64,000 bases of DNA from an uncultured Alphaproteobacteria bacterium (GTDB lineage Bacteria > Pseudomonadota > Alphaproteobacteria > GCA-2731375), in NCBI GenBank assembly GCA_951812805.1, contig CATOSZ010000008.1, positions 1 to 64,000 on the forward strand. The letters run 5' to 3'. Below are positions 1-64,000 of this stretch, one piece after another. Each line of letters begins with the position of its first letter. The stretch's first letter is position 1. The translations under genes and the position numbers were made by a program. A model generated the notes under the pieces. That model was not told where the DNA came from, searched no databases, and saw only the letters and a program-made list of their open reading frames with translations.

Positions 1-153
1 AAACGCCGCTCGCATTTCAGCCTGTATTCTCGCTCCATGCTCTTCTCTTATGCGCAGCGCAGCACCACCTCCCCTATTCTGGCGTGAAGCCTGATAAGGG
101 CGCGTAAATACGTGATCGGTAATGTCGATATGTGGTTTGTCAAAATCTGCCAT
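1..153 (-). CDS. N-terminal fragment of a protein resembling S8 (subtilisin-like) peptidases
   Basis: An open frame runs from an ATG at 153 to the window edge (51 codons, no stop). The peptide starts MADFDKPHIDIT and has a Tyr-rich then Gly-rich stretch followed by R-x-x-H-G. This layout resembles the N-terminal leader of bacterial S8 peptidases that are often encoded beside an AAA+ ATPase, but the catalytic domain lies outside the window, so the family call is a guess from pattern. No convincing ribosome binding site precedes the ATG. The region upstream of the start is cut by the defective IS66 copy about 50 bases away, so its native promoter is probably lost. It could also be an unrelated short ORF. 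Confidence 0.4.
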   Translation of the reverse strand, partial: MADFDKPHIDITDHVFTRPYQASRQNRGGGAALRIREEHGARIQAEMRAAF

Positions 154-203
154 ATTTGGATGAGTTAGCCTTCCGATTTAGAGAAAGCTTCGCGCATATA
201 TCT

Positions 204-1963
204 GTAACCGGGGCAAAAGGCCGGGCCTGGGGACGGGGGGATCTGGCCTGGGTATAGGGGTGAGTCTCAACGGCCACATCTTGTGAGGCTTCCGCGTCAA
301 GTGACCAGATATCGATGTTCGCGGCGGGAGGTCTGTGATTCGATCCCGTCATGGCCGAATCGCTTCCGGATCTCGACGATCTTGATGTCGCCGCCCTGAA
401 GGCGCTGGTTCTGACGCTGCTTGAGGAGCAGGCGGCCCTGCGTGCCGAGAACGCGACATTGCGCGAAGAGATCCGCCGTCTCAAAGGCCTTTCCGGGCCA
501 CCGGATATCAAGCCGAGCGGCATGGACAAGCAGGCCGTATCCCGGGGCCGGACGGGGCGGAAGGCGGGACGGCGGGCCAAGAAGGGCCGGGTTCCCATCG
601 ACGAGAGGCGGATCGTCCGGGCCGCCGTGCCGGCGGGCTCGCGCTTCAAGGGCTATGAAGACTATCTGGTTCAGGACCTGCTCTGCCGGCCGAACACTGT
701 CCTGTTACGCCGCGAGCGCTGGCTGACGCCCGAGGGGGCCACGATCGTGGCGCCGCTGCCGGCGGGGACGCGCGGCCACTTCGGCCCGGCGCTCAGGCGT
801 TTCGTGCTGGCGCTCTATCATGGCGGCCAGACCAGCGCGGAGCGCTTGGCGCGGCTCTTGGACGACCTCGGCATCAAGATCTCCAAGCGCCAGGTGGTGC
901 GGTTGTTGAACGAGGGCCATGACGGCTTCGTCGCCGAGGGCGAGGCGGTGCTGCGCGCCGGCCTGGAGACGGCGCCCTGGATCAGCGTCGACGATACCGG
1001 CGCCCGCCACGCCAACCGCAACGGGGTGACGAGCGGGATCGGCAACGACGCCTTCGCTTGGTTCGCCACGACGTTTTCCAAGAGCCGCTTGAACTTCCTG
1101 GAACGGCTGCGGGCCGGCCACGCGGACTATGTGCTCAATGCCGCCGCCTTCGCCTACATGGCCGAGCGCGACCTGGCCGCATCGGTGATCGCCCGTCTGG
1201 CCGAGGGCTGCCCGCGGCGCTTCACCAACGAAGATGCCTGGCTGGCCCACCTGGGGCGGCTCGCCATCACCGGGCACGGGGACGGGCGCGGGGCCGCGCG
1301 GACCGCCACCGAGGGGGCGCTGTGGGGCGCCATCGCCGCGCACGGGCACGGCCGCGGGCGCCTGCGTCGTCCTGAGTGACGATGCTGGCCAGTTCAACGT
1401 CGGCCGCCACGCGCTCTGCTGGGTCCATGCGGAGCGCTTGATCCACAAGCTGATGACCTTCTCCCGGAGCCAGCGGCGCGAGAAGGAACACATCCAGGCA
1501 CGGCTCTGGCAACTCTACGCCGATCTCAAAGCCTATCGCGAAAGGCCGGCGCCAGGACGGCGGGCCCACCTGGCATGCCGCTTCGATGCGCTCTTCGCGA
1601 CCAAGACCGGATTCCTCCGCCTCGACCGGCTCCTGGCTCGCCTGCATGCCAACCGCGACGAACTGCTCGTCGTCCTCGACCGCCCGGAGGTCCCGCTCAA
1701 CACCAACGGCGCGGAACGCGACATCCGCGCCATGGTCACAAGGCGAAAATTCTCCGGCGGCACACGCTCCGAGGACGGCAAGCAGGCCCGAGACACATTC
1801 CTCGGCCTCTACAAGACCTGCCAGAAACTTGGCCTCTCCTTCTGGGATTATCTCGGCGACCGCCTCAAGGTCCCCGGCGCCCCACCCGTGCCCCCACTGC
1901 CGATCCTCGTCAGACAACGCTGCATCGAAATGGCTTGACCGCCCGGGGTTTTGCCCCTATTAC
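204..1963 (+). mobile_element. IS66-type insertion sequence, copy 1, defective
   Basis: A 1760-bp element nearly identical to the copy at 6870-8640. Its ends are inverted repeats: left GTAACCGGGGCAAAAGG, right end read inward GTAATAGGGGCAAAACC. Unlike copy 2, the flanking 8-mers differ (ATATATCT left, GGTATTAG right), so there is no target duplication. It also lacks 11 bp inside the transposase gene. A missing duplication plus different genes on either side suggests that homologous recombination between IS copies deleted or rearranged the DNA that once lay here. It carries only the large transposase ORF, like the single-ORF ISBst12-type branch of IS66. Confidence 0.9.
351..1938 (+). pseudogene. 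IS66-type transposase, frameshifted
   Basis: Same protein as the intact 532-residue transposase at 7017-8615, but an 11-bp deletion near 1345 (between two GGCACGG-like repeats) shifts the frame. The first frame runs 351-1379 and ends early. The second frame continues from about 1350 to the normal stop at 1938. The N-terminal coiled coil, zinc-binding segment and first catalytic Asp are upstream of the break, and the last catalytic Glu (in N-G-A-E-R) is downstream. No single product has the full DDE site, so the copy should be inactive unless trans-complemented by copy 2, whose inverted repeats are almost the same. Confidence 0.92.
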
Positions 1964-2265
1964 GGTATTAGCCTAGATACCTTTAGCAATAGAGTTGTCA
2001 ATCAATCTGCCGTCGCACCGTTGGGCGTGGGCAGCGTGCTAGTCTCCAAGACGACGATAAACAATGGTTTCGACGCAAGTGTTCCATTTACCGGCGCTGA
2101 CTCTAGCTTTGATGGCACGGCCAAAGCGGATACTAGCGCGGGCCTCGTCGCCCATTGGAACTTCGACGCCGGCTTTAAGGATGTCATCGGTGGCAATGGT
2201 GGCACGCCGGTCGGCGACGTGGCACTTATCCCCGGGCATATCGGCACAAACGCTGCCTATTTCGA

Positions 2266-2361
2266 TGCGCGTTTCGGAAAGTCCCGGACACCGATTACGG
2301 AAAGTCCTGGCCAGAGATTTCAGTAAGTCGCGGCCAGTGATTCCGGAAAGTCCCGGACAGC
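2266..2361 (+). repeat. IS21 left-end multiple transposase-binding repeats
   Basis: Four imperfect tandem versions of a motif of the type TTTCGGAAAGTCCCGGAC occur here (near 2272, 2293, 2317 and 2341). Two to three inverted versions are at the right end (4820-4890). Multiple terminal repeats of this kind are the expected IstA binding array. Confidence 0.75.
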
Positions 2362-2437
2362 ATCACGGGGCGATCTGAGTTCAGCTTTCGGGTGCGCCGT
2401 CTCGGCGTCTACCTCTTGGCTTTTGCCGGGAGGGGAC

Positions 2438-3991
2438 ATGCCCAGACGGAAGCAGACGAGACGAACGACGGTGAGAGATGCACGAACGATCCTGCGGCTG
2501 ACGCATGACCAAGGCCTCTCGGCGCGAGAGGTGGCGGAACGGCTGAAGGTCTCCAAGACGACAGTGTCGACCTATTTGCTGCGGGCCCGCGAGGTCGGCC
2601 TTACCGCCTGGCCGCTGCCGGCGGAATACGAGGACGACGCGGTCCTGCAAGAGACGCTGTTCCGCCGCATGGGCCGGCCCCCGCGCGACAGGTGCGAGCC
2701 GCACTGGCCGACGGTCGCGGCCGAGCTGAAGCGCAAGGGGGTGACGCTGACCCTGCTCTGGCAGGAATACCGCGCCTCACATCCCGATGGCTACGGCTAC
2801 ACCTGGTTCTGCGAAGCCTTCACGGCGTTCAAGCGGCGCACCGGCGCCACCTGGCGCAACCGCCACGAGGCCGGTGCGGTCATGCAGACCGATTATGCCG
2901 GCCAGACGGTGGACATCGTCGACCCCGAGACCGGCGAGGTGCACGACGCGCAGATCTTCGTCGCCGTGCTGGGCGCTTCCTCGCTCACCTTCGCCACCGC
3001 CAGCCTGACCCAGCGCCTGCCCGACTGGGTCGCCGGACAATGCCGGGCGCTCGCCTACTTCGGCGGCGTGCCCAAGAGCATCGTCTGCGATAACCTCAAG
3101 GCCGGCGTCGCCAAGCCGCTCTGGTTCGAGCCGACCCTCAACCCGACCTTCGCCGCGCTCGCCGAGCACTACGACACCACCGTCCTGCCGACCCGGGTCC
3201 GCAAGCCGCGCGACAAGGCCAAGGTCGAAGTCGCCGTCCAGGTCGTCGAGCGCTGGATCCTGGCAAGACTGCGCAATACGCGCTTCTTCTCCCTCGACCA
3301 GCTCAACCGGGCGATCCGCGACCTCCTCGAGGAGCTCAACGAGCGGCCCATGCGCAACCTTGGAAAGAGCCGGCGCCAGATGTTCGAGGCCATCGAGCGC
3401 GAGGCCCTGGCACCCCTGCCGACGACGCCCTTCGAATATGCCGAATGGAAGACCGCCAAGGTCCATTCCGACTATCACGTCGACGTCGAGCGCAGCTTCT
3501 ACTCCGTGCCGCACGGCCTGATCGGCCGCAAGGTCCAAGTCCGGCTCACTCACCGCACGGTCGAGATCTTCCACAACCACAAGCGCGTCGCCAGCCATCT
3601 CCGCCGCTCACCGCATGGCGGCCATGCCACGATCCCGGCCCACATGCCCAAGGCGCACCAGCGCTATGCCGAGCGAACGCCACAAAGCCTGATCGACCAG
3701 GCCAGCCGCATCGGCCCCAACGCCGCCCTCCTGGTCGAGCGGATGATCCGCGATCGGCCCCATCCCGAGCAAGGCTATCGCAGCGCCATGGGCGTCTTGT
3801 CGCTCGCCCGCCGATACGAACCGGAACGCGTCGAGGCCGCCTGCGCACGCGCGCTCACCATCAACACGACCAGCTACTCATCGCTCGCCGCCATCCTCAA
3901 GTCCGGCCTCGATCGCACACGCCCCGAGCGCGAACCGCTTCTGCCGCTGCCGCCACACACCAACATCCGCGGCCCCGGCTACTACCGATAA
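2438..3991 (+). CDS. istA: IS21-type transposase IstA
   Basis: A 517-residue DDE transposase. An N-terminal helix-turn-helix (about residues 15-45, [20 protein letters not shown]) recognises the terminal repeats. The RNase H-like core has catalytic Asp152 (in MQTDYAG), Asp218 (in VCDNLK) and Glu264 (in AKVEVAV), followed by the beta-barrel Mu-type C-terminal domain. The ATG at 2438 is chosen over the upstream in-frame ATG at 2423 because GGGAGGGG sits just before it. It needs IstB, encoded 17 bp downstream, for target selection. Length is normal for the family and nothing is disrupted. Confidence 0.95.
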
Positions 3992-4008
3992 CCAGGAGAA
4001 GACACCTC

Positions 4009-4785
4009 ATGCTGACACACCCGACCCTCGACCAGATGCAGGCCCTCGGCTTCAAGGGCATGGCAGAGGCTTACCGCGACATGGCCGAGCGAGGCCAATC
4101 ATCGGAATTGAACCGCGAGGACTGGCTCGCCCTCATGCTCGACCGCGAGGCCGCCACCCGCGCCGACAAGCGCCTCGCCAACCGCCTCAGACAGGCCAGG
4201 CTACGCTTCCCCGAGGCCTGCATCGAGGACATCGACTTCGCCGCCGAACGAGGCCTCGACCGCCGCGCCGTCCTCTCTCTCGCCCAGGGCGTCTGGCTCA
4301 AGGCACACGAGAACCTCATCGTCACCGGCCAGACCGGAACCGGCAAGACATGGCTCGCCTGTGCCATCGCCCATCAGGCCGCCAGGCTCGATCATTCCGT
4401 CCTCTACGTCCGCATGCCCAGGCTCTTCGAGGACCTCGCCATGGCCCGCCTCGACGGCCGGCTGCCCCGCCTGATCGACCGCCTCGCCCGGGTCCAGCTG
4501 CTCGTCCTCGACGACTGGGGAACCCATGGCCTGACCGACCGCCAGCGCCTCGATCTCCTGGAAATCTGCGAGGAACGATACCACCGACGCTCAACCCTCA
4601 TCACCGCGCAGATCCCCGTGACCGCCTGGCACGACCTGATCGGCGAGGCCACCATCGCCGACGCCATCCTCGACCGCGTCATCCACAACGCCCACCGCAT
4701 CGGCTTGAAAGGCGACAGCATGCGAAAGAAGAAATCGACGACCGACTTGACCCAGCCAACCACAACGGAAAACAATCCCGACTGA
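4009..4785 (+). CDS. istB: IS21-type helper ATPase IstB
   Basis: A 258-residue AAA+ ATPase related to DnaC. The Walker A motif GQTGTGKT is at residues 107-114 and Walker B LLVLDDWG at about 164-171. The N-terminal helical region (residues 1-70) is the part that contacts IstA and DNA in this family. AGGAGAA precedes the ATG at a good distance. It shares a transcript with istA and works by preparing target DNA and stimulating IstA strand transfer. Confidence 0.95.
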
Positions 4786-6118
4786 CGGCAACAAGGCACC
4801 CGAAGCCAAACTCCCGGAACCGGCCGGGACTTTATGAAATCGGTGGCCAGGACTTACTGAAACCGCCGTCCGGAACTACCGAAATCCGCATTTCGATGGC
4901 GTCGGAGACTACATCGACACCAGCTTCACGGCGGTTTACGGCGCAGGCGACAGTTTCACTTGGACGGCCTGGGTACGGCCGGAGAATCTTTTCAATCCTT
5001 CCGTATCGAATCCCATCAATGCAATCTCGGGCTTCGAGCGGGGTGGCAATGGCCAAGTCAAGTTCGGGGTGCGTCATCCAAGCAACTCCTTCTCTCCGGG
5101 ATTGCGTTACGCCTCGCTCAGGGACGATGAGGCGAACGAGATCACCCTAAACATCGGCGGGTCGTCCGTTTACGACGGTCAGTGGCGCCATTTTGCGATC
5201 GTCCGAAACGCCGCGAGCGATCGGGTCTTTTTCTACACCGACGGACAGCTGGACATGCCGTTGTCGAGTGGTTCTCCTGACCCGATGACGCAAAGTATCA
5301 ACGCCGACAGCTCGCTGAACATGTACATCGGGGCGAACCATCGTTGGAACATCGCCGGCGGCACCAACGAGCACTTCCAGGGCGCTATCGACGATCTTCG
5401 CATCTACAATCGTGCACTTACTAGTGATGAAATTTCAGCACTTAGTAATCCCGAATCGCTGGCGCAAGCTGATTTGGATCAGACGGTACCTGTCACCGTC
5501 CTAAATGTGAACAACCTGCTGGTGGCCGATGCCGGCTCAAACCAGCCGGTGCGCACCGGAGATACTGTGTACCTCGATGGCGGCGGTAGCGCAGATCCAG
5601 ATGACGACGAGCTGACCTATTCATGGACGATAGTGCCACCGCTTCCAGCGGGTGGAACCGCGACGTTAAGCGATGTGAACACTGTCACGCCATCATTTAT
5701 TCCGGATGTTGAAGGCGCCTATCAAGTCCAGCTGGTCGTGAGTGATTTCATTGGCCCAGGTGAGCCGGACACGGTCACTATCACTGCCGCCTCGGCGGCA
5801 GACGTGGCTGAAGTGATGATCGTAGATGCCGCTGACACGATTGACGACTTACCATCATCAGGCGTGACGACGAGCGGAAATCAAAATGCGCTCGGTAACT
5901 TCTTGGCGCAAGCGATCAATGCAATCCAAGCGGATGATATTGAAACCGCCATCGAAAAATTGGAAAAAGCACTTGAGCGAACCGATGGTTGCACCCTGCG
6001 CGGAGAGGCAGACGGCAATGGTCCGGCGCGAGATTGGATTACCGATGATCCTGATTGCGCTGCGCAGAACGAAGCCCATGAATTGCTGACGGATGCGATC
6101 GACCTCCTAACCCCGTGA

Positions 6119-6290
6119 TCGCTCGTCGTCACAACGGTGGTCATTGCCGTTTGCCTCTCTTCATTAGCACCTTACACAATTACCAATTCCGGAAGATGCT
6201 AATGGACGCTTGCGACCGTGAATTGCCGAATTCGTCATAATGGGTATTATCAGACTTGCATCTTTGAGATGACTCGCCATATATGGCTCG
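6119..6290. other. Intergenic, no feature recognised
   Basis: AT-richer spacer between the end of the disrupted LamG gene and the inverted-repeat-bounded segment at 6291. I see no ORF with a ribosome binding site and no strong hairpin. Confidence 0.5.
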
Positions 6291-6558
6291 TGAGTGCTTA
6301 GCCTGACAGGTCTGGTGGGTTGGGGTTCGATTCCCCTTCATGTTCTCTGTCTCGGTGGCCTTCTTACATTCTTGGTCCTCTGGGCCTTGGCTTATGCCGT
6401 AGCGCTGTCAACTTCGAATGGAAAGGAGAATCACATGGAAACAGAAAACGCTCGTAATACTGAGAAACCTAATCTGACTGTCACCTCGTTGATTGAGACG
6501 ATCTGGGCTATTGGGACGAGCACATGGTCTGGTCTGGCCCTGTCAGGCTAAGCACTCA
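6291..6558. repeat. 268-bp segment bounded by 20-bp perfect inverted repeats
   Basis: The left end (6291-6310) starts TGAGTGCTTAGCCTGACAG and the right end (6539-6558) is its exact reverse complement over 20 positions. The pairing stops abruptly outside the segment. A transposase-less miniature element (MITE) fits best, but I see no clear direct repeat flanking it (TATGGCTCG left, AATATCTTT right), and the ends match no insertion-sequence family I recognise. A hydrophobic open frame starting with GTG at 6294 crosses the whole segment, and the small ORF at 6435 sits inside with a good ribosome binding site and its stop within the right repeat. Confidence 0.7.
6435..6551 (+). CDS. Possible 38-residue peptide inside the inverted-repeat segment
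   Basis: The ATG at 6435 follows AAAGGAG by seven bases, which is the best ribosome binding site in this stretch. The product (METENARNTEKPN then TSLIETIWAIGTSTW) is polar at the N-terminus and moderately hydrophobic at the C-terminus. Its TAA stop lies in the right inverted repeat. I recognise no family. It may be a chance ORF, but the start signal is unusually good for non-coding DNA. Confidence 0.35.
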   Translation: METENARNTEKPNLTVTSLIETIWAIGTSTWSGLALSG

Positions 6559-6869
6559 AATATCTTTTCCGTATGAACGGTTATCACTCAGCATCATCGG
6601 CCAATAGGTAGGTGTCGGAGTATCCTTCCAGCATTATGATAGCGGTGCTTCGAAATTCCGAAAGCCCCTTCTCTCCATCCTTGAAATTTTTGATCGCGGC
6701 TATAGCCTTTGGAAAATCGTGGTCGGTCGCCCGTTCAAGAATGCCTGCCATTTCCATGGCGCACTGATGCTCAATAAATTCCTTCATCTTCATCGGGTCG
6801 ATATGATCGGTAAGACCTTCCTCGATCAATCCGGCGATACCAAAATCAGATAAAACATCTTCCTTGATC

Positions 6870-8640
6870 GTAACCGGGGCAAAAGGCCGGGCCTGGGGAC
6901 GGGGGGATCTGGCCTGGGTATAGGGGTGAGTCTCAACGGCCACATCTTGTGAGGCTTCCGCGTCAAGTGACCAGATATCGATGTTCGCGGCGGGAGGTCT
7001 GTGATTCGATCCCGTCATGGCCGAATCGCTTCCGGATCTCGACGATCTTGATGTCGCCGCCCTGAAGGCGCTGGTTCTGACGCTGCTTGAGGAGCAGGCG
7101 GCCCTGCGTGCCGAGAACGCGACATTGCGCGAAGAGATCCGCCGTCTCAAAGGCCTTTCCGGGCCACCGGATATCAAGCCGAGCGGCATGGACAAGCAGG
7201 CCGTATCCCGGGGCCGGACGGGGCGGAAGGCGGGACGGCGGGCCAAGAAGGGCCGGGTTCCCATCGACGAGAGGCGGATCGTCCGGGCCGCCGTGCCGGC
7301 GGGCTCGCGCTTCAAGGGCTATGAAGACTATCTGGTTCAGGACCTGCTCTGCCGGCCGAACACTGTCCTGTTACGCCGCGAGCGCTGGCTGACGCCCGAG
7401 GGGGCCACGATCGTGGCGCCGCTGCCGGCGGGGACGCGCGGCCACTTCGGCCCGGCGCTCAGGCGTTTCGTGCTGGCGCTCTATCATGGCGGCCAGACCA
7501 GCGCGGAGCGCTTGGCGCGGCTCTTGGACGACCTCGGCATCAAGATCTCCAAGCGCCAGGTGGTGCGGTTGTTGAACGAGGGCCATGACGGCTTCGTCGC
7601 CGAGGGCGAGGCGGTGCTGCGCGCCGGCCTGGAGACGGCGCCCTGGATCAGCGTCGACGATACCGGCGCCCGCCACGCCAACCGCAACGGGGTGACGAGC
7701 GGGATCGGCAACGACGCCTTCGCTTGGTTCGCCACGACGTTTTCCAAGAGCCGCTTGAACTTCCTGGAACGGCTGCGGGCCGGCCACGCGGACTATGTGC
7801 TCAATGCCGCCGCCTTCGCCTACATGGCCGAGCGCGACCTGGCCGCATCGGTGATCGCCCGTCTGGCCGAGGGCTGCCCGCGGCGCTTCACCAACGAAGA
7901 TGCCTGGCTGGCCCACCTGGGGCGGCTCGCCATCACCGGGCACGGGGACGGGCGCGGGGCCGCGCGGACCGCCACCGAGGGGGCGCTGTGGGGCGCCATC
8001 GCCGCGCACGGCCTGCTCAGGGGCACGGCCGCGGGCGCCTGCGTCGTCCTGAGTGACGATGCTGGCCAGTTCAACGTCGGCCGCCACGCGCTCTGCTGGG
8101 TCCATGCGGAGCGCTTGATCCACAAGCTGATGACCTTCTCCCGGAGCCAGCGGCGCGAGAAGGAACACATCCAGGCACGGCTCTGGCAACTCTACGCCGA
8201 TCTCAAAGCCTATCGCGAAAGGCCGGCGCCAGGACGGCGGGCCCACCTGGCATGCCGCTTCGATGCGCTCTTCGCGACCAAGACCGGATTCCTCCGCCTC
8301 GACCGGCTCCTGGCTCGCCTGCATGCCAACCGCGACGAACTGCTCGTCGTCCTCGACCGCCCGGAGGTCCCGCTCAACACCAACGGCGCGGAACGCGACA
8401 TCCGCGCCATGGTCACAAGGCGAAAATTCTCCGGCGGCACACGCTCCGAGGACGGCAAGCAGGCCCGAGACACATTCCTCGGCCTCTACAAGACCTGCCA
8501 GAAACTTGGCCTCTCCTTCTGGGATTATCTCGGCGACCGCCTCAAGGTCCCCGGCGCCCCACCCGTGCCCCCACTGCCGATCCTCGTCAGACAACGCTGC
8601 ATCGAAATGGCTTGACCGCCCGGGGTTTTGCCCCTGTTAC
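6870..8640 (+). mobile_element. IS66-type insertion sequence, copy 2, intact
   Basis: A 1771-bp element with terminal inverted repeats (left GTAACCGGGGCAAAAGG, right end read inward GTAACAGGGGCAAAACC) and a perfect 8-bp target duplication CCTTGATC (6862-6869 and 8641-8648), the size expected for IS66. It holds a single transposase ORF and no TnpA/TnpB accessory genes, like ISBst12-type members. It lies in the unknown gene on the opposite strand. Confidence 0.95.
7017..8615 (+). CDS. IS66-type transposase
   Basis: A 532-residue transposase. The N-terminus has a leucine-rich coiled coil (ALKALVLTLLEEQAALRAE, about residues 14-32) and a basic RGRTGRKAGRR segment. The DDE core starts at WISVDDTGAR (Asp214/Asp215), has the second Asp in VLSDDAGQF, and the Glu in NTNGAERDIR near residue 455, followed by the usual RRKFSGGTRSEDG motif and short C-terminal domain. 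Length and motifs are complete, so this is probably the active source for the decayed copy at 204-1963. Confidence 0.94.
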   Translation: MAESLPDLDDLDVAALKALVLTLLEEQAALRAENATLREEIRRLKGLSGPPDIKPSGMDKQAVSRGRTGRKAGRRAKKGRVPIDERRIVRAAVPAGSRFKGYEDYLVQDLLCRPNTVLLRRERWLTPEGATIVAPLPAGTRGHFGPALRRFVLALYHGGQTSAERLARLLDDLGIKISKRQVVRLLNEGHDGFVAEGEAVLRAGLETAPWISVDDTGARHANRNGVTSGIGNDAFAWFATTFSKSRLNFLERLRAGHADYVLNAAAFAYMAERDLAASVIARLAEGCPRRFTNEDAWLAHLGRLAITGHGDGRGAARTATEGALWGAIAAHGLLRGTAAGACVVLSDDAGQFNVGRHALCWVHAERLIHKLMTFSRSQRREKEHIQARLWQLYADLKAYRERPAPGRRAHLACRFDALFATKTGFLRLDRLLARLHANRDELLVVLDRPEVPLNTNGAERDIRAMVTRRKFSGGTRSEDGKQARDTFLGLYKTCQKLGLSFWDYLGDRLKVPGAPPVPPLPILVRQRCIEMA

Positions 8641-8994
8641 CCTTGATCCTGCCGCGCAACCCTTCCAGAGATCGGTTTTCGAGGCTGTCACCCCAACATG
8701 TTTCAAGAAGATCGTCCCGCATTTCCTCCAAAGCCATCCCATAGTGCTGCGTCGCCAATTCGATCAATGGCATTTCTTGGGAAAGAATAGCTGCAAGAGC
8801 AACGGTGTAAGGATGACCCGTCTGGGATTCCTTCCGGCAATATACTTGCACAAGAGGTATCGCCGAAAGCTCGGCCATTCTATGAAGGGCTGATTTGTGG
8901 GCTTCTCTGTCGTCCATTTCCATACTCACCGTTATCACTTTTCTATGCATTACCTGCGGAAGTAATTCAATAATAAATCATGGGTAGCGTGGGA

Positions 8995-9633
8995 TCAATA
9001 CGCCGCCAATATTCCCGGCCACATTTTGTCCGCGAGGGCGCGGTCTTCGGGTCCGGCCATGTCGAGATAGATTTCGGTGGTGGACAGGCTGGCATGGCCG
9101 AGCCATTTCCTGATGCGGGTTTCAGGTATATTGGCGACGGCGGCGTTTACGCCGTAAGCATGGCGCAAGCCCTTGGCACTGGCTTTTTCGCCGTGAAGCC
9201 CGGCCGCCTCCATCACCGCGCGGACCCGCCGCCAGGCCGTTGTGCGCGACATTGGCCATAAATTATCTCGTCCTGCGCCGTGCGGGTTTTCTTGCGCAGC
9301 GGCGATGCCGTGCACGGCGTCGAGCCGGGCGACAAAGTCGGCGGGCACGGGGATTTGCCGGAAATGGCGGTGTTTTTCGGGGCCGCGTTTCTTTAGGCTG
9401 CGCACGACCACGACGGCGTCGGCAAGATCGATATTGAGCGGGGTCAGCGCCAAAGCTTCGCTCGCGCGGCAACCGGTCCAGCAGAGCATTTCGCAATAGG
9501 TCCGCTCGGCCGGATCGGGCAGCACTGTTAGCGACGCGAGAAAGAGTTGCCGCTCGGCGGCGCTCAGATATTTGCGCTCCCCGGCGTAGGTGAACAAGGT
9601 CATGGCCGAGAACGTGCTATTGGTATTCGTCAT
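8995..9633 (-). CDS. Short tyrosine recombinase (FimB/integrase catalytic-domain type)
   Basis: A 212-residue protein consisting almost only of the tyrosine recombinase catalytic domain. Visible active-site residues are Arg56 (GCRASEA), Lys81/82, Arg157 in GLRHAY (a Lys-Gly-Leu-Arg variant of the usual H-x-x-R), His180 (WLGHASLSTT) and Tyr189 (EIYLD). It lacks the long N-terminal core-binding and arm-binding domains of phage integrases, so its size matches FimB/FimE invertases and some plasmid resolvases. AAAGGAG lies 8 bases before the ATG. Two inverted copies of a recombinase-core-like site begin 31 bp upstream, so it probably acts on them. It is transcribed away from the 9927-21038 gene run. 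Confidence 0.88.
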   Translation of the reverse strand: MTNTNSTFSAMTLFTYAGERKYLSAAERQLFLASLTVLPDPAERTYCEMLCWTGCRASEALALTPLNIDLADAVVVVRSLKKRGPEKHRHFRQIPVPADFVARLDAVHGIAAAQENPHGAGRDNLWPMSRTTAWRRVRAVMEAAGLHGEKASAKGLRHAYGVNAAVANIPETRIRKWLGHASLSTTEIYLDMAGPEDRALADKMWPGILAAY

Positions 9634-9663
9634 GGCGGCGGCTCCTTTCCAGGGGTTGCCGAG

Positions 9664-9690
9664 TGAAACAGAATAGACGTTTCTGTTTCA
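9664..9690 (+). repeat. Candidate recombinase core site, copy 1
   Basis: A perfect dyad with 10-bp arms (TGAAACAGAA and its complement TTCTGTTTCA) separated by the 7-bp centre TAGACGT. Two inverted binding arms around a 6-8 bp crossover region is the typical layout of a tyrosine recombinase core site. It lies 31 bp upstream of the recombinase start codon. Confidence 0.7.
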
Positions 9691-9796
9691 TCCCACACAT
9701 TCCTCCCGGATTTCCGCCGATTTTTGACCGGGTTTTCCCGGCTCTTTTCGATCAATTCTGCCTTTAACGTAAGGATTCTCTCAACGAAATCAAGCT
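9691..9796. promoter_or_regulatory. Candidate invertible segment between two inverted sites
   Basis: These 106 bp lie between oppositely oriented copies of the same site, in the divergent region between the recombinase (minus) and the 9927 gene (plus). Recombination between the sites would flip it. It contains a small CCGGG-TTTT-CCCGG hairpin (9728-9741) and AT-rich stretches, but I cannot name a confident -35/-10 pair in either direction. Promoter switching is therefore an inference from layout, not from a recognised promoter. Confidence 0.45.
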
Positions 9797-9821
9797 ATGA
9801 AACAGAAACGTCTATTCTGTT
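9797..9821 (-). repeat. Candidate recombinase core site, copy 2 (inverted)
   Basis: Matches copy 1 in reverse orientation over 25 bases: the left arm TGAAACAGAA and centre ACGTCTA are exact, while the last three bases of the far arm differ. The asymmetric centre shows that the two sites point in opposite directions, the arrangement that gives inversion rather than excision. Confidence 0.7.
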
Positions 9822-9926
9822 GCGGGTATTCGGGAAATATCATCAAAGGGCCGATCTGTAAAGCGGAAGTTTTTCAAGGCCTTAACGGCATGCACCCCGG
9901 CGACGGCAAAATCGGGGCGTGCGGCC

Positions 9927-10190
9927 ATGAGTGAGATCAAGCCCTTTACCGTGAGTCAATTCAAGAACGGGCTGGCGGTTCTCGCGGCCTTCGTCTCTTC
10001 CTTCTTCGGCTATGAGCATGGCGGATGGCCCGGCGCGTTCACGGCGGCCATCATGGCCTTCGGCGGGGTGCATCTGACCTTCGCGGCCATCGCCATCGCC
10101 TGGCGGATCCTCGTGGGCGGGCTCTTGCTGTTGCTCGTCCTGGCGTCGCTCAAGAGCCGTTGGGACTGGCTCGCGAGTCTGGCCCAATGA
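9927..10190 (+). CDS. Small two-span membrane protein, unknown
   Basis: An 87-residue protein with two hydrophobic segments: about residues 15-50 (LAVLAAFVSSFFG, then AAIMAFGGVHLTFAAIAIAW) and 55-75 (ILVGGLLLLLVLASL), with a short charged C-terminus. It is the first plus-strand gene of the integrated element and is translationally coupled to the next gene (ATGA overlap at 10187). No family recognised. Small membrane proteins at this place are common in conjugation and export clusters, but that is context only. Confidence 0.7.
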   Translation: MSEIKPFTVSQFKNGLAVLAAFVSSFFGYEHGGWPGAFTAAIMAFGGVHLTFAAIAIAWRILVGGLLLLLVLASLKSRWDWLASLAQ

Positions 10191-10657
10191 GGCGGCGATC
10201 GACGCGCCGTGCGGTCCCGTCCAAACGGGCAATGCTGGGCCTCGCGGCGTCACTGGCGCTGATTCTATCGGGGCCGGTACCGATCATGCCGGGGACGGCG
10301 TTCGCCCAGGAGGCGCCGCGCTACAGCGTGCAACTCAGGGACCTTTCAGCAGACCGAGAGCGCTTCGTAAACCGCATGGCGGCGCGCGTATCGAAGGATG
10401 CGATTGTCGTCGTCTATTACGGGTCGAACCCGGCGCACATTCACCGTGTTCGCCAGGGCGCGAGCAATGCAAAAGCCGAAGGCTTCCCGGTGCGCGGCAT
10501 GATCCTGGCCAAGGGCGATGAACGCTACACCATCTATGCTGACGGCCTTCCACAGGTGGTTTCAGTCGGGGAGCTGGGCCTCGGGACGATTGCGTGGACC
10601 CGGAATTCGATCCGAAAGGCGTACCTCATCATGCGGAGAAACGCGGCGTCCGACTAG
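10187..10657 (+). CDS. Secreted small protein, unknown
   Basis: A 156-residue protein starting at the ATG that overlaps the upstream stop. A basic N-terminus (MRRRSTRRAVPSKR) and hydrophobic core (LGLAASLALILSG) ending at A-F-A-Q form a signal peptide with likely cleavage near residue 37. The mature part (about 119 residues) is an alpha/beta-looking domain with AIVVVYYG and RYTIYADGLPQVV. No family recognised. Its 3' end overlaps the convergent gene at 10654 by four bases. Confidence 0.75.
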   Translation: MRRRSTRRAVPSKRAMLGLAASLALILSGPVPIMPGTAFAQEAPRYSVQLRDLSADRERFVNRMAARVSKDAIVVVYYGSNPAHIHRVRQGASNAKAEGFPVRGMILAKGDERYTIYADGLPQVVSVGELGLGTIAWTRNSIRKAYLIMRRNAASD

Positions 10658-11637
10658 ACGCTTGCGCCGGGGTCCATGCCCGGCACCTTGCTCAGGGCGA
10701 CGGTTTGGGTGGAATTGTCAGCAGCAGGATCGGCCTTGCGCGCGAACTCCGGCGTGACAGCCGCGGCATTGATAGGTGTGGGCGCGATCTGGTCCGCGGC
10801 GGCTTCGGTGCGGTCGGATGCGAACCATCCATTCGGGTCCTGCGTTGCCTCGGCCAGCCGGGCGGCCTCGTCTTCAGTGAAGCCTGCCGCATTATCCATC
10901 TGTCTTTGCGTTTCGGTGGATGATGCGTCAATGCTTGCCGCATCGGACGCGATCTGCCCGGCGCGGCTCTGCTCCATCTGGCGGGCCAGATCGGGATTGG
11001 CTTCCAGCTCCGCTCGAATATCGCGGTTGACCCGGCCCAAATTCTGCTCGGCATCTCTGCGGTTGGCGTTCGCCTCATTGAGTACAGCCTGCATGACATC
11101 GGGGTCGTTCCGGTCGACCGTGACACCGTGCTTCTCTTCGTAAAGCCGGATCGCCTCATCCAGCGCCCGTTGCTCGTCAGCGCTAAAATCCGGGTCGTCG
11201 CCGTTTTTCAGGGCGTCAAGATATTTGCTGACGGCTTCTTCCTGCGAGGCGAATTTCTCAACCTCGCCCTGCCAGAATTCCTGCTGGTCGTAGAGATCAT
11301 CCATATGCCGCTGAAAAGCCTGCATGGTGATGAACCGGTCCATCGCCGCGCGGCGCTCGCGCTCTTGCCGCTTCCGGCCGCCGCCCCGGGTGCCATGTTC
11401 GCTATTATCCGCCGAACGCGCCACGCGCCCCGTCTCAAGCGACGCGCCCGGATTGCCCTCCGCCCGCGTGATCTCGATATCGCGTTTGATCTGGTCCCGC
11501 TCTCCGACATACGCCACGTTCAGTTCCGCCGCCTCTTCCTCAGGCGTGAGCCGTTCATTGGCGTCAGCACCAGACGCGCCAACCCGCGTTTCACTATTTC
11601 TGTCAGATGGAGTCTTCTCAGTCCCCGTCACGATCAC
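10654..11637 (-). CDS. Hydrophilic helical protein, unknown
   Basis: A 327-residue, strongly acidic and Gln/Arg/Ala-rich protein with no signal peptide or membrane span. The middle (about residues 85-235) is predicted by eye to be coiled coil (RERRAAMDRF, QQEFWQGEVEKFASQEEAV, LEANPDLARQMEQSRAGQ). It is the only gene of the cluster on the minus strand besides the tyrosine recombinase. It could be a structural or cargo protein of the element. No family recognised. Confidence 0.7.
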   Translation of the reverse strand: MIVTGTEKTPSDRNSETRVGASGADANERLTPEEEAAELNVAYVGERDQIKRDIEITRAEGNPGASLETGRVARSADNSEHGTRGGGRKRQERERRAAMDRFITMQAFQRHMDDLYDQQEFWQGEVEKFASQEEAVSKYLDALKNGDDPDFSADEQRALDEAIRLYEEKHGVTVDRNDPDVMQAVLNEANANRRDAEQNLGRVNRDIRAELEANPDLARQMEQSRAGQIASDAASIDASSTETQRQMDNAAGFTEDEAARLAEATQDPNGWFASDRTEAAADQIAPTPINAAAVTPEFARKADPAADNSTQTVALSKVPGMDPGASV

Positions 11638-11897
11638 ACCCGTTTCTTGTTATAGTTCAGCGGCTTGGCAGACCGGACAGGCCCATGAAAGCCTCCCCTT
11701 CGCCAATCCACACCCAATTTATGTATATTTAATTATACATCATGTAATTGCGGAATGTCCATTTTGAGGCAACCGCCAATCGCGTCACACGTCATCCGAC
11801 AGCCGGTTCTCCACTATCACGCGCCAACCACCTGATATGAATGACGAATTTACATGTCAATCTCTCGGGCGTATCATCCGACGTCCAGGACAAACGC
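11638..11897. promoter_or_regulatory. Divergent intergenic region
   Basis: Spacer between the minus-strand gene ending at 11637 and the plus-strand gene starting about 11898. It has an AT-rich patch (around 11720-11745) that probably contains promoters for one or both directions, but I cannot name exact boxes. Confidence 0.4.
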
Positions 11898-12101
11898 ATG
11901 ACCATGAAACTGCCAGACGAACTGAACAACGCTGACGGCGTTTCAGCCCTCACCAACGCCCGCACGCTCGACAACAGCGCCAGCTCGCGCCGTTGGGGCC
12001 GTTCGCGTCAACTTGGTCATGACGAGATCACTAACTACGCGGCCCGCAGCGACGCCGTTGGGACCATAAAACAGGGCTTCGCCGCCCGGACGTGGGAGTA
12101 G
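11898..12101 (+). CDS. Small protein upstream of the Sel1 gene, unknown
   Basis: A 67-residue product if started at 11898 (CCAGGA eight bases upstream), or 86 residues from the ATG at 11841, which has no clear ribosome binding site. It is rich in Ser/Asn/Arg (SSRRWGRSRQ) and without membrane segments. The stop is four bases before the Sel1-repeat ORF, so the two are probably cotranscribed. No family recognised. Confidence 0.55.
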   Translation: MTMKLPDELNNADGVSALTNARTLDNSASSRRWGRSRQLGHDEITNYAARSDAVGTIKQGFAARTWE

Positions 12102-12105
12102 AGAT

Positions 12106-13422
12106 ATGGCACGGCAGCCTGCCCTCGGCGGCCCGGGTTTTCCCGAGGGAGCCGTGTTGGACGCGCTTGGTGGCCCGGATGACCTCGACGCCAGATTCAA
12201 GCTCAAGGAAGATGAAGAAAATGCCCTTCGGGAAAAGGCAAACACTGCGGTCTTGGCCGCATACAGGCATCAAGGCGATGTAAGTCCTGAGGATGCTAAC
12301 AGAATTGGCCGCGCATTTTTGCTAGGCATTGGCTGCGAAAAGGATATGTCCGAAGCATTTTATTGGATTTCGAAAGCTGCCAACCAAAAGAACGCCGACG
12401 CCCAGAATAATCTGGGTGACATGTATGTGCGGGGTCTCGGTGTTTCGCGGGACGACGCTAAGGCCGTGTTCTGGTTCCGCAAGGCTGCCATACAAAAAAA
12501 TGCCAATGCGCAAACTACTCTCGGCCTCATGTATGCGCAGGGTCGCGGCGTTGCGCAGGAAGACGCTGAGGCTGCGTTCTGGTTACACAAGGCTGCCATA
12601 CAAGATGATATCGTCGCCCAGTACTGCCTGGGTATTTTGTATGCGGAAGGTCGCGGTGTTGCGCGGAACGATGAGAAGGCTGTATTCTGGCTCCACAACG
12701 CTGCCCTTGAGAGGTACGCCTTCGCCCAGTACCTTTTGGGGATTATGTTTGCGGAGGGTCGCGGTGTTGCCCAGGACGACGTTGAGGCGGCGTTCTGGTT
12801 CCACAGGGCTGCCAATCAGGGACACGCCAGCGCCTCGGATAGTTTGGATATTATGTTTGCGGAGGGTCGCGGTGTTGCGCAGGAAGACGCTGAGGCTGCG
12901 TGCTGGTATCGCAACGCTACTTACCGTTGGGTAGATATCGACCAGTACGAACTGGATCTCATTTATAAGGATGGTCGCGGTGTTGCACAGAACGATGAGA
13001 AGGATAGAGAGTATTTCGAACTGGATGCTGCCCAAGGGGTTGAGGATGAAGAGCTAGAGCCTAATAAACTTGCAGAAACACAAGAAAATGATGTAAAAGA
13101 AAAGGCAGGTAATACGGGGGTTGTGACCAAAGAAAGGTCAGAACCTGTGAGTGACGAAAAAAAGAAATACACTGTAGATTTGAATGAAGTATTTGATAGA
13201 GCCCATGAAATCTTAGCCAATGCGGTGATGGGTACGCCTGCTGCTGGTGCAGGGTATCAGAAGAAGATTCGATCCAATGTTGGCTTTGACCCCGAGATCG
13301 TGGATTGGCTTAAGACCAAAGAGACTTCTGGCAAACACTTTTCGTATGTTAACTCAATCCTGAAGGCGCTCAAAGAAGCAGAAACAAATACTCCTAATAT
13401 ACAATCCCCCTTCCGACAGTAG
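12106..13422 (+). CDS. Sel1-repeat (TPR-like) protein
   Basis: A 438-residue protein. From about residue 65 to 310 it has seven roughly 36-residue Sel1-like repeats with the pattern LG-x-MYA-x-GRGVAQDDAEAAFWLHKAA. The first 60 residues are unique, and the last 120 are a charged linker followed by a small helical domain (DLNEVFDRAHEILANAV to SILKALKEAE). GGGAG precedes the ATG. Sel1 repeats are protein-protein scaffolds. In a mobile element this could be an effector, immunity or host-interaction factor. The repeats are nearly identical at DNA level, so copy number may vary. No signal peptide is seen. Confidence 0.85.
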   Translation: MARQPALGGPGFPEGAVLDALGGPDDLDARFKLKEDEENALREKANTAVLAAYRHQGDVSPEDANRIGRAFLLGIGCEKDMSEAFYWISKAANQKNADAQNNLGDMYVRGLGVSRDDAKAVFWFRKAAIQKNANAQTTLGLMYAQGRGVAQEDAEAAFWLHKAAIQDDIVAQYCLGILYAEGRGVARNDEKAVFWLHNAALERYAFAQYLLGIMFAEGRGVAQDDVEAAFWFHRAANQGHASASDSLDIMFAEGRGVAQEDAEAACWYRNATYRWVDIDQYELDLIYKDGRGVAQNDEKDREYFELDAAQGVEDEELEPNKLAETQENDVKEKAGNTGVVTKERSEPVSDEKKKYTVDLNEVFDRAHEILANAVMGTPAAGAGYQKKIRSNVGFDPEIVDWLKTKETSGKHFSYVNSILKALKEAETNTPNIQSPFRQ

Positions 13423-13463
13423 GCTTGCACAATCCTATTGACATCAGGATTGTGCAAGCCTAC
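13419..13463 (+). terminator. 18-bp perfect stem-loop at the end of the Sel1 gene
   Basis: Arms 13419-13436 and 13446-13463 are exact complements around a 9-base loop. The Sel1 gene stop codon is inside the left arm. No U-run follows, so it is either a factor-dependent or bidirectional terminator, an mRNA-stabilising hairpin, or a binding/recombination site. Confidence 0.6.
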
Positions 13464-13694
13464 GATGCGCCTCCTCGCTGAAGGAGGAAGCGATGTTCCA
13501 GCCCCCAAAACGACCCCCGACAGCATTGTCACTAGGCTGGCTGGCTCGCTTACCTGCGCCGGAATGCGAGGGGACTCCGATGATCGTTAAGAAAAACTAA
13601 CCGCGTACCGCAAGCACAGTTTGAGCGTAGAGCGCCTGAAAAACGGCCACGGGTGGACTCGGCCTGAATCCGGGCAATGCCAAGGAGACTGATC

Positions 13695-15149
13695 ATGCGC
13701 GATGATGAAGTCGGTCACGGCCATGAAGAGCACGGCAAAACCAACGGCAAGGGCGGCGGCTGGTGGCGGTCTTGGGCCGGACGGCGGGAGCGGGTCGCGG
13801 ACGCGCCTATATATAATGAGTCTGGCGATGAAGCGGCGGCCGGTTCGGATGGCGCCGCCCGGCATGCGGGGAGTGTTCTCGGCACGGCCGGTGCGGCGAT
13901 CACTCTCTATATAGGGAAGCGCCGGGCGCGCAGTGCCGACAAGCGCGCCGGTCTCATGACGCGCATCCGGCACTATGAGGCGAGCGCACCGGCCTTTCCG
14001 ACGGAGAAGGTCGAAAAGGCCCGCGAAGAAGCCACTTCCGCCATTGCCGAAACAGCGGCGGAAATGGTGCGAGGGCTGGACCAACTGCGCGGCCACCGCA
14101 TCGCGGCCTTCACGCATTTTCGGAATATGCAGTCGATCCACGGCACGATCCGCCCGGCCATCGTGCCCGATGTCGTGTTTACGATCTTCTTCGTCATCAT
14201 CGGATTCTTCGTCGAAGGCGCGGCGGCCGGGGCGATGATGAGTATTGACGGCAAGACGGGCGTCCTGCCGGGCCTCGCCTACGGTCTGGCCTTCGCCGGT
14301 GTGAATGTCGCGCTGGCCATGGCCACCGGATTCGTCGCGCGTTGGCTCAATCACCGGGCAATGCCCGGCCCCTATGATCCGGTTGGCAGGCCGAAACGCC
14401 TCGCCGCCGCCGCCGGAGTTGCCGTAGGAATTGGAATTCTCTGCGTTCTGATCTTCGCCGCGATGCGCACGCGCGCGCTCGGCACACATAGCGGCGTGTT
14501 CCAGTTCGAGCAGGTTGGGTTCTGGCAAAGCTTCGACGATTCAATAGCACTCGCCATCCTCGCTCTGGGGCTGGTGGCGTCGTTCATCGGATTTGCCAAA
14601 GGCTATGGCGGCCTGTTCGACCCTATCCCTGGATACGGCCATGCACAGTTGGCCGCCGAGCAGGGCAGCGATGAAAAAGCCGACGAACTGGCTGAGGATG
14701 GTGCGGATGTCATTGAAGACATTGCCGAACGGATTACGGGGCAGATCGAAGATCATTGCCGCACCGCAGCAAAGAGACAGAAGCGCCGCATCAAGACGCA
14801 CCGGAAGCTACTGAAGGCTACGCACCGGCATAACAATTCGGTCGAGCGGTTGCGGACGGACTACCACAGCTATTGCCGACAAGTTCACAGCGGCGCGAGT
14901 TACGTCGCCGGGGGCGATACGTCCGGCGAAGTGCCGCTTGGTGACGAGGATTTCGACCGGGAGCGGATTGACCCGGGCGCGCTGTCTGCGCCCGCCGCCG
15001 ACGCTTTGCCCGAGCAACCGGAAATGCTGCTGAGCGGCCTGGATGCCGCGCGCGAGAGCGCGCTCGCCCGGATCACGGCGGCGCATGTCCGCTTCAAGGC
15101 GGAAGCGCCGAGTTTCATCACCCAGACTCAAGGAGGCCAGACATCATGA
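13695..15149 (+). CDS. Polytopic membrane protein, unknown, mobile-element cluster
   Basis: A 484-residue protein starting at the ATG preceded by AAGGAG (the in-frame ATG at 13677 lacks this). A charged, Gly/His-rich N-terminus precedes a helical region (about 85-150). Hydrophobic segments follow at about 155-175 (VVFTIFFVIIGFF), 190-215, 235-260 (AAGVAVGIGILCVLIFAAM) and 290-310. The C-terminal 170 residues are soluble, helical and basic. It heads an operon with overlapping stop/start codons through the vWA-like gene. The layout suggests an inner-membrane scaffold with a large cytoplasmic tail. No family recognised. Confidence 0.75.
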   Translation: MRDDEVGHGHEEHGKTNGKGGGWWRSWAGRRERVADAPIYNESGDEAAAGSDGAARHAGSVLGTAGAAITLYIGKRRARSADKRAGLMTRIRHYEASAPAFPTEKVEKAREEATSAIAETAAEMVRGLDQLRGHRIAAFTHFRNMQSIHGTIRPAIVPDVVFTIFFVIIGFFVEGAAAGAMMSIDGKTGVLPGLAYGLAFAGVNVALAMATGFVARWLNHRAMPGPYDPVGRPKRLAAAAGVAVGIGILCVLIFAAMRTRALGTHSGVFQFEQVGFWQSFDDSIALAILALGLVASFIGFAKGYGGLFDPIPGYGHAQLAAEQGSDEKADELAEDGADVIEDIAERITGQIEDHCRTAAKRQKRRIKTHRKLLKATHRHNNSVERLRTDYHSYCRQVHSGASYVAGGDTSGEVPLGDEDFDRERIDPGALSAPAADALPEQPEMLLSGLDAARESALARITAAHVRFKAEAPSFITQTQGGQTS

Positions 15150-16021
15150 GTAGACGACGCAGACGGAGCCGGGATAGCGGTGTCAGGCGGGCCCTGATGA
15201 TCACGGCCATGGCGGTGCTGCCACTGAGCGGTATCGGGGCCCTGGGCTGGGGTCTGACAACCCAACTGGACAAGGTCAGCTACGACAAAGTGACCTATTG
15301 CTATCCCCAGGATGGCCAGCACCAGAGCGCGTTCTTCCTGGATGCGAGCTTTACTTCCGGCACCAGTGGTCAGCAGGACCGGGACCTCGCCTCCGAGCTG
15401 ATGCGCACCTTTGACGGCCTGCCGCCCAATGGACGATTGCGGGTGTTTTCGACAGCAAAGGGCGTTGCGTCCTCGACCGGCATTCCCGTCGTCGACATGT
15501 GCGCTCCCCCCGCCACGCCGGAGGAACAGGCGCGGATTGGGGCGGACGAGGAAACCCGCCCACGGCTGATACGCATCAAGGGCGTGGCCAGAGCGGCCTT
15601 TGCTTCAAAGGTCCAGGCGCACCTGGCCGTGATCAAGGATGAGGCCAAGGGTGCGATCGATAGCCCCGTGCTGGAGCAAATCCGGGCGATCAGTAGGTTC
15701 CCGTTCGAGGCGCCCCTCAAGCATCTTGTCGTCTTCACGGACGGGATTCAAAACTCGGATCTGCGGCAATTCTGCCGGGTAAAGGGCCACTTGCCCAGCT
15801 TTGCCAAGTTCGCGAAACAACCGGACTATGAACTGGTGAAGCCGCGTTCACTTGACGGCGTACGCGTTGACATCCTGCTCGTCGAAAACTCCCGCCTGCC
15901 TTCGTCGATCTACCCGTTTTGCACCAATCGTGAAATCCGCACCTGGTGGCCCGAGTTCTTTAAGGCGGCGGGCGCAAACGTCGAGCCGCTGACGCGCATT
16001 CGTTTCGGCGGTGTGGGCTGA
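15146..16021 (+). CDS. Membrane-anchored vWA-like protein, unknown
   Basis: A 291-residue protein whose ATG overlaps the previous stop. A basic N-terminus (MSRRRRRSRD) and one hydrophobic span (residues 15-37) anchor a periplasmic domain. That domain has D-A-S-F-T (about residue 67) after a hydrophobic strand and V-V-F-T-D-G later, which together look like the D-x-S-x-S/T and T-D-G metal-site motifs of von Willebrand A folds. Four Cys outside may form disulfides. Sitting between a polytopic membrane protein and a VirD4-type ATPase, it may be part of an envelope complex. The fold call is from motifs only. Confidence 0.65.
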   Translation: MSRRRRRSRDSGVRRALMITAMAVLPLSGIGALGWGLTTQLDKVSYDKVTYCYPQDGQHQSAFFLDASFTSGTSGQQDRDLASELMRTFDGLPPNGRLRVFSTAKGVASSTGIPVVDMCAPPATPEEQARIGADEETRPRLIRIKGVARAAFASKVQAHLAVIKDEAKGAIDSPVLEQIRAISRFPFEAPLKHLVVFTDGIQNSDLRQFCRVKGHLPSFAKFAKQPDYELVKPRSLDGVRVDILLVENSRLPSSIYPFCTNREIRTWWPEFFKAAGANVEPLTRIRFGGVG

Positions 16022-16031
16022 AACAAGCATC

Positions 16032-17828
16032 ATGAGGCAGGAACAGAACCAAAGACGCGGGGGGCGGATTATCCCGGCCCTCGTGGTCGGCGGCGGGGCG
16101 TATTACGCCTATGACTTTGCCGGACCGCTGTTTCTCGGCGGTCAGGTCAACATGCTGGCCGCCGCCGCCGCGCTGGTTCTGGCCGTGGCCGCCTTAAGCT
16201 TCCTGTCCTCAATCTTCTTCCTGTTGGGCGAGGCGGCGCATCGATGGCGCGCGCTCACGCCGACGGGCCGCAAAGGCACGTCCGGGTGGGTGAGGAGCCT
16301 GCGGGAAATCAAACACGAGCTGATAGCTGAGGGAACGGGCCCTTACTGGGGCGTTCTGAACGGCAAGCCCATCTTCTCGGACTTTTCCAGCTCTGCGCTT
16401 ATATTAGGGCCAAGTGGTGTTGGCAAGGGCGTTAAGCTCGTCATCATGATGATTTTGTGCATTAGAGAGAGCAAAGTCATCATTGATTTCAAATCAGAGT
16501 TGATCGTCATGTTGCGCCCCATTCTAGAGGCGCGCGGCGAGATTGTACGCTGTATCGATTTTGGCAATCTCTGGCCCGACCTGGTCGGACCAACCGACAG
16601 TTATAATTACCTTAATATACTCGCAGATGACTTTAACAGAGAGGGCGGTCTGTACGACATTACCGACAATGCCGACGAGATGGCGCAGCAATTGCTTCCA
16701 GCGGCAGCGGACGACAAGCGCCATCAGAATAGTTACTTCGACATTGGCAGCGTCGATCTGCTGGCCTGGGCCTTCCAGTATATTGTCCTGGTGCTGGGCT
16801 ATACCGGCACGCTTGGCGATGTGCTCGACCTTCTCTTTAGCCGTGAGAAGTGCCTGCATGCGGCACTGTGGGCTTGCGGGCGTCTGGAAATCGATGATCC
16901 CGGGTCGGGCGATGCTCCGGCCTATGCCGATCCGATGCCAATCGAAGAATCATCCTGGGTTCACGTCCACGAGACGGACGAGGTGGAGCGCTATATTCAG
17001 TATTTCCGGGGGGTTTCACTGTCTGTTGCCGAACTGATCGAGGCCACGGACTCCAAAAGTTTCGATAGCTTCAACTCGGGCGCGCGGCAGGTCCTCAAGA
17101 GCTTCAACACCACCACCCGCGTTCACCAGCGCACGCAAACCACTACGGTTCGATTTTCTGAACTCAAAGAAGGGGACACGCCGGTCACGGTCTTCATCCT
17201 GGGTGCTCCGAACAAACTTAACGCCCAGCGGAAACCTATTTCTTTGCTTCAGTGGTGCATGTTCAAGGAATTCAAACAGCATAAAAGCATGAATCGGCGC
17301 AAGGTCTATATGATTGCCGACGAGGCAACCAATTTTAAAATTTTGGATATTGGCACTTTGGTAACGTGGATCAGATCGACCGGTCTTCGTTTAATTATTG
17401 TGATTCAGGCTCTAAAGGCTTTTACAAAGACGTACTCAGATGAAGATCTTGAAATTCTAATGTCCGAAACTGAAATCAAAATTTTCCCGCCGGGCCAGAC
17501 AGAATTGAGGACACGGGAGCTGGTTGAAAAGCTTCTTGGCGAGCAAAGCATCATCGCCCGCAACAACAAAGGAGACCGGGAAAAGAGTTTCTCCGGTCTC
17601 ACGGGATATGACTATCAGGAAGAAGGACGGCCTTTAATGAATGCCGATGAAATAAGGCGCACGGGAAAAGGTATCTTATTCCTGCGAAAGAACAAGCCGA
17701 TCCCTGTAGATTTGCCCAAAGTCTCGGGGATTGAGCCTTATCGTAGAATCCTCGGGATCAACCCGTATTTCGGCAAGCCGTTTCTGACGAAAGTGGTCTT
17801 GCGCCTGCGGCGGAAGGATGTGCCATGA
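16032..17828 (+). CDS. VirD4/TraG-type coupling ATPase
   Basis: A 598-residue protein with two N-terminal membrane spans (about residues 13-35 and 40-65) and a large cytoplasmic ATPase. Walker A is GPSGVGKG at 126-133 and Walker B is KVYMIADEA near 430, with the surrounding ILDIGTLVTWIRSTGLRLIIVIQAL typical of TraG/VirD4 proteins, including the conserved Gln in the IQAL motif. Type IV coupling proteins bring DNA or protein substrates to a secretion channel. No relaxase or VirB genes are visible here, so either they lie outside, the element is mobilised by another system, or this is a specialised use. The first in-frame ATG (16011) overlaps the previous gene; 16032 is preferred. Confidence 0.88.
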   Translation: MRQEQNQRRGGRIIPALVVGGGAYYAYDFAGPLFLGGQVNMLAAAAALVLAVAALSFLSSIFFLLGEAAHRWRALTPTGRKGTSGWVRSLREIKHELIAEGTGPYWGVLNGKPIFSDFSSSALILGPSGVGKGVKLVIMMILCIRESKVIIDFKSELIVMLRPILEARGEIVRCIDFGNLWPDLVGPTDSYNYLNILADDFNREGGLYDITDNADEMAQQLLPAAADDKRHQNSYFDIGSVDLLAWAFQYIVLVLGYTGTLGDVLDLLFSREKCLHAALWACGRLEIDDPGSGDAPAYADPMPIEESSWVHVHETDEVERYIQYFRGVSLSVAELIEATDSKSFDSFNSGARQVLKSFNTTTRVHQRTQTTTVRFSELKEGDTPVTVFILGAPNKLNAQRKPISLLQWCMFKEFKQHKSMNRRKVYMIADEATNFKILDIGTLVTWIRSTGLRLIIVIQALKAFTKTYSDEDLEILMSETEIKIFPPGQTELRTRELVEKLLGEQSIIARNNKGDREKSFSGLTGYDYQEEGRPLMNADEIRRTGKGILFLRKNKPIPVDLPKVSGIEPYRRILGINPYFGKPFLTKVVLRLRRKDVP

Positions 17829-18103
17829 TCAATGGACGCAAGCGCAGCGTCCTGGGCGCGCTCAGCCTGTCGGCGCACGCGCTCAGCATGATGCTCTCTT
17901 ACGGGTGGGTGGTCCTGCTCGTCGCGCTGCTGGCCAGCCCCATCGGCTTACACGTCCGCGTGTCCTACACCTACTATGGCCCGATCTCGGATAAGAGCTT
18001 CACCAGCTGCGCCTATCTCGGATCGCGTGGGATCGTGCATCCCGATCTCGCCCCGGACTGCCCGCTCATCGCCGTTCTTGATGCGCGCGCGTGGGGGCGG
18101 TGA
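17825..18103 (+). CDS. Small membrane protein, unknown
   Basis: A 92-residue protein whose ATG overlaps the coupling-protein stop. One long hydrophobic segment (about residues 25-46, LSYGWVVLLVALLASPIGL) is followed by a roughly 45-residue outer domain with two Cys (SCAYLG and DCPL) that could form a disulfide. Tight coupling to the VirD4-type gene suggests a partner of the ATPase. No family recognised. Confidence 0.7.
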   Translation: MINGRKRSVLGALSLSAHALSMMLSYGWVVLLVALLASPIGLHVRVSYTYYGPISDKSFTSCAYLGSRGIVHPDLAPDCPLIAVLDARAWGR

Positions 18104-18516
18104 TGGCCAGAAAGCCCGATCCAAAACCCGCCGCCGCGCATGACCGGGCGCATGCGCCCGCCAATGATCATGTCACCGGTCCGTGGATCGCACCGGAGAA
18201 AGTGCCGCCGGTGCTGCGCCAGTTCCAGGAAAACCGCGATCCACTGATCAAGGCGCAGCTTCAGGATTTGGAGAAGAGCGAAGCCCAGCGGCGGGAGGAA
18301 AGTGGGCGCGGCTCGGCGATGGTCGGGCAGGAAAAACCGAAACTCAATGCCCGCCCGCCCGAAGAGATGGGCCGCGCCTCCGACCGCAATTCCTTCAATG
18401 AACGCTGGCTGGTCGAACAGCGTGACGCCGTTCTGGACCAGGCCAAACGCCAGCAAGGACCAGCGCGCGAGGGTCCGGCGCATCAACCGGGCCCATCCCG
18501 GGAGCCGTCGCGGTGA
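18103..18516 (+). CDS. Hydrophilic protein with basic C-terminal tail, unknown
   Basis: A 137-residue protein starting at the TGATG overlap with the previous gene. It is disordered-looking and charged (KPDPKPAAAHDRAH at the start). The C-terminus contains LVEQRDAVLDQAK and ends SREPSR, which recurs in the next gene (LVEERDAVMAQAK ... GREPSR) although the rest of the two proteins differs. A shared charged tail just after a coupling ATPase gene may be a recognition signal for export, but this is inference. Confidence 0.7.
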   Translation: MARKPDPKPAAAHDRAHAPANDHVTGPWIAPEKVPPVLRQFQENRDPLIKAQLQDLEKSEAQRREESGRGSAMVGQEKPKLNARPPEEMGRASDRNSFNERWLVEQRDAVLDQAKRQQGPAREGPAHQPGPSREPSR

Positions 18517-18546
18517 CGGTCTTCCCATTTTGCAAGGAGAAGCATG

Positions 18547-18924
18547 ATGAGCAATGAAACCAAACAAGCCCCGATCCAGACATTCAGGGATGGTGGTGTT
18601 GTCGTGAAGCTCTGGCGTCAGGACGGGGGTGAAAACGGCCCCTTCGTCTCGGCGACAATCGGGCGAACCTACCGCGATCCGAAGAGCAATGAGTATCGCG
18701 AGTCCCGCTCGCTTGGCGGCACCGACATGCTCAAGGCGCAAGCGCTTCTGGGCGAGGCGCACCGCGAGGCCCTCAAATGGCGGGAGTATTTCCGCGAGAC
18801 GGAAGGCACCCAGGATCCGCCCAGGGACAAAGATCGATCCGCTAATCTGGTGGAAGAGCGCGATGCGGTGATGGCACAGGCCAAAAGCCCGGACACGGGC
18901 CGTGGCCGGGAACCGTCCCGTTGA
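18547..18924 (+). CDS. Small protein with the same C-terminal tail, unknown
   Basis: A 125-residue protein (an ATG at 18544 is equally possible; AAGGAGA precedes both). The N-terminal part (FRDGGVVVKLWRQDG, GPFVSATIGRTYRDP) looks like a small beta-rich fold, similar in feel to single-strand-DNA-binding or DUF-type proteins in plasmid transfer regions. The tail LVEERDAVMAQAK ... REPSR matches that of the upstream gene. A 30-base gap separates them. Role unknown. Confidence 0.7.
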   Translation: MSNETKQAPIQTFRDGGVVVKLWRQDGGENGPFVSATIGRTYRDPKSNEYRESRSLGGTDMLKAQALLGEAHREALKWREYFRETEGTQDPPRDKDRSANLVEERDAVMAQAKSPDTGRGREPSR

Positions 18925-19101
18925 AGAGCGTCGCAAGCGGCGGGCACTGCAAATGTCCGCCGCTTGCCCGAAGGCCGATCCATAAATATTACAACAAAGG
19001 AATATTTTCCTGTACATGAGAAGGAAATAATGTTAAGGTTGGCGTTTTTGTTCCCTTCAGGGAACGCAAACGAGAGGTACGGAAAGGAGCGAGAAAAAGC
19101 C

Positions 19102-19488
19102 ATGGAAGAAGACGGCACAAGAATGGAAGGGGATGAAAGTACGGGACCGGCGCTTGTCCGGCCTGGGCTGGGCCATAACCGCCCGGCTGTTGAAATCGAT
19201 TACGAAGAGTATCTGCGTTTTCTGGAAGACGACGATATCAGCGAAGCGGATAAGCGCGAATTGCTTGGCCTGCTCTGGTCCATCGTCTGTGAGTTCGTGG
19301 CGATGGGCTTTGGCGTTCATCCTGTCCAACAGGCCCAAGAGAGCTGTGGAAAACCCGAAGAAAATACGCCAAAACCCGCACAGAGCAACGGACATGGTGT
19401 AAACTGTGAGGATGGTAAATTCATAAAATCAATTGACAGGCCCGCCGAATCGGAAAATCCACCGGCGGGGAAAGGAGCCCGAATATGA
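19102..19488 (+). CDS. Small acidic protein preceding the serine recombinase
   Basis: A 128-residue protein if started at MEEDGTRM (19102); an upstream in-frame ATG at 18964 would add 46 residues of doubtful coding quality. It has the segment PGLGHNRPAVE followed by an acidic helix pair (YEEYLRFLEDDDISEADKRELLGLLWSIVCEF), then a low-complexity polar tail. Similar short proteins often precede large serine recombinases in alphaproteobacterial islands. Its stop overlaps the recombinase ATG (ATGA), so expression is coupled, which suggests a directionality or accessory role. Confidence 0.7.
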   Translation: MEEDGTRMEGDESTGPALVRPGLGHNRPAVEIDYEEYLRFLEDDDISEADKRELLGLLWSIVCEFVAMGFGVHPVQQAQESCGKPEENTPKPAQSNGHGVNCEDGKFIKSIDRPAESENPPAGKGARI

Positions 19489-21038
19489 CATCATTTGAAA
19501 AATCGGTGGAGGTGCATGTCAGATCGGTCCTGTATTGCCGCGTCTCCAGCCGGAAGCAGACATCGGACGGCAGCGGCCTGGACAGCCAGGAGCACCGGTG
19601 CCGTCAGTATGCGGCGGCGAAGGGCTATGAGGTCGCGGCCGTGTTCCCCGACGATGTGTCCGGTGGCGGTGACTTCATGCAGCGCCCGGGCATGGTGGCG
19701 CTGCTCAAATATCTCGATGCGCACCCGGGCGAAAATTTTGTCGTCATTTTTGATGATCTGAAACGCTATTCCAGGGATACGGAGTTTCATTTGAAATTGC
19801 GCCGGGAGATGATGGCGCGCAATGCCACGCGCGAATGTCTCAACTTCAATTTTGAGAATTCACCCGAAGGCAAATTTTTTGAAACGATTGTTGCAGCAAC
19901 CGGAACATTGGAGCGCGAACAGAACACCCGCCAGGTCATCCAAAAAATGAAAGCGCGCGTGGAACAAGGCTTCTGGGTCTTCCGCGCGCCCGTCGGCTAT
20001 TGCTACGTTAAATCACCCCGGGGCGGCAAGGAACTGGTGGCCGATGAGCCGTTGGCCACCACCGTACGCGAAGCGCTGGAAGGTTACGCCAGCGGGCACT
20101 TCGCGACGCAAACCGAAGTGAAACGGTTTCTGGAGTCCAAACCGGAGTTCCCCAAGGACAAGCCGAATGGCGAAATCCGCCAGCAGACAATTATCCGTTT
20201 CCTCAACAAGGAAGTCTATGCGGGCCTCGTCGCCGCGCCGAAATGGGGTGTCTCCACGCGCCAGGGCCATCATGAGGGGCTGATCAGCCTCCAGACTTTC
20301 GAGCGTATCCGCCAGAGGCTGAGCGAAACCGCCTATGCGCCTCAGCGCAAGGATATCAATGCTGACTTTCCTTTGCGCGGGGCCGTGTCCTGCGCCTGCT
20401 GTGACACACCGCTCACGGCCGGGTGGTGCAAGGGCAAGAACAAGAAGTATCCGTATTATTTCTGCCGCACGAAGGGGTGTGACGCCTACGCGAAGACCAT
20501 CCGGCGCGGCAAGATCGAGGGTGAGTTCGCCGCATTGCTGGCGTCCGTCCAGCCCGCCACGAAGCTGGTGCGCATCGCCTCGGCGATGTTCGGCAAGGCC
20601 TGGGATCAGTATCAGGCCCGGGCGGAGGGCGATGCCAAGTCCCTCGAACGCGAGATCGAGGATGCCGAGCGTCAGATCGGGCAGCTGGTCGAGCGCATCA
20701 TGGATGCCAGCAACGGGCGCGTTATCGCCGCCTATGAAATGCGGATCGACGCGCTGGAACGGCAAAAGCTGATTCTAGAGGAAAAAGCGGCCCAGGGACC
20801 CGGTCCGCGCCATGGCTTCGACGACATGTTTGAACACGCCACGCAGTTTCTCGCAAGCCCTTGTAAACTCTGGGAAACAGGCCGTTTGGACCTAAGAAGA
20901 CTAATACTCAAACTGGCCTTCCCGGGACATCTGACCTATTGCCGCTCGGAGGGCTTTTTGAACACCAAATTATCCATACCTTTCAGCATGTTAGGGTCTT
21001 TTTCGGGTTCGGAAGGAGGAATGGTGCCGCCGGCGTGA
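19485..21038 (+). CDS. Large serine recombinase (integrase)
   Basis: A 517-residue protein. The N-terminal resolvase domain (residues 12-160) has the nucleophile Ser21 in YCRVSSRKQ and the conserved R-P-G-M and R-Y-S-R-D-T motifs. Next come a recombinase domain (about 175-290) and a zinc ribbon (CACCDTPLTAGWC ... CRTKGC, 305-335). A coiled coil follows (about 385-430). The C-terminus runs into the tRNA-Thr gene on the opposite strand, so the last residues Met-Val-Pro-Pro-Ala and the stop are supplied by attachment-site DNA. This places it as the integrase of the element to its left. Confidence 0.92.
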   Translation: MTSFEKSVEVHVRSVLYCRVSSRKQTSDGSGLDSQEHRCRQYAAAKGYEVAAVFPDDVSGGGDFMQRPGMVALLKYLDAHPGENFVVIFDDLKRYSRDTEFHLKLRREMMARNATRECLNFNFENSPEGKFFETIVAATGTLEREQNTRQVIQKMKARVEQGFWVFRAPVGYCYVKSPRGGKELVADEPLATTVREALEGYASGHFATQTEVKRFLESKPEFPKDKPNGEIRQQTIIRFLNKEVYAGLVAAPKWGVSTRQGHHEGLISLQTFERIRQRLSETAYAPQRKDINADFPLRGAVSCACCDTPLTAGWCKGKNKKYPYYFCRTKGCDAYAKTIRRGKIEGEFAALLASVQPATKLVRIASAMFGKAWDQYQARAEGDAKSLEREIEDAERQIGQLVERIMDASNGRVIAAYEMRIDALERQKLILEEKAAQGPGPRHGFDDMFEHATQFLASPCKLWETGRLDLRRLILKLAFPGHLTYCRSEGFLNTKLSIPFSMLGSFSGSEGGMVPPA

Positions 21039-21096
21039 ATTGAACACGCGACCCCACCCTTACCAAGGGTGTGCTCTACCCCTGAGCTACGGCGGC
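21022..21096 (-). tRNA. tRNA-Thr (anticodon GGT)
   Basis: 75 bases including an encoded CCA end. The acceptor stem GCCGCCG pairs with CGGCGGC, the D arm is GCTC...GAGC, the anticodon loop is TTGGTAA, and the T arm is GCGTG-TTCAATT-CACGC. Its 3' end touches the serine recombinase gene, so it is the probable attachment site of the element on its left. Confidence 0.95.
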
Positions 21097-21161
21097 ACGG
21101 TGGGCCGCGATGGATCTCATTTCGGGGCCCGGCTTCGCAATAGCGAACGGGGGGCGGGGCG

Positions 21162-22142
21162 TCAAGCGTCGAGGCGGAGCAAGGGGCGGGTTTGCGGCCA
21201 GGTGCCGCCGCCCCACAAGGGGAGATGGGTCATCTTCACGCCGGCGCCGCCGGTGACGATCGGCTGGATCACATCCGGGCCCGCCGCCGGCGCCGCGCCG
21301 TTGGCAGGCGCGGTGAACAGGTATTCGCGCAGGCGGTCGAGATCGAAGCCGCGGGCGGCGAGCAGGCGGGCGAGTTCGGGGGGCAGCAGGAAGACCTGGG
21401 CGCCGCGCGGGCGATCGCGTCCGGCACCGGAGACGTCGAGGGCGGTGGCCATAATGCGGGCGAGGGGGGCGAGGACGGCTTCGGCCGTGTCCGCCGGCGG
21501 GTCCGGCAGCACCTCGATCGTGCCGGAGACGCCGAGCACGGTGACGGCGTCAGCATCGCCGTCCAAGCCCATCCGGGCGGCGAGCGGCGGCAAAATGCCC
21601 TCGCGGTTTTCGGCGAAAGCGAAGCCGTATTTGCCGGGCTGGCCCATGGTGGCCATGTCGCCGACATTCTCCCGCGCCCCGGCGATGTTGCGCAGACAGA
21701 GGCTGAGCGCCCGGCCGAGCGTCGCGTTGGCGCGGTTGCCGGGGCCGAGGCAGTTGGTCGCCGCGTTCATCTCCAGCCGGCGGGCGATCGGTCCGTGCAC
21801 GCAGAGCGCCACCGCCGGCGTGCCGGTCGTGGTCAAGAGGCCCAGCAGATTGAAGTCCGACTCCAGACAGGCGAGGAGCGCCGTCAGCACCACCGGCAAG
21901 GCGCCCGGCGCACAGCCCGCCATGACGCAATCATGCGCCGCCGCCCGCGCGGTCAGTTCGCCAAAGAGCGGCGGCAGCGCGCCGAGGGGGGCATCGGGTG
22001 CCCGAACCCCCGCCAGCATCGCGGCCATCCGTGCCGTCGTGGGCGGCACCAGCGGCAGGCCATCGTCGAGGCCGCGGGCCGTCAGTTCCGCCTGCGCCCG
22101 TTCCCACGCGATGTCGTCGGCGAAGAGGGGGCGCCCGTCCAT
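21162..22142 (-). CDS. UGSC-operon protein, paralogue 1, unknown function
   Basis: A 326-residue soluble protein, last in the minus-strand operon, starting 9 bases after the stop of its paralogue at 22152. Both share the layout G-x-P-L-V-x-P near the N-terminus, A-G-C in a following helix, an N-C-x-G motif followed by R-A-N-A-T-(I/L)-G-R-A-L, and P-x-K-Y-x-F-x-F-A-E-N. In this copy the motif is TNCLGPGNRANATLGRAL and the later FCFAENEE has become FAFAENRE. The conserved Cys residues beside a Sec-containing protein suggest a thiol-based or metal-sulfur role. I know no characterised member. The C-terminal part is shorter than in the paralogue. Confidence 0.75.
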   Translation of the reverse strand: MDGRPLFADDIAWERAQAELTARGLDDGLPLVPPTTARMAAMLAGVRAPDAPLGALPPLFGELTARAAAHDCVMAGCAPGALPVVLTALLACLESDFNLLGLLTTTGTPAVALCVHGPIARRLEMNAATNCLGPGNRANATLGRALSLCLRNIAGARENVGDMATMGQPGKYGFAFAENREGILPPLAARMGLDGDADAVTVLGVSGTIEVLPDPPADTAEAVLAPLARIMATALDVSGAGRDRPRGAQVFLLPPELARLLAARGFDLDRLREYLFTAPANGAAPAAGPDVIQPIVTGGAGVKMTHLPLWGGGTWPQTRPLLRLDA

Positions 22143-22151
22143 CGCCGGGCT

Positions 22152-23204
22152 CTAGGTCGAGGCGAGCGGCGGATTGGCGACGCGGACCGAGCAGGCCTCG
22201 GTGAAGCCGAAGGGCGGGATATAGGCCGAGTGCTTGCCGGGGCCGCCGGCGACCAGGACGTGGATGTCCTCCGGCCCGTTGGTCAGCGGATAGTGGTCGT
22301 CGACCAGGGGGCGATCCATCGAGGCATAGCTCTCGCGGTTTTCCGGCGAGACGCGGGAGATATGCACGGCGGAGCGTTCGAAGACGGCGGCCTGGATGTC
22401 CTCGATTCCCAGGCCGTCGCGGGCGAGCGTCGCCGCGTGCTCCGGCCCCAGCACCAGGAAGAAGGGCGCGGTCGAGTAGATCGTGTTGGCGCCGACCTGA
22501 CTGACGGTGTTGGCGATCGTGGTGAGCAGGCCGTCGCCGCTGGTTGAACCGTGGTCGTTGATGTTGTGCGGCGCCTCGGCCGGGATCGCCGTCACCACGC
22601 TGTCGGCGGCGGCGAACCCCCGGCGCACGTGATAGGGCGCCCAGGGGCTTTCCTCCTCGTTCTCGGCGAAACAGAAGGCGTATTTCGCCGGCGTGCCCTG
22701 GGTCGAGCGGTCCATCACGCCGGGCTTGGCGCCGCCGACGTTCAGCAGGATCAGCTGCAGCGCCCGGCCGATGGTGGCGTTGGCCCGCCAGCCCTGGCCG
22801 AAACAGTTGGAGGAACAGTTGATCTCCAGCTCGCGCCGCAGCGGGCCGCTCACCAGCAGCATCTGGGCGCAGGAATGCGTCGTCGCGAGGGAGCCGTGCA
22901 GATTGTATTCGGGCTTCAGGACGGCGCGCGCCGCGGCGACGACGACGGGAAAATATTCCGCCCGGCAGCCGGCCATCACGGCGTTCGCGGCGAGCGAGCG
23001 GAGCGTCGGCACGACGCGGCGTGGCGACATCGGCGCGAACGGCTCGTTGTCGCCCCGGCAGGTCGCGACGAAACGGTCGACCAAGTCCTCGCTCGGCATC
23101 ACCAGAGGGAAGCCGTCGCTCCAGCCTTGCTCAATCGCATAATCGTTCCAGGTGGCGGCGTCGAGCTCGTCCAGCTCGATCACCTCCTCGTCTTCGTGGC
23201 TCAT
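22152..23204 (-). CDS. UGSC-operon protein, paralogue 2, unknown function
   Basis: A 350-residue soluble protein starting at MSHEDEEVIELDE; GGAAGGA is nine bases upstream, which decides against an earlier in-frame ATG. Conserved parts: WSDGFPLVMPSEDLV (about 28-42), MAGCRAEYFPVVV (about 78-90), NCSSNCFGQGWRANATIGRAL (about 125-145) and KYAFCFAENEESPW (about 170-183). The sequence shows four well-placed Cys, two of them in N-C-S-S-N-C. It is 91 bases downstream of the selenoprotein stop. The function is not known to me. A catalytic or binding partner of the UGSC protein is the natural inference. Confidence 0.75.
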   Translation of the reverse strand: MSHEDEEVIELDELDAATWNDYAIEQGWSDGFPLVMPSEDLVDRFVATCRGDNEPFAPMSPRRVVPTLRSLAANAVMAGCRAEYFPVVVAAARAVLKPEYNLHGSLATTHSCAQMLLVSGPLRRELEINCSSNCFGQGWRANATIGRALQLILLNVGGAKPGVMDRSTQGTPAKYAFCFAENEEESPWAPYHVRRGFAAADSVVTAIPAEAPHNINDHGSTSGDGLLTTIANTVSQVGANTIYSTAPFFLVLGPEHAATLARDGLGIEDIQAAVFERSAVHISRVSPENRESYASMDRPLVDDHYPLTNGPEDIHVLVAGGPGKHSAYIPPFGFTEACSVRVANPPLAST

Positions 23205-23295
23205 GAGATCTCGTCCTTCCCCCTCGCGGACAACAACGGACATCGCCCCCGCACGGTGCACGGGCGATGCCGGCCGGCTCCGGCGGCGTGGGCGT

Positions 23296-23814
23296 TCAGG
23301 CCCCGATCGCCGCGCGCAGGCTGTTGGTGGCGGTGTCGATCCGCTCCGCCAGCTCTTCGGTGTTCAGGCCGCCCACCGGATGGCTGACGACCAGGACCTT
23401 GGGCGTGACGTTGCGCGCCCGGGCCTGCGCCTGCACCAACGGCAGGAAGACCTTGGTGGTGACGATATAGGTCTCGACGCCGCGCTTCTCGAGTTCGATG
23501 CTGTCATGGAAACTCCACGACGAGCATGCGCCTCAATCCGCGAGCGCGAGCAGCGCTCCGCGTCGGGTCCGGGCCACCTCTTCGATCATCTCGGGCGGCG
23601 CCGGCTGGGCCGGGCTGTCCTTGGTAATGTAGGTGACGTCGGAGATGTCGCGATAGTCGGCGAGGCTGTCGCGCACGCCTTCCAACAGTTCGCGGGCGTT
23701 CGGCTTGGCGTTGCCGAACAGGATGATGGGATCGCGCGCCCAGTCGACCGGGCGGGCATCACTTTTCGCATCGCCGTCGGCCACCAGGCCGAAGGCGGGA
23801 TTGACGATACGCAT
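23296..23814 (-). CDS. UGSC-family selenoprotein with in-frame UGA (Sec94)
   Basis: Started at ATG 23814 (GGGGAG nine bases upstream), the frame runs 93 codons to a TGA at 23535-23533 and continues 78 codons to a real TGA at 23298-23296, 172 residues in all. The TGA is followed by Gly-Ala-Cys, giving Sec94-x-x-Cys97, the redox motif of the UGSC family whose Sec form is known. The downstream part (SSWSFHDSIELEKRGV, then VVSHPVGGLNTEEL) is plainly coding and matches that family. A SECIS-like hairpin follows the UGA. A standard gene call would stop at 23533 and lose the C-terminal half. The product is probably a small redox protein; its substrate is unknown. Confidence 0.88.
23499..23526 (-). 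promoter_or_regulatory. Bacterial SECIS-like hairpin for Sec94
   Basis: The hairpin begins 6 bases after the UGA. The outer stem TGCT/AGCA (23526-23523 with 23502-23499), one bulged C (23522) and a 7-bp inner stem (GTCGTGG with CCATGAC, one G-U pair) close a 5-base loop AGUUU. The loop starts 18 bases after the UGA and carries a G-U near its 5' side, as expected for SelB-binding hairpins in bacteria. Confidence 0.8.
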
Positions 23815-23889
23815 GACGGGTGTCTCCCCTGCTGTGCTCGGTGGCGGGATGATAGCAGGCTTGCCGCTACCCCCGCTCACCCGTCGCCT

Positions 23890-24216
23890 TCAGCCACCGT
23901 GCTTGGGGCCGATCGGCGTCCAGACCCAGGCACCGATCGTCTCGCGGTTGATGGCATCTGAATTGTTTCGCTCCTCCCCCTTGGCCTCGATCGAGGGGAA
24001 GACCTCGCCCGGGTCGTCGACCTCGACCTCGTAGACGGCGAGATAGCGGTTCGGCGCGGCCGCACCCTTCTCGGCGGCGAGTTCGAAGCGCTGGGCGCTG
24101 ACCACCGCCGAGGTCCCGATCACTTCGTCCAGGTGGGTGTTCTCGTACCACTCGTTGTACTCGTCCTCGCGGCCCTCGACCGCTTCGCTCAGGACCATGA
24201 ACAGTTGGCGTGCCAT
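23890..24216 (-). CDS. EthD-like dimeric alpha/beta-barrel protein
   Basis: A 108-residue protein, first in the UGSC operon; GGGGAG is upstream of the ATG. The pattern LFMVLSEAVEGREDEYNEWYENTHLDEV is typical of the EthD/ferredoxin-like dimeric barrel group: a beta strand, then the N-E-W-Y-x-x-x-H-x-x-E motif. Later YLAVYEVEVDD and the W-V-W-T-P end fit the family. Members include monooxygenase helpers and small-molecule lyases. The operon position suggests that it acts with the selenoprotein, substrate unknown. Confidence 0.75.
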   Translation of the reverse strand: MARQLFMVLSEAVEGREDEYNEWYENTHLDEVIGTSAVVSAQRFELAAEKGAAAPNRYLAVYEVEVDDPGEVFPSIEAKGEERNNSDAINRETIGAWVWTPIGPKHGG

Positions 24217-24377
24217 TTTTCGTCTCCCCGGTTTCCTGTGTCGTGTGGCAAATCGTGACCGAGGCCGGCCGCGAAGGCAACCGGCCGTGCGGGATTGAGC
24301 CCGGACGGGGCTGGCGGTTATTGTCCCCCGGCGCCGGCCGCTGCCGTCGGCGATTTGGCAATCGAGGGAGGAGACGC
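24217..24377. promoter_or_regulatory. Divergent promoter region, UGSC operon and hydratase operon
   Basis: 161 bp between the divergent starts at 24216 (minus) and 24378 (plus). Promoters for both operons must lie here or nearby, but I see no clear boxes or operator dyad. Confidence 0.4.
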
Positions 24378-24863
24378 ATGTCCGACGATGTGATCATGCC
24401 GGTCGAGGCGACGCACATCTTGATGTTCGCCCGTGCCGTTGGCGACGACAATCCGATTTACCGCGACGCCGAGGCCGCCGCGAAGACCGAGGTCGGCCAT
24501 ATCATCGCGCCGCCGACCTTTCCGCGCGCGGTCAGCCAGTTCGATCCGGACTATTTCCTCCGGCTGAAGCCCGGCGAGAAGTGGTTCGGTTCCGGGCGCA
24601 ACGCAACCGGCCTCGACGGCCCGGCCAAGAGCAGCGGCGGCCTGCATGCCGAGCAGCACTTCGAGTACCACCGCCAGATGAAGCCCGGCGACGTGTTGTC
24701 GGTCGTCACCCGGGAGGGCAAGACCTGGGAGAAGGAGAGCCGGCGGGCCGGCAAACTGATCTTCACCGAGCGGGTGAGTGAGTACCGCGACCAGGACGGC
24801 GAACTGGTGATCACCGCGCGCGCCGTCGGCGTCAAGACCGAACGTCCGGTCGAGCAGAACTGA
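24378..24863 (+). CDS. FAS1-like dehydratase-domain protein (hotdog hydratase, N-half)
   Basis: A 161-residue MaoC-like N-terminal (FAS1_DH) hotdog domain: VEATHILMFARAVGDDNPIYRD at the start, IIAPPTFPRAV, and GLHAEQHFEYHRQMKPGDVL, which precedes the central helix. GGGAGGAG precedes the ATG. Proteins of this type pair with a MaoC partner, here the next gene 11 bases downstream, to make one enoyl/hydroxyacyl-CoA hydratase in which only one half carries the catalytic Asp/His. It probably acts on a branched or substituted acyl-CoA. Confidence 0.85.
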   Translation: MSDDVIMPVEATHILMFARAVGDDNPIYRDAEAAAKTEVGHIIAPPTFPRAVSQFDPDYFLRLKPGEKWFGSGRNATGLDGPAKSSGGLHAEQHFEYHRQMKPGDVLSVVTREGKTWEKESRRAGKLIFTERVSEYRDQDGELVITARAVGVKTERPVEQN

Positions 24864-24874
24864 GGGAGGCGACA

Positions 24875-25300
24875 ATGGCTTTGAACGCGAGCGATCTGAA
24901 CGCGGGCGATACCCACGAGGAGGTCGTGGTCGACGACCTAACGCGCACCCAGCTGGTGATGTATGCGGGTGCCAGCGGCGACTACAACCCGCTGCACACG
25001 GACGAGGTCTATTGCAAGGAGGCCGCCGGCTACGAGCGCGGAACCTTTGCCCACGGCATGCTCTCCATGGGCCTCACCGGCAAGATGCTGACCAACTTCG
25101 TCGGTGACGGGCGGCTGACCAAATACGGCGTGCGGTTTACCAACCAGGTCTGGCCCGGCGATACGCTGACCGCCAGGGCCACGGTGGTCGAGGTCCGCGC
25201 GGAGGGCGGCGAGCACTTCGTCGACCTCGATGTCGTGACCACCAACCAGGACGGTGCCACCGTCATCACCGGCAGCGCCACCGCGCGCGTCGATCCCTGA
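24875..25300 (+). CDS. MaoC-family hydratase (hotdog, catalytic half)
   Basis: A 141-residue MaoC-like domain with the hydratase motif YAGASGDYNPLHTDEVY (catalytic Asp and His in D-Y-N-P-L-H) and FAHGMLSMGLTGKML. It is encoded immediately after the FAS1-like half and just before an SDR gene, so the three probably hydrate an enoyl-CoA and oxidise the product. GGGAGG precedes the ATG. Confidence 0.88.
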   Translation: MALNASDLNAGDTHEEVVVDDLTRTQLVMYAGASGDYNPLHTDEVYCKEAAGYERGTFAHGMLSMGLTGKMLTNFVGDGRLTKYGVRFTNQVWPGDTLTARATVVEVRAEGGEHFVDLDVVTTNQDGATVITGSATARVDP

Positions 25301-25311
25301 CGGTGCGCGCC

Positions 25312-26049
25312 ATGGGACGGCTGCAAGGCAAGCGCTGCCTGGTGACGGCGGCGGGGCAGGGCATCGGCCGGGCGACGGCCGAGGCCTTCGCCGCCGAGGG
25401 CGCCGCGGTGATCGCGACCGACATCAACGAGGCGACCCTGGCGACGCTCGCCGCCGTCGACGGCATCACGTGCGAGCGGCTTGACGTGCTCGATGGCCAG
25501 GCGGTCAGCGAGGCGGCGGCCCGGCTGGGGGCGGTCGACGTGCTGTTCAACTGCGCCGGCTTCGTCCACCAGGGGACCATCCTGGAGGCGAGCGAGGCGG
25601 AGTTCGATTTCGCCGTCGACCTCAACGTCAAGTCGATGTTCCGCATGAGCCGGGCCTTCCTGCCGGCGATGCGGGCCGCCGGCGGCGGTGCGATCATCAA
25701 CATGGCCTCGGTCTCGGGCTCGGTGAAGGGCATCGTCGCGCGGGCGATTTACGGCACCACCAAGGCGGCGGTGATCGGCCTCACCAAGTCGATCGCCGCG
25801 GACTATGTCGCGGACGGCGTGCGCTGCAACGCCATCGCGCCCGGCACGGTGGAGTCGCCCTCGCTGGAAGAGCGGATCGCCAGCTTCGAAGACCCGGTCG
25901 CCGCGCGGGCCGCCTTCATCGCCCGCCAACCGATGGGCCGCCTCGGCCGCCCGGAAGAGGTCGCGGCGATGGCCGTCTACCTCGCCTCCGACGAGGCGAC
26001 CTACACGACAGGCCAGGTCTTCATCGTCGACGGCGGCATCGTCATGTAG
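25312..26049 (+). CDS. Short-chain dehydrogenase/reductase
   Basis: A 245-residue classical SDR. The NAD(P) motif TAAGQGIG is at residues 12-19 and the catalytic set is Ser133/135 (NMASVSGS), Tyr147 and Lys151 (YGTTK). Asp at the end of beta-2 (IATDINE) predicts NAD preference. The segment VRCNAIAPGTVESPSLEERI is shared with DHRS6/BDH2-type hydroxybutyrate and sugar-acid dehydrogenases. The ATG at 25312 is preferred to the GTG at 25303. It is in an operon with two hydratase genes and likely oxidises their hydroxy product. Confidence 0.88.
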   Translation: MGRLQGKRCLVTAAGQGIGRATAEAFAAEGAAVIATDINEATLATLAAVDGITCERLDVLDGQAVSEAAARLGAVDVLFNCAGFVHQGTILEASEAEFDFAVDLNVKSMFRMSRAFLPAMRAAGGGAIINMASVSGSVKGIVARAIYGTTKAAVIGLTKSIAADYVADGVRCNAIAPGTVESPSLEERIASFEDPVAARAAFIARQPMGRLGRPEEVAAMAVYLASDEATYTTGQVFIVDGGIVM

Positions 26050-26109
26050 GCGACCGTGCTGTCGTCCAGCCGGTCTTCCCACATCCTTGATGGCTCGTCG
26101 GCGCCGTTC

Positions 26110-26280
26110 TGCCCCAAAAGGGGTCATGCCCCAAAAGGGGTCAGGACTTGAATGTTGAATTCATTAGCTGTCTCTAGGCAAAAAGCACGACCTGACCCCA
26201 AGTGGACCTGTGAGCCCAAGTGGACCTGACCCCAAGTGGACCTGACCCCAAGTGGACCTCCCAAAGGGACCTCAGGAGAG
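26110..26280. repeat. Short tandem repeats (CCCCAAAAGGGGTCA and CCCCAAGTGGACCTGA)
   Basis: Two copies of a CCCCAAAAGGGGTCA motif (26112-26142) are followed by a unique stretch and then four near-copies of CCCCAAGTGGACCTGA (about 26190-26260). The GGGGTCAGGACTTGAAT type sequence is often seen near REP-associated transposases in proteobacteria. The stretch fills the space between the SDR gene and the end of the ABC permease gene. No ORF. Confidence 0.7.
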
Positions 26281-26281
26281 G

Positions 26282-27109
26282 TCAGCGGGAGCGGCGGTAG
26301 AGGATGGTGTAGATCACCAGGAACAACCCGATCATCAGCAGCGAGAAGATGGTCGAGGCGGTGCCGAGGGCGAAGAGCGTCGGGCGGACGCGCTGGGTCA
26401 TCGAGGCGTTGATATCGAGGGGCAACGTGTTGTACTCGCCCGCCAGCAGCGTCGTGCGGGCGAATTCGTCGTAGGAAAGGGTGAAGCCGAACAGGCCGGC
26501 GGCGACGATGCCCGGCAGGATCAGCGGGAAGGTCACCTCCTTGAACACTGTCCATTCGTCGGCGCCCATGTCGCGGGCCGCCTCCTCGAGCCGGGAATCG
26601 AAACGGTTGAAGACGGCCATCATGACCAGGAAGCCGAAGGGCAGGGTCCAGACGACATGCACGCCGAGGGCCGACGACCACCAGGCCGGCGGGATGCCGA
26701 TGGTCTGCAGCATGGTCGCGAGCCCCAGGCTCAACAGGATGCCCGGCACCATCAGTCCCGCCATCACCGTGTAGAACAGCACGCCCGAGCCCCAGAACCG
26801 CTTGCGGAAGGCCATCGCCAGCATGGTCGAGAACAGCGCCGTGATCACCATGACGATGAGTGCGAGGATCAGGCTGCGCAGCATCGCGCCCTGCAGGTCG
26901 CCCACGGTCGAGGGTTGGATCAGCTTCTCCCACCAATAGAGGCTGACGCCGCGCATCGGAAAGCTGGTGCCGCCGCGCCGGCCCTGGAAGGAGAGGATGA
27001 ACATGGCGATCATGGGGCCGTACACGAAGACCAGGAAGATCGCGTAATAGACGCCGAAGCCGCCCTTGATCGCGGCCTTGCGGCGTCGCTCCGGCGTCCA
27101 GCGGGCCAC
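26282..27109 (-). CDS. ABC permease, PotC-like (polyamine/opine type)
   Basis: A 275-residue inner-membrane permease with about six spans (first: YYAIFLVFVYGPMIAMFILSF). The ATPase-contact loop EEAARDMGADEWTVFKEVTFPLILPGIVA has the EAA-G signature. It ends IYTILYRRSR. It is third in a minus-strand operon after the solute-binding protein and PotB-like gene. The ATPase gene expected next is absent; short repeats occupy that place instead. Substrate is probably a small amine or amino-acid derivative, given the divergent hydantoinase. Confidence 0.9.
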   Translation of the reverse strand: MARWTPERRRKAAIKGGFGVYYAIFLVFVYGPMIAMFILSFQGRRGGTSFPMRGVSLYWWEKLIQPSTVGDLQGAMLRSLILALIVMVITALFSTMLAMAFRKRFWGSGVLFYTVMAGLMVPGILLSLGLATMLQTIGIPPAWWSSALGVHVVWTLPFGFLVMMAVFNRFDSRLEEAARDMGADEWTVFKEVTFPLILPGIVAAGLFGFTLSYDEFARTTLLAGEYNTLPLDINASMTQRVRPTLFALGTASTIFSLLMIGLFLVIYTILYRRSR

Positions 27110-27174
27110 CGCTAGAGCCCTTCGGGCTTATTCGTTGGAATGACCCGGCCGCCCGGGACAAAACGCGACATGTT

Positions 27175-28158
27175 CTAAAGCTCCTTCCGGATGTCGACGA
27201 GCTTCAGGATGATGACCACGCCGATCATCATCGCCAGCATCAACACCAGCGCGTTCACCGCCGCGAAGGGATAGTTGGCGATGGCGTAATAGTTCAGGAT
27301 CACCGTGCCGGTCGTGCTCGTCTTGCCGCCATAGACGACGACGGCGGTGGCGAACTCGCCCATCAGCATGACGAAGATGAAGATCATGCCGATCGCCACG
27401 CCCGGCAGGGAGAGCGGCACGATGATCTCGCGGAAGATCTGGAAGGGCGTCGCCCCCATGTCGCGCGCCGCCTCCAGGATCGCGTTGTCGATCTTGGCGA
27501 GGGAGAAGAAGATCGGCCCGATGCAGAGCACGACATAGAGCTGGACCAGCGCCGTGGTGTAGCCGAACTCGCTGTAGAGCAGCACGCCCACCGGCTTGTC
27601 GACGATGCCGAGGCCGACCAGCATCTTGTTCAGCAACCCGCGCCTCCCGAGCATCGGCAGCCAGGCGACGGCGCGGATGAGATAGCTGGTCCAGAACGGC
27701 ACCATGCAGAGCAGGAAGAGCGCCATCTGCCATTTGAAGGAGCCGACCTGCATGGCCAGGAAATAGGCGATCGGATAGCCGACCAGCAGGCAGAGCGCCA
27801 TCACTACCAGGGTGAAATAGAGCGTCGAGCCGAGCGTCTTGATGAAGATCGAGGTCGAGAGGAAGTTGCGCGAGGTGGAGTCGAAAAATCCCTCGGCGAT
27901 GAAGTACTCACCGTAATACTGCAGCGTGAAACCGAGCTCCTCGGCCGCCTCCCTGGTGTTCCACAGGCTGAAGACGACGATCGAGAGCAGCGGCAGCACG
28001 AGAAAGATCAGCAACCACAGCGTCGCCGGCGCGATCAGCCAGCCGACGGGAAAGCCGCCTTCGCGGCGCAGCTCGGGCCCCGCCGCGACGAAGTCGTCGG
28101 GCGGGGCCGGTGCGGCGCCGATCAGGCCTCTCGGCGGATGCCGCGCGCGGTCCGACAT
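27175..28158 (-). CDS. ABC permease, PotB-like
   Basis: A 327-residue inner-membrane permease with a 40-residue cytoplasmic N-terminus then six or so spans (IAPATLWLLIFLVLPLLSIVVFSLW first). The EAA loop is EAARDMGATPFQIFREIIVPLSLPGVA. It pairs with the PotC-like permease whose start is 65 bases downstream. Family members import spermidine, putrescine or opines. Confidence 0.9.
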   Translation of the reverse strand: MSDRARHPPRGLIGAAPAPPDDFVAAGPELRREGGFPVGWLIAPATLWLLIFLVLPLLSIVVFSLWNTREAAEELGFTLQYYGEYFIAEGFFDSTSRNFLSTSIFIKTLGSTLYFTLVVMALCLLVGYPIAYFLAMQVGSFKWQMALFLLCMVPFWTSYLIRAVAWLPMLGRRGLLNKMLVGLGIVDKPVGVLLYSEFGYTTALVQLYVVLCIGPIFFSLAKIDNAILEAARDMGATPFQIFREIIVPLSLPGVAIGMIFIFVMLMGEFATAVVVYGGKTSTTGTVILNYYAIANYPFAAVNALVLMLAMMIGVVIILKLVDIRKEL

Positions 28159-28192
28159 GCAGGCTTCCGGTTCCGGGCGGACGGCCGTCCGT

Positions 28193-29479
28193 TCAGGCGC
28201 TCAGGAACTCGGTCCAGCGCTTCACCAGATAGTCGTTCTCGTCCATCAGCGAGTTCCACACGGCGATGTTCTTGAAGCGATCCCAGTAGGAGCCGCCGTC
28301 GCGAATCTCGCCCTTCTCGACGATGATGGTGCCGAAGGGATCGGGCAGTTCCGTCGCCGCCGGCTTGCCGTCGTACCAGAAGTCCCACTCCGCCGGCTCC
28401 AGATGCTTCTTCACGTTCTCCGGCACGCTCATGTAGTAGCCCTGGCGGGCGACGAAGGCGCCGGCCCAGCCGGAAAGCCACCAGTTGATGTAGTCGTAGC
28501 AACGGTCGAGGGTCTTGCCGCTCGCCTTGGCGGAAATCGCCAGGCCGCCGTGCCAGCCGCGCATGCCTTCCTTCGGGAAAGCGTAGACGCAGGGCACGCC
28601 CTCCGCCTTGATCGCGGTGACCGCGGGCGACCACATGCTCTCCAGCGCCACTTCGCCGTTGACCATCAGGTTGACCGACTGGCCGAAGGTTTCCCAGAAG
28701 GCGCGGAAATGGCCTTCCTTCTTCTTGGTGATGAGGAAATCGATCAGGAAGTCGATCTCCGGCCGGGTCATGTTGCCCTTGTCCTTGAAGGTGAAGAGGC
28801 CCATCCCCTCGACCGCGAGGGCGGCGTCCATGGTGCCGATCTGCGGAATGTTCAGCAGTGCGACGCGACCCTTGAAATCCTCGGAGAACAGCTCGGCCCA
28901 GCTTTCGATCTTGCGCCCCGTTTCCTCCGGGTTGTAACCGATGGAATCGGCGTTGTGCCATCCCGGCACCATCGAGACGTAGCGCGAGGGGCCGTTCGCG
29001 CGGTCGCCGTTTTCGTCGAGCCAGAGATGGCGGAACGGGGCGTCGCCCTGGCCCTCGCGCGAGTCGGGCGTCAGCTTGCCGGTCTTGCAGAGGTTGGTGA
29101 CCTTGTCCCATTCCTTGATGCGCTTGGTGTCGATCGGCTGCCAGACCTTGGCGGGCTGGAAGACGTCCATGTCGTTGAAATAGCCCTCGGCGATCTCGTA
29201 CTGCTCGTTCTGGTTCAGCATCTTGCCGAACATGGCGCCGTAGCCGAGCGCCTGGCCGCGCACCGGAAAGCCGAGGTCCTTCGCCGCCTGGCCCTGGATT
29301 TCGTTGATGACGGAGACGCCGAGGCCGATGGAGCGGACCGGGTCCGCCGCCTGGACGATGGCGGGGAAACCGCCCGCCAGCGCACCCGCCGCCACCGCGC
29401 CGGCACCGGTGCCGACGAACTGCCTGCGGCTCAGGCCGCCCTTGCCGCCCCGTTCCGTCTTCGCGCCACGCTTGCTCAT
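28193..29479 (-). CDS. ABC solute-binding protein, PotD-like, Tat-exported
   Basis: A 428-residue periplasmic binding protein. The twin-arginine motif SRRQFVG at residues 17-23 and the hydrophobic AGAVAAGALAGG show Tat export. The rest fits extracellular binding protein family 1 (PotD/PotF group): GLGVSVINEIQ, YNPEETGRKIESWAELF, WSPAVTAIKAEG, and a Trp-rich C-terminus. It is the first gene of the importer operon, divergent from the hydantoinase gene with 154 bp between, suggesting shared regulation and a substrate linked to hydantoin or pyrimidine breakdown. Confidence 0.88.
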   Translation of the reverse strand: MSKRGAKTERGGKGGLSRRQFVGTGAGAVAAGALAGGFPAIVQAADPVRSIGLGVSVINEIQGQAAKDLGFPVRGQALGYGAMFGKMLNQNEQYEIAEGYFNDMDVFQPAKVWQPIDTKRIKEWDKVTNLCKTGKLTPDSREGQGDAPFRHLWLDENGDRANGPSRYVSMVPGWHNADSIGYNPEETGRKIESWAELFSEDFKGRVALLNIPQIGTMDAALAVEGMGLFTFKDKGNMTRPEIDFLIDFLITKKKEGHFRAFWETFGQSVNLMVNGEVALESMWSPAVTAIKAEGVPCVYAFPKEGMRGWHGGLAISAKASGKTLDRCYDYINWWLSGWAGAFVARQGYYMSVPENVKKHLEPAEWDFWYDGKPAATELPDPFGTIIVEKGEIRDGGSYWDRFKNIAVWNSLMDENDYLVKRWTEFLSA

Positions 29480-29633
29480 CCTCGTCCTCCCCAGGTCCCG
29501 ATGCCGTCGCCCCTCGAATGGCGAAATATCCGTCCGGGTCGGGACACCGCGCCCCGAACGTGATGCTAGAGTAGCGAAGATGATAGCCTAGGCGGGCGGG
29601 ATTGCGAACGCAAAGTCGTCGGGAGGAGCCAAG

Positions 29634-31064
29634 TTGAGCGTCCTGATCAAGAACGGCCGGATCGTCACGGCGGTCGACGACTACGAGGCCGATGTCTTCA
29701 TCGGCGGCGAGCAGGTCGACGTGATAGGTCGCGATCTGGAAATCGCCGCCGACCGGGTGATCGATGCGGCCGGCAAGCTGGTGATCCCGGGCGGCGTCGA
29801 TCCGCACACCCACCTGGAGATGCCGTTCGGCGGCACCACGACCTCGGACAATTTCGAGACCGGCACCCGCGCCGCGGCCTTCGGTGGGACGACGACGGTG
29901 GTCGACTTCGCGATCCAGACCAAGGGGACCTCGACGATCGCCGCGCTCGATTCCTGGCGCGCCAAGGCGGAGGGCCGGACGGCCATCGACTACGCCTTCC
30001 ACATGATCGTCACCGACATGCCGGACGAGCGGATCCCGGAGATGCGCCGCCTCGCCGACGAGGGGGTCACCAGCTACAAGATGTTCATGGCCTATCCGGG
30101 CGTCATGCTCTCGGACGACGGCACCATCTTCCGCGCCATGCGCAAAGCGGGCGAGGACGGCACCCTCGTCTGCATGCACGCGGAGAACGGCGTCGTCATC
30201 GATGAGCTGGTGAAGCTGGCGTTGGCCGAGGGGCACATCGAGCCGAAGTATCACGCGCTCACCCGGCCGACGCGGCTGGAGGCGGAGGGCGCGCACCGCG
30301 CGCTCGCCATCGCGGAGGTCGCCCGCGCGCCGGTCTATATCGTGCATCTCAGCTGCTACGACGCGCTGCAGGAAGTGCGCATGGCGCAGGCCCGCGGCGT
30401 CATGGCCCATGCGGAAACCTGCCCGCAGTACCTGTTGCTCGACGTCGACGCCTATGACGAGCCGGGCTTCGACGGCGCGAAATACGTGCTCACCCCGCCG
30501 CTCCGGGAAAAGTGGAACCAGGACGAGCTCTGGCGGGCGCTGCGCGGTGACGCCCTGCACGCGATCTCGACCGATCACTGTCCCTTCTGCATGCGCGAGC
30601 AGAAGGAACTCGGCCGCGAGGATTTCTCAAAGATCCCGAACGGCGGGCCCGGGGTCGAGAACCGGATGAGCCTGATCTATCACCACGGCGTCGGCCTCGG
30701 GCGGATCGGCCTCAACCGCTTCGTCGAGCTGACCTCGACGGGGCCGGCCAAGATCTTCGGCCTGTTTCCGCGCAAGGGCACCATCGCCGTCGGCTCGGAC
30801 GCGGACATCGTCGTCTTCGATTCCGAACGCGAGGAAACCATCAGCCGCTTCAACCCCCACACCCACCACATGAACATCGACTACAGCGCCTACGAGGGGT
30901 TCCAGGTCAAGGGCTTCACGGAAACCGTGCTGAGCCGGGGCAAAGTGGTGGTCGACCGCGGCGAATACCTCGGCCGCCCGGGCGACGGCCGCTTCGTCAA
31001 GCGCGGGCCCTACGGCGGCATGTACCGCGAAAGCCTCGCCCACATGCGCCGCGAGTTGTTCTAA
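29634..31064 (+). CDS. hydA: D-hydantoinase / dihydropyrimidinase
   Basis: A 476-residue amidohydrolase of normal length. Binuclear zinc ligands are visible: His58 and His60 (DPHTHLEM), carboxylated Lys149 (SYKMFMAYPG), His182 (CMHAENG), His238 (IVHLSC) and Asp314 (STDHCPF). It opens cyclic ureides (dihydrouracil, hydantoins) to N-carbamoyl acids. The start is TTG at 29634, set by GGAGGAG seven bases upstream. An N-carbamoyl-D-amino-acid hydrolase that could take the next step is at 60924. Confidence 0.93.
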   Translation: MSVLIKNGRIVTAVDDYEADVFIGGEQVDVIGRDLEIAADRVIDAAGKLVIPGGVDPHTHLEMPFGGTTTSDNFETGTRAAAFGGTTTVVDFAIQTKGTSTIAALDSWRAKAEGRTAIDYAFHMIVTDMPDERIPEMRRLADEGVTSYKMFMAYPGVMLSDDGTIFRAMRKAGEDGTLVCMHAENGVVIDELVKLALAEGHIEPKYHALTRPTRLEAEGAHRALAIAEVARAPVYIVHLSCYDALQEVRMAQARGVMAHAETCPQYLLLDVDAYDEPGFDGAKYVLTPPLREKWNQDELWRALRGDALHAISTDHCPFCMREQKELGREDFSKIPNGGPGVENRMSLIYHHGVGLGRIGLNRFVELTSTGPAKIFGLFPRKGTIAVGSDADIVVFDSEREETISRFNPHTHHMNIDYSAYEGFQVKGFTETVLSRGKVVVDRGEYLGRPGDGRFVKRGPYGGMYRESLAHMRRELF

Positions 31065-31133
31065 CCCGGACGTCTCCATCCGGCCGGCATGGCGGAAACG
31101 GTCGTGAGCGTGACCGCGACGAGTGGAGCCGGG

Positions 31134-31997
31134 CTACGCCCGCCGCCACAGCTCCGGGAACCATTCGCCCCCGTAGGCGTCGCCGATCGCCATTTCCGGC
31201 GCGAGCGTTAGAATCGAGCCGGTCATGGTCTCCGGGATGCCGGGCCGCTCGTCGTAGCGCACGTCCTCGCCGATGAAGCGTAGCGCCAGGCCCCGGCGTC
31301 GGGCGGTGCTTTCGTTACCGGGGGCGCCGTGCAGGGTCATGCAATGGTGCACGGTGACGTCGCCGGGGGCCATGTCCCAGTGCAGCAGGTCGTGCACGTC
31401 GCGGTTCGCCTCGATATCCGGCATCGGCTCCAGCGCCGGGTTGACCAGCCGGTCGTCGCCCTTGAAGGAGGCCGGCGCATAGGACTTGCCGGAGCGGTGG
31501 GAGCCGCGGACATATTCGACGGCGCCATTGCTGCGGCGCACGGAATCGAGCGCGACCCATAGCGAACAGCATAGCCGCCCCGACATCGGCCAGTAGGGTG
31601 CGTCCTGGTGCCAGGGGGTGGGCGCGGCGGAACCCGGCTCCTTCACCAGCAGGTGGTCGTAGAAGAAGCGGATGCGTTCGGCGCCCAGCAATTCACCCGC
31701 CAGCGCCGCCAAGCGCCGGTTGATCACCAGGTCGCGGTAGACGGGATTGCGGGTCCACACGAAAACGTCGCCGAAGAAACTGGCCTCTGCCGTAGCACCC
31801 GCGAAGTCCATCGCGTGCGGGCCCGGATGATCCATCGACCAGGCGACCGCCTCGCGCAACGCCGCCACCTCGCAATCGTCGAAGACGCCCCTCAGGCAGA
31901 TCGCGCCGTCCCGCGCGAAGGCGCTTGCGGCGTCCGGGGCGAGCGGCAAGCCGGTCTCGTAGGCGGGCGCGTTCTGGCGGTCCGAGGCTCGGGTCAT
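31134..31997 (-). CDS. Phytanoyl-CoA dioxygenase (PhyH) family protein
   Basis: A 287-residue Fe(II)/2-oxoglutarate oxygenase. Iron ligands His130 and Asp132 (PWHQDAPYW) and distal His223 (CMTLHGAPGN) are present, with a downstream Arg (RRRGLALRF) for 2-oxoglutarate. Start at 31997 with GGAGCG upstream; longer in-frame starts lack a binding site. It is convergent with the hydantoinase gene and divergent from the luciferase-like gene. The substrate cannot be told; bacterial members hydroxylate many small molecules. Confidence 0.88.
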   Translation of the reverse strand: MTRASDRQNAPAYETGLPLAPDAASAFARDGAICLRGVFDDCEVAALREAVAWSMDHPGPHAMDFAGATAEASFFGDVFVWTRNPVYRDLVINRRLAALAGELLGAERIRFFYDHLLVKEPGSAAPTPWHQDAPYWPMSGRLCCSLWVALDSVRRSNGAVEYVRGSHRSGKSYAPASFKGDDRLVNPALEPMPDIEANRDVHDLLHWDMAPGDVTVHHCMTLHGAPGNESTARRRGLALRFIGEDVRYDERPGIPETMTGSILTLAPEMAIGDAYGGEWFPELWRRA

Positions 31998-32155
31998 GGG
32001 GGCGGCGCTCCGTTCGCGATCGGCGAAAAGCATAGTCGAACGCGGCGCATCGTCACGGGGAATTTCACCGATCTGCAAACAGTGCTAGACATATTCGAAC
32101 GCCCGTTTGAAAGGCGGGCCGGACGCCCTGGAATCTCGGACGGAGCGGTGACGCG

Positions 32156-33394
32156 ATGAAATTCGGTATCTTCTACGAGCATCAGATCCCCCGGCCCTGG
32201 GGTGCGGAGAGCGAGCGGGAGCTGTTGCAGAACTCGCTCTCGCAGATCGAACTCGCGGACAGAATCGGCTTCGACTACGCCTGGTGCGTCGAGCATCACT
32301 TCCTGGAAGAGTATTCCCATTGCTCGGCGCCGGAGGTTTTCCTCGGCGCGGCCAGCCAGCGCACGGAGCGTATTCGCCTCGGTCACGGTGTTATCCAGCT
32401 GACGACAAACCAGCCGCACCGGGTGGCCGAAAAGGTCGCGACCCTCGACCTGCTGTCCAACGGCCGGGTCGAGTTCGGCATGGGCGAGGGGGCCGGTCCG
32501 GCGGAATTGCATCCCTTCTCCATCCGGGTCCGCGACAAGCGCGACCGCTGGGAGGAAGCCGTCAAGGCGATCATCCCGATGTTCACGGAGAGCAGTTGGG
32601 AGTTCCACGGCGAATACTACGATTTCCCGGCCCGCAACGTGGTACCGAAGCCCTATCAGAAGCCGCACCCGCCGCTCTGGGTCGCCTGTTCCAACATCCA
32701 GACCATCGCGAAGGCCGGGGAATGGGGGCTCGGCGCGCTCGGCTTTACCTTCGTGTCGCCCGAGGCCGCGACGGCCTGGGTCAACCGCTATTACAACGAG
32801 CTGCTGCACAACGCGAACCGGCTCGCCGACTATCCGCCCAATCCCAACATCGCCATGGTCTCCGGCTTCATGTGCGCGGAGACGGACGAAGAAGCGATCG
32901 AGAAGGCGGCCGGCTGGACCTTCTTCATCTTCGCCCTCTCCTACTATGGGCGGAAGGGCGTCGACGCGCCCGGCGCCGGCAATCTCTGGGAGGAGTATCA
33001 GGAGTGGCGGCAGACCGATAAGGCCCGCGAGGCGCTGATCGGCGGCCTGATCGGCTCGCCCGAAACGATCCGCCGCAAGCTTCGCCAGTATCGCGAGGCG
33101 CACGTCGACCAGGTCATCCTGCTGAACCAGGCGGGCAAGACCAGCCACAAGGACATCTGCGAGAGCTTGCAGCTCTTTGCCGAGGAGGTGATGCCCGAGT
33201 TCCACGGCGAGGAGGAAGCGCACCAGGCCTGGAAGGCCGGCGTGCTCGACGGCTCGATCCAGTTGGAGGAGCTCGACACCCAGCCCTATGACATCTTCAG
33301 CCATCAGAACGAGGACATCGTTCGCCTGACGCCGGAACAGCTGAAGGCGCAGATGGCGGCGAAGGATGCCGCGCGGGCGGCCGAGGCCGACTGA
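32156..33394 (+). CDS. Luciferase-like flavin-dependent monooxygenase
   Basis: A 412-residue LLM-class oxidoreductase: MKFGIFYEHQIPRPW start, WCVEHHFLEEYSHCSAPEVF, LGHGVIQLTTNQPHRVAEKVATLDLLSNGRVEFGMGEG in order, giving the TIM barrel that binds reduced FMN or F420. The C-terminal 50 residues (after HGEEEAHQAWK) are an added charged extension. GGAGCGG lies before the ATG. It precedes two CaiB/BaiF genes, so it may oxidise a compound later carried on CoA. Confidence 0.9.
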   Translation: MKFGIFYEHQIPRPWGAESERELLQNSLSQIELADRIGFDYAWCVEHHFLEEYSHCSAPEVFLGAASQRTERIRLGHGVIQLTTNQPHRVAEKVATLDLLSNGRVEFGMGEGAGPAELHPFSIRVRDKRDRWEEAVKAIIPMFTESSWEFHGEYYDFPARNVVPKPYQKPHPPLWVACSNIQTIAKAGEWGLGALGFTFVSPEAATAWVNRYYNELLHNANRLADYPPNPNIAMVSGFMCAETDEEAIEKAAGWTFFIFALSYYGRKGVDAPGAGNLWEEYQEWRQTDKAREALIGGLIGSPETIRRKLRQYREAHVDQVILLNQAGKTSHKDICESLQLFAEEVMPEFHGEEEAHQAWKAGVLDGSIQLEELDTQPYDIFSHQNEDIVRLTPEQLKAQMAAKDAARAAEAD

Positions 33395-33466
33395 CTCCGG
33401 AGAAACACGACCTTCGATAATTCGGGGCGCGCGCCGCCCCTCGATACCGAATGAGGGAGACGAGCC

Positions 33467-34672
33467 ATGGCGCGCGCCTTCGAGAACGTCCGCATCATCG
33501 ATTTCGCCCAGGTCCTGGCCGGGCCCTGGGCGGCGACGCAGCTGGCCCTGCTGGGTGCCGACGTCATCAAGATCGAGCAGCCGGGCAACGGCGACATGAT
33601 GCGGCGCCTGACGACGGAGGGCGAGTGGGCCGAGCGGGACCTGGCGCCGGCCTTCCTCGGCGCCAACCCGAACAAGCGGGCGATCACCCTCGACCTCAAG
33701 CATCCCCGCGCCGGCGAGGTGCTCGCGCGCCTGGTCGCCGACGCCGACGTGGTGCTGGAGAACTTCCGCCCGGGCGTGATGAAGCGTCTCGGCTTCGACT
33801 ATGAATGGGCGCGCGGCTTGTGCGAGGACATCATCTATTGCTCCGTCTCTGGCTACGGGCAGGAAGGGCCGATGGCCCATCTGCCGGCCTATGACGGGGC
33901 GATCCAGGCGGCGTCGGGCATCATGTCGGTGACCGGCGATCCGTCGTCCGGCCCGGTCCGGGTCGGCTTCATGGTCGTCGACATCACCACGGCGATGACC
34001 GCCGGCTTCGCGATCGCCAGCGCGCTCTATCGCCGCCAGGCGACGGGGGAGGGGCAGCGCCTCGACGTGGCGATGACCGATGCGGCGCTGCAGATCATGA
34101 ATCCGATCGTCTCGCGCTATCTCGTCGACGGCGATGTGCCGACCCTGATCGGCAATCGCTCGCAGACCGGACAGGGGACGGCGGATACCTGGGCGACGCG
34201 GGACGGCCACCTCTCCATCGCCATGATCACCGACCGGATGACGCCGGCGCTCTGCCGTGCGCTCGGCCGCGACGAGTGGGCGGGCGAGGCGCGCTATGCC
34301 TCGACCGAGGCGCGGGTGGCCCATTCGGCCGAGATCCGGGTGGAGATCGGTGAGCTGCTGGCCGGAGAGAGCACGGCCCATTGGCTGGCGCGCCTGGCCG
34401 AGGAAGGCGTACCGGCGGCTCCGGTCGCCGACCTGCCCGCCGCGCTGGCGGAAGAGCAGCTGGCGCACCGGGGCGTCATCATGGACGTGCCGACGCCCGA
34501 GGCCGCGGCGGGCACGCTGCCTATCCCAGGCCTCGGCTTCATCGCCGACGCCGATGGCCCGCGCGCCGATCGCCGGGCCCCGCTGCTGGGCGAGCACACG
34601 GACGAGGTTCTGGGCGAGATCGGCTACGACGCCGACGACATCGCGGCGTTGCGCGCGGACGGCGCGATCTAG
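33467..34672 (+). CDS. CaiB/BaiF-type CoA-transferase, copy 1
   Basis: A 401-residue family III CoA-transferase: VRIIDFAQVLAGPWAATQLALLGADVIKIEQPGNGD at the N-terminus, with the catalytic Asp in LEHP/RGD-type position replaced by the LG-NPNKRAITLDLKHP context, then NFRPGVMKRLGFDYE and SGYGQEGP. Family III enzymes move CoA between carboxylic acids through an enzyme-bound anhydride on Asp. It is followed after 9 bases by a second member (34682), so they may form a heteromer or handle related substrates. Confidence 0.9.
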   Translation: MARAFENVRIIDFAQVLAGPWAATQLALLGADVIKIEQPGNGDMMRRLTTEGEWAERDLAPAFLGANPNKRAITLDLKHPRAGEVLARLVADADVVLENFRPGVMKRLGFDYEWARGLCEDIIYCSVSGYGQEGPMAHLPAYDGAIQAASGIMSVTGDPSSGPVRVGFMVVDITTAMTAGFAIASALYRRQATGEGQRLDVAMTDAALQIMNPIVSRYLVDGDVPTLIGNRSQTGQGTADTWATRDGHLSIAMITDRMTPALCRALGRDEWAGEARYASTEARVAHSAEIRVEIGELLAGESTAHWLARLAEEGVPAAPVADLPAALAEEQLAHRGVIMDVPTPEAAAGTLPIPGLGFIADADGPRADRRAPLLGEHTDEVLGEIGYDADDIAALRADGAI

Positions 34673-34681
34673 GGAGGGGGC

Positions 34682-35902
34682 ATGACCAAGGCATTCGAAG
34701 GCATCCGGGTCGTCGACTTCACGCAGGTGTTGTCGGGCCCCTATGCGACGGCGCACATGGCGATGCTGGGCGCCGATGTCGTCAAGGTCGAGGCGCCGGA
34801 GGGCGACCAGTGGCGCACCATGCTGGCGACCGACGAGTGGCTGGCGCGGGAGATGTCGCCGGGCTTTCTCGCCGTCGGCTCGGGCAAGCGTTCCATCGCG
34901 CTCGACCTCAAGAGTGAGGCGGGGGTGGAAATCACCCGCCGGCTGATCGCCGGGGCCGATGTGGTGGTGCAGAACTTCCGCCCGGGCGTCATCGAGCGGC
35001 TGGGCTTCGGCTGGGAGGCGGTGCGCGAGATCAAGCCCGACATCGTCTATTGCGCGATCTCCGGCTTCGGGCAGACCGGACCGCTCGCCGCGTCGCCGGC
35101 CTACGACGGCGCCATCCAGGCCGCGAGCGGCATGATGAGCCTGACCGGCACGCCGGAGAGCGGGCCGATCCGCACCGGCTTCATGACCGTCGACACGGCG
35201 ACCGGCCTGACCGCCGCGCTCGCCATCGCTACCGCCCTCTTCCGCCGCGAGCGGACGGGGGAGGGGCAGTATCTCGATGTCGCCATGAACGACACCGCCA
35301 TTTCGATCATGAGCCCGGTGATCGCCAACCACCTGATGACCGGGGCGATGCCCGAGTTGCTGGGCAATACCTCGCCCGCGCGCCAGGGCACCTCCAACAC
35401 CTGGGCGACGCGGGACGGGCACATGACGATCTCCGTCGTGACCGACCGTCTGGCGCCGCGCCTGTTGAAGGGGCTGGGTCGCGAAGATTTGATCGACGAT
35501 CCCCGCTATGCGACGGAGCCGAGCCGGATCGAACATGCCGCCTCCATCCACCGGGATATCGCGGAGACGCTGCTGACCGGCGACACCGACGTCTGGGTCG
35601 GGCGCCTGAGGGCCGAAGGGGTGCCGACGGCGCCGGTGAACGATCTGCCCCGCGCGCTCGCCGACCCGCAGCTGGATGGACGGGGTGCGCTGATGCGCCC
35701 GCCGCCGCCGACGGGCATCGACGCGGAGATCCACGTCCCCGGCACCGGCTGGATCGCCGATGTCGGCTCACCGGCGCCTGAGGGCCCCTCGCCCCGCCTC
35801 GGCGAACACGGCGCGGAAATCCTGGCCGAGCTCGGCTACGGAAACGCCGAGATCGACGAATTGCGCGCCCGCGGCGTTATCCGTATCGGAGGGTTGGCGT
35901 GA
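34682..35902 (+). CDS. CaiB/BaiF-type CoA-transferase, copy 2
   Basis: A 406-residue family III CoA-transferase, clearly paralogous to the upstream gene: VVDFTQVLSGPYATAHMAMLGADVVKVEAPEGDQW, GSGKRSIALDLKSEAG, NFRPGVIERLGFGWE, SGFGQTGPLAASPAYDGAIQAASGMMS. GGGAGGGG is before the ATG. Its stop overlaps the next ATG (TGATG). Tandem copies suggest a local duplication with divergence, possibly for the two directions or two acids of one pathway. Confidence 0.9.
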   Translation: MTKAFEGIRVVDFTQVLSGPYATAHMAMLGADVVKVEAPEGDQWRTMLATDEWLAREMSPGFLAVGSGKRSIALDLKSEAGVEITRRLIAGADVVVQNFRPGVIERLGFGWEAVREIKPDIVYCAISGFGQTGPLAASPAYDGAIQAASGMMSLTGTPESGPIRTGFMTVDTATGLTAALAIATALFRRERTGEGQYLDVAMNDTAISIMSPVIANHLMTGAMPELLGNTSPARQGTSNTWATRDGHMTISVVTDRLAPRLLKGLGREDLIDDPRYATEPSRIEHAASIHRDIAETLLTGDTDVWVGRLRAEGVPTAPVNDLPRALADPQLDGRGALMRPPPPTGIDAEIHVPGTGWIADVGSPAPEGPSPRLGEHGAEILAELGYGNAEIDELRARGVIRIGGLA

Positions 35903-36834
35903 TGGATCCGGCTATCGCTATCGCACCCGACGGCCCACTGCCGGAGCTGAAGCATCCCGCGCCCGAATGGTTCCGCTGGGCGATCGACAAGCCGGTCACC
36001 AGCCACCGGGTCGAGGTGCAGGGCGGCCATACCCACTACTTGAAGTGGTCGGCGGCCGAAGGGCCGCGCAAGCCCGGCATCCTGTTCCTGCACGGCGGCG
36101 GCGCGCACGCCAACTGGTGGCGACCGATCGCGCCCTTCTTCGCCTTCGACCGCGACGTGGTCGCGATGGACCATGCCGGCATGGGCGATAGCAGCCACCG
36201 GGCGGAATACGACGCGGACCTGCGGGTGGCGGAGATCCGCGCGACCCTTCGCGACAGCGGTCTCGGCGCGAAGCCGATCGTCGTCGGCCACAGCTTCGGC
36301 GGCTATATGACCATCGTGCTCGGCGCCCGTTTCGGCGAAGAAGTCGGCGCGGCCGTGATCGTGGATTCGCCCGTCCGCCCGCCCCGCGCCGAGTCGCAGT
36401 ACAAGCGCCGGCCTTATCCGACGACCGTGCGGGTCTATGCCGACTATGAGGAGGCCGTCGCCCGGTTTCGTGTGCGGCCCCGCCAGACGATTCCGGATGG
36501 CTTCATACTCGAGTATATCGCCCGCCATTCCATGCGGCCCTACGAAGGGGGGTGGACCTGGAAATTCGATCCCGAGGCGGTCGGACCCAAGCGCTTCCGC
36601 GAGCCCTTCGCCGAGCACCTGGCCAACATGACCTGTCCGAAGGCCTTCATCCACGGGGCCAACAGCGCCCTGGTGAAGCCGGACGTGGTCGATTTCATGG
36701 TCGAGACCATGGGCCCCGGCACGCCGGTCGTCGAGATGCCGGAAAGCCAGCATCACCTGATTCTCGACCAGCCGCTCGGCTTCGTTTCGGCCTTGCGGGC
36801 CCTGCTGGTGGTCTGGCCGCACGGCCCGGCTTGA
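35902..36834 (+). CDS. Alpha/beta hydrolase
   Basis: A 310-residue alpha/beta hydrolase. The oxyanion-loop HGGGAHANWW is at 64-73 and the nucleophile elbow GHSFGG has Ser131. The acid is probably an Asp in the AFIHGANSALVKPDVVDF region and the His is in ESQHHLIL. No signal peptide. It is translationally coupled to the CaiB/BaiF gene, so it may cleave an ester or thioester in the same route. Confidence 0.88.
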   Translation: MDPAIAIAPDGPLPELKHPAPEWFRWAIDKPVTSHRVEVQGGHTHYLKWSAAEGPRKPGILFLHGGGAHANWWRPIAPFFAFDRDVVAMDHAGMGDSSHRAEYDADLRVAEIRATLRDSGLGAKPIVVGHSFGGYMTIVLGARFGEEVGAAVIVDSPVRPPRAESQYKRRPYPTTVRVYADYEEAVARFRVRPRQTIPDGFILEYIARHSMRPYEGGWTWKFDPEAVGPKRFREPFAEHLANMTCPKAFIHGANSALVKPDVVDFMVETMGPGTPVVEMPESQHHLILDQPLGFVSALRALLVVWPHGPA

Positions 36835-37017
36835 GGCGGTGCGAGGAGACATCCGCAAAACGGGATGTTCGAGTGGAGTTGACGCTTAGATTCCGCCCGG
36901 TATGATCTGCCTTCCATGACCACCCCGGCGTTCCAGGTCGCCCGCCGGGTAACGGTCAGACCGGCTTCGCGGTTCGCCGCCTGGCCGCTGGGGGCGACCC
37001 GAGGGAGGTAGACGTTA

Positions 37018-38061
37018 ATGAAACGTATTCTCACGACCACGCTGGGGACCGTGGCCGCGCTGGCGCTCACCGCCGGAACGGTTGCTGCCCAGCAGAGTTG
37101 GAGCATGGCAACGTCCTGGGGTGGCGGCCCGGTGTTCGAGGTGGCCAAGGATGCCTCAGACCGGATCGACCTGCTGACCAACGGCCAGATCAAGATCCAG
37201 GTCTTCCCGAGCGGTACGCTCGGCAGCGCGCTGAAGGTGACCGAAACCGTGCGCAGCCGGGTCGCCGAGTCGGGCCACAGTTGGGACGGCTACGATTGGG
37301 GCATCGACAAGACGACCGTGCTGTTCGGCGGCTATGCCGGCGGCCTCACGGGCGAGCAGATGATCCATTGGCTGTTCTATGGCGGCGGCCTCGAGCTCTA
37401 CAAGCAGTACCGGAACGAGAAGTTCAAGGTCGAGCCGGTGCCTTGCGGCATCCTGCCTCGCGAGATGGGCCTGCACAGCCGTAAGAAGGTGCAGTCGCTG
37501 AAGGACCTCGAAGGTCTGAAGCTCCGCACCGCCGGCGCGTGGGCCGAGATCGCTTCCGGTCTCGGCATCTCGACGGTGATCCTGCCGGGCGCGGAAGTCT
37601 ATCCGGCGCTCGAGCGCGGTGTCGTCGATGCGATCGAATGGGCGCAGCTCTCGATCAACAAGACGAACGGCTTCCACAAGATCGCCAAGTATCTGATCAT
37701 GCCGGGCATCCATCAGCCGTCGGCGACGATCGCCTGCAGCTTCAATCTGGACGTCTGGAAGGGTCTGTCGGATCGGGACAAGTCGCTGATCGAATTCGTG
37801 GGTCGCGACGTCAGCCTCGACTTCTACCATCAGACCGGCCATGACGATGCCGATGCGTACCAGTTCTACATCAACTCGGGTAACGAGATCGTGGTGCTGG
37901 ATGACGAGGTCATCGCCAAGGGCAAGGAGCTCTCGTTCGCCTGGGCCGACAAGGTCGCGGCGGAGCAGGGTGGCTGGTTCAAGAAGGTCATGGACCATCA
38001 GCGCGCCTACCAGGCGTCCTGGGCCAACGCTCATAAGTATCGCGATACGCCGAAGCAGTAG
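37018..38061 (+). CDS. dctP: TRAP transporter solute-binding protein
   Basis: A 347-residue periplasmic protein with a Sec signal peptide (MKRILTTTLGTVAALALTAGTVAA, cleaved near residue 24). The sequence SMATSWGGGPVFEVAKDASDRIDLLTNGQIKIQVFPSGTL and LRTAGAWAEIASGLGISTVILPGAEVYPALERGVVDAIEW fit the TRAP alpha-keto acid/lactate-type DctP group, in which the conserved Arg binds the carboxylate. GGGAGG precedes the ATG. A strong hairpin separates it from dctQ. Confidence 0.93.
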   Translation: MKRILTTTLGTVAALALTAGTVAAQQSWSMATSWGGGPVFEVAKDASDRIDLLTNGQIKIQVFPSGTLGSALKVTETVRSRVAESGHSWDGYDWGIDKTTVLFGGYAGGLTGEQMIHWLFYGGGLELYKQYRNEKFKVEPVPCGILPREMGLHSRKKVQSLKDLEGLKLRTAGAWAEIASGLGISTVILPGAEVYPALERGVVDAIEWAQLSINKTNGFHKIAKYLIMPGIHQPSATIACSFNLDVWKGLSDRDKSLIEFVGRDVSLDFYHQTGHDDADAYQFYINSGNEIVVLDDEVIAKGKELSFAWADKVAAEQGGWFKKVMDHQRAYQASWANAHKYRDTPKQ

Positions 38062-38097
38062 TAAGACACGCTTCAGCATAACGCCCTGAGTTCGGCC

Positions 38098-38122
38098 GGG
38101 GGCGCCCTCATCGGGCGCCCCC
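38098..38122 (+). terminator. GC-rich hairpin between dctP and dctQ
   Basis: A perfect 10-bp stem (GGGGGCGCCC with GGGCGCCCCC) around a 5-base loop, no U-run. At this place it probably stabilises the dctP message or partly stops transcription, so the binding protein exceeds the membrane subunits. Confidence 0.7.
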
Positions 38123-38188
38123 GAGTTGAAAGGGGCCCAGCGTTTTCCGCCCTTCTTTCTGCAACCTATCTCCGGGGAGATCTGGTCG

Positions 38189-38722
38189 ATGTGGATGATC
38201 ATCCGACCTATCGAAGTGATCACCAAGGCGTTTGGCTATATCGGCGCCTGGATCGTGGCGCCGTTGATGTGCGCCATGGTCTACGAGGTCTTCGCGCGTA
38301 AGTTCTTCGATGCGCCGACGTTCTGGGCCTATGAAATCAGCTACATGCTCATGGGCGCGAGCTTCATGTTCGGCATCGCCTATACCCTGCAGATGCGTCG
38401 CCATATCCGGGTCGACTTTCTCTACGACAACGTCAGTCCCCGGGTGCAGGCCCTGATCGACCTGGTCGGTTTCGCCGGTCTGGTCATTCCCTGCACGATC
38501 CTGTTGGTATTCGTCGACAACGGGCTGATCCACTACGTCCAATATGCCTACGAAAACAACGAGCTCTCGGGTGAGAGCGCGTGGAACCCGGTCGTCTGGC
38601 CGTTCCGCGTCACCTTCGTCATCGGCATGTTGCTGCTTCTTATTCAGGCAGTGGCCGAGGTTCTGAAATGCATCATGGTCCTGATGGGCCAGGAGGTGCC
38701 TGCGCCGGAGGCGATGGACTGA
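38189..38722 (+). CDS. dctQ: TRAP transporter small membrane subunit
   Basis: A 177-residue protein with four membrane spans (ITKAFGYIGAWIVAPLMCAMVYEVFARKFF first), including the R-K-F-F and LMGASFMFGIAYTLQMRRHIRVDFLYD motifs of DctQ. Start at ATG 38189 with GGGGAG about nine bases upstream. The stop overlaps the dctM ATG. Confidence 0.92.
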   Translation: MWMIIRPIEVITKAFGYIGAWIVAPLMCAMVYEVFARKFFDAPTFWAYEISYMLMGASFMFGIAYTLQMRRHIRVDFLYDNVSPRVQALIDLVGFAGLVIPCTILLVFVDNGLIHYVQYAYENNELSGESAWNPVVWPFRVTFVIGMLLLLIQAVAEVLKCIMVLMGQEVPAPEAMD

Positions 38723-40047
38723 TGAGTTTCTGGGTAGCCGCATGGATGTTCCCTGCGTTGATGTTCTGCATCTTCGTGGGTTTCCCCGTCGCCTTCTCGC
38801 TCATGGGAACGGCGTTCATTTTCGGTCTGATCCGCTGGCCGCCGGAAGCCTTCGCGCAGATCCTGGTGACCAAGGTGCAGGACGTGAACGGCACCGCCGT
38901 TCTGGCCGCCGTGCCGCTCTTCATCTTCATGGGATCGATGATGGAGCGCTCAGGCATCGCCGTGCGCCTGTTCGAGGCGGTGCACCTGTGGACCCGGCGC
39001 CTGCCGGGCGGCCTCGCCGTCGGCACCGTCATCATGTGCGTGATCTTCGCCGCGGCCTCCGGCGTCATCGGCGCCACCGAGTCGGTGGTTGGCCTTTTGG
39101 CGATCCCGGTGATGCTGCGCTACGCCTATGACAAAAGTTTGATATCAGGCACGATCTGCGCCGGCGGATCGCTCGGCACCATCATTCCGCCCTCGGTGGT
39201 GGTGGTGATCCTGGGTCCCGTCGCCGACGTGGACGTCGGCAGCCTGTTCGTCGGCATGCTGATCCCGGGCCTGATGCTCGCTGGCCTTTATATCCTCTAC
39301 ATCCTGGTGCTCTGCACCGTAGCGCCGCATTTCGGCCCGCGGCTGCCCCCGGACGAGAACGAGCCGAGCTTGGGCGAGAAACTGGTAATCAGCGCCAAGG
39401 CGCTGGTGCCGCCGATCTTCCTGATCGCCGCCGTGCTCGGCTCGATCATGATCGGTGCCGCGACGCCGACGGAAGCGGCCGCCATGGGCGCCTTCGGTTC
39501 GGTGCTGCTGACCCTGGTCTACCGCACCTTCACTTGGCGTGTGTTGTCGGAGGCCTTCGTCAAGACCCTGCTGGTCACGGCGATGATCCTGATGATCCTG
39601 CTGGGCGGTACCATGTTCGCCGGCGTCTTCATCGCCTCGGGCGGCATGGGCGCGGTGCAGCAGGCCTTGCAGGCGACGGGCCTCGGTCCCTGGGCGACCT
39701 TGTTCCTGATCCTGTTCCTGTCCTTCATAGCCGGCTTCGTCCTGGATCTGATCTCGATCATCCTGATCTTCATCCCGATCGCCATTCTGCTGATGAAGCA
39801 GTTCGGCTTCGACGAGGCCTGGTTCTGTATCCTGTTCCTGATCGTGATCCAGACGAGCTACCTGACGCCGCCGATGGCGCCCGCCATCTTCTACCTGCGC
39901 GGCATCTCACCGCCTGAAATCACCTTGAAGGACATGTACAAGGGCGTGTTGCCGTACATCGGGCTGGAGATCATCGCGCTCGGCCTGGTGATGGCCTTCC
40001 CGGCGCTGGCGCTGTGGTTGCCGGACAAACTGCTCGGCTTCAATTGA
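38722..40047 (+). CDS. dctM: TRAP transporter large membrane subunit
   Basis: A 441-residue DctM protein with about 12 spans. It shows MLRYAYDKSLISGTICAGGSLGTIIPPSVVVVILGPVADVDVGSLF and the late TSYLTPPMAPAIFYLRGI motif, both typical of the Na+-coupled transport subunit. The family normally imports C4-dicarboxylates or other organic acids; with this DctP an alpha-keto acid or related anion is plausible. Confidence 0.93.
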   Translation: MSFWVAAWMFPALMFCIFVGFPVAFSLMGTAFIFGLIRWPPEAFAQILVTKVQDVNGTAVLAAVPLFIFMGSMMERSGIAVRLFEAVHLWTRRLPGGLAVGTVIMCVIFAAASGVIGATESVVGLLAIPVMLRYAYDKSLISGTICAGGSLGTIIPPSVVVVILGPVADVDVGSLFVGMLIPGLMLAGLYILYILVLCTVAPHFGPRLPPDENEPSLGEKLVISAKALVPPIFLIAAVLGSIMIGAATPTEAAAMGAFGSVLLTLVYRTFTWRVLSEAFVKTLLVTAMILMILLGGTMFAGVFIASGGMGAVQQALQATGLGPWATLFLILFLSFIAGFVLDLISIILIFIPIAILLMKQFGFDEAWFCILFLIVIQTSYLTPPMAPAIFYLRGISPPEITLKDMYKGVLPYIGLEIIALGLVMAFPALALWLPDKLLGFN

Positions 40048-40224
40048 CGGGCATCTTCGAATGCAAGGCGGGGAAGCGCGAATACGCTTCCCCGTTTCGC
40101 GTTTCGTCGTAGCGAACCGTAGGTGACGATCATGTGACCAGATGTCGCGTGCATCCAACTTCCGCCCGGCATTGCCGGGTCTTATGTTCGCAATCGGGGT
40201 CGCGCAACTACAGGGGAAATCAGG

Positions 40225-41247
40225 TTGGCCGATGTCGTGCGATTAGCCGAGGAGCGGCGCGTGAGCGCGCGCCCTTCGATGGCACCGCTGCAAGCCCTGG
40301 TCGGCGACGATCTCGGCCGCGTCAACGAGGTGATCCTACGCCGCATGGACAGCCGGGTGGCGCTGATCCCGCAGCTGGCCGGCCATATCATCGCGGCGGG
40401 TGGCAAGCGCCTGCGGCCCATGCTGACGTTGGCCGCCGCCCGGCTCTGCGACTATGACGGCGTCCGGCACATCCCGCTCGCCGCCAGTGTCGAGTTCATC
40501 CACACCGCGACCCTGTTGCATGACGATGTCGTCGACGAGAGCGATCTCAGGCGTGGCAATGCCACCGCCAATGTACTTTGGGGCAACCAGGCCAGCGTGC
40601 TGGTCGGCGACTTCCTGTTCTCCCGCGCCTTCCAGGTCATGGTGGAAGCGGGCGACATGGAGGTCTTGCGCATTCTGTCCGACGCTTCCGCCGTCATCGC
40701 CGAGGGCGAGGTGTTGCAGCTGGAGACCGCGAACAACACCGCGACGACGGAAGACGCCTACCTCGAGGTGATCTCGGCCAAGACGGCGGCGCTGTTCGCT
40801 GCGGCCTGCCGTATCGGCGCGGTGGTCGCCGAACGCCCGGTGGCCGAAGAGACGGCGCTGGAAAGTTTCGGCAAGAATCTCGGCATCGCCTTCCAGTTGG
40901 TCGATGACGCGCTCGACTACGCGGCGCGCGAGGCGGAGCTCGGCAAAACCATCGGGGACGATTTCCGCGAAGGCAAGGTGACCCTGCCGGTCGTTCTCGC
41001 TTTCCGCCGGGGCAGCGAGGACGAGCGCACCTTCTGGCGCCGCTGCATCGAGGCGGGGGAGCAGGAGGATGGCGACCTCGATCGGGCGGTCGATTTAATC
41101 CGCCTGCACGGCGCCCTCGACGACACGGTGGAGCGGGCCCGCCATTACGGCGCGATGGCGCGCGACGCCCTGGGCCTGTTCCCGGACGGTGCCGTCAAGC
41201 GCGCGCTCGACGAAGTAATCGACTTCTGCATCGAGCGGGCGCACTGA
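40225..41247 (+). CDS. ispB: Long-chain polyprenyl diphosphate synthase
   Basis: A 340-residue trans-prenyltransferase. First Asp-rich motif DDVVDESDLRRG (Asp100, Asp101, Asp104), second QLVDDALDY (Asp227, Asp228, Asp231), and GGKRLRP for isopentenyl diphosphate binding. It makes the octa- or decaprenyl chain of ubiquinone. The start is TTG at 40225 with AGGGGAAA upstream. It stands alone next to tRNA-Pro and is a housekeeping gene. Confidence 0.93.
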   Translation: MADVVRLAEERRVSARPSMAPLQALVGDDLGRVNEVILRRMDSRVALIPQLAGHIIAAGGKRLRPMLTLAAARLCDYDGVRHIPLAASVEFIHTATLLHDDVVDESDLRRGNATANVLWGNQASVLVGDFLFSRAFQVMVEAGDMEVLRILSDASAVIAEGEVLQLETANNTATTEDAYLEVISAKTAALFAAACRIGAVVAERPVAEETALESFGKNLGIAFQLVDDALDYAAREAELGKTIGDDFREGKVTLPVVLAFRRGSEDERTFWRRCIEAGEQEDGDLDRAVDLIRLHGALDDTVERARHYGAMARDALGLFPDGAVKRALDEVIDFCIERAH

Positions 41248-41329
41248 CCGTGCGACTATTTCGACGTCTCGCCGGAAACGGCCTTGCGGCGACGGCGCCC
41301 GAAGGCTATAAGCGACGCCGAATTCCGGC

Positions 41330-41406
41330 CGGGGTGTAGCTCAGCCTGGTAGAGCACTGTCTTCGGGAGGCAGGGGCCGGAGGTTCAAATCCTCTCACCC
41401 CGACCA
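41330..41406 (+). tRNA. tRNA-Pro (anticodon CGG)
   Basis: 77 bases including CCA. The acceptor stem CGGGGTG pairs with CACCCCG, the anticodon stem CTGTC/GGCAG closes the loop TTCGGGA, and the T arm is GAGG-TTCAAAT-CCTC. Confidence 0.96.
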
Positions 41407-41586
41407 AATTCCTTCATTTTTGGTCAACGGCTTATCGACCTCTCGGGCTTCGGCCCGGGAGGTCGTTTCGCATTGGGGCAAGCATGGCCGTGATATCGGG
41501 CCGCCCGCGCTGGACGGCCGTCACATTCGCGGGCATGCTGGGCCTCCCACCTCGGCTACCTCGCCTCCCGACGGAGCCCGCCGGAC

Positions 41587-42795
41587 ATGATCGAACCCAG
41601 CCTCGCCGCGCTCGACGGCATCCGCATCCTCGACCTCTCGCGCATCATCGCCGGGCCGTTCTGCACGATGCAGCTGGGCGACCTGGGGGCCGAGGTGATC
41701 AAGATCGAGCATCCGGCCCGCGGCGACGACACTCGCGCCATGAAGCCGCCCGAGGCCGGTGGCGAGAGCCATTTCTATCTCGCCTACAACCGCAACAAAC
41801 GGAGCCTGGCCCTCGACCTGGCGAGCGAGGCGGGCAAGGCGATCATCCACGATCTGGCGGCGACCTCTGACGTCCTGGTGCAGAACTTCCGCCCGGGCGT
41901 GATGGGTCGCCTCGGCCTCGATTACGAGACCATGGCCGCGCGCTATCCCGGGCTGATCTATTGCTCGATTTCCGGTTACGGCCAGACCGGCCCGATGGCC
42001 GACCGGCCGGGGCTCGACCCGGTGCTGCAGGCCGAAAGCGGCATGATGTCGATCACCGGCGAGCCGGACGGCGATCCCATGCGCCATCCCCTGTCGATCA
42101 TCGACGTCAACACGGCCTTCTACGCGACGACGGCGATCCTCGGCGCCATTATCGCCCGGGGGCGGAGCGGACGCGGGCAGCATATCGACGTCGCCCTGTT
42201 CGACACCTCCATCGCCATGCTGGGTAACGCGGCGCAGTTCTATCTGACCTCCGGCGAGGATCCGGCACGCCACGGCAACGCCCACCTCGCCGCCGTGCCC
42301 GTGGGGCTGTTTCACACGGCCGACGATCCGCTGTACCTCGCGCTCGGCAACGACCGGCTGTACCGGACGTTCTGTAGCGAGATGATCGAGCGGCCGGACC
42401 TCGCCGAAGACCCCCGCTTCGCCTCCAACGTCGACCGCAACGCGCACCGGCCGCTGTTGATGAAGTTGGTGGCGGAGATCTTCCGCACCCGCCCGGTCGA
42501 GGACTGGCTGGCGCGGGCCCGGGCGGCGGGACTGCCGGCCGGCGCCGTTCGTCGCATTTCACAGTCGATTGCAAGCCCCGAGGTCGCCGCGCGCGGCATG
42601 GTCGACGAGGTCGTGCATCCGACCGCCGGGGCCTTGCGTCTGCTCGGCTCGCCGATGAAGCTATCCGCCACGCCGGTCCGCGCGCCGTCGCCGCCGCCGA
42701 CGCTGGGCCAGCATTCGGACGAGGTCCTGCGCGAGGTGCTGGGCTACGATGAAGACCGGGTGCGGGCGCTGCGCGAGGCGGGCGTCGTCGCCTGA
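41587..42795 (+). CDS. CaiB/BaiF-type CoA-transferase, copy 3
   Basis: A 402-residue family III CoA-transferase: IRILDLSRIIAGPFCTMQLGDLGAEVIKIEHPARGDDTRAM, NRNKRSLALDLASEAGK, NFRPGVMGRLGLDYE, SGYGQTGPMADRPGLDPVLQAESGMM. In this copy the RGDDTR motif with the likely catalytic Asp is complete, as in succinyl/glutarate-type transferases. It starts a plus-strand catabolic run with an enoyl-CoA hydratase 20 bases downstream. Confidence 0.92.
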   Translation: MIEPSLAALDGIRILDLSRIIAGPFCTMQLGDLGAEVIKIEHPARGDDTRAMKPPEAGGESHFYLAYNRNKRSLALDLASEAGKAIIHDLAATSDVLVQNFRPGVMGRLGLDYETMAARYPGLIYCSISGYGQTGPMADRPGLDPVLQAESGMMSITGEPDGDPMRHPLSIIDVNTAFYATTAILGAIIARGRSGRGQHIDVALFDTSIAMLGNAAQFYLTSGEDPARHGNAHLAAVPVGLFHTADDPLYLALGNDRLYRTFCSEMIERPDLAEDPRFASNVDRNAHRPLLMKLVAEIFRTRPVEDWLARARAAGLPAGAVRRISQSIASPEVAARGMVDEVVHPTAGALRLLGSPMKLSATPVRAPSPPPTLGQHSDEVLREVLGYDEDRVRALREAGVVA

Positions 42796-42815
42796 AGGGC
42801 GGGGAGGGGAACACG

Positions 42816-43601
42816 ATGAGCGAGCGGGTCTCCTATAGGGTCGAGGACGCCATCGCCCGGATCCGGTTCGAGCGGCCGGCGAAACTGAACGCCATCGACC
42901 AGGCGATGTGGCACGGCCTGCTCGACGCCTTCGCCCGCTTGAAGGCGGACGGCGACGTTCGGGTCTGCCTGCTGGAAGCCCAGGGCCGCTCCTTCTGTGC
43001 CGGCGCCGATCTGAAGGAGACCGCCTGGCACGGCGAAGGGGCAATCGAGACCCGCCGCCGTATCGAGCGCAACCAGCAGGATCTCACCCGCCTGATGACC
43101 ATGGCGCCGGTGCCGATCGTCGCCGCGATCCAGGGCCACGCCATCGGCGGCGGAGTGGAAATCGCGCTCGCCTGCGACATGCGGATCGCCGCCACGGACG
43201 CCAGCTTCGCCTTCACCGAGGCCGGCATCGGCCGCTTCATCACCGGTGCGGCCAGCCTGCTGCTACCGCGCGCCGTCGGCCTCGCCTGGGCCAAGCGGAT
43301 GATCCTGACCGCCGAGCCGGTCGGCGCCGAACAGGCCCTGGCCATCGGCCTGGTCGAGGAGGTGGTGCCACCCGCCGATCTCGAAGCGACGGCGCTGCGG
43401 CTCTGCCGGAGAATTGCCGCCAACGCGCCGATTTCGGTGCAGCTTGGAAAACGCGCGCTCAACCGGGTCAACCTGGTGGAGCTGGAGCGCGCCCTGGCGC
43501 TCGAGACCGACGGCCTGATCGAGACCTATGGCAGTGCCGACAACGAGGCCGGCGCGGCCGCGTTCGCCACGCGCGAGAAGGCCGACTTCAAGGGAGGATG
43601 A
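42816..43601 (+). CDS. Enoyl-CoA hydratase/isomerase
   Basis: A 261-residue crotonase-fold protein: FCAGADLKE gives the first oxyanion-hole amide, AIQGHAIGGGVEIALACDMRIA the second, and FTEAGIGRFITGAASLLLPRAVG the third helix. A Glu in FTEAGIG is in the place of the usual catalytic Glu. GGGGAGGGG precedes the ATG. It presumably hydrates an enoyl-CoA made after CoA transfer by the upstream gene. Confidence 0.92.
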   Translation: MSERVSYRVEDAIARIRFERPAKLNAIDQAMWHGLLDAFARLKADGDVRVCLLEAQGRSFCAGADLKETAWHGEGAIETRRRIERNQQDLTRLMTMAPVPIVAAIQGHAIGGGVEIALACDMRIAATDASFAFTEAGIGRFITGAASLLLPRAVGLAWAKRMILTAEPVGAEQALAIGLVEEVVPPADLEATALRLCRRIAANAPISVQLGKRALNRVNLVELERALALETDGLIETYGSADNEAGAAAFATREKADFKGG

Positions 43602-43607
43602 GGGACG

Positions 43608-44405
43608 ATGACCACGCCCGTCTATGAAGCCTATGCGATCAAATACGGCGACCGGGTCGGCACGCGGGGCCATATCTTCGTGCATGGCGATCCGCACGAC
43701 GCGCCGCAGCCGATGGACTATTTCGTCTGGGCGATCCGCTCGCCGGAGCGCACTTTCGTCATCGACGTCGGCTACGGCCGGGAAGAGGGCGAGGCCCGCG
43801 GCCGCAGCTTCCTGCGCTGCCCGACGGAGGGCCTGGCGCTGGTCGGCATCGACGCGGCGGAGGTCGAGGACGTCATCATCACCCATATGCACTACGACCA
43901 TGCCGGCAATCTGGAGCTGTTCCCGAACGCGCGCTTTCATATCCAGGACGCGGAAATGGCCTTCGTCACCGGGCGGGCAATGAGCCATCCGGCGCTGCGC
44001 CATTCCTTCCGTCTCGACGATGTGCTGGAGATGATCCGCCTGGTCTATGGCGACCGGGTGGTCTTCCACGCCGGCGACGAGGATCTGGCGCCTGGCGTAA
44101 AGCTGCGCCACATGCCGGGCCACACCCATGGGCTGCAGTCCGTGCTGGTCAACACCGCGCGCGGCGAGGTCATGCTCGCTTCCGACGCGGCGCATTATTA
44201 TGAAAGCCTGACCGACGGCTCGCCGTTCCTCACCCATGTCGACATGCTGGGGATGCTGGAGGGCTTTCGCCGGCTGACCGCGCTGGCGCCGACGCCGCAG
44301 CACGTGGTGCCGGGGCATGATCCGCTGGTGCTGCAGCGTTATCCGGCGCCGACGCCGGAACTGGAAGGTATTGTCGCCCGTCTCGACGTGGCGCCCTCGG
44401 AATAG
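43608..44405 (+). CDS. Metallo-beta-lactamase-fold hydrolase (AHL lactonase-like)
   Basis: A 265-residue MBL-fold protein with the dinuclear metal motif HMHYDH at 93-98, a further His in MPGHTHG, Asp in LASDAAHYYE and His in VPGHDP. The overall pattern is that of N-acyl-homoserine-lactonase family proteins, many of which hydrolyse other lactones. In this catabolic operon a lactone intermediate is more likely than quorum quenching. Six bases separate it from the hydratase gene. Confidence 0.9.
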   Translation: MTTPVYEAYAIKYGDRVGTRGHIFVHGDPHDAPQPMDYFVWAIRSPERTFVIDVGYGREEGEARGRSFLRCPTEGLALVGIDAAEVEDVIITHMHYDHAGNLELFPNARFHIQDAEMAFVTGRAMSHPALRHSFRLDDVLEMIRLVYGDRVVFHAGDEDLAPGVKLRHMPGHTHGLQSVLVNTARGEVMLASDAAHYYESLTDGSPFLTHVDMLGMLEGFRRLTALAPTPQHVVPGHDPLVLQRYPAPTPELEGIVARLDVAPSE

Positions 44406-44424
44406 GATAGGGGAGAGACTGGAT

Positions 44425-45354
44425 ATGAAAGTCGGTTTCATCGGCCTCGGCACCATGGGCGGCCATATCGCCCTCAACGCGGTGCGGGGCGGCAACGAGC
44501 TCGTCGTGCACGACCTGAACGAAGAGGCGGCGGGCCCGCATGTGAATGCCGGCGCCACCTGGGCCGACAGTCCCCGCGCGGTGGCCGAGGCGGCGGAGGT
44601 GATCTTTACCTCGCTCCCCGGGCCGGTCGAGGTCGAGGCGGTGGCCGGCGCCATGACCGAGTGTATGCGGGCGGGACAGGCGTTCTTCGACCTCTCGACC
44701 AACTCACCGACGGTGGTGCGCGAGATCGGCGCCCGCCTCGCCGAGCGGGGCGTGGCGATGCTGGACGCGCCGGTCAGCGGCGGGCCGGAAGGCGCGCGCA
44801 CCGGCAAGCTGGCGATCTGGGTCGGCGGCGACAAGGAAACCTACGAGCGCTTCCTGCCGGTGCTGCGCACGATGAGCGACCAGCCCGCCTATGTCGGCCC
44901 GCTCGGAGCCGGTTCCATCGCCAAGCTGGTGCATAATCTCTCCGGCTACATGGTGCAGACGGCGCTCGCCGAGGCTTTCACCATGGGCGTCAAGGCCGGC
45001 GAAGAGGCAGGCGTCGATGCCGAGGCGATCTGGCGGGCGGTGCGCCAGGGCGCGCTCGGCCGGCGGCGCACCTTCGACATGCTGGCGAAGAACTATCTGC
45101 CGGGCCGCTTCGACCCGCCGGACTTCGCCCTGGCGCTGGCCCGCAAGGACGTGCGTCTCGCCTGCGAGCTGGGCCGCGAGTTCGATGTGCCGATGCGCAT
45201 CGCCAACCTGACCCTGCAGGAGATGACGGAGGCGGTGAACCGCGGCTGGGAAGGCCGCGACAGCCGTTCCACCATGCTGCTGCAGGAAGAACGCGCCGGC
45301 GGCGTCGAGGTCCGCGTCGACCCCGCACGCATCGGCGAAATCCTGGAAGAGTGA
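44425..45354 (+). CDS. NAD(P)-dependent beta-hydroxyacid dehydrogenase
   Basis: A 309-residue protein of the 3-hydroxyisobutyrate/tartronate semialdehyde reductase type. Rossmann motif GLGTMG at 7-12, substrate motif DAPVSGGPEGA (about 114-124) and catalytic Lys167 (GAGSIAKLVHN). GGGGAGAG lies upstream of the ATG, which is chosen over longer in-frame starts inside the previous gene. It would oxidise or reduce a hydroxyacid formed in the operon. Confidence 0.92.
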   Translation: MKVGFIGLGTMGGHIALNAVRGGNELVVHDLNEEAAGPHVNAGATWADSPRAVAEAAEVIFTSLPGPVEVEAVAGAMTECMRAGQAFFDLSTNSPTVVREIGARLAERGVAMLDAPVSGGPEGARTGKLAIWVGGDKETYERFLPVLRTMSDQPAYVGPLGAGSIAKLVHNLSGYMVQTALAEAFTMGVKAGEEAGVDAEAIWRAVRQGALGRRRTFDMLAKNYLPGRFDPPDFALALARKDVRLACELGREFDVPMRIANLTLQEMTEAVNRGWEGRDSRSTMLLQEERAGGVEVRVDPARIGEILEE

Positions 45355-45381
45355 CCTTTCAACCCCGAAGGAGGAAACCCC

Positions 45382-45690
45382 ATGGCCACCGACAAACCCG
45401 TCTATGAACTGATCCCGCAACTCGGCAAGCTGCGCGACGAGGTGCTGTTCGGCGACGTCTGGGAGCAGCCGGAACTGACCCCGCGCGACCGCTCCCTCGT
45501 CACCTGCGCGGTGCTGACCGCGCTCTATCGCACGGACGAGCTGAAGGGCCACATGCAACGCGCGCTCGACAACGGCGTTACCCACGACGAGATCCGCGGC
45601 ATGATCACCCACATCGCCTTCTATGCGGGCTGGCCCTGCGCGGTGAACGCCGGCCGGGTGGCCCAGGGCATCTTCAACGACGACGACTGA
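45382..45690 (+). CDS. Carboxymuconolactone decarboxylase-like protein, copy 1
   Basis: A 102-residue all-helical CMD/AhpD-fold protein: WEQPELTPRDRSLVTCAVLTALYRTDELKGHMQRALDNGVTHDEIRGMITHIAFYAGWPCAVNAG. It has the Glu/His set used for lactone isomerisation or decarboxylation in CMD and lacks the AhpD C-x-x-C pair. GGAGG precedes the ATG. An almost identical gene follows after 8 bases. Confidence 0.92.
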   Translation: MATDKPVYELIPQLGKLRDEVLFGDVWEQPELTPRDRSLVTCAVLTALYRTDELKGHMQRALDNGVTHDEIRGMITHIAFYAGWPCAVNAGRVAQGIFNDDD

Positions 45691-45698
45691 GGCGCATC

Positions 45699-46007
45699 AT
45701 GGCGACCGACAAACCGGTCTATGAACTGGTCCCGCAGCTCGGCAAGCTGCGCAACGAGGTGGTGTTCGGCGACGTCTGGGAGCAGCCGGAGCTGAGCCGG
45801 CGCGATCGCTCCCTCGTCACCTGCGCCCTGCTCGCGGCGCTCTACCGCACGGAGGAGCTGGGGTTGCACATGCAGCGCGCGCTCGACAACGGCGTTACCC
45901 ACGACGAGCTCAGGGGCGTGATCACCCACATTGCCTTCTATGCAGGCTGGCCTTGCGCGGTGAATGGAGGCCGGGTCGCCCAGGGCATTTTCGGCGACGA
46001 CGACTGA
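45699..46007 (+). CDS. Carboxymuconolactone decarboxylase-like protein, copy 2
   Basis: A 102-residue near-copy of the upstream gene, differing in about a dozen residues (for example LAALYRTEELGLH against LTALYRTDELKGH). The tandem duplicate keeps all likely active-site residues, so both may be active, perhaps as a hetero-oligomer. Confidence 0.92.
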   Translation: MATDKPVYELVPQLGKLRNEVVFGDVWEQPELSRRDRSLVTCALLAALYRTEELGLHMQRALDNGVTHDELRGVITHIAFYAGWPCAVNGGRVAQGIFGDDD

Positions 46008-46011
46008 GCCG

Positions 46012-46863
46012 ATGGCCGGCGGCTTCGACTTCGAGACGGAGGCGATCGATCTGCCCCGGGGCGCCTTTGCCCAGGGCCATCGCCGCCTGTTGCTGTGGGA
46101 GGGACGGGTCGTCCTGGGCCTGACCCAGGGCCCGTTCCGCCCCTACCTCTTCCCCGTGCTGAGTCCGGCCGGCCATCTCGTCGTCGCGGAATCGCCGCCC
46201 GACCATCCCCACCACCAGGGCCTGTGGCTCGCCGCCGACCATGTCTGTGCCCATGTGCCGGCCGCGGACGACACCGAAGTCTATAGCTATAATTTCTATG
46301 TCAACGCGGTCTTCCAGGGCCGCGCACCCGGACGAATCGTGACGACCGAGACGAGCTTCGCGGAGGACGACGCGGTTTTCCGCATCACCCAGACGCTCGA
46401 ATGGCGAGGCCCCGCGGAATGGGGCGCGCCGGAGGGTCGCCGGATCGCCCGCGAGGCGCGTGTGACCGAGGTCCGCCCCGGCGAGGCGTTCCATCGCATC
46501 GACGTCACCTCCACCCTCGCGCCGGTGGAATGGCCGCTCACCTTCGGTCCGACCCGGCATGCCTATTTCAACGCCCGCGCGGCCGACTCGATGCGCTGCG
46601 ACCGGGGCGGAACGCTTCACCACGGCAGCGGCCTGGCCCGCATCGAGGGCGGCTTCGGCGGCGGCGGGCGGGCCGGCCTGGCGATGCTGGTCGACGACGC
46701 CCCGGATTGGTTCACGACGGATTGGGGTGTGCTGACCGCGCAGCCCTGGCGGAGCGCGGCGTGCCGTCTCGAGCTCGGCGACCGCTTGGCGCAGCGCGCG
46801 CGTTATATCATCCACGACGGTGACGGCGGCGGTATCGATTTCGTCGCCCTCGCCGCGGCCTGA
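46012..46863 (+). CDS. DUF6807 (PmoA-like) family protein
   Basis: A 283-residue beta-rich protein with PDHPHHQGLWLAADHVC (about 63-79), GDGGGIDF near the end and FGPTRHAYFNARAAD in between, the pattern of the DUF6807 family, sometimes annotated PmoA-like because of distant similarity, with no evidence for methane oxidation. The start at 46012 follows the CMD gene by 4 bases. Members often sit with sugar or glycoside catabolism genes, which fits the GMC dehydrogenase next to it. Confidence 0.8.
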   Translation: MAGGFDFETEAIDLPRGAFAQGHRRLLLWEGRVVLGLTQGPFRPYLFPVLSPAGHLVVAESPPDHPHHQGLWLAADHVCAHVPAADDTEVYSYNFYVNAVFQGRAPGRIVTTETSFAEDDAVFRITQTLEWRGPAEWGAPEGRRIAREARVTEVRPGEAFHRIDVTSTLAPVEWPLTFGPTRHAYFNARAADSMRCDRGGTLHHGSGLARIEGGFGGGGRAGLAMLVDDAPDWFTTDWGVLTAQPWRSAACRLELGDRLAQRARYIIHDGDGGGIDFVALAAA

Positions 46864-46878
46864 CGCTTGGAGGTTCCC

Positions 46879-48483
46879 ATGTCCGAACAGCCCATCGACG
46901 TCCTGATCGTCGGCGCCGGCGCCTCCGGGGCCGCGGTGGCCTGGAGCCTGGCCGAGACCAAGATGCGGATCGTCTGCCTGGAACAGGGCGGGTTCATGAA
47001 CTCGTCCCAGTACCCGAGCGCCGGGCGGGATTGGGAAGCGCGGGGTCTGAGCGACTACTCGATCAGCCCGAACGTCCGCCAGCTGCCCGCGGACTATCCG
47101 ATCAACGATTCCGCCTCGCCCATCAAGGTCGCCAACTTCAACGCCGTCGGCGGCGGCACGATCCTTTACGCCGGGCACTACCCGCGCTTCCACCCCTCCG
47201 ACTTCAAGGTCAAATCGCTCGACGGCGTGGCCGATGATTGGCCGATCGAGTATGGCGACCTCGCCCCCTTCTATGCCGAGAACGACCGCATGATGGGCGT
47301 GGCCGGCCTGCCGGGCGATCCGGCCTATCCCCCCGACAATTCCGAACGCATGCCGCCCCTGCCGCTCGGGCGGGCGGGCGAGGTGCTGGCGCGCGGCTTC
47401 AACAAGCTCGGCTGGCACTGGTGGCCCTCCGACACCGCGATCGCGACCGAGGACTATGACGGCCGGGGCAAGTGCATCAACCTCGGCGCCTGCACCTGGG
47501 GCTGCGCGCAAGGCGCCAAGGCGAGCACCGACATCACCTACTGGCCGCACGCCATGCGCGCCGGCGTCGAGCTGCGCACCGGCTGCCGCGTCCGCGAGAT
47601 CACCGTCGGCGACGACGGCATGGCGAGCGGGGCGATCTATTACGACGAGGACGGCGTGGAACGAGAGGTCCGCGCCCATGTCGTCATCATGGCCTGCAAC
47701 GCGGTCGGCACCTCGCGGATCCTGCTCAACTCGACCTCCGCGGCCTTTCCCGACGGCCTCGCCAACAGCACGGGCCTGGTTGGCCGCAACCTGATGTTCC
47801 ATCCCTACGCGCTGATCCAGGGCGTGTTCGAGGAGGAGCTGGACGGCCACCACGGCCCGCACAAGATCATCCGCAGCCAGCAGTTCTACGAGACCGATCC
47901 CGAGCGCGACTTCGTGCGCGGCTATACGATGGAGATCCAGCGCGGCCGGGGGCCGGTGACCACCGCGCTCGACGGGCTGCACCGGGGCCTGATCCCCTGG
48001 GGCGCCGCGCATCACGACGCCTTCCGCACGCTCTACAACCGCATCACCGGCATGGTCGCGGTGTGCGAGGACCTGCCGGAGGAACACAACCGCGTCGTCC
48101 TGGACCCGGAGCTGACCGATGCCGACGGCATCCCCTCGCCCCGCATCGACTACACGCTCTCCGACAACAGCCGCAAGATGCTGGACCATGCGGTCGCCCG
48201 GGCGAGCGAGGTGCTGCGCGCCGCCGGCGCCGGCGAGATCATGACGGAATCGCCGATTGCGCGGGGCGGCTGGCACCTGATGGGCACGGCCCGCATGGGC
48301 ACGGACCCGGCCCGCTCCGTGGTCAACGAATGGGGCCGTAGCCACGATGTGCGCAACCTCTTCGTCGTCGACGGCAGCGTCTTCGTCACGTCGGCCGGCG
48401 TCAATCCGACCCGCACGATCCAGGCGCTGGCGCTCTATGTCGCCGACCAGATGAAGCGTCGCCTGGCCAACCTGTTCGATTGA
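46879..48483 (+). CDS. GMC-family dehydrogenase (gluconate/sugar dehydrogenase large-subunit type)
   Basis: A 534-residue FAD enzyme. FAD motif VGAGASGAAVAWSLAE at 11-26, substrate part KCINLGACTWGCAQGAKASTDITYWPHA (Cys-rich, as in gluconate and sorbitol dehydrogenases), and catalytic His (GGWHLMGTARMG) and Asn (AGVNPTRTIQALALY) near the C-terminus. GGAGG lies before the ATG at 46879. No signal peptide. The small subunit gene is 11 bases downstream. It likely oxidises a sugar or polyol, passing electrons to a cytochrome not seen here. Confidence 0.92.
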   Translation: MSEQPIDVLIVGAGASGAAVAWSLAETKMRIVCLEQGGFMNSSQYPSAGRDWEARGLSDYSISPNVRQLPADYPINDSASPIKVANFNAVGGGTILYAGHYPRFHPSDFKVKSLDGVADDWPIEYGDLAPFYAENDRMMGVAGLPGDPAYPPDNSERMPPLPLGRAGEVLARGFNKLGWHWWPSDTAIATEDYDGRGKCINLGACTWGCAQGAKASTDITYWPHAMRAGVELRTGCRVREITVGDDGMASGAIYYDEDGVEREVRAHVVIMACNAVGTSRILLNSTSAAFPDGLANSTGLVGRNLMFHPYALIQGVFEEELDGHHGPHKIIRSQQFYETDPERDFVRGYTMEIQRGRGPVTTALDGLHRGLIPWGAAHHDAFRTLYNRITGMVAVCEDLPEEHNRVVLDPELTDADGIPSPRIDYTLSDNSRKMLDHAVARASEVLRAAGAGEIMTESPIARGGWHLMGTARMGTDPARSVVNEWGRSHDVRNLFVVDGSVFVTSAGVNPTRTIQALALYVADQMKRRLANLFD

Positions 48484-48494
48484 GGGAGCCCGAG

Positions 48495-48965
48495 ATGAGC
48501 GAGCGAGACGACACCGAGACGGACTTCACCGCAGCCGAGCGCGAGACACTAGGTGCCATCGCCGGCCAGGTCGTGCCGGCGAGCGCCGGCCACGGCGTAC
48601 CGGGCGCCGACGACGCCCTCATCCGCTCCGACATCCTGGCCACGGCCCGGCGCCAGCACGCCCGCGTGCGCGACGCCCTGGCCAAGCTCGACGCGCTCGC
48701 GCGCGAGGAGTCGGAGATGGACTTCACCGCCCTCGATCCGGTGGCGAGAGAGCGGGTGGCGGGTCGGTTCCGCGAGGCGCACGGCCCGGCCGCCCGGCTG
48801 CTCGCCGCCCTCGTGGTGCAATGCTACTACCGCGACGGTCGGGTGATGCGAAGCCTCGGCATGGCCGACCGCGCGCCCTTTCCCGAGGGCTTCGAGGTGC
48901 CGCAGGGCGACTGGTCCCTGCTCGACCCCGTGCGCGCCCGCCCGCCGCTCTACCGGGAGACGTGA
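48495..48965 (+). CDS. Gluconate 2-dehydrogenase subunit 3-type protein
   Basis: A 156-residue helical protein. FTAAERETLGAIAGQVVPASAGHGVPGADDA at the N-terminus is the family hallmark, and VVQCYYRDGRVMRSLGMADRAPFPEGFEVPQGDW continues it. Partners of this type usually carry a Tat signal and escort the GMC subunit outside, but none is present here, so the complex may be cytoplasmic. GGGAG precedes the ATG. Confidence 0.85.
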   Translation: MSERDDTETDFTAAERETLGAIAGQVVPASAGHGVPGADDALIRSDILATARRQHARVRDALAKLDALAREESEMDFTALDPVARERVAGRFREAHGPAARLLAALVVQCYYRDGRVMRSLGMADRAPFPEGFEVPQGDWSLLDPVRARPPLYRET

Positions 48966-49128
48966 AGGGGTCGATGTCTCGTGTGGTTCCGGGATGGGAA
49001 GCGACTTGGCGATCAGGACCGCGAAGAGCGAGCCTGCACGCGATGTTCCAGCTCATACGATACGGCGCCGGATGTGTCGCCGAAGGGTTTCGCGTGCCGG
49101 TAAATCATAAGCAGGGAAGCCACAGTCC

Positions 49129-50169
49129 ATGACCACGCGCCAAACCCAAATCGAGATCCAGGCCGACCGCTTCTTCCTGAACGGCACCGTCACCTACCCG
49201 GGCATCCGCTCTCAAGGGCGAACGGTCGAGGGGTTGCTGCTGAACACGCGGATGGTCCAGGGCATCTTCGACGACCTCAACCCGGAGACCAGGGAGAGAT
49301 GGGTCTATCCGGACACCGGGGTCTGGGATCCCGAACGGAACACGGCCGAGTTCATCGAGGCGATGCGGCACTGGCCGGAACACGGCGTTCTGGCCTTCAC
49401 GATCAACCTCCAGGGCGGCAGCCCTTACGGCTATTCCACGGATCAACCCTGGATCAATTCCGCCGTCGACGCGAGCGGGACACTCCGGCGCGATTATCTC
49501 GAGCGCCTGGAACGTATCCTCGACCGCGCCGACGAGCTCGGTATGGTGGCAATCCTGGGGATCTTCTATTTCGGCCAGGAAAAGCTCCTGCGTGACGAGG
49601 CGGCGATTGAGAACGCGGTCTCGCAAACGGCCGATTGGGTGCTCGGCAAGGGTTATCGCAACGTCCTGCTGGAGATCAACAACGAGTGCAACGTTCGCTA
49701 CCAGCAGCCTATTCTCCAGCCCGCGCGTGTCCATGAACTCATTTCGCGGGCGAAGGACGTCACCAGGGACGGCAGGCGATTGCTCGTCGGCACCTCCTAC
49801 GGCGGTCGGCGAACGATCCCGGGCGCCAACGTCGTCGCGGTCAGCGATTTCCTCCTGCTGCACGGCAACCATGTCGACGATCCGGACGCTATCCGGCAAA
49901 TGGTTCGCGATACCCGGCAAATCGAGGGCTATACGCCGAAGCCAATTCTGTTCAACGAGGACGATCACTTCGGCTTCGAACTGGCGGACAACAACTTTCT
50001 CGCCGCCCTGGACGAGTACGCGTCGTGGGGATACTTCGATTACCGGACGGAGAGCGAGGGACACGACGACGGCTATCAGTGCGTTCCCGTGAACTGGACG
50101 ATCAGCTCCCCGAGAAAGCGTGGATTCTTCGAGCTCGCCAGGAAGATTTCCTCCGGCGATACGCCGTGA
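49129..50169 (+). CDS. Glycoside-hydrolase-like (clan A barrel) protein
   Basis: A 346-residue cytoplasmic protein with a TIM-barrel glycosidase look: LNTRMVQGIFDDLNPETR, HWPEHGVLAFTINLQGGSPYGYS, then VLLEINNECNV with the candidate acid Glu after a strand, and KPILFNEDDHFGF with the candidate nucleophile Glu near the end. This two-Glu layout is that of clan GH-A. I cannot assign a GH family. No signal peptide, so it may act on imported oligosaccharides. Confidence 0.7.
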   Translation: MTTRQTQIEIQADRFFLNGTVTYPGIRSQGRTVEGLLLNTRMVQGIFDDLNPETRERWVYPDTGVWDPERNTAEFIEAMRHWPEHGVLAFTINLQGGSPYGYSTDQPWINSAVDASGTLRRDYLERLERILDRADELGMVAILGIFYFGQEKLLRDEAAIENAVSQTADWVLGKGYRNVLLEINNECNVRYQQPILQPARVHELISRAKDVTRDGRRLLVGTSYGGRRTIPGANVVAVSDFLLLHGNHVDDPDAIRQMVRDTRQIEGYTPKPILFNEDDHFGFELADNNFLAALDEYASWGYFDYRTESEGHDDGYQCVPVNWTISSPRKRGFFELARKISSGDTP

Positions 50170-50282
50170 GAACTGGAACAAGGTATTGCGGATGAATAGG
50201 GCTTCCCATACCGACGGCTCGTGCTGAGATCGCAGCTCGTCGTGAACGCCGGGTGAGGAATCAAGTCACTTCGCTATCGGCT

Positions 50283-50900
50283 TTACTCCTTGGAGATGGC
50301 GAAGTCGTCGAACGAAAACGCCCCGAGGCCGACTGCGAATATGCCGACGCCACTGCCCGATCCATGATCGTCAGAGACGGCGGCGATCGTCTGCCCGTTG
50401 ACTAGGAAGATCAGCTTTCCGGCCACCTTGCGCACGGTCAGCCGGTTGGATCCCTCGGACCGGATTGCTTCGTGACGTCCCGCCGTGAGCTGCCGGAATC
50501 CTTTCGGTGACCGCTTCCAGAGAACGAAGCCGTTATGGGATACGGTAAAAGCAAGATAGCTACGATCCCCGGAATTGAAGCGATAGAGAAGGCCGAGCCC
50601 AGCGATTTCGTTGTCGTAGTGTCCGCGTGCCGTAACCGACACCCGCGCCGATCTGAGATCTTGCTGCTCGTATTCGTCGATGTAAAGATAGAAGACGGCG
50701 CCGCCATCGTCGGAATTTCGGAGCTCGTAGCCACCCTCCCGAAGCGCGCCGGTCCAGGGATCGCTTGCGCCCAACAACAGTTGACCAGCGAACAAATCCT
50801 TGGGCCGGTTCGTGGAAGCGAAGTCTTCCTCGTAAAAAGGTTCACCAGCTCTAGCTGATATGGATAGCAGCAGACATAGCGAAAGCACGAAAATTCGCAT
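50283..50900 (-). CDS. Secreted beta-sandwich protein, unknown
   Basis: A 205-residue protein with a signal peptide (MRIFVLSLCLLLSISARA, cleaved after A-R-A) and a mature domain of alternating strands (FYEEDFASTNRP, YELRNSDDGGAVFYLYID, RSARVSVTARGHYDNEIAGLGLLYRF, FVLWKRSP, NGQTIAAVSDDH). The pattern resembles concanavalin-like or DUF1080-type folds. Start at 50900 with GGAGTG upstream. It is convergent with the glycosidase-like gene, and a carbohydrate role is only inferred. Confidence 0.7.
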   Translation of the reverse strand: MRIFVLSLCLLLSISARAGEPFYEEDFASTNRPKDLFAGQLLLGASDPWTGALREGGYELRNSDDGGAVFYLYIDEYEQQDLRSARVSVTARGHYDNEIAGLGLLYRFNSGDRSYLAFTVSHNGFVLWKRSPKGFRQLTAGRHEAIRSEGSNRLTVRKVAGKLIFLVNGQTIAAVSDDHGSGSGVGIFAVGLGAFSFDDFAISKE

Positions 50901-50989
50901 GGCGATGTCACTCCGATTGATGCGGAGAATGGTATCAGAGAGACGGAACGACATCATCATCCTCGAGTTCCAGCTCGACGGCCCACCAC

Positions 50990-51147
50990 CCGCGCCTCCA
51001 ATCGAACGGCCCCGCTACCCAGCTGTCAATCGGCATTGAATCTTGACCCCTTTTCGGCGTGCAATTTTGACCCCCCCTTTCTGATCCGCGCGATTGGGGA
51101 CGCAGCGATTGGGGACAAGAGCGATTGACCGATTGGGGACAGTATAC
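50990..51147. repeat. REP-like repeats GATTGGGGAC / GGGGACAGTATA
   Basis: Three copies of GATTGGGGAC (near 51092, 51106 and 51131); the last extends into GGGGACAGTATA (51135-51146), just downstream of the RAYT gene. The reverse form TATACTGTCCCC occurs upstream of it at 51944 and 52157 and again at 53577; forward copies lie at 54218 and 54256. Confidence 0.75.
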
Positions 51148-51900
51148 TTAACTTCCCTGCCTTTCCGGCTTTTCACCATCGTCGACTTGCTTTGGCGGCC
51201 CCGGGCGTCGTGGTCGCAAGGGGCGGCCGGTTTCCGTTTCCAGGCGCGCGACGAAGGCCGCCTCGCCAAGCGGCCTGCCGGTCCGCGCGTGGCGCCGGAA
51301 GCGCTTCAGCACGTCGTCGTCCGCATCCTCGCCGAGCAAGGCCGACCAGCCGATCCCACGCCACCGCGCCGCCCGTTCCAACAGCGGACCGGCCTCGCAC
51401 AGCCCGTCGTCGCGTCCCGCCAGATGCGCCGCCGCGCTCGACCAGGGCCAGGCCGCCGCCCGCTCGGCGAGACCCGCCTTCACCGGGTTGCGTTCGACAT
51501 AGGCGGCGCAGGCCAGCAGGTAGGGCGCGTCCATGACGAAGGAATGAAAGCGCTCCTGCCAGAGATGCCCGCGCCAGCCCTCGCGGAAATTCACCCGGCG
51601 GGTATAGCGCCTGTGCGCTTCGCCGAGGCAGGCCCTGAGACTGTCCGCCGGCGCCGGGCCTTCGGGCTGGTCCGTCGTCGCGGGCAGAGCCTGGAGCGGC
51701 GGGACCAGGATCAAGTGAACGTGGTTCGGCATCAGGCAGTAGGCCCAGCAGGCGACGCCGGTCCGGGCGCAGGCCGCGGCCAGGAGATCGCTGTAGGCGC
51801 GGTAGTCGTCGTCGTTGAAAAACGTCGGTTGCCGGCGGTTCCCGCGCTGGGTGACGTGATGCGCCTCACCGGGAACCACGAGACGTGCGATGCGTGCCAT
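51148..51900 (-). CDS. REP-associated tyrosine transposase (RAYT, Y1 superfamily)
   Basis: A 250-residue IS200-like transposase: MARIARLVVPGEAHHVTQRGNRRQPTFF, CLMPNHVHLILVP with the H-x-H metal motif, and YVERNPVKAGL with the catalytic Tyr in the A-Y-V-E-R-N-P motif. It is a domesticated-type enzyme that works on REP palindromes. GGGGAC-type repeats flank it on both sides. The start is the Met at 51900; an in-frame upstream copy of the same N-terminus in the repeat at 51994-52168 makes the ORF look longer. Confidence 0.92.
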   Translation of the reverse strand: MARIARLVVPGEAHHVTQRGNRRQPTFFNDDDYRAYSDLLAAACARTGVACWAYCLMPNHVHLILVPPLQALPATTDQPEGPAPADSLRACLGEAHRRYTRRVNFREGWRGHLWQERFHSFVMDAPYLLACAAYVERNPVKAGLAERAAAWPWSSAAAHLAGRDDGLCEAGPLLERAARWRGIGWSALLGEDADDDVLKRFRRHARTGRPLGEAAFVARLETETGRPLRPRRPGPPKQVDDGEKPERQGS

Positions 51901-51955
51901 GCGGCGAGGGTAGGGCGCGGAGGCGCGATGGTCAAGAGTTAGATATACTGTCCCC
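51781..51955. repeat. 175-bp repeat, copy A (5' end of the RAYT gene)
   Basis: This stretch holds the first 40 codons of the RAYT gene and its leader up to TATACTGTCCCC. The same 175 bp occur at 51994-52168 and 53414-53588 with few changes. Copy A is the functional one because the reading frame continues into the transposase. Confidence 0.85.
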
Positions 51956-51993
51956 AGAACCTGCAGAACCTGGAACCTGTCCCCAGAACTGTA

Positions 51994-52168
51994 CAGGAGA
52001 TCGATGTAGGCGCGGTAGTCGTCGTCGTTGAAAAACGTCGGTTGCCGGCGGTTCCCGCGCTGGGTGACGTGATGCGCCTCACCGGGAACCACGAGACGTG
52101 CGATGCGTGCCATGCGGCGAGGGTAGGGCGCGGAGGCGCGATGGTCAAGAGTTAAATATACTGTCCCC
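51994..52168. repeat. 175-bp repeat, copy B
   Basis: A near-identical copy of the RAYT 5' region, with the N-terminal codons MARIARLVVPGEAHH present but the rest of the gene missing. The ISAs1-type element inserted at its outer end (in ATACTGTCCC). Confidence 0.85.
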
Positions 52169-53376
52169 AGGGGAATCGCATTTGGAATTGCCTTGACGTG
52201 CGTGTTTGATCTTGAGGTATTGGCGCGAATCGATTCTACCCGGTCTTTTCACGGGTGGAGGTTGCGATGGAAGGCTTTCTGGAGTGCTTTGAGGGTCTCG
52301 AGGATCCGCGGACTGGCAATGCCGGGCGTCACGATCTGCTGGAGATCTTGACGATCGCCCTGTGCACGGTCCTCTCGGGCGGTCAGACGGCGGTCGACAT
52401 GGCGATCTTCGCGCGTGAAAAGGAGGCGTTCCTGCGGGAATTTCTCGTACTCGAACATGGCGTGCCGAGCCACGACACCTTCAGCCGGGTGTTCCGGTTG
52501 CTGGATCCGGAGGCGTTCGGCGCCTGCTTCCAGCGCTTCATGGCGCGCTTTTCCGAGACCTGCCAAGGGGTCATTGCGATCGACGGCAAGGTGGTGCGGC
52601 GATCCTACGACAAGGCGAGCGGCACGTCGGCGCTGCATATGGTCTCGGCCTGGGGCTGTGATCAGCGGCTGGTGTTGGGGCAAGTCGCCACCGACGCCAA
52701 GTCCAACGAGATCACCGCCGTGCCGAAGCTGTTGAAACTATTGAGCCTCGAGGGGACGATCGTGACCGTGGACGCCCTCAATTGCCAGCGCGCCATCGCC
52801 AGCCAGATTATCGAGCAGGGGGGTGACTACGCCCTGGCGTTGAAGGGCAATCAAGGCACGCTGCATGACGACGTGAGAACCTTCCTCGACGATCCGAAAG
52901 CCGAAGCGACCACCACCGACACCACGGTCGATGGCGATCATGGCCGCATCGAGACCCGTGCCGCTCTCGTCTCCAGCCACGTCGAGTGGCTGCAAGAGCG
53001 CCATCATTGGCCGGGCCTGAAGGCGGTCGCCAAAGTCACCCGGACCCGCGAGTGCGCGGAGAAGACGTCGAGCGAAACCGCCTACTACCTGCTCAGCCAG
53101 CCGCTCGACGCCGAGCGCTTCAATCCCGTTGCCCGGGCGCACTGGGGGGTCGAAAACCGCCTGCACTGGTGCCTCGATGTCCAAATGAACGAAGACCAAG
53201 ACAGAACCCGCAAGGACAATGGACCGCACAATCTCGCCGTCCTGCGCCACATGGCGCTCAATGTCATGCGAAAGGATCCACGAAAAGACTCGCTGCGCGC
53301 CAAGTTCAAAATCGCCGCTTGGAACAACGACTATCTCCTGTCACTCCTCGGCAAATTCTGAAATGCGATTGCCCTG
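52168..53376 (+). mobile_element. ISAs1-type insertion sequence
   Basis: A 1209-bp element with inverted ends (left CAGGGGAATCGCATTT, right read inward CAGGGCAATCGCATTT) and a perfect 10-bp target duplication ATACTGTCCC (52158-52167 and 53377-53386), as expected for ISAs1. It inserted into the REP-like repeat at the edge of copy B. Confidence 0.94.
52267..53361 (+). CDS. ISAs1-family transposase
   Basis: A 364-residue DDE transposase: FEGLEDPRTGNAGRHDLLEILTIALCTVLSGG start, IAIDGKVVRRSYDKASGTSALHMVSAW (first Asp), IVTVDALNCQRAIASQIIEQGGDYALALKGNQ (second Asp), and HWGVENRLHWCLDVQMNEDQDRTRKDNGPHNLA (Glu). Start at ATG 52267, with an upstream in-frame ATG at 52255 possible. Full length. Confidence 0.94.
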   Translation: MEGFLECFEGLEDPRTGNAGRHDLLEILTIALCTVLSGGQTAVDMAIFAREKEAFLREFLVLEHGVPSHDTFSRVFRLLDPEAFGACFQRFMARFSETCQGVIAIDGKVVRRSYDKASGTSALHMVSAWGCDQRLVLGQVATDAKSNEITAVPKLLKLLSLEGTIVTVDALNCQRAIASQIIEQGGDYALALKGNQGTLHDDVRTFLDDPKAEATTTDTTVDGDHGRIETRAALVSSHVEWLQERHHWPGLKAVAKVTRTRECAEKTSSETAYYLLSQPLDAERFNPVARAHWGVENRLHWCLDVQMNEDQDRTRKDNGPHNLAVLRHMALNVMRKDPRKDSLRAKFKIAAWNNDYLLSLLGKF

Positions 53377-53413
53377 ATACTGTCCCGATAACTGTACTGT
53401 CCCCATAACTGTA

Positions 53414-53588
53414 CAGGAGATCGATGTAGGCGCGGTAGTCGTCGTCGTTGAAAAACGTCGGTTGCCGGCGGTTCCCGCGCTGGGTGACGTGATGCGCCTC
53501 ACCGGGGACCACGAGACGTGCGATGCGTGCCATGCGGCGAGGGTAGGGGGAGGAGCCGCGATGGTCAAGGGTTAGATATACTGTCCCC
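53414..53588. repeat. 175-bp repeat, copy C
   Basis: The third copy of the RAYT 5' region, somewhat diverged (GGGGACC in place of GGGAACC, AGGGGGAGGAGCC in place of AGGGCGCGGAGGC). Its end is followed by CTGTCCCCTTTACCTCG-type repeats up to the truncated MetE-like gene. Confidence 0.85.
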
Positions 53589-53632
53589 TTTACCTCGCCT
53601 GTCCCCTTTACCTCGCTGTCCCCTTAACCTCG

Positions 53633-54163
53633 GGCGTCGTCAACGCCGAAGTCCGGGAGATGAAAGCGGCCGGCGCCGACGTTGTACAGCTGGACGAGCC
53701 GCACATGCAGGCGCATCCCCGGCAGGCTACCGAATTCGCGCTCGCCGGCATCGACCGGGCCCTCGACGGCATCGAGGGGTCGACGCTTGTGCATATGTGC
53801 TTCGGCTATGCCTACGTGGTGAGCGAGAAGCCGTCGGGCTATTCCTTTCTGCCGGAACTCGAGCAGTGCGCTGCCGGGGGCCTGTCGGTCGAGGCGGCGG
53901 AGCCCGGCCTGGATCCGGCCATTCTCGAGAAACTGCCGACCAAGCAGGTGCTCTTCGGCGTCATCGACCTGGGCTCCGAGCAGGTGGAGACGGCGGAGAT
54001 CGTGGCCGAGCGCCTCCGTGGCGCGCTCCGCCATATTGCGCCTGAGCGCCTTGTTGCCGCGCCCGACTGCGGCATGAAGTACCTGCCGCGCGACGTCGCC
54101 TTCGGCAAGCTGCGGGCGCTCGTCGACGGCGCCGCTATCGTCCGTCGCGAACTGGTTGCCTGA
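53633..54163 (+). pseudogene. Methionine synthase II (MetE-like) C-terminal fragment
   Basis: An open frame of about 177 codons entering from the repeat region with no proper start. It keeps the C-terminal half of the cobalamin-independent methionine synthase barrel: VVQLDEPHMQAHP, LVHMCFGYAYVV with the zinc His and Cys, TKQVLFGVIDLGSEQVETAEIVAERL, and VAAPDCGMKYLPRD with the last zinc Cys. The N-terminal half of the gene (families of about 350 residues) is lost, evidently by the repeat and transposon events to its left. Confidence 0.85.
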
Positions 54164-54541
54164 ACGGCAGAGCGAGGGATCGACAGGAGGATATGGGGAC
54201 GGAGGATATGAGGATATGGGGACAGTATATCTAGGGATATGGGGACAGAGGATATGGGGACAGTATATCTATTTTGGACGCAAGTCCACTGGCGTCTAAC
54301 CTGGCGCGTGTCAACGGTGAAGTAAACTTCCCGGTTTCCGGCAGAGTAATTCGTCCGCCCCTTCAAGCGTCAGATATTCCCGTTGACGTAGCCTTGGGCA
54401 TCCAACGCGTTATTTCATCATGCGAGGGACTCGATGACTCGATGCCGGCGCAATTTTTCGACACCGCCTCGCGAGGACGTGACGCCCGGATAGGCGGCGT
54501 GACGGCTACGATGGATCTCTCGACCGGTTTGGGGGGACGTC
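54164..54541. repeat. Intergenic with GATATGGGGACAGTATAT-type repeats
   Basis: 378 bp without a convincing gene. Between 54190 and 54268 there are four or five variants of GATATGGGGAC, two of which extend to GGGGACAGTATAT (54218-54230, 54256-54268), the same motif as around the RAYT gene. The rest (54290-54541) may contain the promoter of the 54542 gene; I see no clear boxes. Confidence 0.7.
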
Positions 54542-55279
54542 ATGCGCGCGCTTGTTCTATGTCTCGGGCTGCTGATCTGTCCCGCCCTGGCACTCGCCGA
54601 CGCCGCGCAGGACGCCTTCGTCCAACGGATCGAGGCGGCCCTGGCGCAGCCCGAAGGTGCGGCGCGCGAGCGGGCGGTGGCGGCGTTGTTCCATCATGCG
54701 CCCGACGACGATGCCTGGACGGCGGAATTCGCGCCGCGGGTGATCCGCCATATCGTCAAGCTGCACGGCCGGCGGATTTCCTTCGAGGCGCTGTCGGCGG
54801 AGACCGAGACGGTGCATCTCGTCGACGGTTGGGAATATCGGCCCAACCTCGAGGTGCTGGGGCAGGTCGTTTTCACCAACCTGGAAAAGCCCGGCAACGA
54901 TACGCGGGCGCTTTATGGTCGTGATCCGGCCTCGGGCCAACTGCGCTTTCCCCTGACCACGCGGCGGCTGGTGGCGCCGGACGCGCCGCCCGACAAGCAG
55001 TTGCAGATCCTGACGATCGGCATGCATCACCCGCCGCTCACCTTTACAGGATGGTGCGATATCCGGCTGTCGGACAATTCCATCAAACGGCTCGTGCTGC
55101 ACGACCAGGGGGTCGGCAACCAGACGCTGATCCGGCGGGGGCAGGAAATCCGCGGCTGCGAGGTGCGCAATACGATGGGGACAGGCGCGCTCAGCCTGCG
55201 GCTTTACGTCGACACCGAGGAAATCTTCATGGAACGGGCCGAGGCGCCGGCGCTGGTGATCCGCTACCCGGCGCGTTGA
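54542..55279 (+). CDS. Exported protein, unknown
   Basis: A 245-residue protein with a signal peptide (MRALVLCLGLLICPALALADA, cleaved after A-L-A). A helical region (20-60) is followed by a beta-rich domain with repeated strands (ISFEALSAETETVHLVDGWEYRPNLEVLGQVVF, LRLYVDTEEIFM) and two Cys (GWCDIRL, RGCEVRN) that may form a disulfide. No family recognised. GGGGGGAC lies just before the ATG. It precedes the peptide ABC importer by 100 bases but need not be part of it. Confidence 0.75.
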   Translation: MRALVLCLGLLICPALALADAAQDAFVQRIEAALAQPEGAARERAVAALFHHAPDDDAWTAEFAPRVIRHIVKLHGRRISFEALSAETETVHLVDGWEYRPNLEVLGQVVFTNLEKPGNDTRALYGRDPASGQLRFPLTTRRLVAPDAPPDKQLQILTIGMHHPPLTFTGWCDIRLSDNSIKRLVLHDQGVGNQTLIRRGQEIRGCEVRNTMGTGALSLRLYVDTEEIFMERAEAPALVIRYPAR

Positions 55280-55380
55280 GCCGGTGTGACAGCACGGGCA
55301 AAGCCGTCTAATATCCGCCGCCTGACGCTTCGGGGCGTTACATCCCGAGGCGCTTTTGCTTTTGGGAGGATAGAGACATC

Positions 55381-56982
55381 ATGTCACGACTTTGGACCAC
55401 GACCCGGCGCGCCGCGCTGGCCGCGATCGCCGCCGCGCCGCTGGCGCTCGGCTTCGGGGTCGGCCAGGCCTCGGCCGAGTCGGTATTGCGCATCGTGCCG
55501 CACGCCGACCTCAAGAACCTGGACCCGATCTGGACCACCGCCTACATCACCCGTAACCACGGCTACATGGTCTACGACACACTGTTTGCGCAGGACGAGA
55601 ATCTCAACGTCCACCCGCAGATGGTCGGGGAGCATTCGGTCAGCGCCGACGGGATGGTCTACACCTTCACCTTGCGCGACGGCCTGAAATGGCACGACGG
55701 CGATCCGGTGAAGGCCGAGGATTGCGTCGCCTCGATCAAGCGTTGGGGCAAGCGCGACGGCATGGGCCAGAAGCTGCTGGACTTCGTCAAGGAGATGAAG
55801 GCGGTCGACGACAAGACCTTCACCATCACCCTGAACGAGCCCTATGGCCTCGTCCTCGACTCGCTCGGCAAGATCAGCTCCAACACCCCCTTCATGATGA
55901 AGAAGGAACACGCCGAGACCGACGCTTTCAAACAGGTCGCCGAGGTCGTCGGCTCCGGGCCCTTCAAGTTCGTCAAGGACGAGTGGGTCCCGGGCTCCAA
56001 GGTCGTCTACGCCAAGAACACCGACTACAAGCCGCGCAGCGAGGCCCCCTCGGGCGCCGCGGGTGGCAAGGTCGTCAACTTCGACCGGGTCGAGTGGATC
56101 TACATTCCCGATCCGGCGACGGCGATGAACGCGCTCATCAACGGCGAGGTCGACCTCTGGGAGACGCCGGCCGTCGACATGGTGCCGCTGCTCGAGAAGG
56201 ACGCCAACGTCAACCTGGCGGTGATCGATCCGCTCGGCACGCAGGGCTGGCTCCGGCCGAACCACCTGCACCCGCCCTTCGACAATCCGAAGGCGCGCCA
56301 GGCGCTGCTCTATGCGGTGAACCAGGCGACCTACCTGCAGGCGATCGTCGGCGATCCGAAGCTCTACAAGGAATGCGCCGCCTACTTCATCTGCGGCACG
56401 CCGAACGAGTCGGATGTCGGCACGGCGGCCCTGAAGGCGCACGACCAGGCGAAGGCCAAGCAGCTTCTGGCCGAGGCCGGCTACAAGGGTGAGAAGATCA
56501 TCCTGATGCAGTCGACCGATATTCCGGTGCTGAACAATGCAGCCCTGGTGACGGCGCAGGTGTTGCGCGAGATCGGCATGGACGTCGAAGTGCAGGCGAT
56601 GGACTGGTCGACCCTGACCTCGCGTCGCGCCGAGAAGAAGAGCCCGGCCGACGGTGGCTGGAACATCTTCCACACCTATGCGACGGGCGCCGATGCGACC
56701 AGCCCGATCGCCAACATCGGCATCTCCGGCGGCGGTGAGGAAAAGGCCTGGTTCGGCTGGCCGACCGACGCGGAGACCGAGAAGCTGCGCGACGATTTCG
56801 CCCGCGAGGCCAATGCGGCCAAGAAGAAGGCGATCATCGACAAGCTGCAGGCGCGCCTGTTCGACCACCTGGTCCCGTATGTGAACTATGGCCAGTGGTT
56901 CCAGCCGGTGGCGTGGCGCAAGGGCGTCGACGGCGTCCTGGTATCGCCGGTGCCGTTCTTCTGGAACATCACCAAGAAGTAG
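55381..56982 (+). CDS. ABC solute-binding protein, dipeptide/oligopeptide type (SBP_bac_5)
   Basis: A 533-residue periplasmic protein with an export signal (TTRRAALAAIAAAPLALGFG, Tat-like RR, cleaved near A-S-A-E). LRIVPHADLKNLDPIWTTAYITRNHGYMVYDTLFAQDENL and VYTFTLRDGLKWHDGDPVKAEDCVASIKRW are typical of family 5 binding proteins. It is first in a five-gene importer operon next to an N-carbamoyl-D-amino-acid hydrolase, so small peptides or carbamoyl compounds are possible substrates. Confidence 0.93.
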   Translation: MSRLWTTTRRAALAAIAAAPLALGFGVGQASAESVLRIVPHADLKNLDPIWTTAYITRNHGYMVYDTLFAQDENLNVHPQMVGEHSVSADGMVYTFTLRDGLKWHDGDPVKAEDCVASIKRWGKRDGMGQKLLDFVKEMKAVDDKTFTITLNEPYGLVLDSLGKISSNTPFMMKKEHAETDAFKQVAEVVGSGPFKFVKDEWVPGSKVVYAKNTDYKPRSEAPSGAAGGKVVNFDRVEWIYIPDPATAMNALINGEVDLWETPAVDMVPLLEKDANVNLAVIDPLGTQGWLRPNHLHPPFDNPKARQALLYAVNQATYLQAIVGDPKLYKECAAYFICGTPNESDVGTAALKAHDQAKAKQLLAEAGYKGEKIILMQSTDIPVLNNAALVTAQVLREIGMDVEVQAMDWSTLTSRRAEKKSPADGGWNIFHTYATGADATSPIANIGISGGGEEKAWFGWPTDAETEKLRDDFAREANAAKKKAIIDKLQARLFDHLVPYVNYGQWFQPVAWRKGVDGVLVSPVPFFWNITKK

Positions 56983-56999
56983 TGGCGTTTTCGCCAGAG

Positions 57000-57031
57000 G
57001 CCGCCGGGCGGGGCTGTTCCCGCCCGGCGGC
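57000..57031 (+). terminator. GC-rich hairpin between binding protein and permease genes
   Basis: A perfect 13-bp stem (GCCGCCGGGCGGG with its complement) around a 6-base loop, followed by TTCCCTTTCC. It probably causes partial termination or protects the upstream message so the binding protein is made in excess. Confidence 0.75.
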
Positions 57032-57053
57032 TTCCCTTTCCGGGACCAATTGA

Positions 57054-57995
57054 ATGTACGCCTATATCGCCCGTCGACTGCTGGCGACCCTGCCCGTGAT
57101 GGCCGTCGTCGGTATCGCTGTTTTCCTGTTGCTCCATTTGACGCCCGGCGACCCCGCGGTGGTGATCGCCGGCGACTATGCCCGGCCCGAGGACATCGCC
57201 AAGATCCGTGAGCGTTTAGGCCTGAACCGGCCGCTCTATATCCAATTCTTCAGTTGGGTCGGCAATTTGATCCAGGGCGACCTCGGCACCTCGATCTTCT
57301 CCAACCTGCCGGTCTCCAAGCTGATCGGCCAGCGGTTGGAGCCGACCCTGGCGCTGGCCATCGCCACCATCGTCTTCGCCATTCTGGTGGCGGTGCCGAT
57401 GGGCGTCATCGCCGCCTGGAAGGCCGGCTCCCTCGCCGACCGGCTGATCATGGTCTTCGCCGTGCTGGGCTTTTCCGTGCCGGTCTTCGTCATCGGCTAC
57501 GCGATGATGTGGCTGTTTTCCATCACCCTCGGCTGGTTCCCGGTGCAGGGCTACAAGCCGATCGGCGACGGCTTCTGGCCGTTCCTGCAATCGATCACCC
57601 TGCCGACGGTGGCGCTCGGCATCATCTATGTCGCGCTCATCGCGCGGATCACCCGGGCCAGCATGCTGGAAGTGCTGACCGAGGATTACATGCGCACCGC
57701 CAAGGCCAAGGGGCTCGACAACAACACCCTGCTGATCCGTCATGCGCTGCGCAACGCCAGCGTGCCGATCGTCACCATCATCGGCATCGGCGTCGCCCTG
57801 CTGATCGGCGGCGTCGTGGTGACGGAGAGCGTGTTCAACATTCCGGGCCTCGGCCGGCTGACGATCGATGCGGTTTTGCGGCGTGACTATCCGATCATCC
57901 AGGGGGTCATCCTGATCTTCTCCGGCGCCTATGTCTTCGTGAACCTGGCGATCGATCTCTCCTACACCATTCTCGATCCGAGGATCCGCTACTGA
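57054..57995 (+). CDS. ABC permease, DppB-like
   Basis: A 313-residue permease with six spans. [62 protein letters not shown] and the EAA loop [35 protein letters not shown] are diagnostic for DppB. Its stop overlaps the next ATG. Confidence 0.94.
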
Positions 57996-58894
57996 TGGTC
58001 GATGCCCCCGTGGATAGCGTCCTTGCGGCGGAGCTGGAGGAGGAGCGGCCGCGTCCAGGTCTGCTCGCCCGCGCCCGCGACTATGCCCGCCGGCACCCGA
58101 CGGTGGTCATCGGCGGCGGCCTGCTGTTGATCATGGCCATCGTCGCCATCATCGCGCCGTTGATCGCGCCCGATCCGCTGCGGCTCAATCCGATCAATCG
58201 CCTGAAGCCGCCCGGCGAGAAGTTCTGGTTCGGCGCCGACTTCCTCGGCCGCGACGTCTATGCCCGCACTGTCTACGGCGGCCAGATCAGCCTGATCGTC
58301 GGCCTGGCGGTGGCGGCGGTCAGCACGGTGATCGGCCTCGCCATCGGCCTGACGGCGGGCTATGTGCGCTGGGTCGACGCCATCGTCATGCGGATCATGG
58401 ACGGCCTGATGGCGATCCCCGGTGTGCTGCTGGCGATCGCGCTCATCTCGCTCGCCGGCGCCAGCGTCACCAACGTCATCATCGCCATCACCATCCCCGA
58501 GGTGCCGCGCGTCGTCCGCCTGGTCCGCGCCGTGGTGCTGACGGTGCGCGAGCAGCCCTATGTCGAGGCCGCGGTCTCCGTCGGGACCCGGCTGCCGAAG
58601 ATCCTGGTCAAACACATCCTCCCCAACACTTTGGCGCCGCTGATCGTGCAGGCGACCTACGTCTGCGCCTCCGCCGTGGTGATCGAGGCGATCCTCTCCT
58701 TCCTCGGCGCCGGCACCCCGCCGGAGATTCCGAGCTGGGGCAACATCATGGCCGAGGGACGGACCTATTTTCAGATCGCCCCCTGGATGATCTTCTTCCC
58801 CGGCATCTTCCTCGCCATCACGGTGCTGGCGGTGAACATCCTGGGCGACGGGCTGCGCGACTCGCTCGACCCCCGCATCGCCAGGCGGATGTAG
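57995..58894 (+). CDS. ABC permease, DppC-like
   Basis: A 299-residue permease with an N-terminal cytoplasmic tail. [31 protein letters not shown] is the DppC signature, and [33 protein letters not shown] the EAA loop. The end [11 protein letters not shown] is typical. Confidence 0.94.
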
Positions 58895-58898
58895 CCCC

Positions 58899-59912
58899 AT
58901 GGCGGTGAACGGCAACACGATCCTGGAGATCGACGATCTCCGCACCCACTTCCACACCCGCGACGGCGTCGTCCGCGCGGTCGACGGCGTCTCGATTTCC
59001 GTGGAGCGGGGCGAAACCCTCTCGATCGTCGGTGAATCGGGTTGCGGCAAGAGCGTGACGGCGATGTCCGTCCTGCGCCTGCTGCCGATCCCACCGGCCA
59101 AAATCGAGAGCGGGCGGATCCTGTTCGAGGGCGAAGACCTGCTGCAGGCGACGGAAGAGCGGATGCGCGAGATCCGCGGCAACCAGATCTCGATGATCTT
59201 CCAGGAGCCGATGACCTCGCTCAATCCGGTGATGCCGGTCGGGCGGCAGATCGCGGAATCGCTCGAGCTGCACCAGAGCCTCTCGCGCCGGGAGGCGGCG
59301 GACCGGGCGGTTGCGATGCTCGACCTCGTGCAGATCCCGGAGCCGCGCCAGCGCTCGGAGGAATATCCCCACCAGCTGTCGGGCGGCATGCGCCAGCGTG
59401 TGATGATCGCCATGGCGCTCGCCTGCAATCCGGCGATCCTGATCGCGGACGAGCCGACCACGGCGCTCGACGTCACCATCCAGGCGCAGATCCTGGACCT
59501 GATGCTGCAGCTCAAGGACGAGATCGGCGCGGCCATCGTCTTCATCACCCACGACCTCGGCGTGGTGGCGGAGACGGCGCAGCGCGTCGTCGTCATGTAT
59601 GCCGGCCGCAAGGTGGAGGAGGCGGCGGTCGGCGACCTGTTCGCCCGCCCGCTGCATCCCTATACCTTCGGCCTCATGGGCTCGATCCCGAAGCTCGCGA
59701 CGCGGGGCACCGCGGCGAAGCGCGGCCGCCTCGCCGAGATCCCGGGCGTGGTGCCCGCGCTCAAGCGGGAGATCGCCGGCTGCGCCTTCGCGCCCCGTTG
59801 TCCCTTCGCGGCGGAGCGCTGCCGCGTCGAGACCCCGGTGCTGGAGGCGCGCGAAGCCGGGCGCCTGGTCGCCTGCTGGGAATGGGAACGGGTGGCGGAG
59901 CGGGCGGCATGA
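58899..59912 (+). CDS. ABC ATPase, DppD-like
   Basis: A 337-residue ATPase. Walker A GESGCGKS (about 47-54), Q-loop [12 protein letters not shown], signature [15 protein letters not shown], Walker [15 protein letters not shown]-loop ITHDLG, and the C-terminal oligopeptide/dipeptide extension with four Cys ([15 protein letters not shown]) that can bind an iron-sulfur cluster in related proteins. Confidence 0.95.
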
Positions 59913-60898
59913 GCGGTGAAGACGACGTCGTCCTTCGGGTCCGCGACCTGAAGAAGCATTTCCCGGTGCAGTCCGGGCTGCTGCGCCGCCAGGTCGGTGC
60001 CGTGCTGGCGGTCGATGGGGTGAGCTTCGATATCCGTCGCGGCGAGACGCTTGGCCTGGTCGGTGAGAGCGGATCCGGCAAGTCGACGGTCGGCAAGACC
60101 GTGCTGCGCCTGATCGATCCGACCGCCGGCGAGATCGCGGTCAACGGCGAGGATGTGACGCGGGCGGGGGCGGCGCGCATGCGCGGTGTGCGCCGGCAGA
60201 TGCAGATGGTCTTTCAGGATCCCTACGCCTCGCTGAACCCGCGGCTGTCGGCCAAGCGCATCGTCGCCGAGCCGTTGGAGAACTATTCCGAGGTGCCGCG
60301 GGCCGAGATCGACGCCCGCGTCGTGGCCCTGTTCCAGCGCGTCGGCCTGCGGCCCGATCAGATGGTCAAGTATCCGCACGAGTTCTCCGGCGGCCAGCGC
60401 CAGCGCCTCGGCGTCGCCCGCGCCCTGGCGTTGGAGCCCGGGCTGATCGTCGCCGACGAGCCGGTCTCTGCCCTCGACGTCTCGGTCCAGGCGCAGGTGC
60501 TGAACCTGTTGATGGACCTGCAGGACGAGATGGACCTCGCCTACCTCTTCATCTCCCACGACCTCGCGGTGGTCGAGCACATCAGCCACCGGGTCGCCGT
60601 GATGTACCTCGGCAAGATCGTCGAGTTGACGGATCGCGAAAGCCTGTTCGCCAATCCACGCCATCCCTATACCCGCGCGCTGTTGTCGGCCGCGCCGCTG
60701 CCGGAGCCCGGCGCCAAGCGCGAGCGCATCATCCTGAAGGGTGACATCCCGAGCCCGATCAATCCGCCGAGCGGCTGCCGCTTCCACACCCGCTGCCCGT
60801 TGGCCGAGGAGCGTTGCCGGATCGAGGAGCCGGCGACCCGCATGGTCGCCGAGGGTCACCAGGTGGCCTGCCACCTGGAAACCGGGCCGGAGGTCTGA
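59909..60898 (+). CDS. ABC ATPase, DppF-like
   Basis: A 329-residue ATPase starting at the ATGA overlap with the previous gene. Walker [11 protein letters not shown]-loop [12 protein letters not shown], signature [15 protein letters not shown], Walker [14 protein letters not shown], and the C-terminal [15 protein letters not shown] extension. Forms a heterodimer with the DppD-like ATPase. Confidence 0.95.
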
Positions 60899-60923
60899 GG
60901 AAACAAAACGGGGGAGCGCGCCC

Positions 60924-61847
60924 ATGACGAGACGCCTGACCATCGCCGCCTGCCAGATGGGACCGATCGCCCGGGACGAATCCCGCCAATCCTGTGTCGC
61001 CCGGATGTGCGCGATGATGCGCGAGGCGAAGGGCAAGGGCGCCGACCTCTGCGTCTTTCCCGAGCTGGCGCTGACCAGCTTCTTCCCGCGCTGGCATATC
61101 GAGGACGAGGCCGAACTCGACGCCTTCTACGAGGCCGAGATGCCGAACGCCGCGGTCATGCCGTTGTTCGCGTTGGCGGCAGAGCTCGGCGTCGGCTTCA
61201 ATCTCGGCTACGCGGAGCTGGTCCGCGAGGCGGACGGGACGAAACGGCGTTTCAACACCGCGATCCTGGTCGACAAGACGGGCAAGATCGCCGGCAAGTA
61301 CCGCAAGGTGCATCTGCCGGGCCATGCGGAGCACGAGCCGTGGCGGCCGTTCCAGCATCTGGAGAAGGCCTATTTCGAGCCGGGCGACCTTGGCTTTCCG
61401 GTGTTCGAGACGCTTGGCGGGACGCTCGGCATGTGCATCTGCAACGACCGCCGCTGGCCGGAAACCTACCGGGTCATGGGCCTTCAGGGGGTGGAGCTGG
61501 TCGTGCTCGGCTACAACACTCCGAGCCACAATCCCCCGGTGCCGGAGCATGACCATCTGATGTGGTTCCACAATCACTTGTCGATGCAGGCCGGCGCCTA
61601 TCAGAACGGCAATTGGGTGGTCGGCGTCGCCAAGGCCGGCGTCGAGGAAGGCTGCGAGCTGATCGGTCAGAGCGCGATCATCGCGCCCACCGGCGAGATC
61701 GTCGCCATGGCCCAGGGGGTCGGCGACGAAGTCGTCACCGCCGATTGCGACCTGGATCGTTGCGAGGAGATCCGCCGCCAGATCTTCGACTTCGCCCTGC
61801 ACCGCCAGCCGCAACACTATGGGCTGATCTCGGCACCGAAGGCCTAG
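60924..61847 (+). CDS. N-carbamoyl-D-amino-acid hydrolase (nitrilase superfamily)
   Basis: A 307-residue enzyme, the usual family length. The triad is Glu47 (VFPELALT), Lys128 (YRKVHL) and Cys173 (CICNDRRWPE), positions that match characterised D-carbamoylases almost exactly. It removes the carbamoyl group from N-carbamoyl-D-amino acids, the product of D-hydantoinase. The ATG at 60924 follows GGGGGAG. It directly follows the peptide importer, which may bring in its substrate. Confidence 0.92.
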   Translation: MTRRLTIAACQMGPIARDESRQSCVARMCAMMREAKGKGADLCVFPELALTSFFPRWHIEDEAELDAFYEAEMPNAAVMPLFALAAELGVGFNLGYAELVREADGTKRRFNTAILVDKTGKIAGKYRKVHLPGHAEHEPWRPFQHLEKAYFEPGDLGFPVFETLGGTLGMCICNDRRWPETYRVMGLQGVELVVLGYNTPSHNPPVPEHDHLMWFHNHLSMQAGAYQNGNWVVGVAKAGVEEGCELIGQSAIIAPTGEIVAMAQGVGDEVVTADCDLDRCEEIRRQIFDFALHRQPQHYGLISAPKA

Positions 61848-61881
61848 TCGAGACGGGCGCGGCGGCGGCGGAAGGCTTCAG

Positions 61882-63618
61882 ATGGAACGACGTCTCGCCG
61901 CCATTCTGTCCGCCGATGTCGTCGGCTACGCGCGGCTGGTTCGCGCCGACGAGGAGGGCACGATCGCGGCCCTTCGCGCCTTGCGCGCGGACCTCATCGA
62001 TCCCGAACTCTCCGAACATCACGGCCGCATCGTCAAGCTGATGGGCGACGGGATGCTGGTCGAGTTCCCGAGTGTGGTCGACGCGGTGCGCGCCGCCGTA
62101 GCGATCCAGTCGGCACTCGCCGCCCGCAATGAGGATCTTGGCGCGGATCGGGGAATCGAGGTTCGCGTGGGTATCAATCTCGGCGACGTCATCGTCGACG
62201 GCGACGACATTCAGGGTGACGGCGTGAACGTCGCCGCCCGGCTGGAGGGGATCGCGCCGCCCGGCGGCATCTGCGTCTCGGGCATGGTCCACGAAGGGGT
62301 TCGGGACCGGATCGACACGCCCTTCGAGGATCTCGGCGAGCGGGAGCTGAAGAACATCGAGCGGCCGGTGAGGGTCTGGCAATGGACGCCGAAGGCGGCC
62401 GCGCCGCCGGCCCGAGAGCCGTCGCCATCGACCGACCGGCCGTCCATCGCGGTGCTGCCCTTCGACAACATGTCGCGCGATCCCGAGCACGAGTTTTTCG
62501 CCGACGGGATCTCCGAAGACATCATCACCGCGCTATCGAAGATTTCCCGCATGCGTGTCATCGCCCGCAACTCGACCTTCGCCTACAAGGGCCGGGCCCG
62601 CGACCTGCGCGACGTCGCCCGCGACCTCGGCGTTCGCTATGTCCTGGAAGGCAGCGTCCGCAGCGGCGGCAACCGGCTCAGGATTACGGCGCAGCTGATT
62701 GATGCCGACGATGGCAGCCACGTCTGGGCCGAACGGTTCGATTCCACAATCGACGACATCTTCGACATTCAGGACGAGATCACCAAGGAGATCGTCACCG
62801 CCCTTCGCGTCAAGCTCACCGATGGTGAGGACGCGCGGATGATGGCCCGGGGCACCAACGACGTCGAGGCGTGGCAGCTCTGCGTCCGCGCCGTCGATCT
62901 CATTCTCAAATTCAACACCACCGACTATCTGGAGGCGCGCGCCTTGGCGGAACAGGCCGTGGCGCGCGATCCGAACTATGCCTACGCCCTGGCGACGGTC
63001 GGGCTCACCTACTGGTGGGATGGCCGGCTGGGCTTCACCTCCGACTCGGAAGCCAAATTCGCCCGCGCGGGCGCGTATGCCGAACAGGCTATGGCCATCG
63101 ACGATACGGTCAGCTGGGCGATCGCTCTGAGCGTCCATGTCGCCATCAGCCAGGGGCGCGAGCACGAAGCCCACGGAATTGCCCGGCGCGGCATCGAAGT
63201 AAGCCCCGGCAGCGCTGATCTTCGCGCCATCCTGGCGCTGTCGCTGGCCCAGGTTGGAGAGAACCTCGAATCGGTCGGGCATTGCCGGGCCGCGATGTCC
63301 CTGAACCCCTTCTATCCGAACTGGTACCGCAACGTTCTGATCCGAAACCTGGTGATCCTCGGCGAATTCGACGAAGCGTTGATTTATCTTGACGAGGTGG
63401 GGAGGCGGGAGCCCTCGCATCTCGGCACCTGGGTCTACAAGGCATATGTCTTTACGATGATCGGGCGGCGGGAAGATGCCGAAAAGGCCATCGGCGAAGT
63501 GAAAACACGTGCGCCGAACCTGCGTCTCGATCACGTGCCCGGATTGCTGATCATCAAGAATAAAGGTGCGACCGAGCGGATTGTCGAGGGTCTCCGCGCG
63601 GCGGGCTTTCCGGAATAG
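61882..63618 (+). CDS. Class III adenylate/guanylate cyclase-domain protein with TPR repeats
   Basis: A 578-residue protein. The N-terminal cyclase domain (residues 1-170) has metal Asp in LSADVVGYARL and later GDGMLVEF, and a second site VRVGINLGDVIVDGDDIQGDGVNVAARLE. A FlgO-like domain (about 190-310) follows: SIAVLPFDNMSRDPEHEFFADGISEDIITALSKISRMRVIARNSTFAYKG. The C-terminal half has TPR-type helices (YLEARALAEQAVARDPNYAYALATVGLTY onward). Such proteins are common in alphaproteobacteria and probably signal through cAMP. Confidence 0.92.
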   Translation: MERRLAAILSADVVGYARLVRADEEGTIAALRALRADLIDPELSEHHGRIVKLMGDGMLVEFPSVVDAVRAAVAIQSALAARNEDLGADRGIEVRVGINLGDVIVDGDDIQGDGVNVAARLEGIAPPGGICVSGMVHEGVRDRIDTPFEDLGERELKNIERPVRVWQWTPKAAAPPAREPSPSTDRPSIAVLPFDNMSRDPEHEFFADGISEDIITALSKISRMRVIARNSTFAYKGRARDLRDVARDLGVRYVLEGSVRSGGNRLRITAQLIDADDGSHVWAERFDSTIDDIFDIQDEITKEIVTALRVKLTDGEDARMMARGTNDVEAWQLCVRAVDLILKFNTTDYLEARALAEQAVARDPNYAYALATVGLTYWWDGRLGFTSDSEAKFARAGAYAEQAMAIDDTVSWAIALSVHVAISQGREHEAHGIARRGIEVSPGSADLRAILALSLAQVGENLESVGHCRAAMSLNPFYPNWYRNVLIRNLVILGEFDEALIYLDEVGRREPSHLGTWVYKAYVFTMIGRREDAEKAIGEVKTRAPNLRLDHVPGLLIIKNKGATERIVEGLRAAGFPE

Positions 63619-63670
63619 CGCCGACCCATCGGGGAAATGTTCGATCGATGAACGGGGGATATGAGCAATC

Positions 63671-64000
63671 ATGACGCAACCGCAAATCCGATTTGACGAT
63701 GGTGCCGCCTATGAACGCTACATGGGGTTTTGGAGCCGCAGCGCCGGTCGGGTCTTCCTCGATTTTCTCTCGCCGCCGGCGCAACAGCGCTGGCTCGACG
63801 TCGGCTGTGGCAACGGGGCGTTCACCACACTCGTTATGGAGAGCTGCGCGCCTGCCGAAATGCACGGCATTGATCCCTCCGAGGGTCAACTCGCGTTCGC
63901 TCGTGAACGGATGGCGGGAGGGGCAGCCTCGTTCCAACAGGGGGACGCCATGGCGCTGCCCTTTGAACCGGACGCCTTCGACATCGCGGTCATGGCCCTC
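63671..64000 (+). CDS. Class I SAM-dependent methyltransferase, C-terminally cut by window edge
   Basis: 110 codons visible. The start at 63671 follows GGGGGATATGAG. RWLDVGCGNGAFTTLV (motif I) is at about 38-53, IDPSEGQLAFARERM is motif II, and FQQGDAMALPFEPDAFDIAVMAL continues to motif III/IV. This is a UbiE/COQ5-like small-molecule methyltransferase. The substrate cannot be said. Confidence 0.88.
   Translation, partial: MTQPQIRFDDGAAYERYMGFWSRSAGRVFLDFLSPPAQQRWLDVGCGNGAFTTLVMESCAPAEMHGIDPSEGQLAFARERMAGGAASFQQGDAMALPFEPDAFDIAVMAL

Follow-up and report, generated by a model that had tools for sequence, protein, structure and literature searches.

The UGSC locus

The window, i.e., the whole stretch of 64,000 nucleotides that was analysed, encodes on its minus strand a member of the UGSC family whose frame is interrupted by an internal TGA, followed by two paralogous genes, here named P1 and P2 (Table 1). 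The UGSC frame begins with the ATG at 23814 and comprises 93 sense codons, the TGA, and 78 further sense codons up to the stop TGA at 23298-23296. Re-reading this frame has confirmed the first-pass annotation, which had placed the in-frame TGA at 23535-23533 and had noticed the residues Gly-Ala-Cys right after it. The resulting U-x-x-C motif, with a Gly following the putative Sec, is UGAC in the window copy and UGSC in most of its relatives.

A tRNA gene (21025-21096, minus strand) directly adjoins both P2 and the end of a large serine recombinase gene (19485-21038). The region 13677-21096 also contains a gene for a TraG/VirD4-type coupling protein (16011-17828), and an integrated conjugative element likely ends here, next to the tRNA gene.

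Table 1. Features of the UGSC locus (positions in the window).
Feature	Position	Strand	Remarks
UGSC-family selenoprotein gene (predicted)	23296..23814	-	172 aa with UGA as Sec; stop TGA included
In-frame UGA, codon 94, putative Sec	23533..23535	-	TGA in 81/81 sequences; Cys codon in genomes without a real selA match
Putative Sec-Gly-Ala-Cys redox motif (U-x-x-C)	23524..23535	-	
Predicted bacterial SECIS hairpin	23499..23526	-	Fold, compensatory changes, frozen codons
Partner P1	22152..23204	-	350 aa; conserved MAGC motif; 91 nt after UGSC
Partner P2	21162..22142	-	326 aa; paralogous to P1, with 35% identity; separated from P1 by 9 nt

Assignment to the UGSC family

The read-through protein matches the Pfam family UGSC (PF24696) over its whole length (residues 3-169, E=2e-31, 109.9 bits, gathering score 25), which bears out the family membership and the U-x-x-C pair that had been proposed from the sequence. 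The NCBIfam model for the UGSC family (seleno)protein (NF041046) gives 2.7e-31 and 108.6 bits, below its equivalog cut-off of 125. As the Pfam threshold is passed and the NCBIfam one is missed, the window protein is a family member by Pfam that lies outside the NCBI equivalog core. Five orthologues of the window subfamily, among whose scored members are those of Reyranella massiliensis and Enhydrobacter aerosaccus, two cultured relatives whose orthologues have the TGA, reach 106-114 bits with NF041046, and a divergent paralogue (L109) reaches 46 bits. Because the subfamily falls below the cut-off that NCBI uses for UGSC, the annotation probably truncates the window gene; the idea that this gene would remain hidden in a standard annotation is thus plausible, and probably in dozens of genomes the genes of this subfamily are recorded as fragments some 93 residues long. 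UGSC is a known but functionally uncharacterised family, and our literature search found no paper on its biochemistry.

Recoding of the internal UGA

The 80 nearest homologous loci, collected from GTDB contigs, were aligned with the window copy over their whole length, yielding a set of 81 sequences. In all 80 homologues (54-64% identity) the codon aligned with the internal TGA of the window gene is likewise TGA, with G[A/S]CSSWSFHDSIE right behind it, and none of them departs from the pattern of TGA plus a conserved downstream half, so that the case of homologues ending at codon 93, named at the outset as one of those that would speak against recoding, does not occur among them. Downstream of the UGA, close pairs of this orthologue group show dN values of 0-0.015 vs dS values of 0.06-0.41, indicating that this half of the protein is under strong purifying selection. 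Similarly, in the 15 genomes from the bacterium's own taxonomic family each UGSC match holds exactly one TGA, with the exception of one terminal fragment.

UGSC is rare in the phylum, since only 7 of 398 genomes in a spread sample have a match, a count that includes the source genome itself and a single weak match below the threshold. A Cys occupies the Sec position in three of them (G462, G259, and G369), as had been anticipated for codon 94, and none of these three has a selA match over the cut-off (19 bits only in G369). The UGSC copy of G369 may be decaying, as it is split and carries a TGA at another position. Conversely, G080 and G400 have TGA at the Sec position and both possess selA. 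G004 contains TGA copies of UGSC and no selA match, its assembly being fragmented.

The source genome (7.42 Mb, 98.5% complete) encodes the four components of the Sec machinery that the first-pass annotation had proposed to look for, i.e., adjacent selA and selB (C17:62458 and C17:63834), selD (C1:682991), and selC, the tRNA-Sec with the anticodon TCA (C1:681477). The selD match (C1:682991-683887) lies inside an open frame of 739 codons, and therefore it may belong to the Ndh-SelD fusions already known.

A reading with translation table 11 yields a 93-residue protein, as would be expected if the TGA were a real stop within a pseudogene, a sequencing error, or a boundary between two separate reading frames. 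This explanation is refuted by the 81 sequences that share the TGA position, the purifying selection downstream, the Cys homologues, and the complete Sec machinery, and its probability is negligible.

The SECIS hairpin

The minimum-energy fold of positions 23526-23499 has 8 + 4 bp flanking a bulge of one base, and within it a conserved core (23521-23503) of 7 bp closes the loop AGUUU (23514-23510). The core spans from +14 to +32 counted from the T of the TGA and its loop begins 18 nt downstream of the UGA, in agreement with the G-U containing loop reported at this distance by the first-pass annotation; the hairpin described there is real, and its 11 bp are approximately right given the fold and core found here. 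The loop of the core is AGUUU or UGUAU in the sequences compared.

Fold energy alone is only modest evidence for the window hairpin, as 4.4% of codon-usage-weighted synonymous shuffles fold equally well. We have also rejected it as a proof of a SECIS since it is not extreme for three of the eight UGSC copies of the genome. It is the comparative evidence, i.e., conservation, covariation, and frozen codons, that makes this hairpin more than a chance structure. Among 29 distinct sequences, 95.6% of the cells are paired with compensatory changes, a count that leaves out four sequences (two from this genome) that fold in another register around a six-base loop, and the pairing falls to 53% or less when one arm is slid by 1-3 columns as a control. 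The pair closing the loop swaps between G-C and C-G along with the encoded amino acids (Trp-Ser-Phe vs Cys-Ser-Leu). In addition, the hairpin codons Ser TCG, Ser AGT, Phe TTC, and Asp GAC are identical in 81/81 sequences of the orthologue group; conserved fourfold codons elsewhere in the gene mostly have 1.1-1.7 bits. An Rfam search over 21000-25000 did not find any described element at the UGA.

The link between the recoded TGA and a local conserved hairpin also argues against an altered code, in which TGA would be read as an ordinary amino acid throughout the genome. Beyond the open frame, nothing favours this possibility. The UGSC gene itself ends at a TGA and selA, selB, selD, and tRNA-Sec are present, and together with the hairpin these results refute an altered code, leaving it next to no likelihood. 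Taken together, these comparisons strongly support the earlier selenoprotein reading, and the window gene almost certainly encodes a selenoprotein with the internal UGA read as selenocysteine, that is, a correctly read selenoprotein of an already known family.

Partner proteins and redox neighbours

PF24696 detects eight UGSC copies in the source genome, all of which contain a single TGA. Identity between the window copy and the remaining seven is no more than 15-27%, and thus these copies represent old subfamilies. A search of the genome with P1 found ten places, including P1 itself, and all ten adjoin a UGSC gene. In 65 of the 68 orthologue loci with enough sequence, P1 and P2 lie downstream of UGSC and are co-directional with it, and three UGSC copies of the source genome are fused to the partner (those on C4, C16, and C3:2232855). 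Upstream of the fusion on C4 there are two ORFs of 532 aa (L139:131-1729 and 3221-4819) that share their first 50 residues, length, and coding score, and are probably transposase copies.

Searches of P1 and P2 in Pfam and NCBIfam gave no match, and PDB sequence searches with P1 and with UGSC gave nothing real. At two loci, paralogous partners begin with a Trx-like CPTC stretch, spotted by eye from the CPTC and VPTL residues; a Pfam search of this region gave no match. The partner contains a nearly invariant Cys within the MAGC motif and many other invariant residues. This fact would fit a catalytic partner, with UGSC only keeping it reduced or passing selenium or sulfur to it, and so would the fusion of UGSC to an uncharacterised domain already reported by Zhang and Gladyshev (PMC2398784). 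However, the fused partner on C4 has MAGL at the position of the MAGC motif, Sec is as a rule retained where catalysis takes place, and the similarity to PrdB/GrdB described below also puts the Sec there, making a catalytic role of the partner quite improbable.

A gene encoding a thioredoxin-reductase-like flavoprotein (CAACDG) is found directly upstream of UGSC in 53 of 77 orthologue loci, and a similar one (CAFCDA) lies beside a UGSC paralogue at L145. The window's own locus has no adjoining thioredoxin reductase. At four loci (L065, L066, L073, and L079) selA and selB are located just upstream of the flavoprotein gene. The neighbours of the eight copies include genes for CoA-transferase III, amidohydrolase, ABC transporters, the arginase family, and Meth_synt_2, and such varied catabolic and uptake functions fit different substrates for the eight copies.

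Predicted fold and relationship with PrdB/GrdB

The AlphaFold2 model of UGSC (pLDDT 89.9) has five beta-alpha units, the Sec lying where the helix following strand 3 begins, and its best PDB fold matches are flavodoxin-like, with a TM of about 0.5. A Trx-like fold was neither predicted by AlphaFold2 nor matched in the PDB, and thus the fold of UGSC is predicted to be flavodoxin-like, not thioredoxin-like as proposed in 2008. The PDB fold search of the P1 model gave no match with E < 0.001, and hence a role of the partner as substrate binder is one that we infer. Fumarase-like and selenophosphate-synthetase-like rows in this search were weak (TM about 0.1-0.26) and we have rejected both as identities of P1.

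The window protein has no direct match to PF07355 (GrdB/PrdB), PF24696 being the only family found. The source genome has four matches to PF07355, at L160 (C8:328150), L170 (C3:1748973), L175 (C3:1462852), and C2:138247. The first three were examined, and in each of them a TGA with P-x-C after it interrupts the frame; they therefore probably encode further selenoproteins. When the UGSC profile was compared with a PrdB-like profile using hhalign, we obtained a score of 35.7 (P=4e-4) for an alignment of about 78 columns that places Sec against Sec; as controls, 150 column shuffles scored 19.1 at most, and the unrelated pair A1-A2 gave P=0.23. These profiles suggest that UGSC is likely, but not proven, to be homologous to PrdB/GrdB.

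Proposed function of the UGSC system

The fixed neighbours point to UGSC as the subunit of a reductase that carries the active site. The comparative evidence indicates that SelB and Sec-tRNA recode the UGA at codon 94, guided by the hairpin beginning 11 nt downstream. The protein is predicted to adopt a flavodoxin-like alpha-beta fold in which the helix behind strand 3 presents Sec and Cys at its N-terminus. UGSC and P1/P2, always neighbours or fused, would act together as a soluble reductase with UGSC as its active-site subunit. The Sec-Cys pair may receive electrons from NAD(P)H by way of the thioredoxin-reductase-like flavoprotein or of a Trx-like domain, and the Sec might then attack, and reduce or reductively cleave, a small molecule held by the partner, by analogy with the GrdB/PrdB reductases. 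Among the eight divergent copies, the substrates or pathways served would differ. The Sec at codon 94, the SECIS, the partner linkage, and the redox neighbour are the elements of this scheme brought out by sequence comparison, and to the whole statement, i.e., a selenoprotein acting with P1/P2 as the active-site subunit of a reductase whose eight copies have different substrates or pathways, we assign a probability of roughly 0.58.

The selenoprotein could instead be a general thiol oxidoreductase or peroxidase involved in redox defence, as the UxxC motif and the adjoining thioredoxin-reductase-like gene would allow, and as would agree with the grouping of UGSC among thiol oxidoreductases and the Trx-like fold proposed for it (Zhang and Gladyshev, 2008; PMC2398784). 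Nevertheless, the predicted fold is flavodoxin-like, and substrate specificity accounts better both for the dedicated partner of 330-350 aa at every locus and for the eight divergent copies found in varied surroundings of catabolic and transport genes; we thus consider redox defence unlikely, if less so than a catalytic partner. Returning to the substrate-specific reductase, a bolder and tentative extension, which we hold somewhat less probable than the reductase itself, is that UGSC with P1/P2 forms an unrecognised class of selenocysteine reductases, remotely related to PrdB/GrdB and supplied by its own thioredoxin-reductase-like flavoprotein, and that the alphaproteobacterial family of the source bacterium has expanded this class, with up to eight versions in one genome, each for its own substrate. 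The function of UGSC becomes testable through the partner system and the link to PrdB/GrdB, which together with the reductase neighbour provide the first concrete testable proposal that we have found for its role.

Comparison with known systems

The window protein resembles the known UGSC family (PF24696, NF041046; PMC2398784) in the whole-length profile match, the U-x-x-C motif, and the combination of TGA and SECIS, and a fusion with a second conserved domain has been reported for the family too (PMC2398784). It differs in its UGAC motif, in its score with respect to the NCBI equivalog cut-off (108.6 vs 125 bits), and in its predicted flavodoxin-like fold vs the Trx-like one proposed in 2008 (PMC2398784).

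With PrdB/GrdB (PF07355), from the proline and glycine-type reductases, UGSC shares the profile similarity with Sec on Sec and the redox neighbours, but the UGSC partner proteins match no known family. Moreover, the UGSC system is found here in alphaproteobacteria, whereas the characterised PrdB/GrdB-type enzymes come from clostridia and similar anaerobes. Finally, at most of the orthologue loci the gene upstream of UGSC carries the CxxCD active-site motif of the thioredoxin-reductase-like flavoproteins (PF07992), but its product is a divergent protein of about 300 aa that is linked to UGSC instead of thioredoxin.
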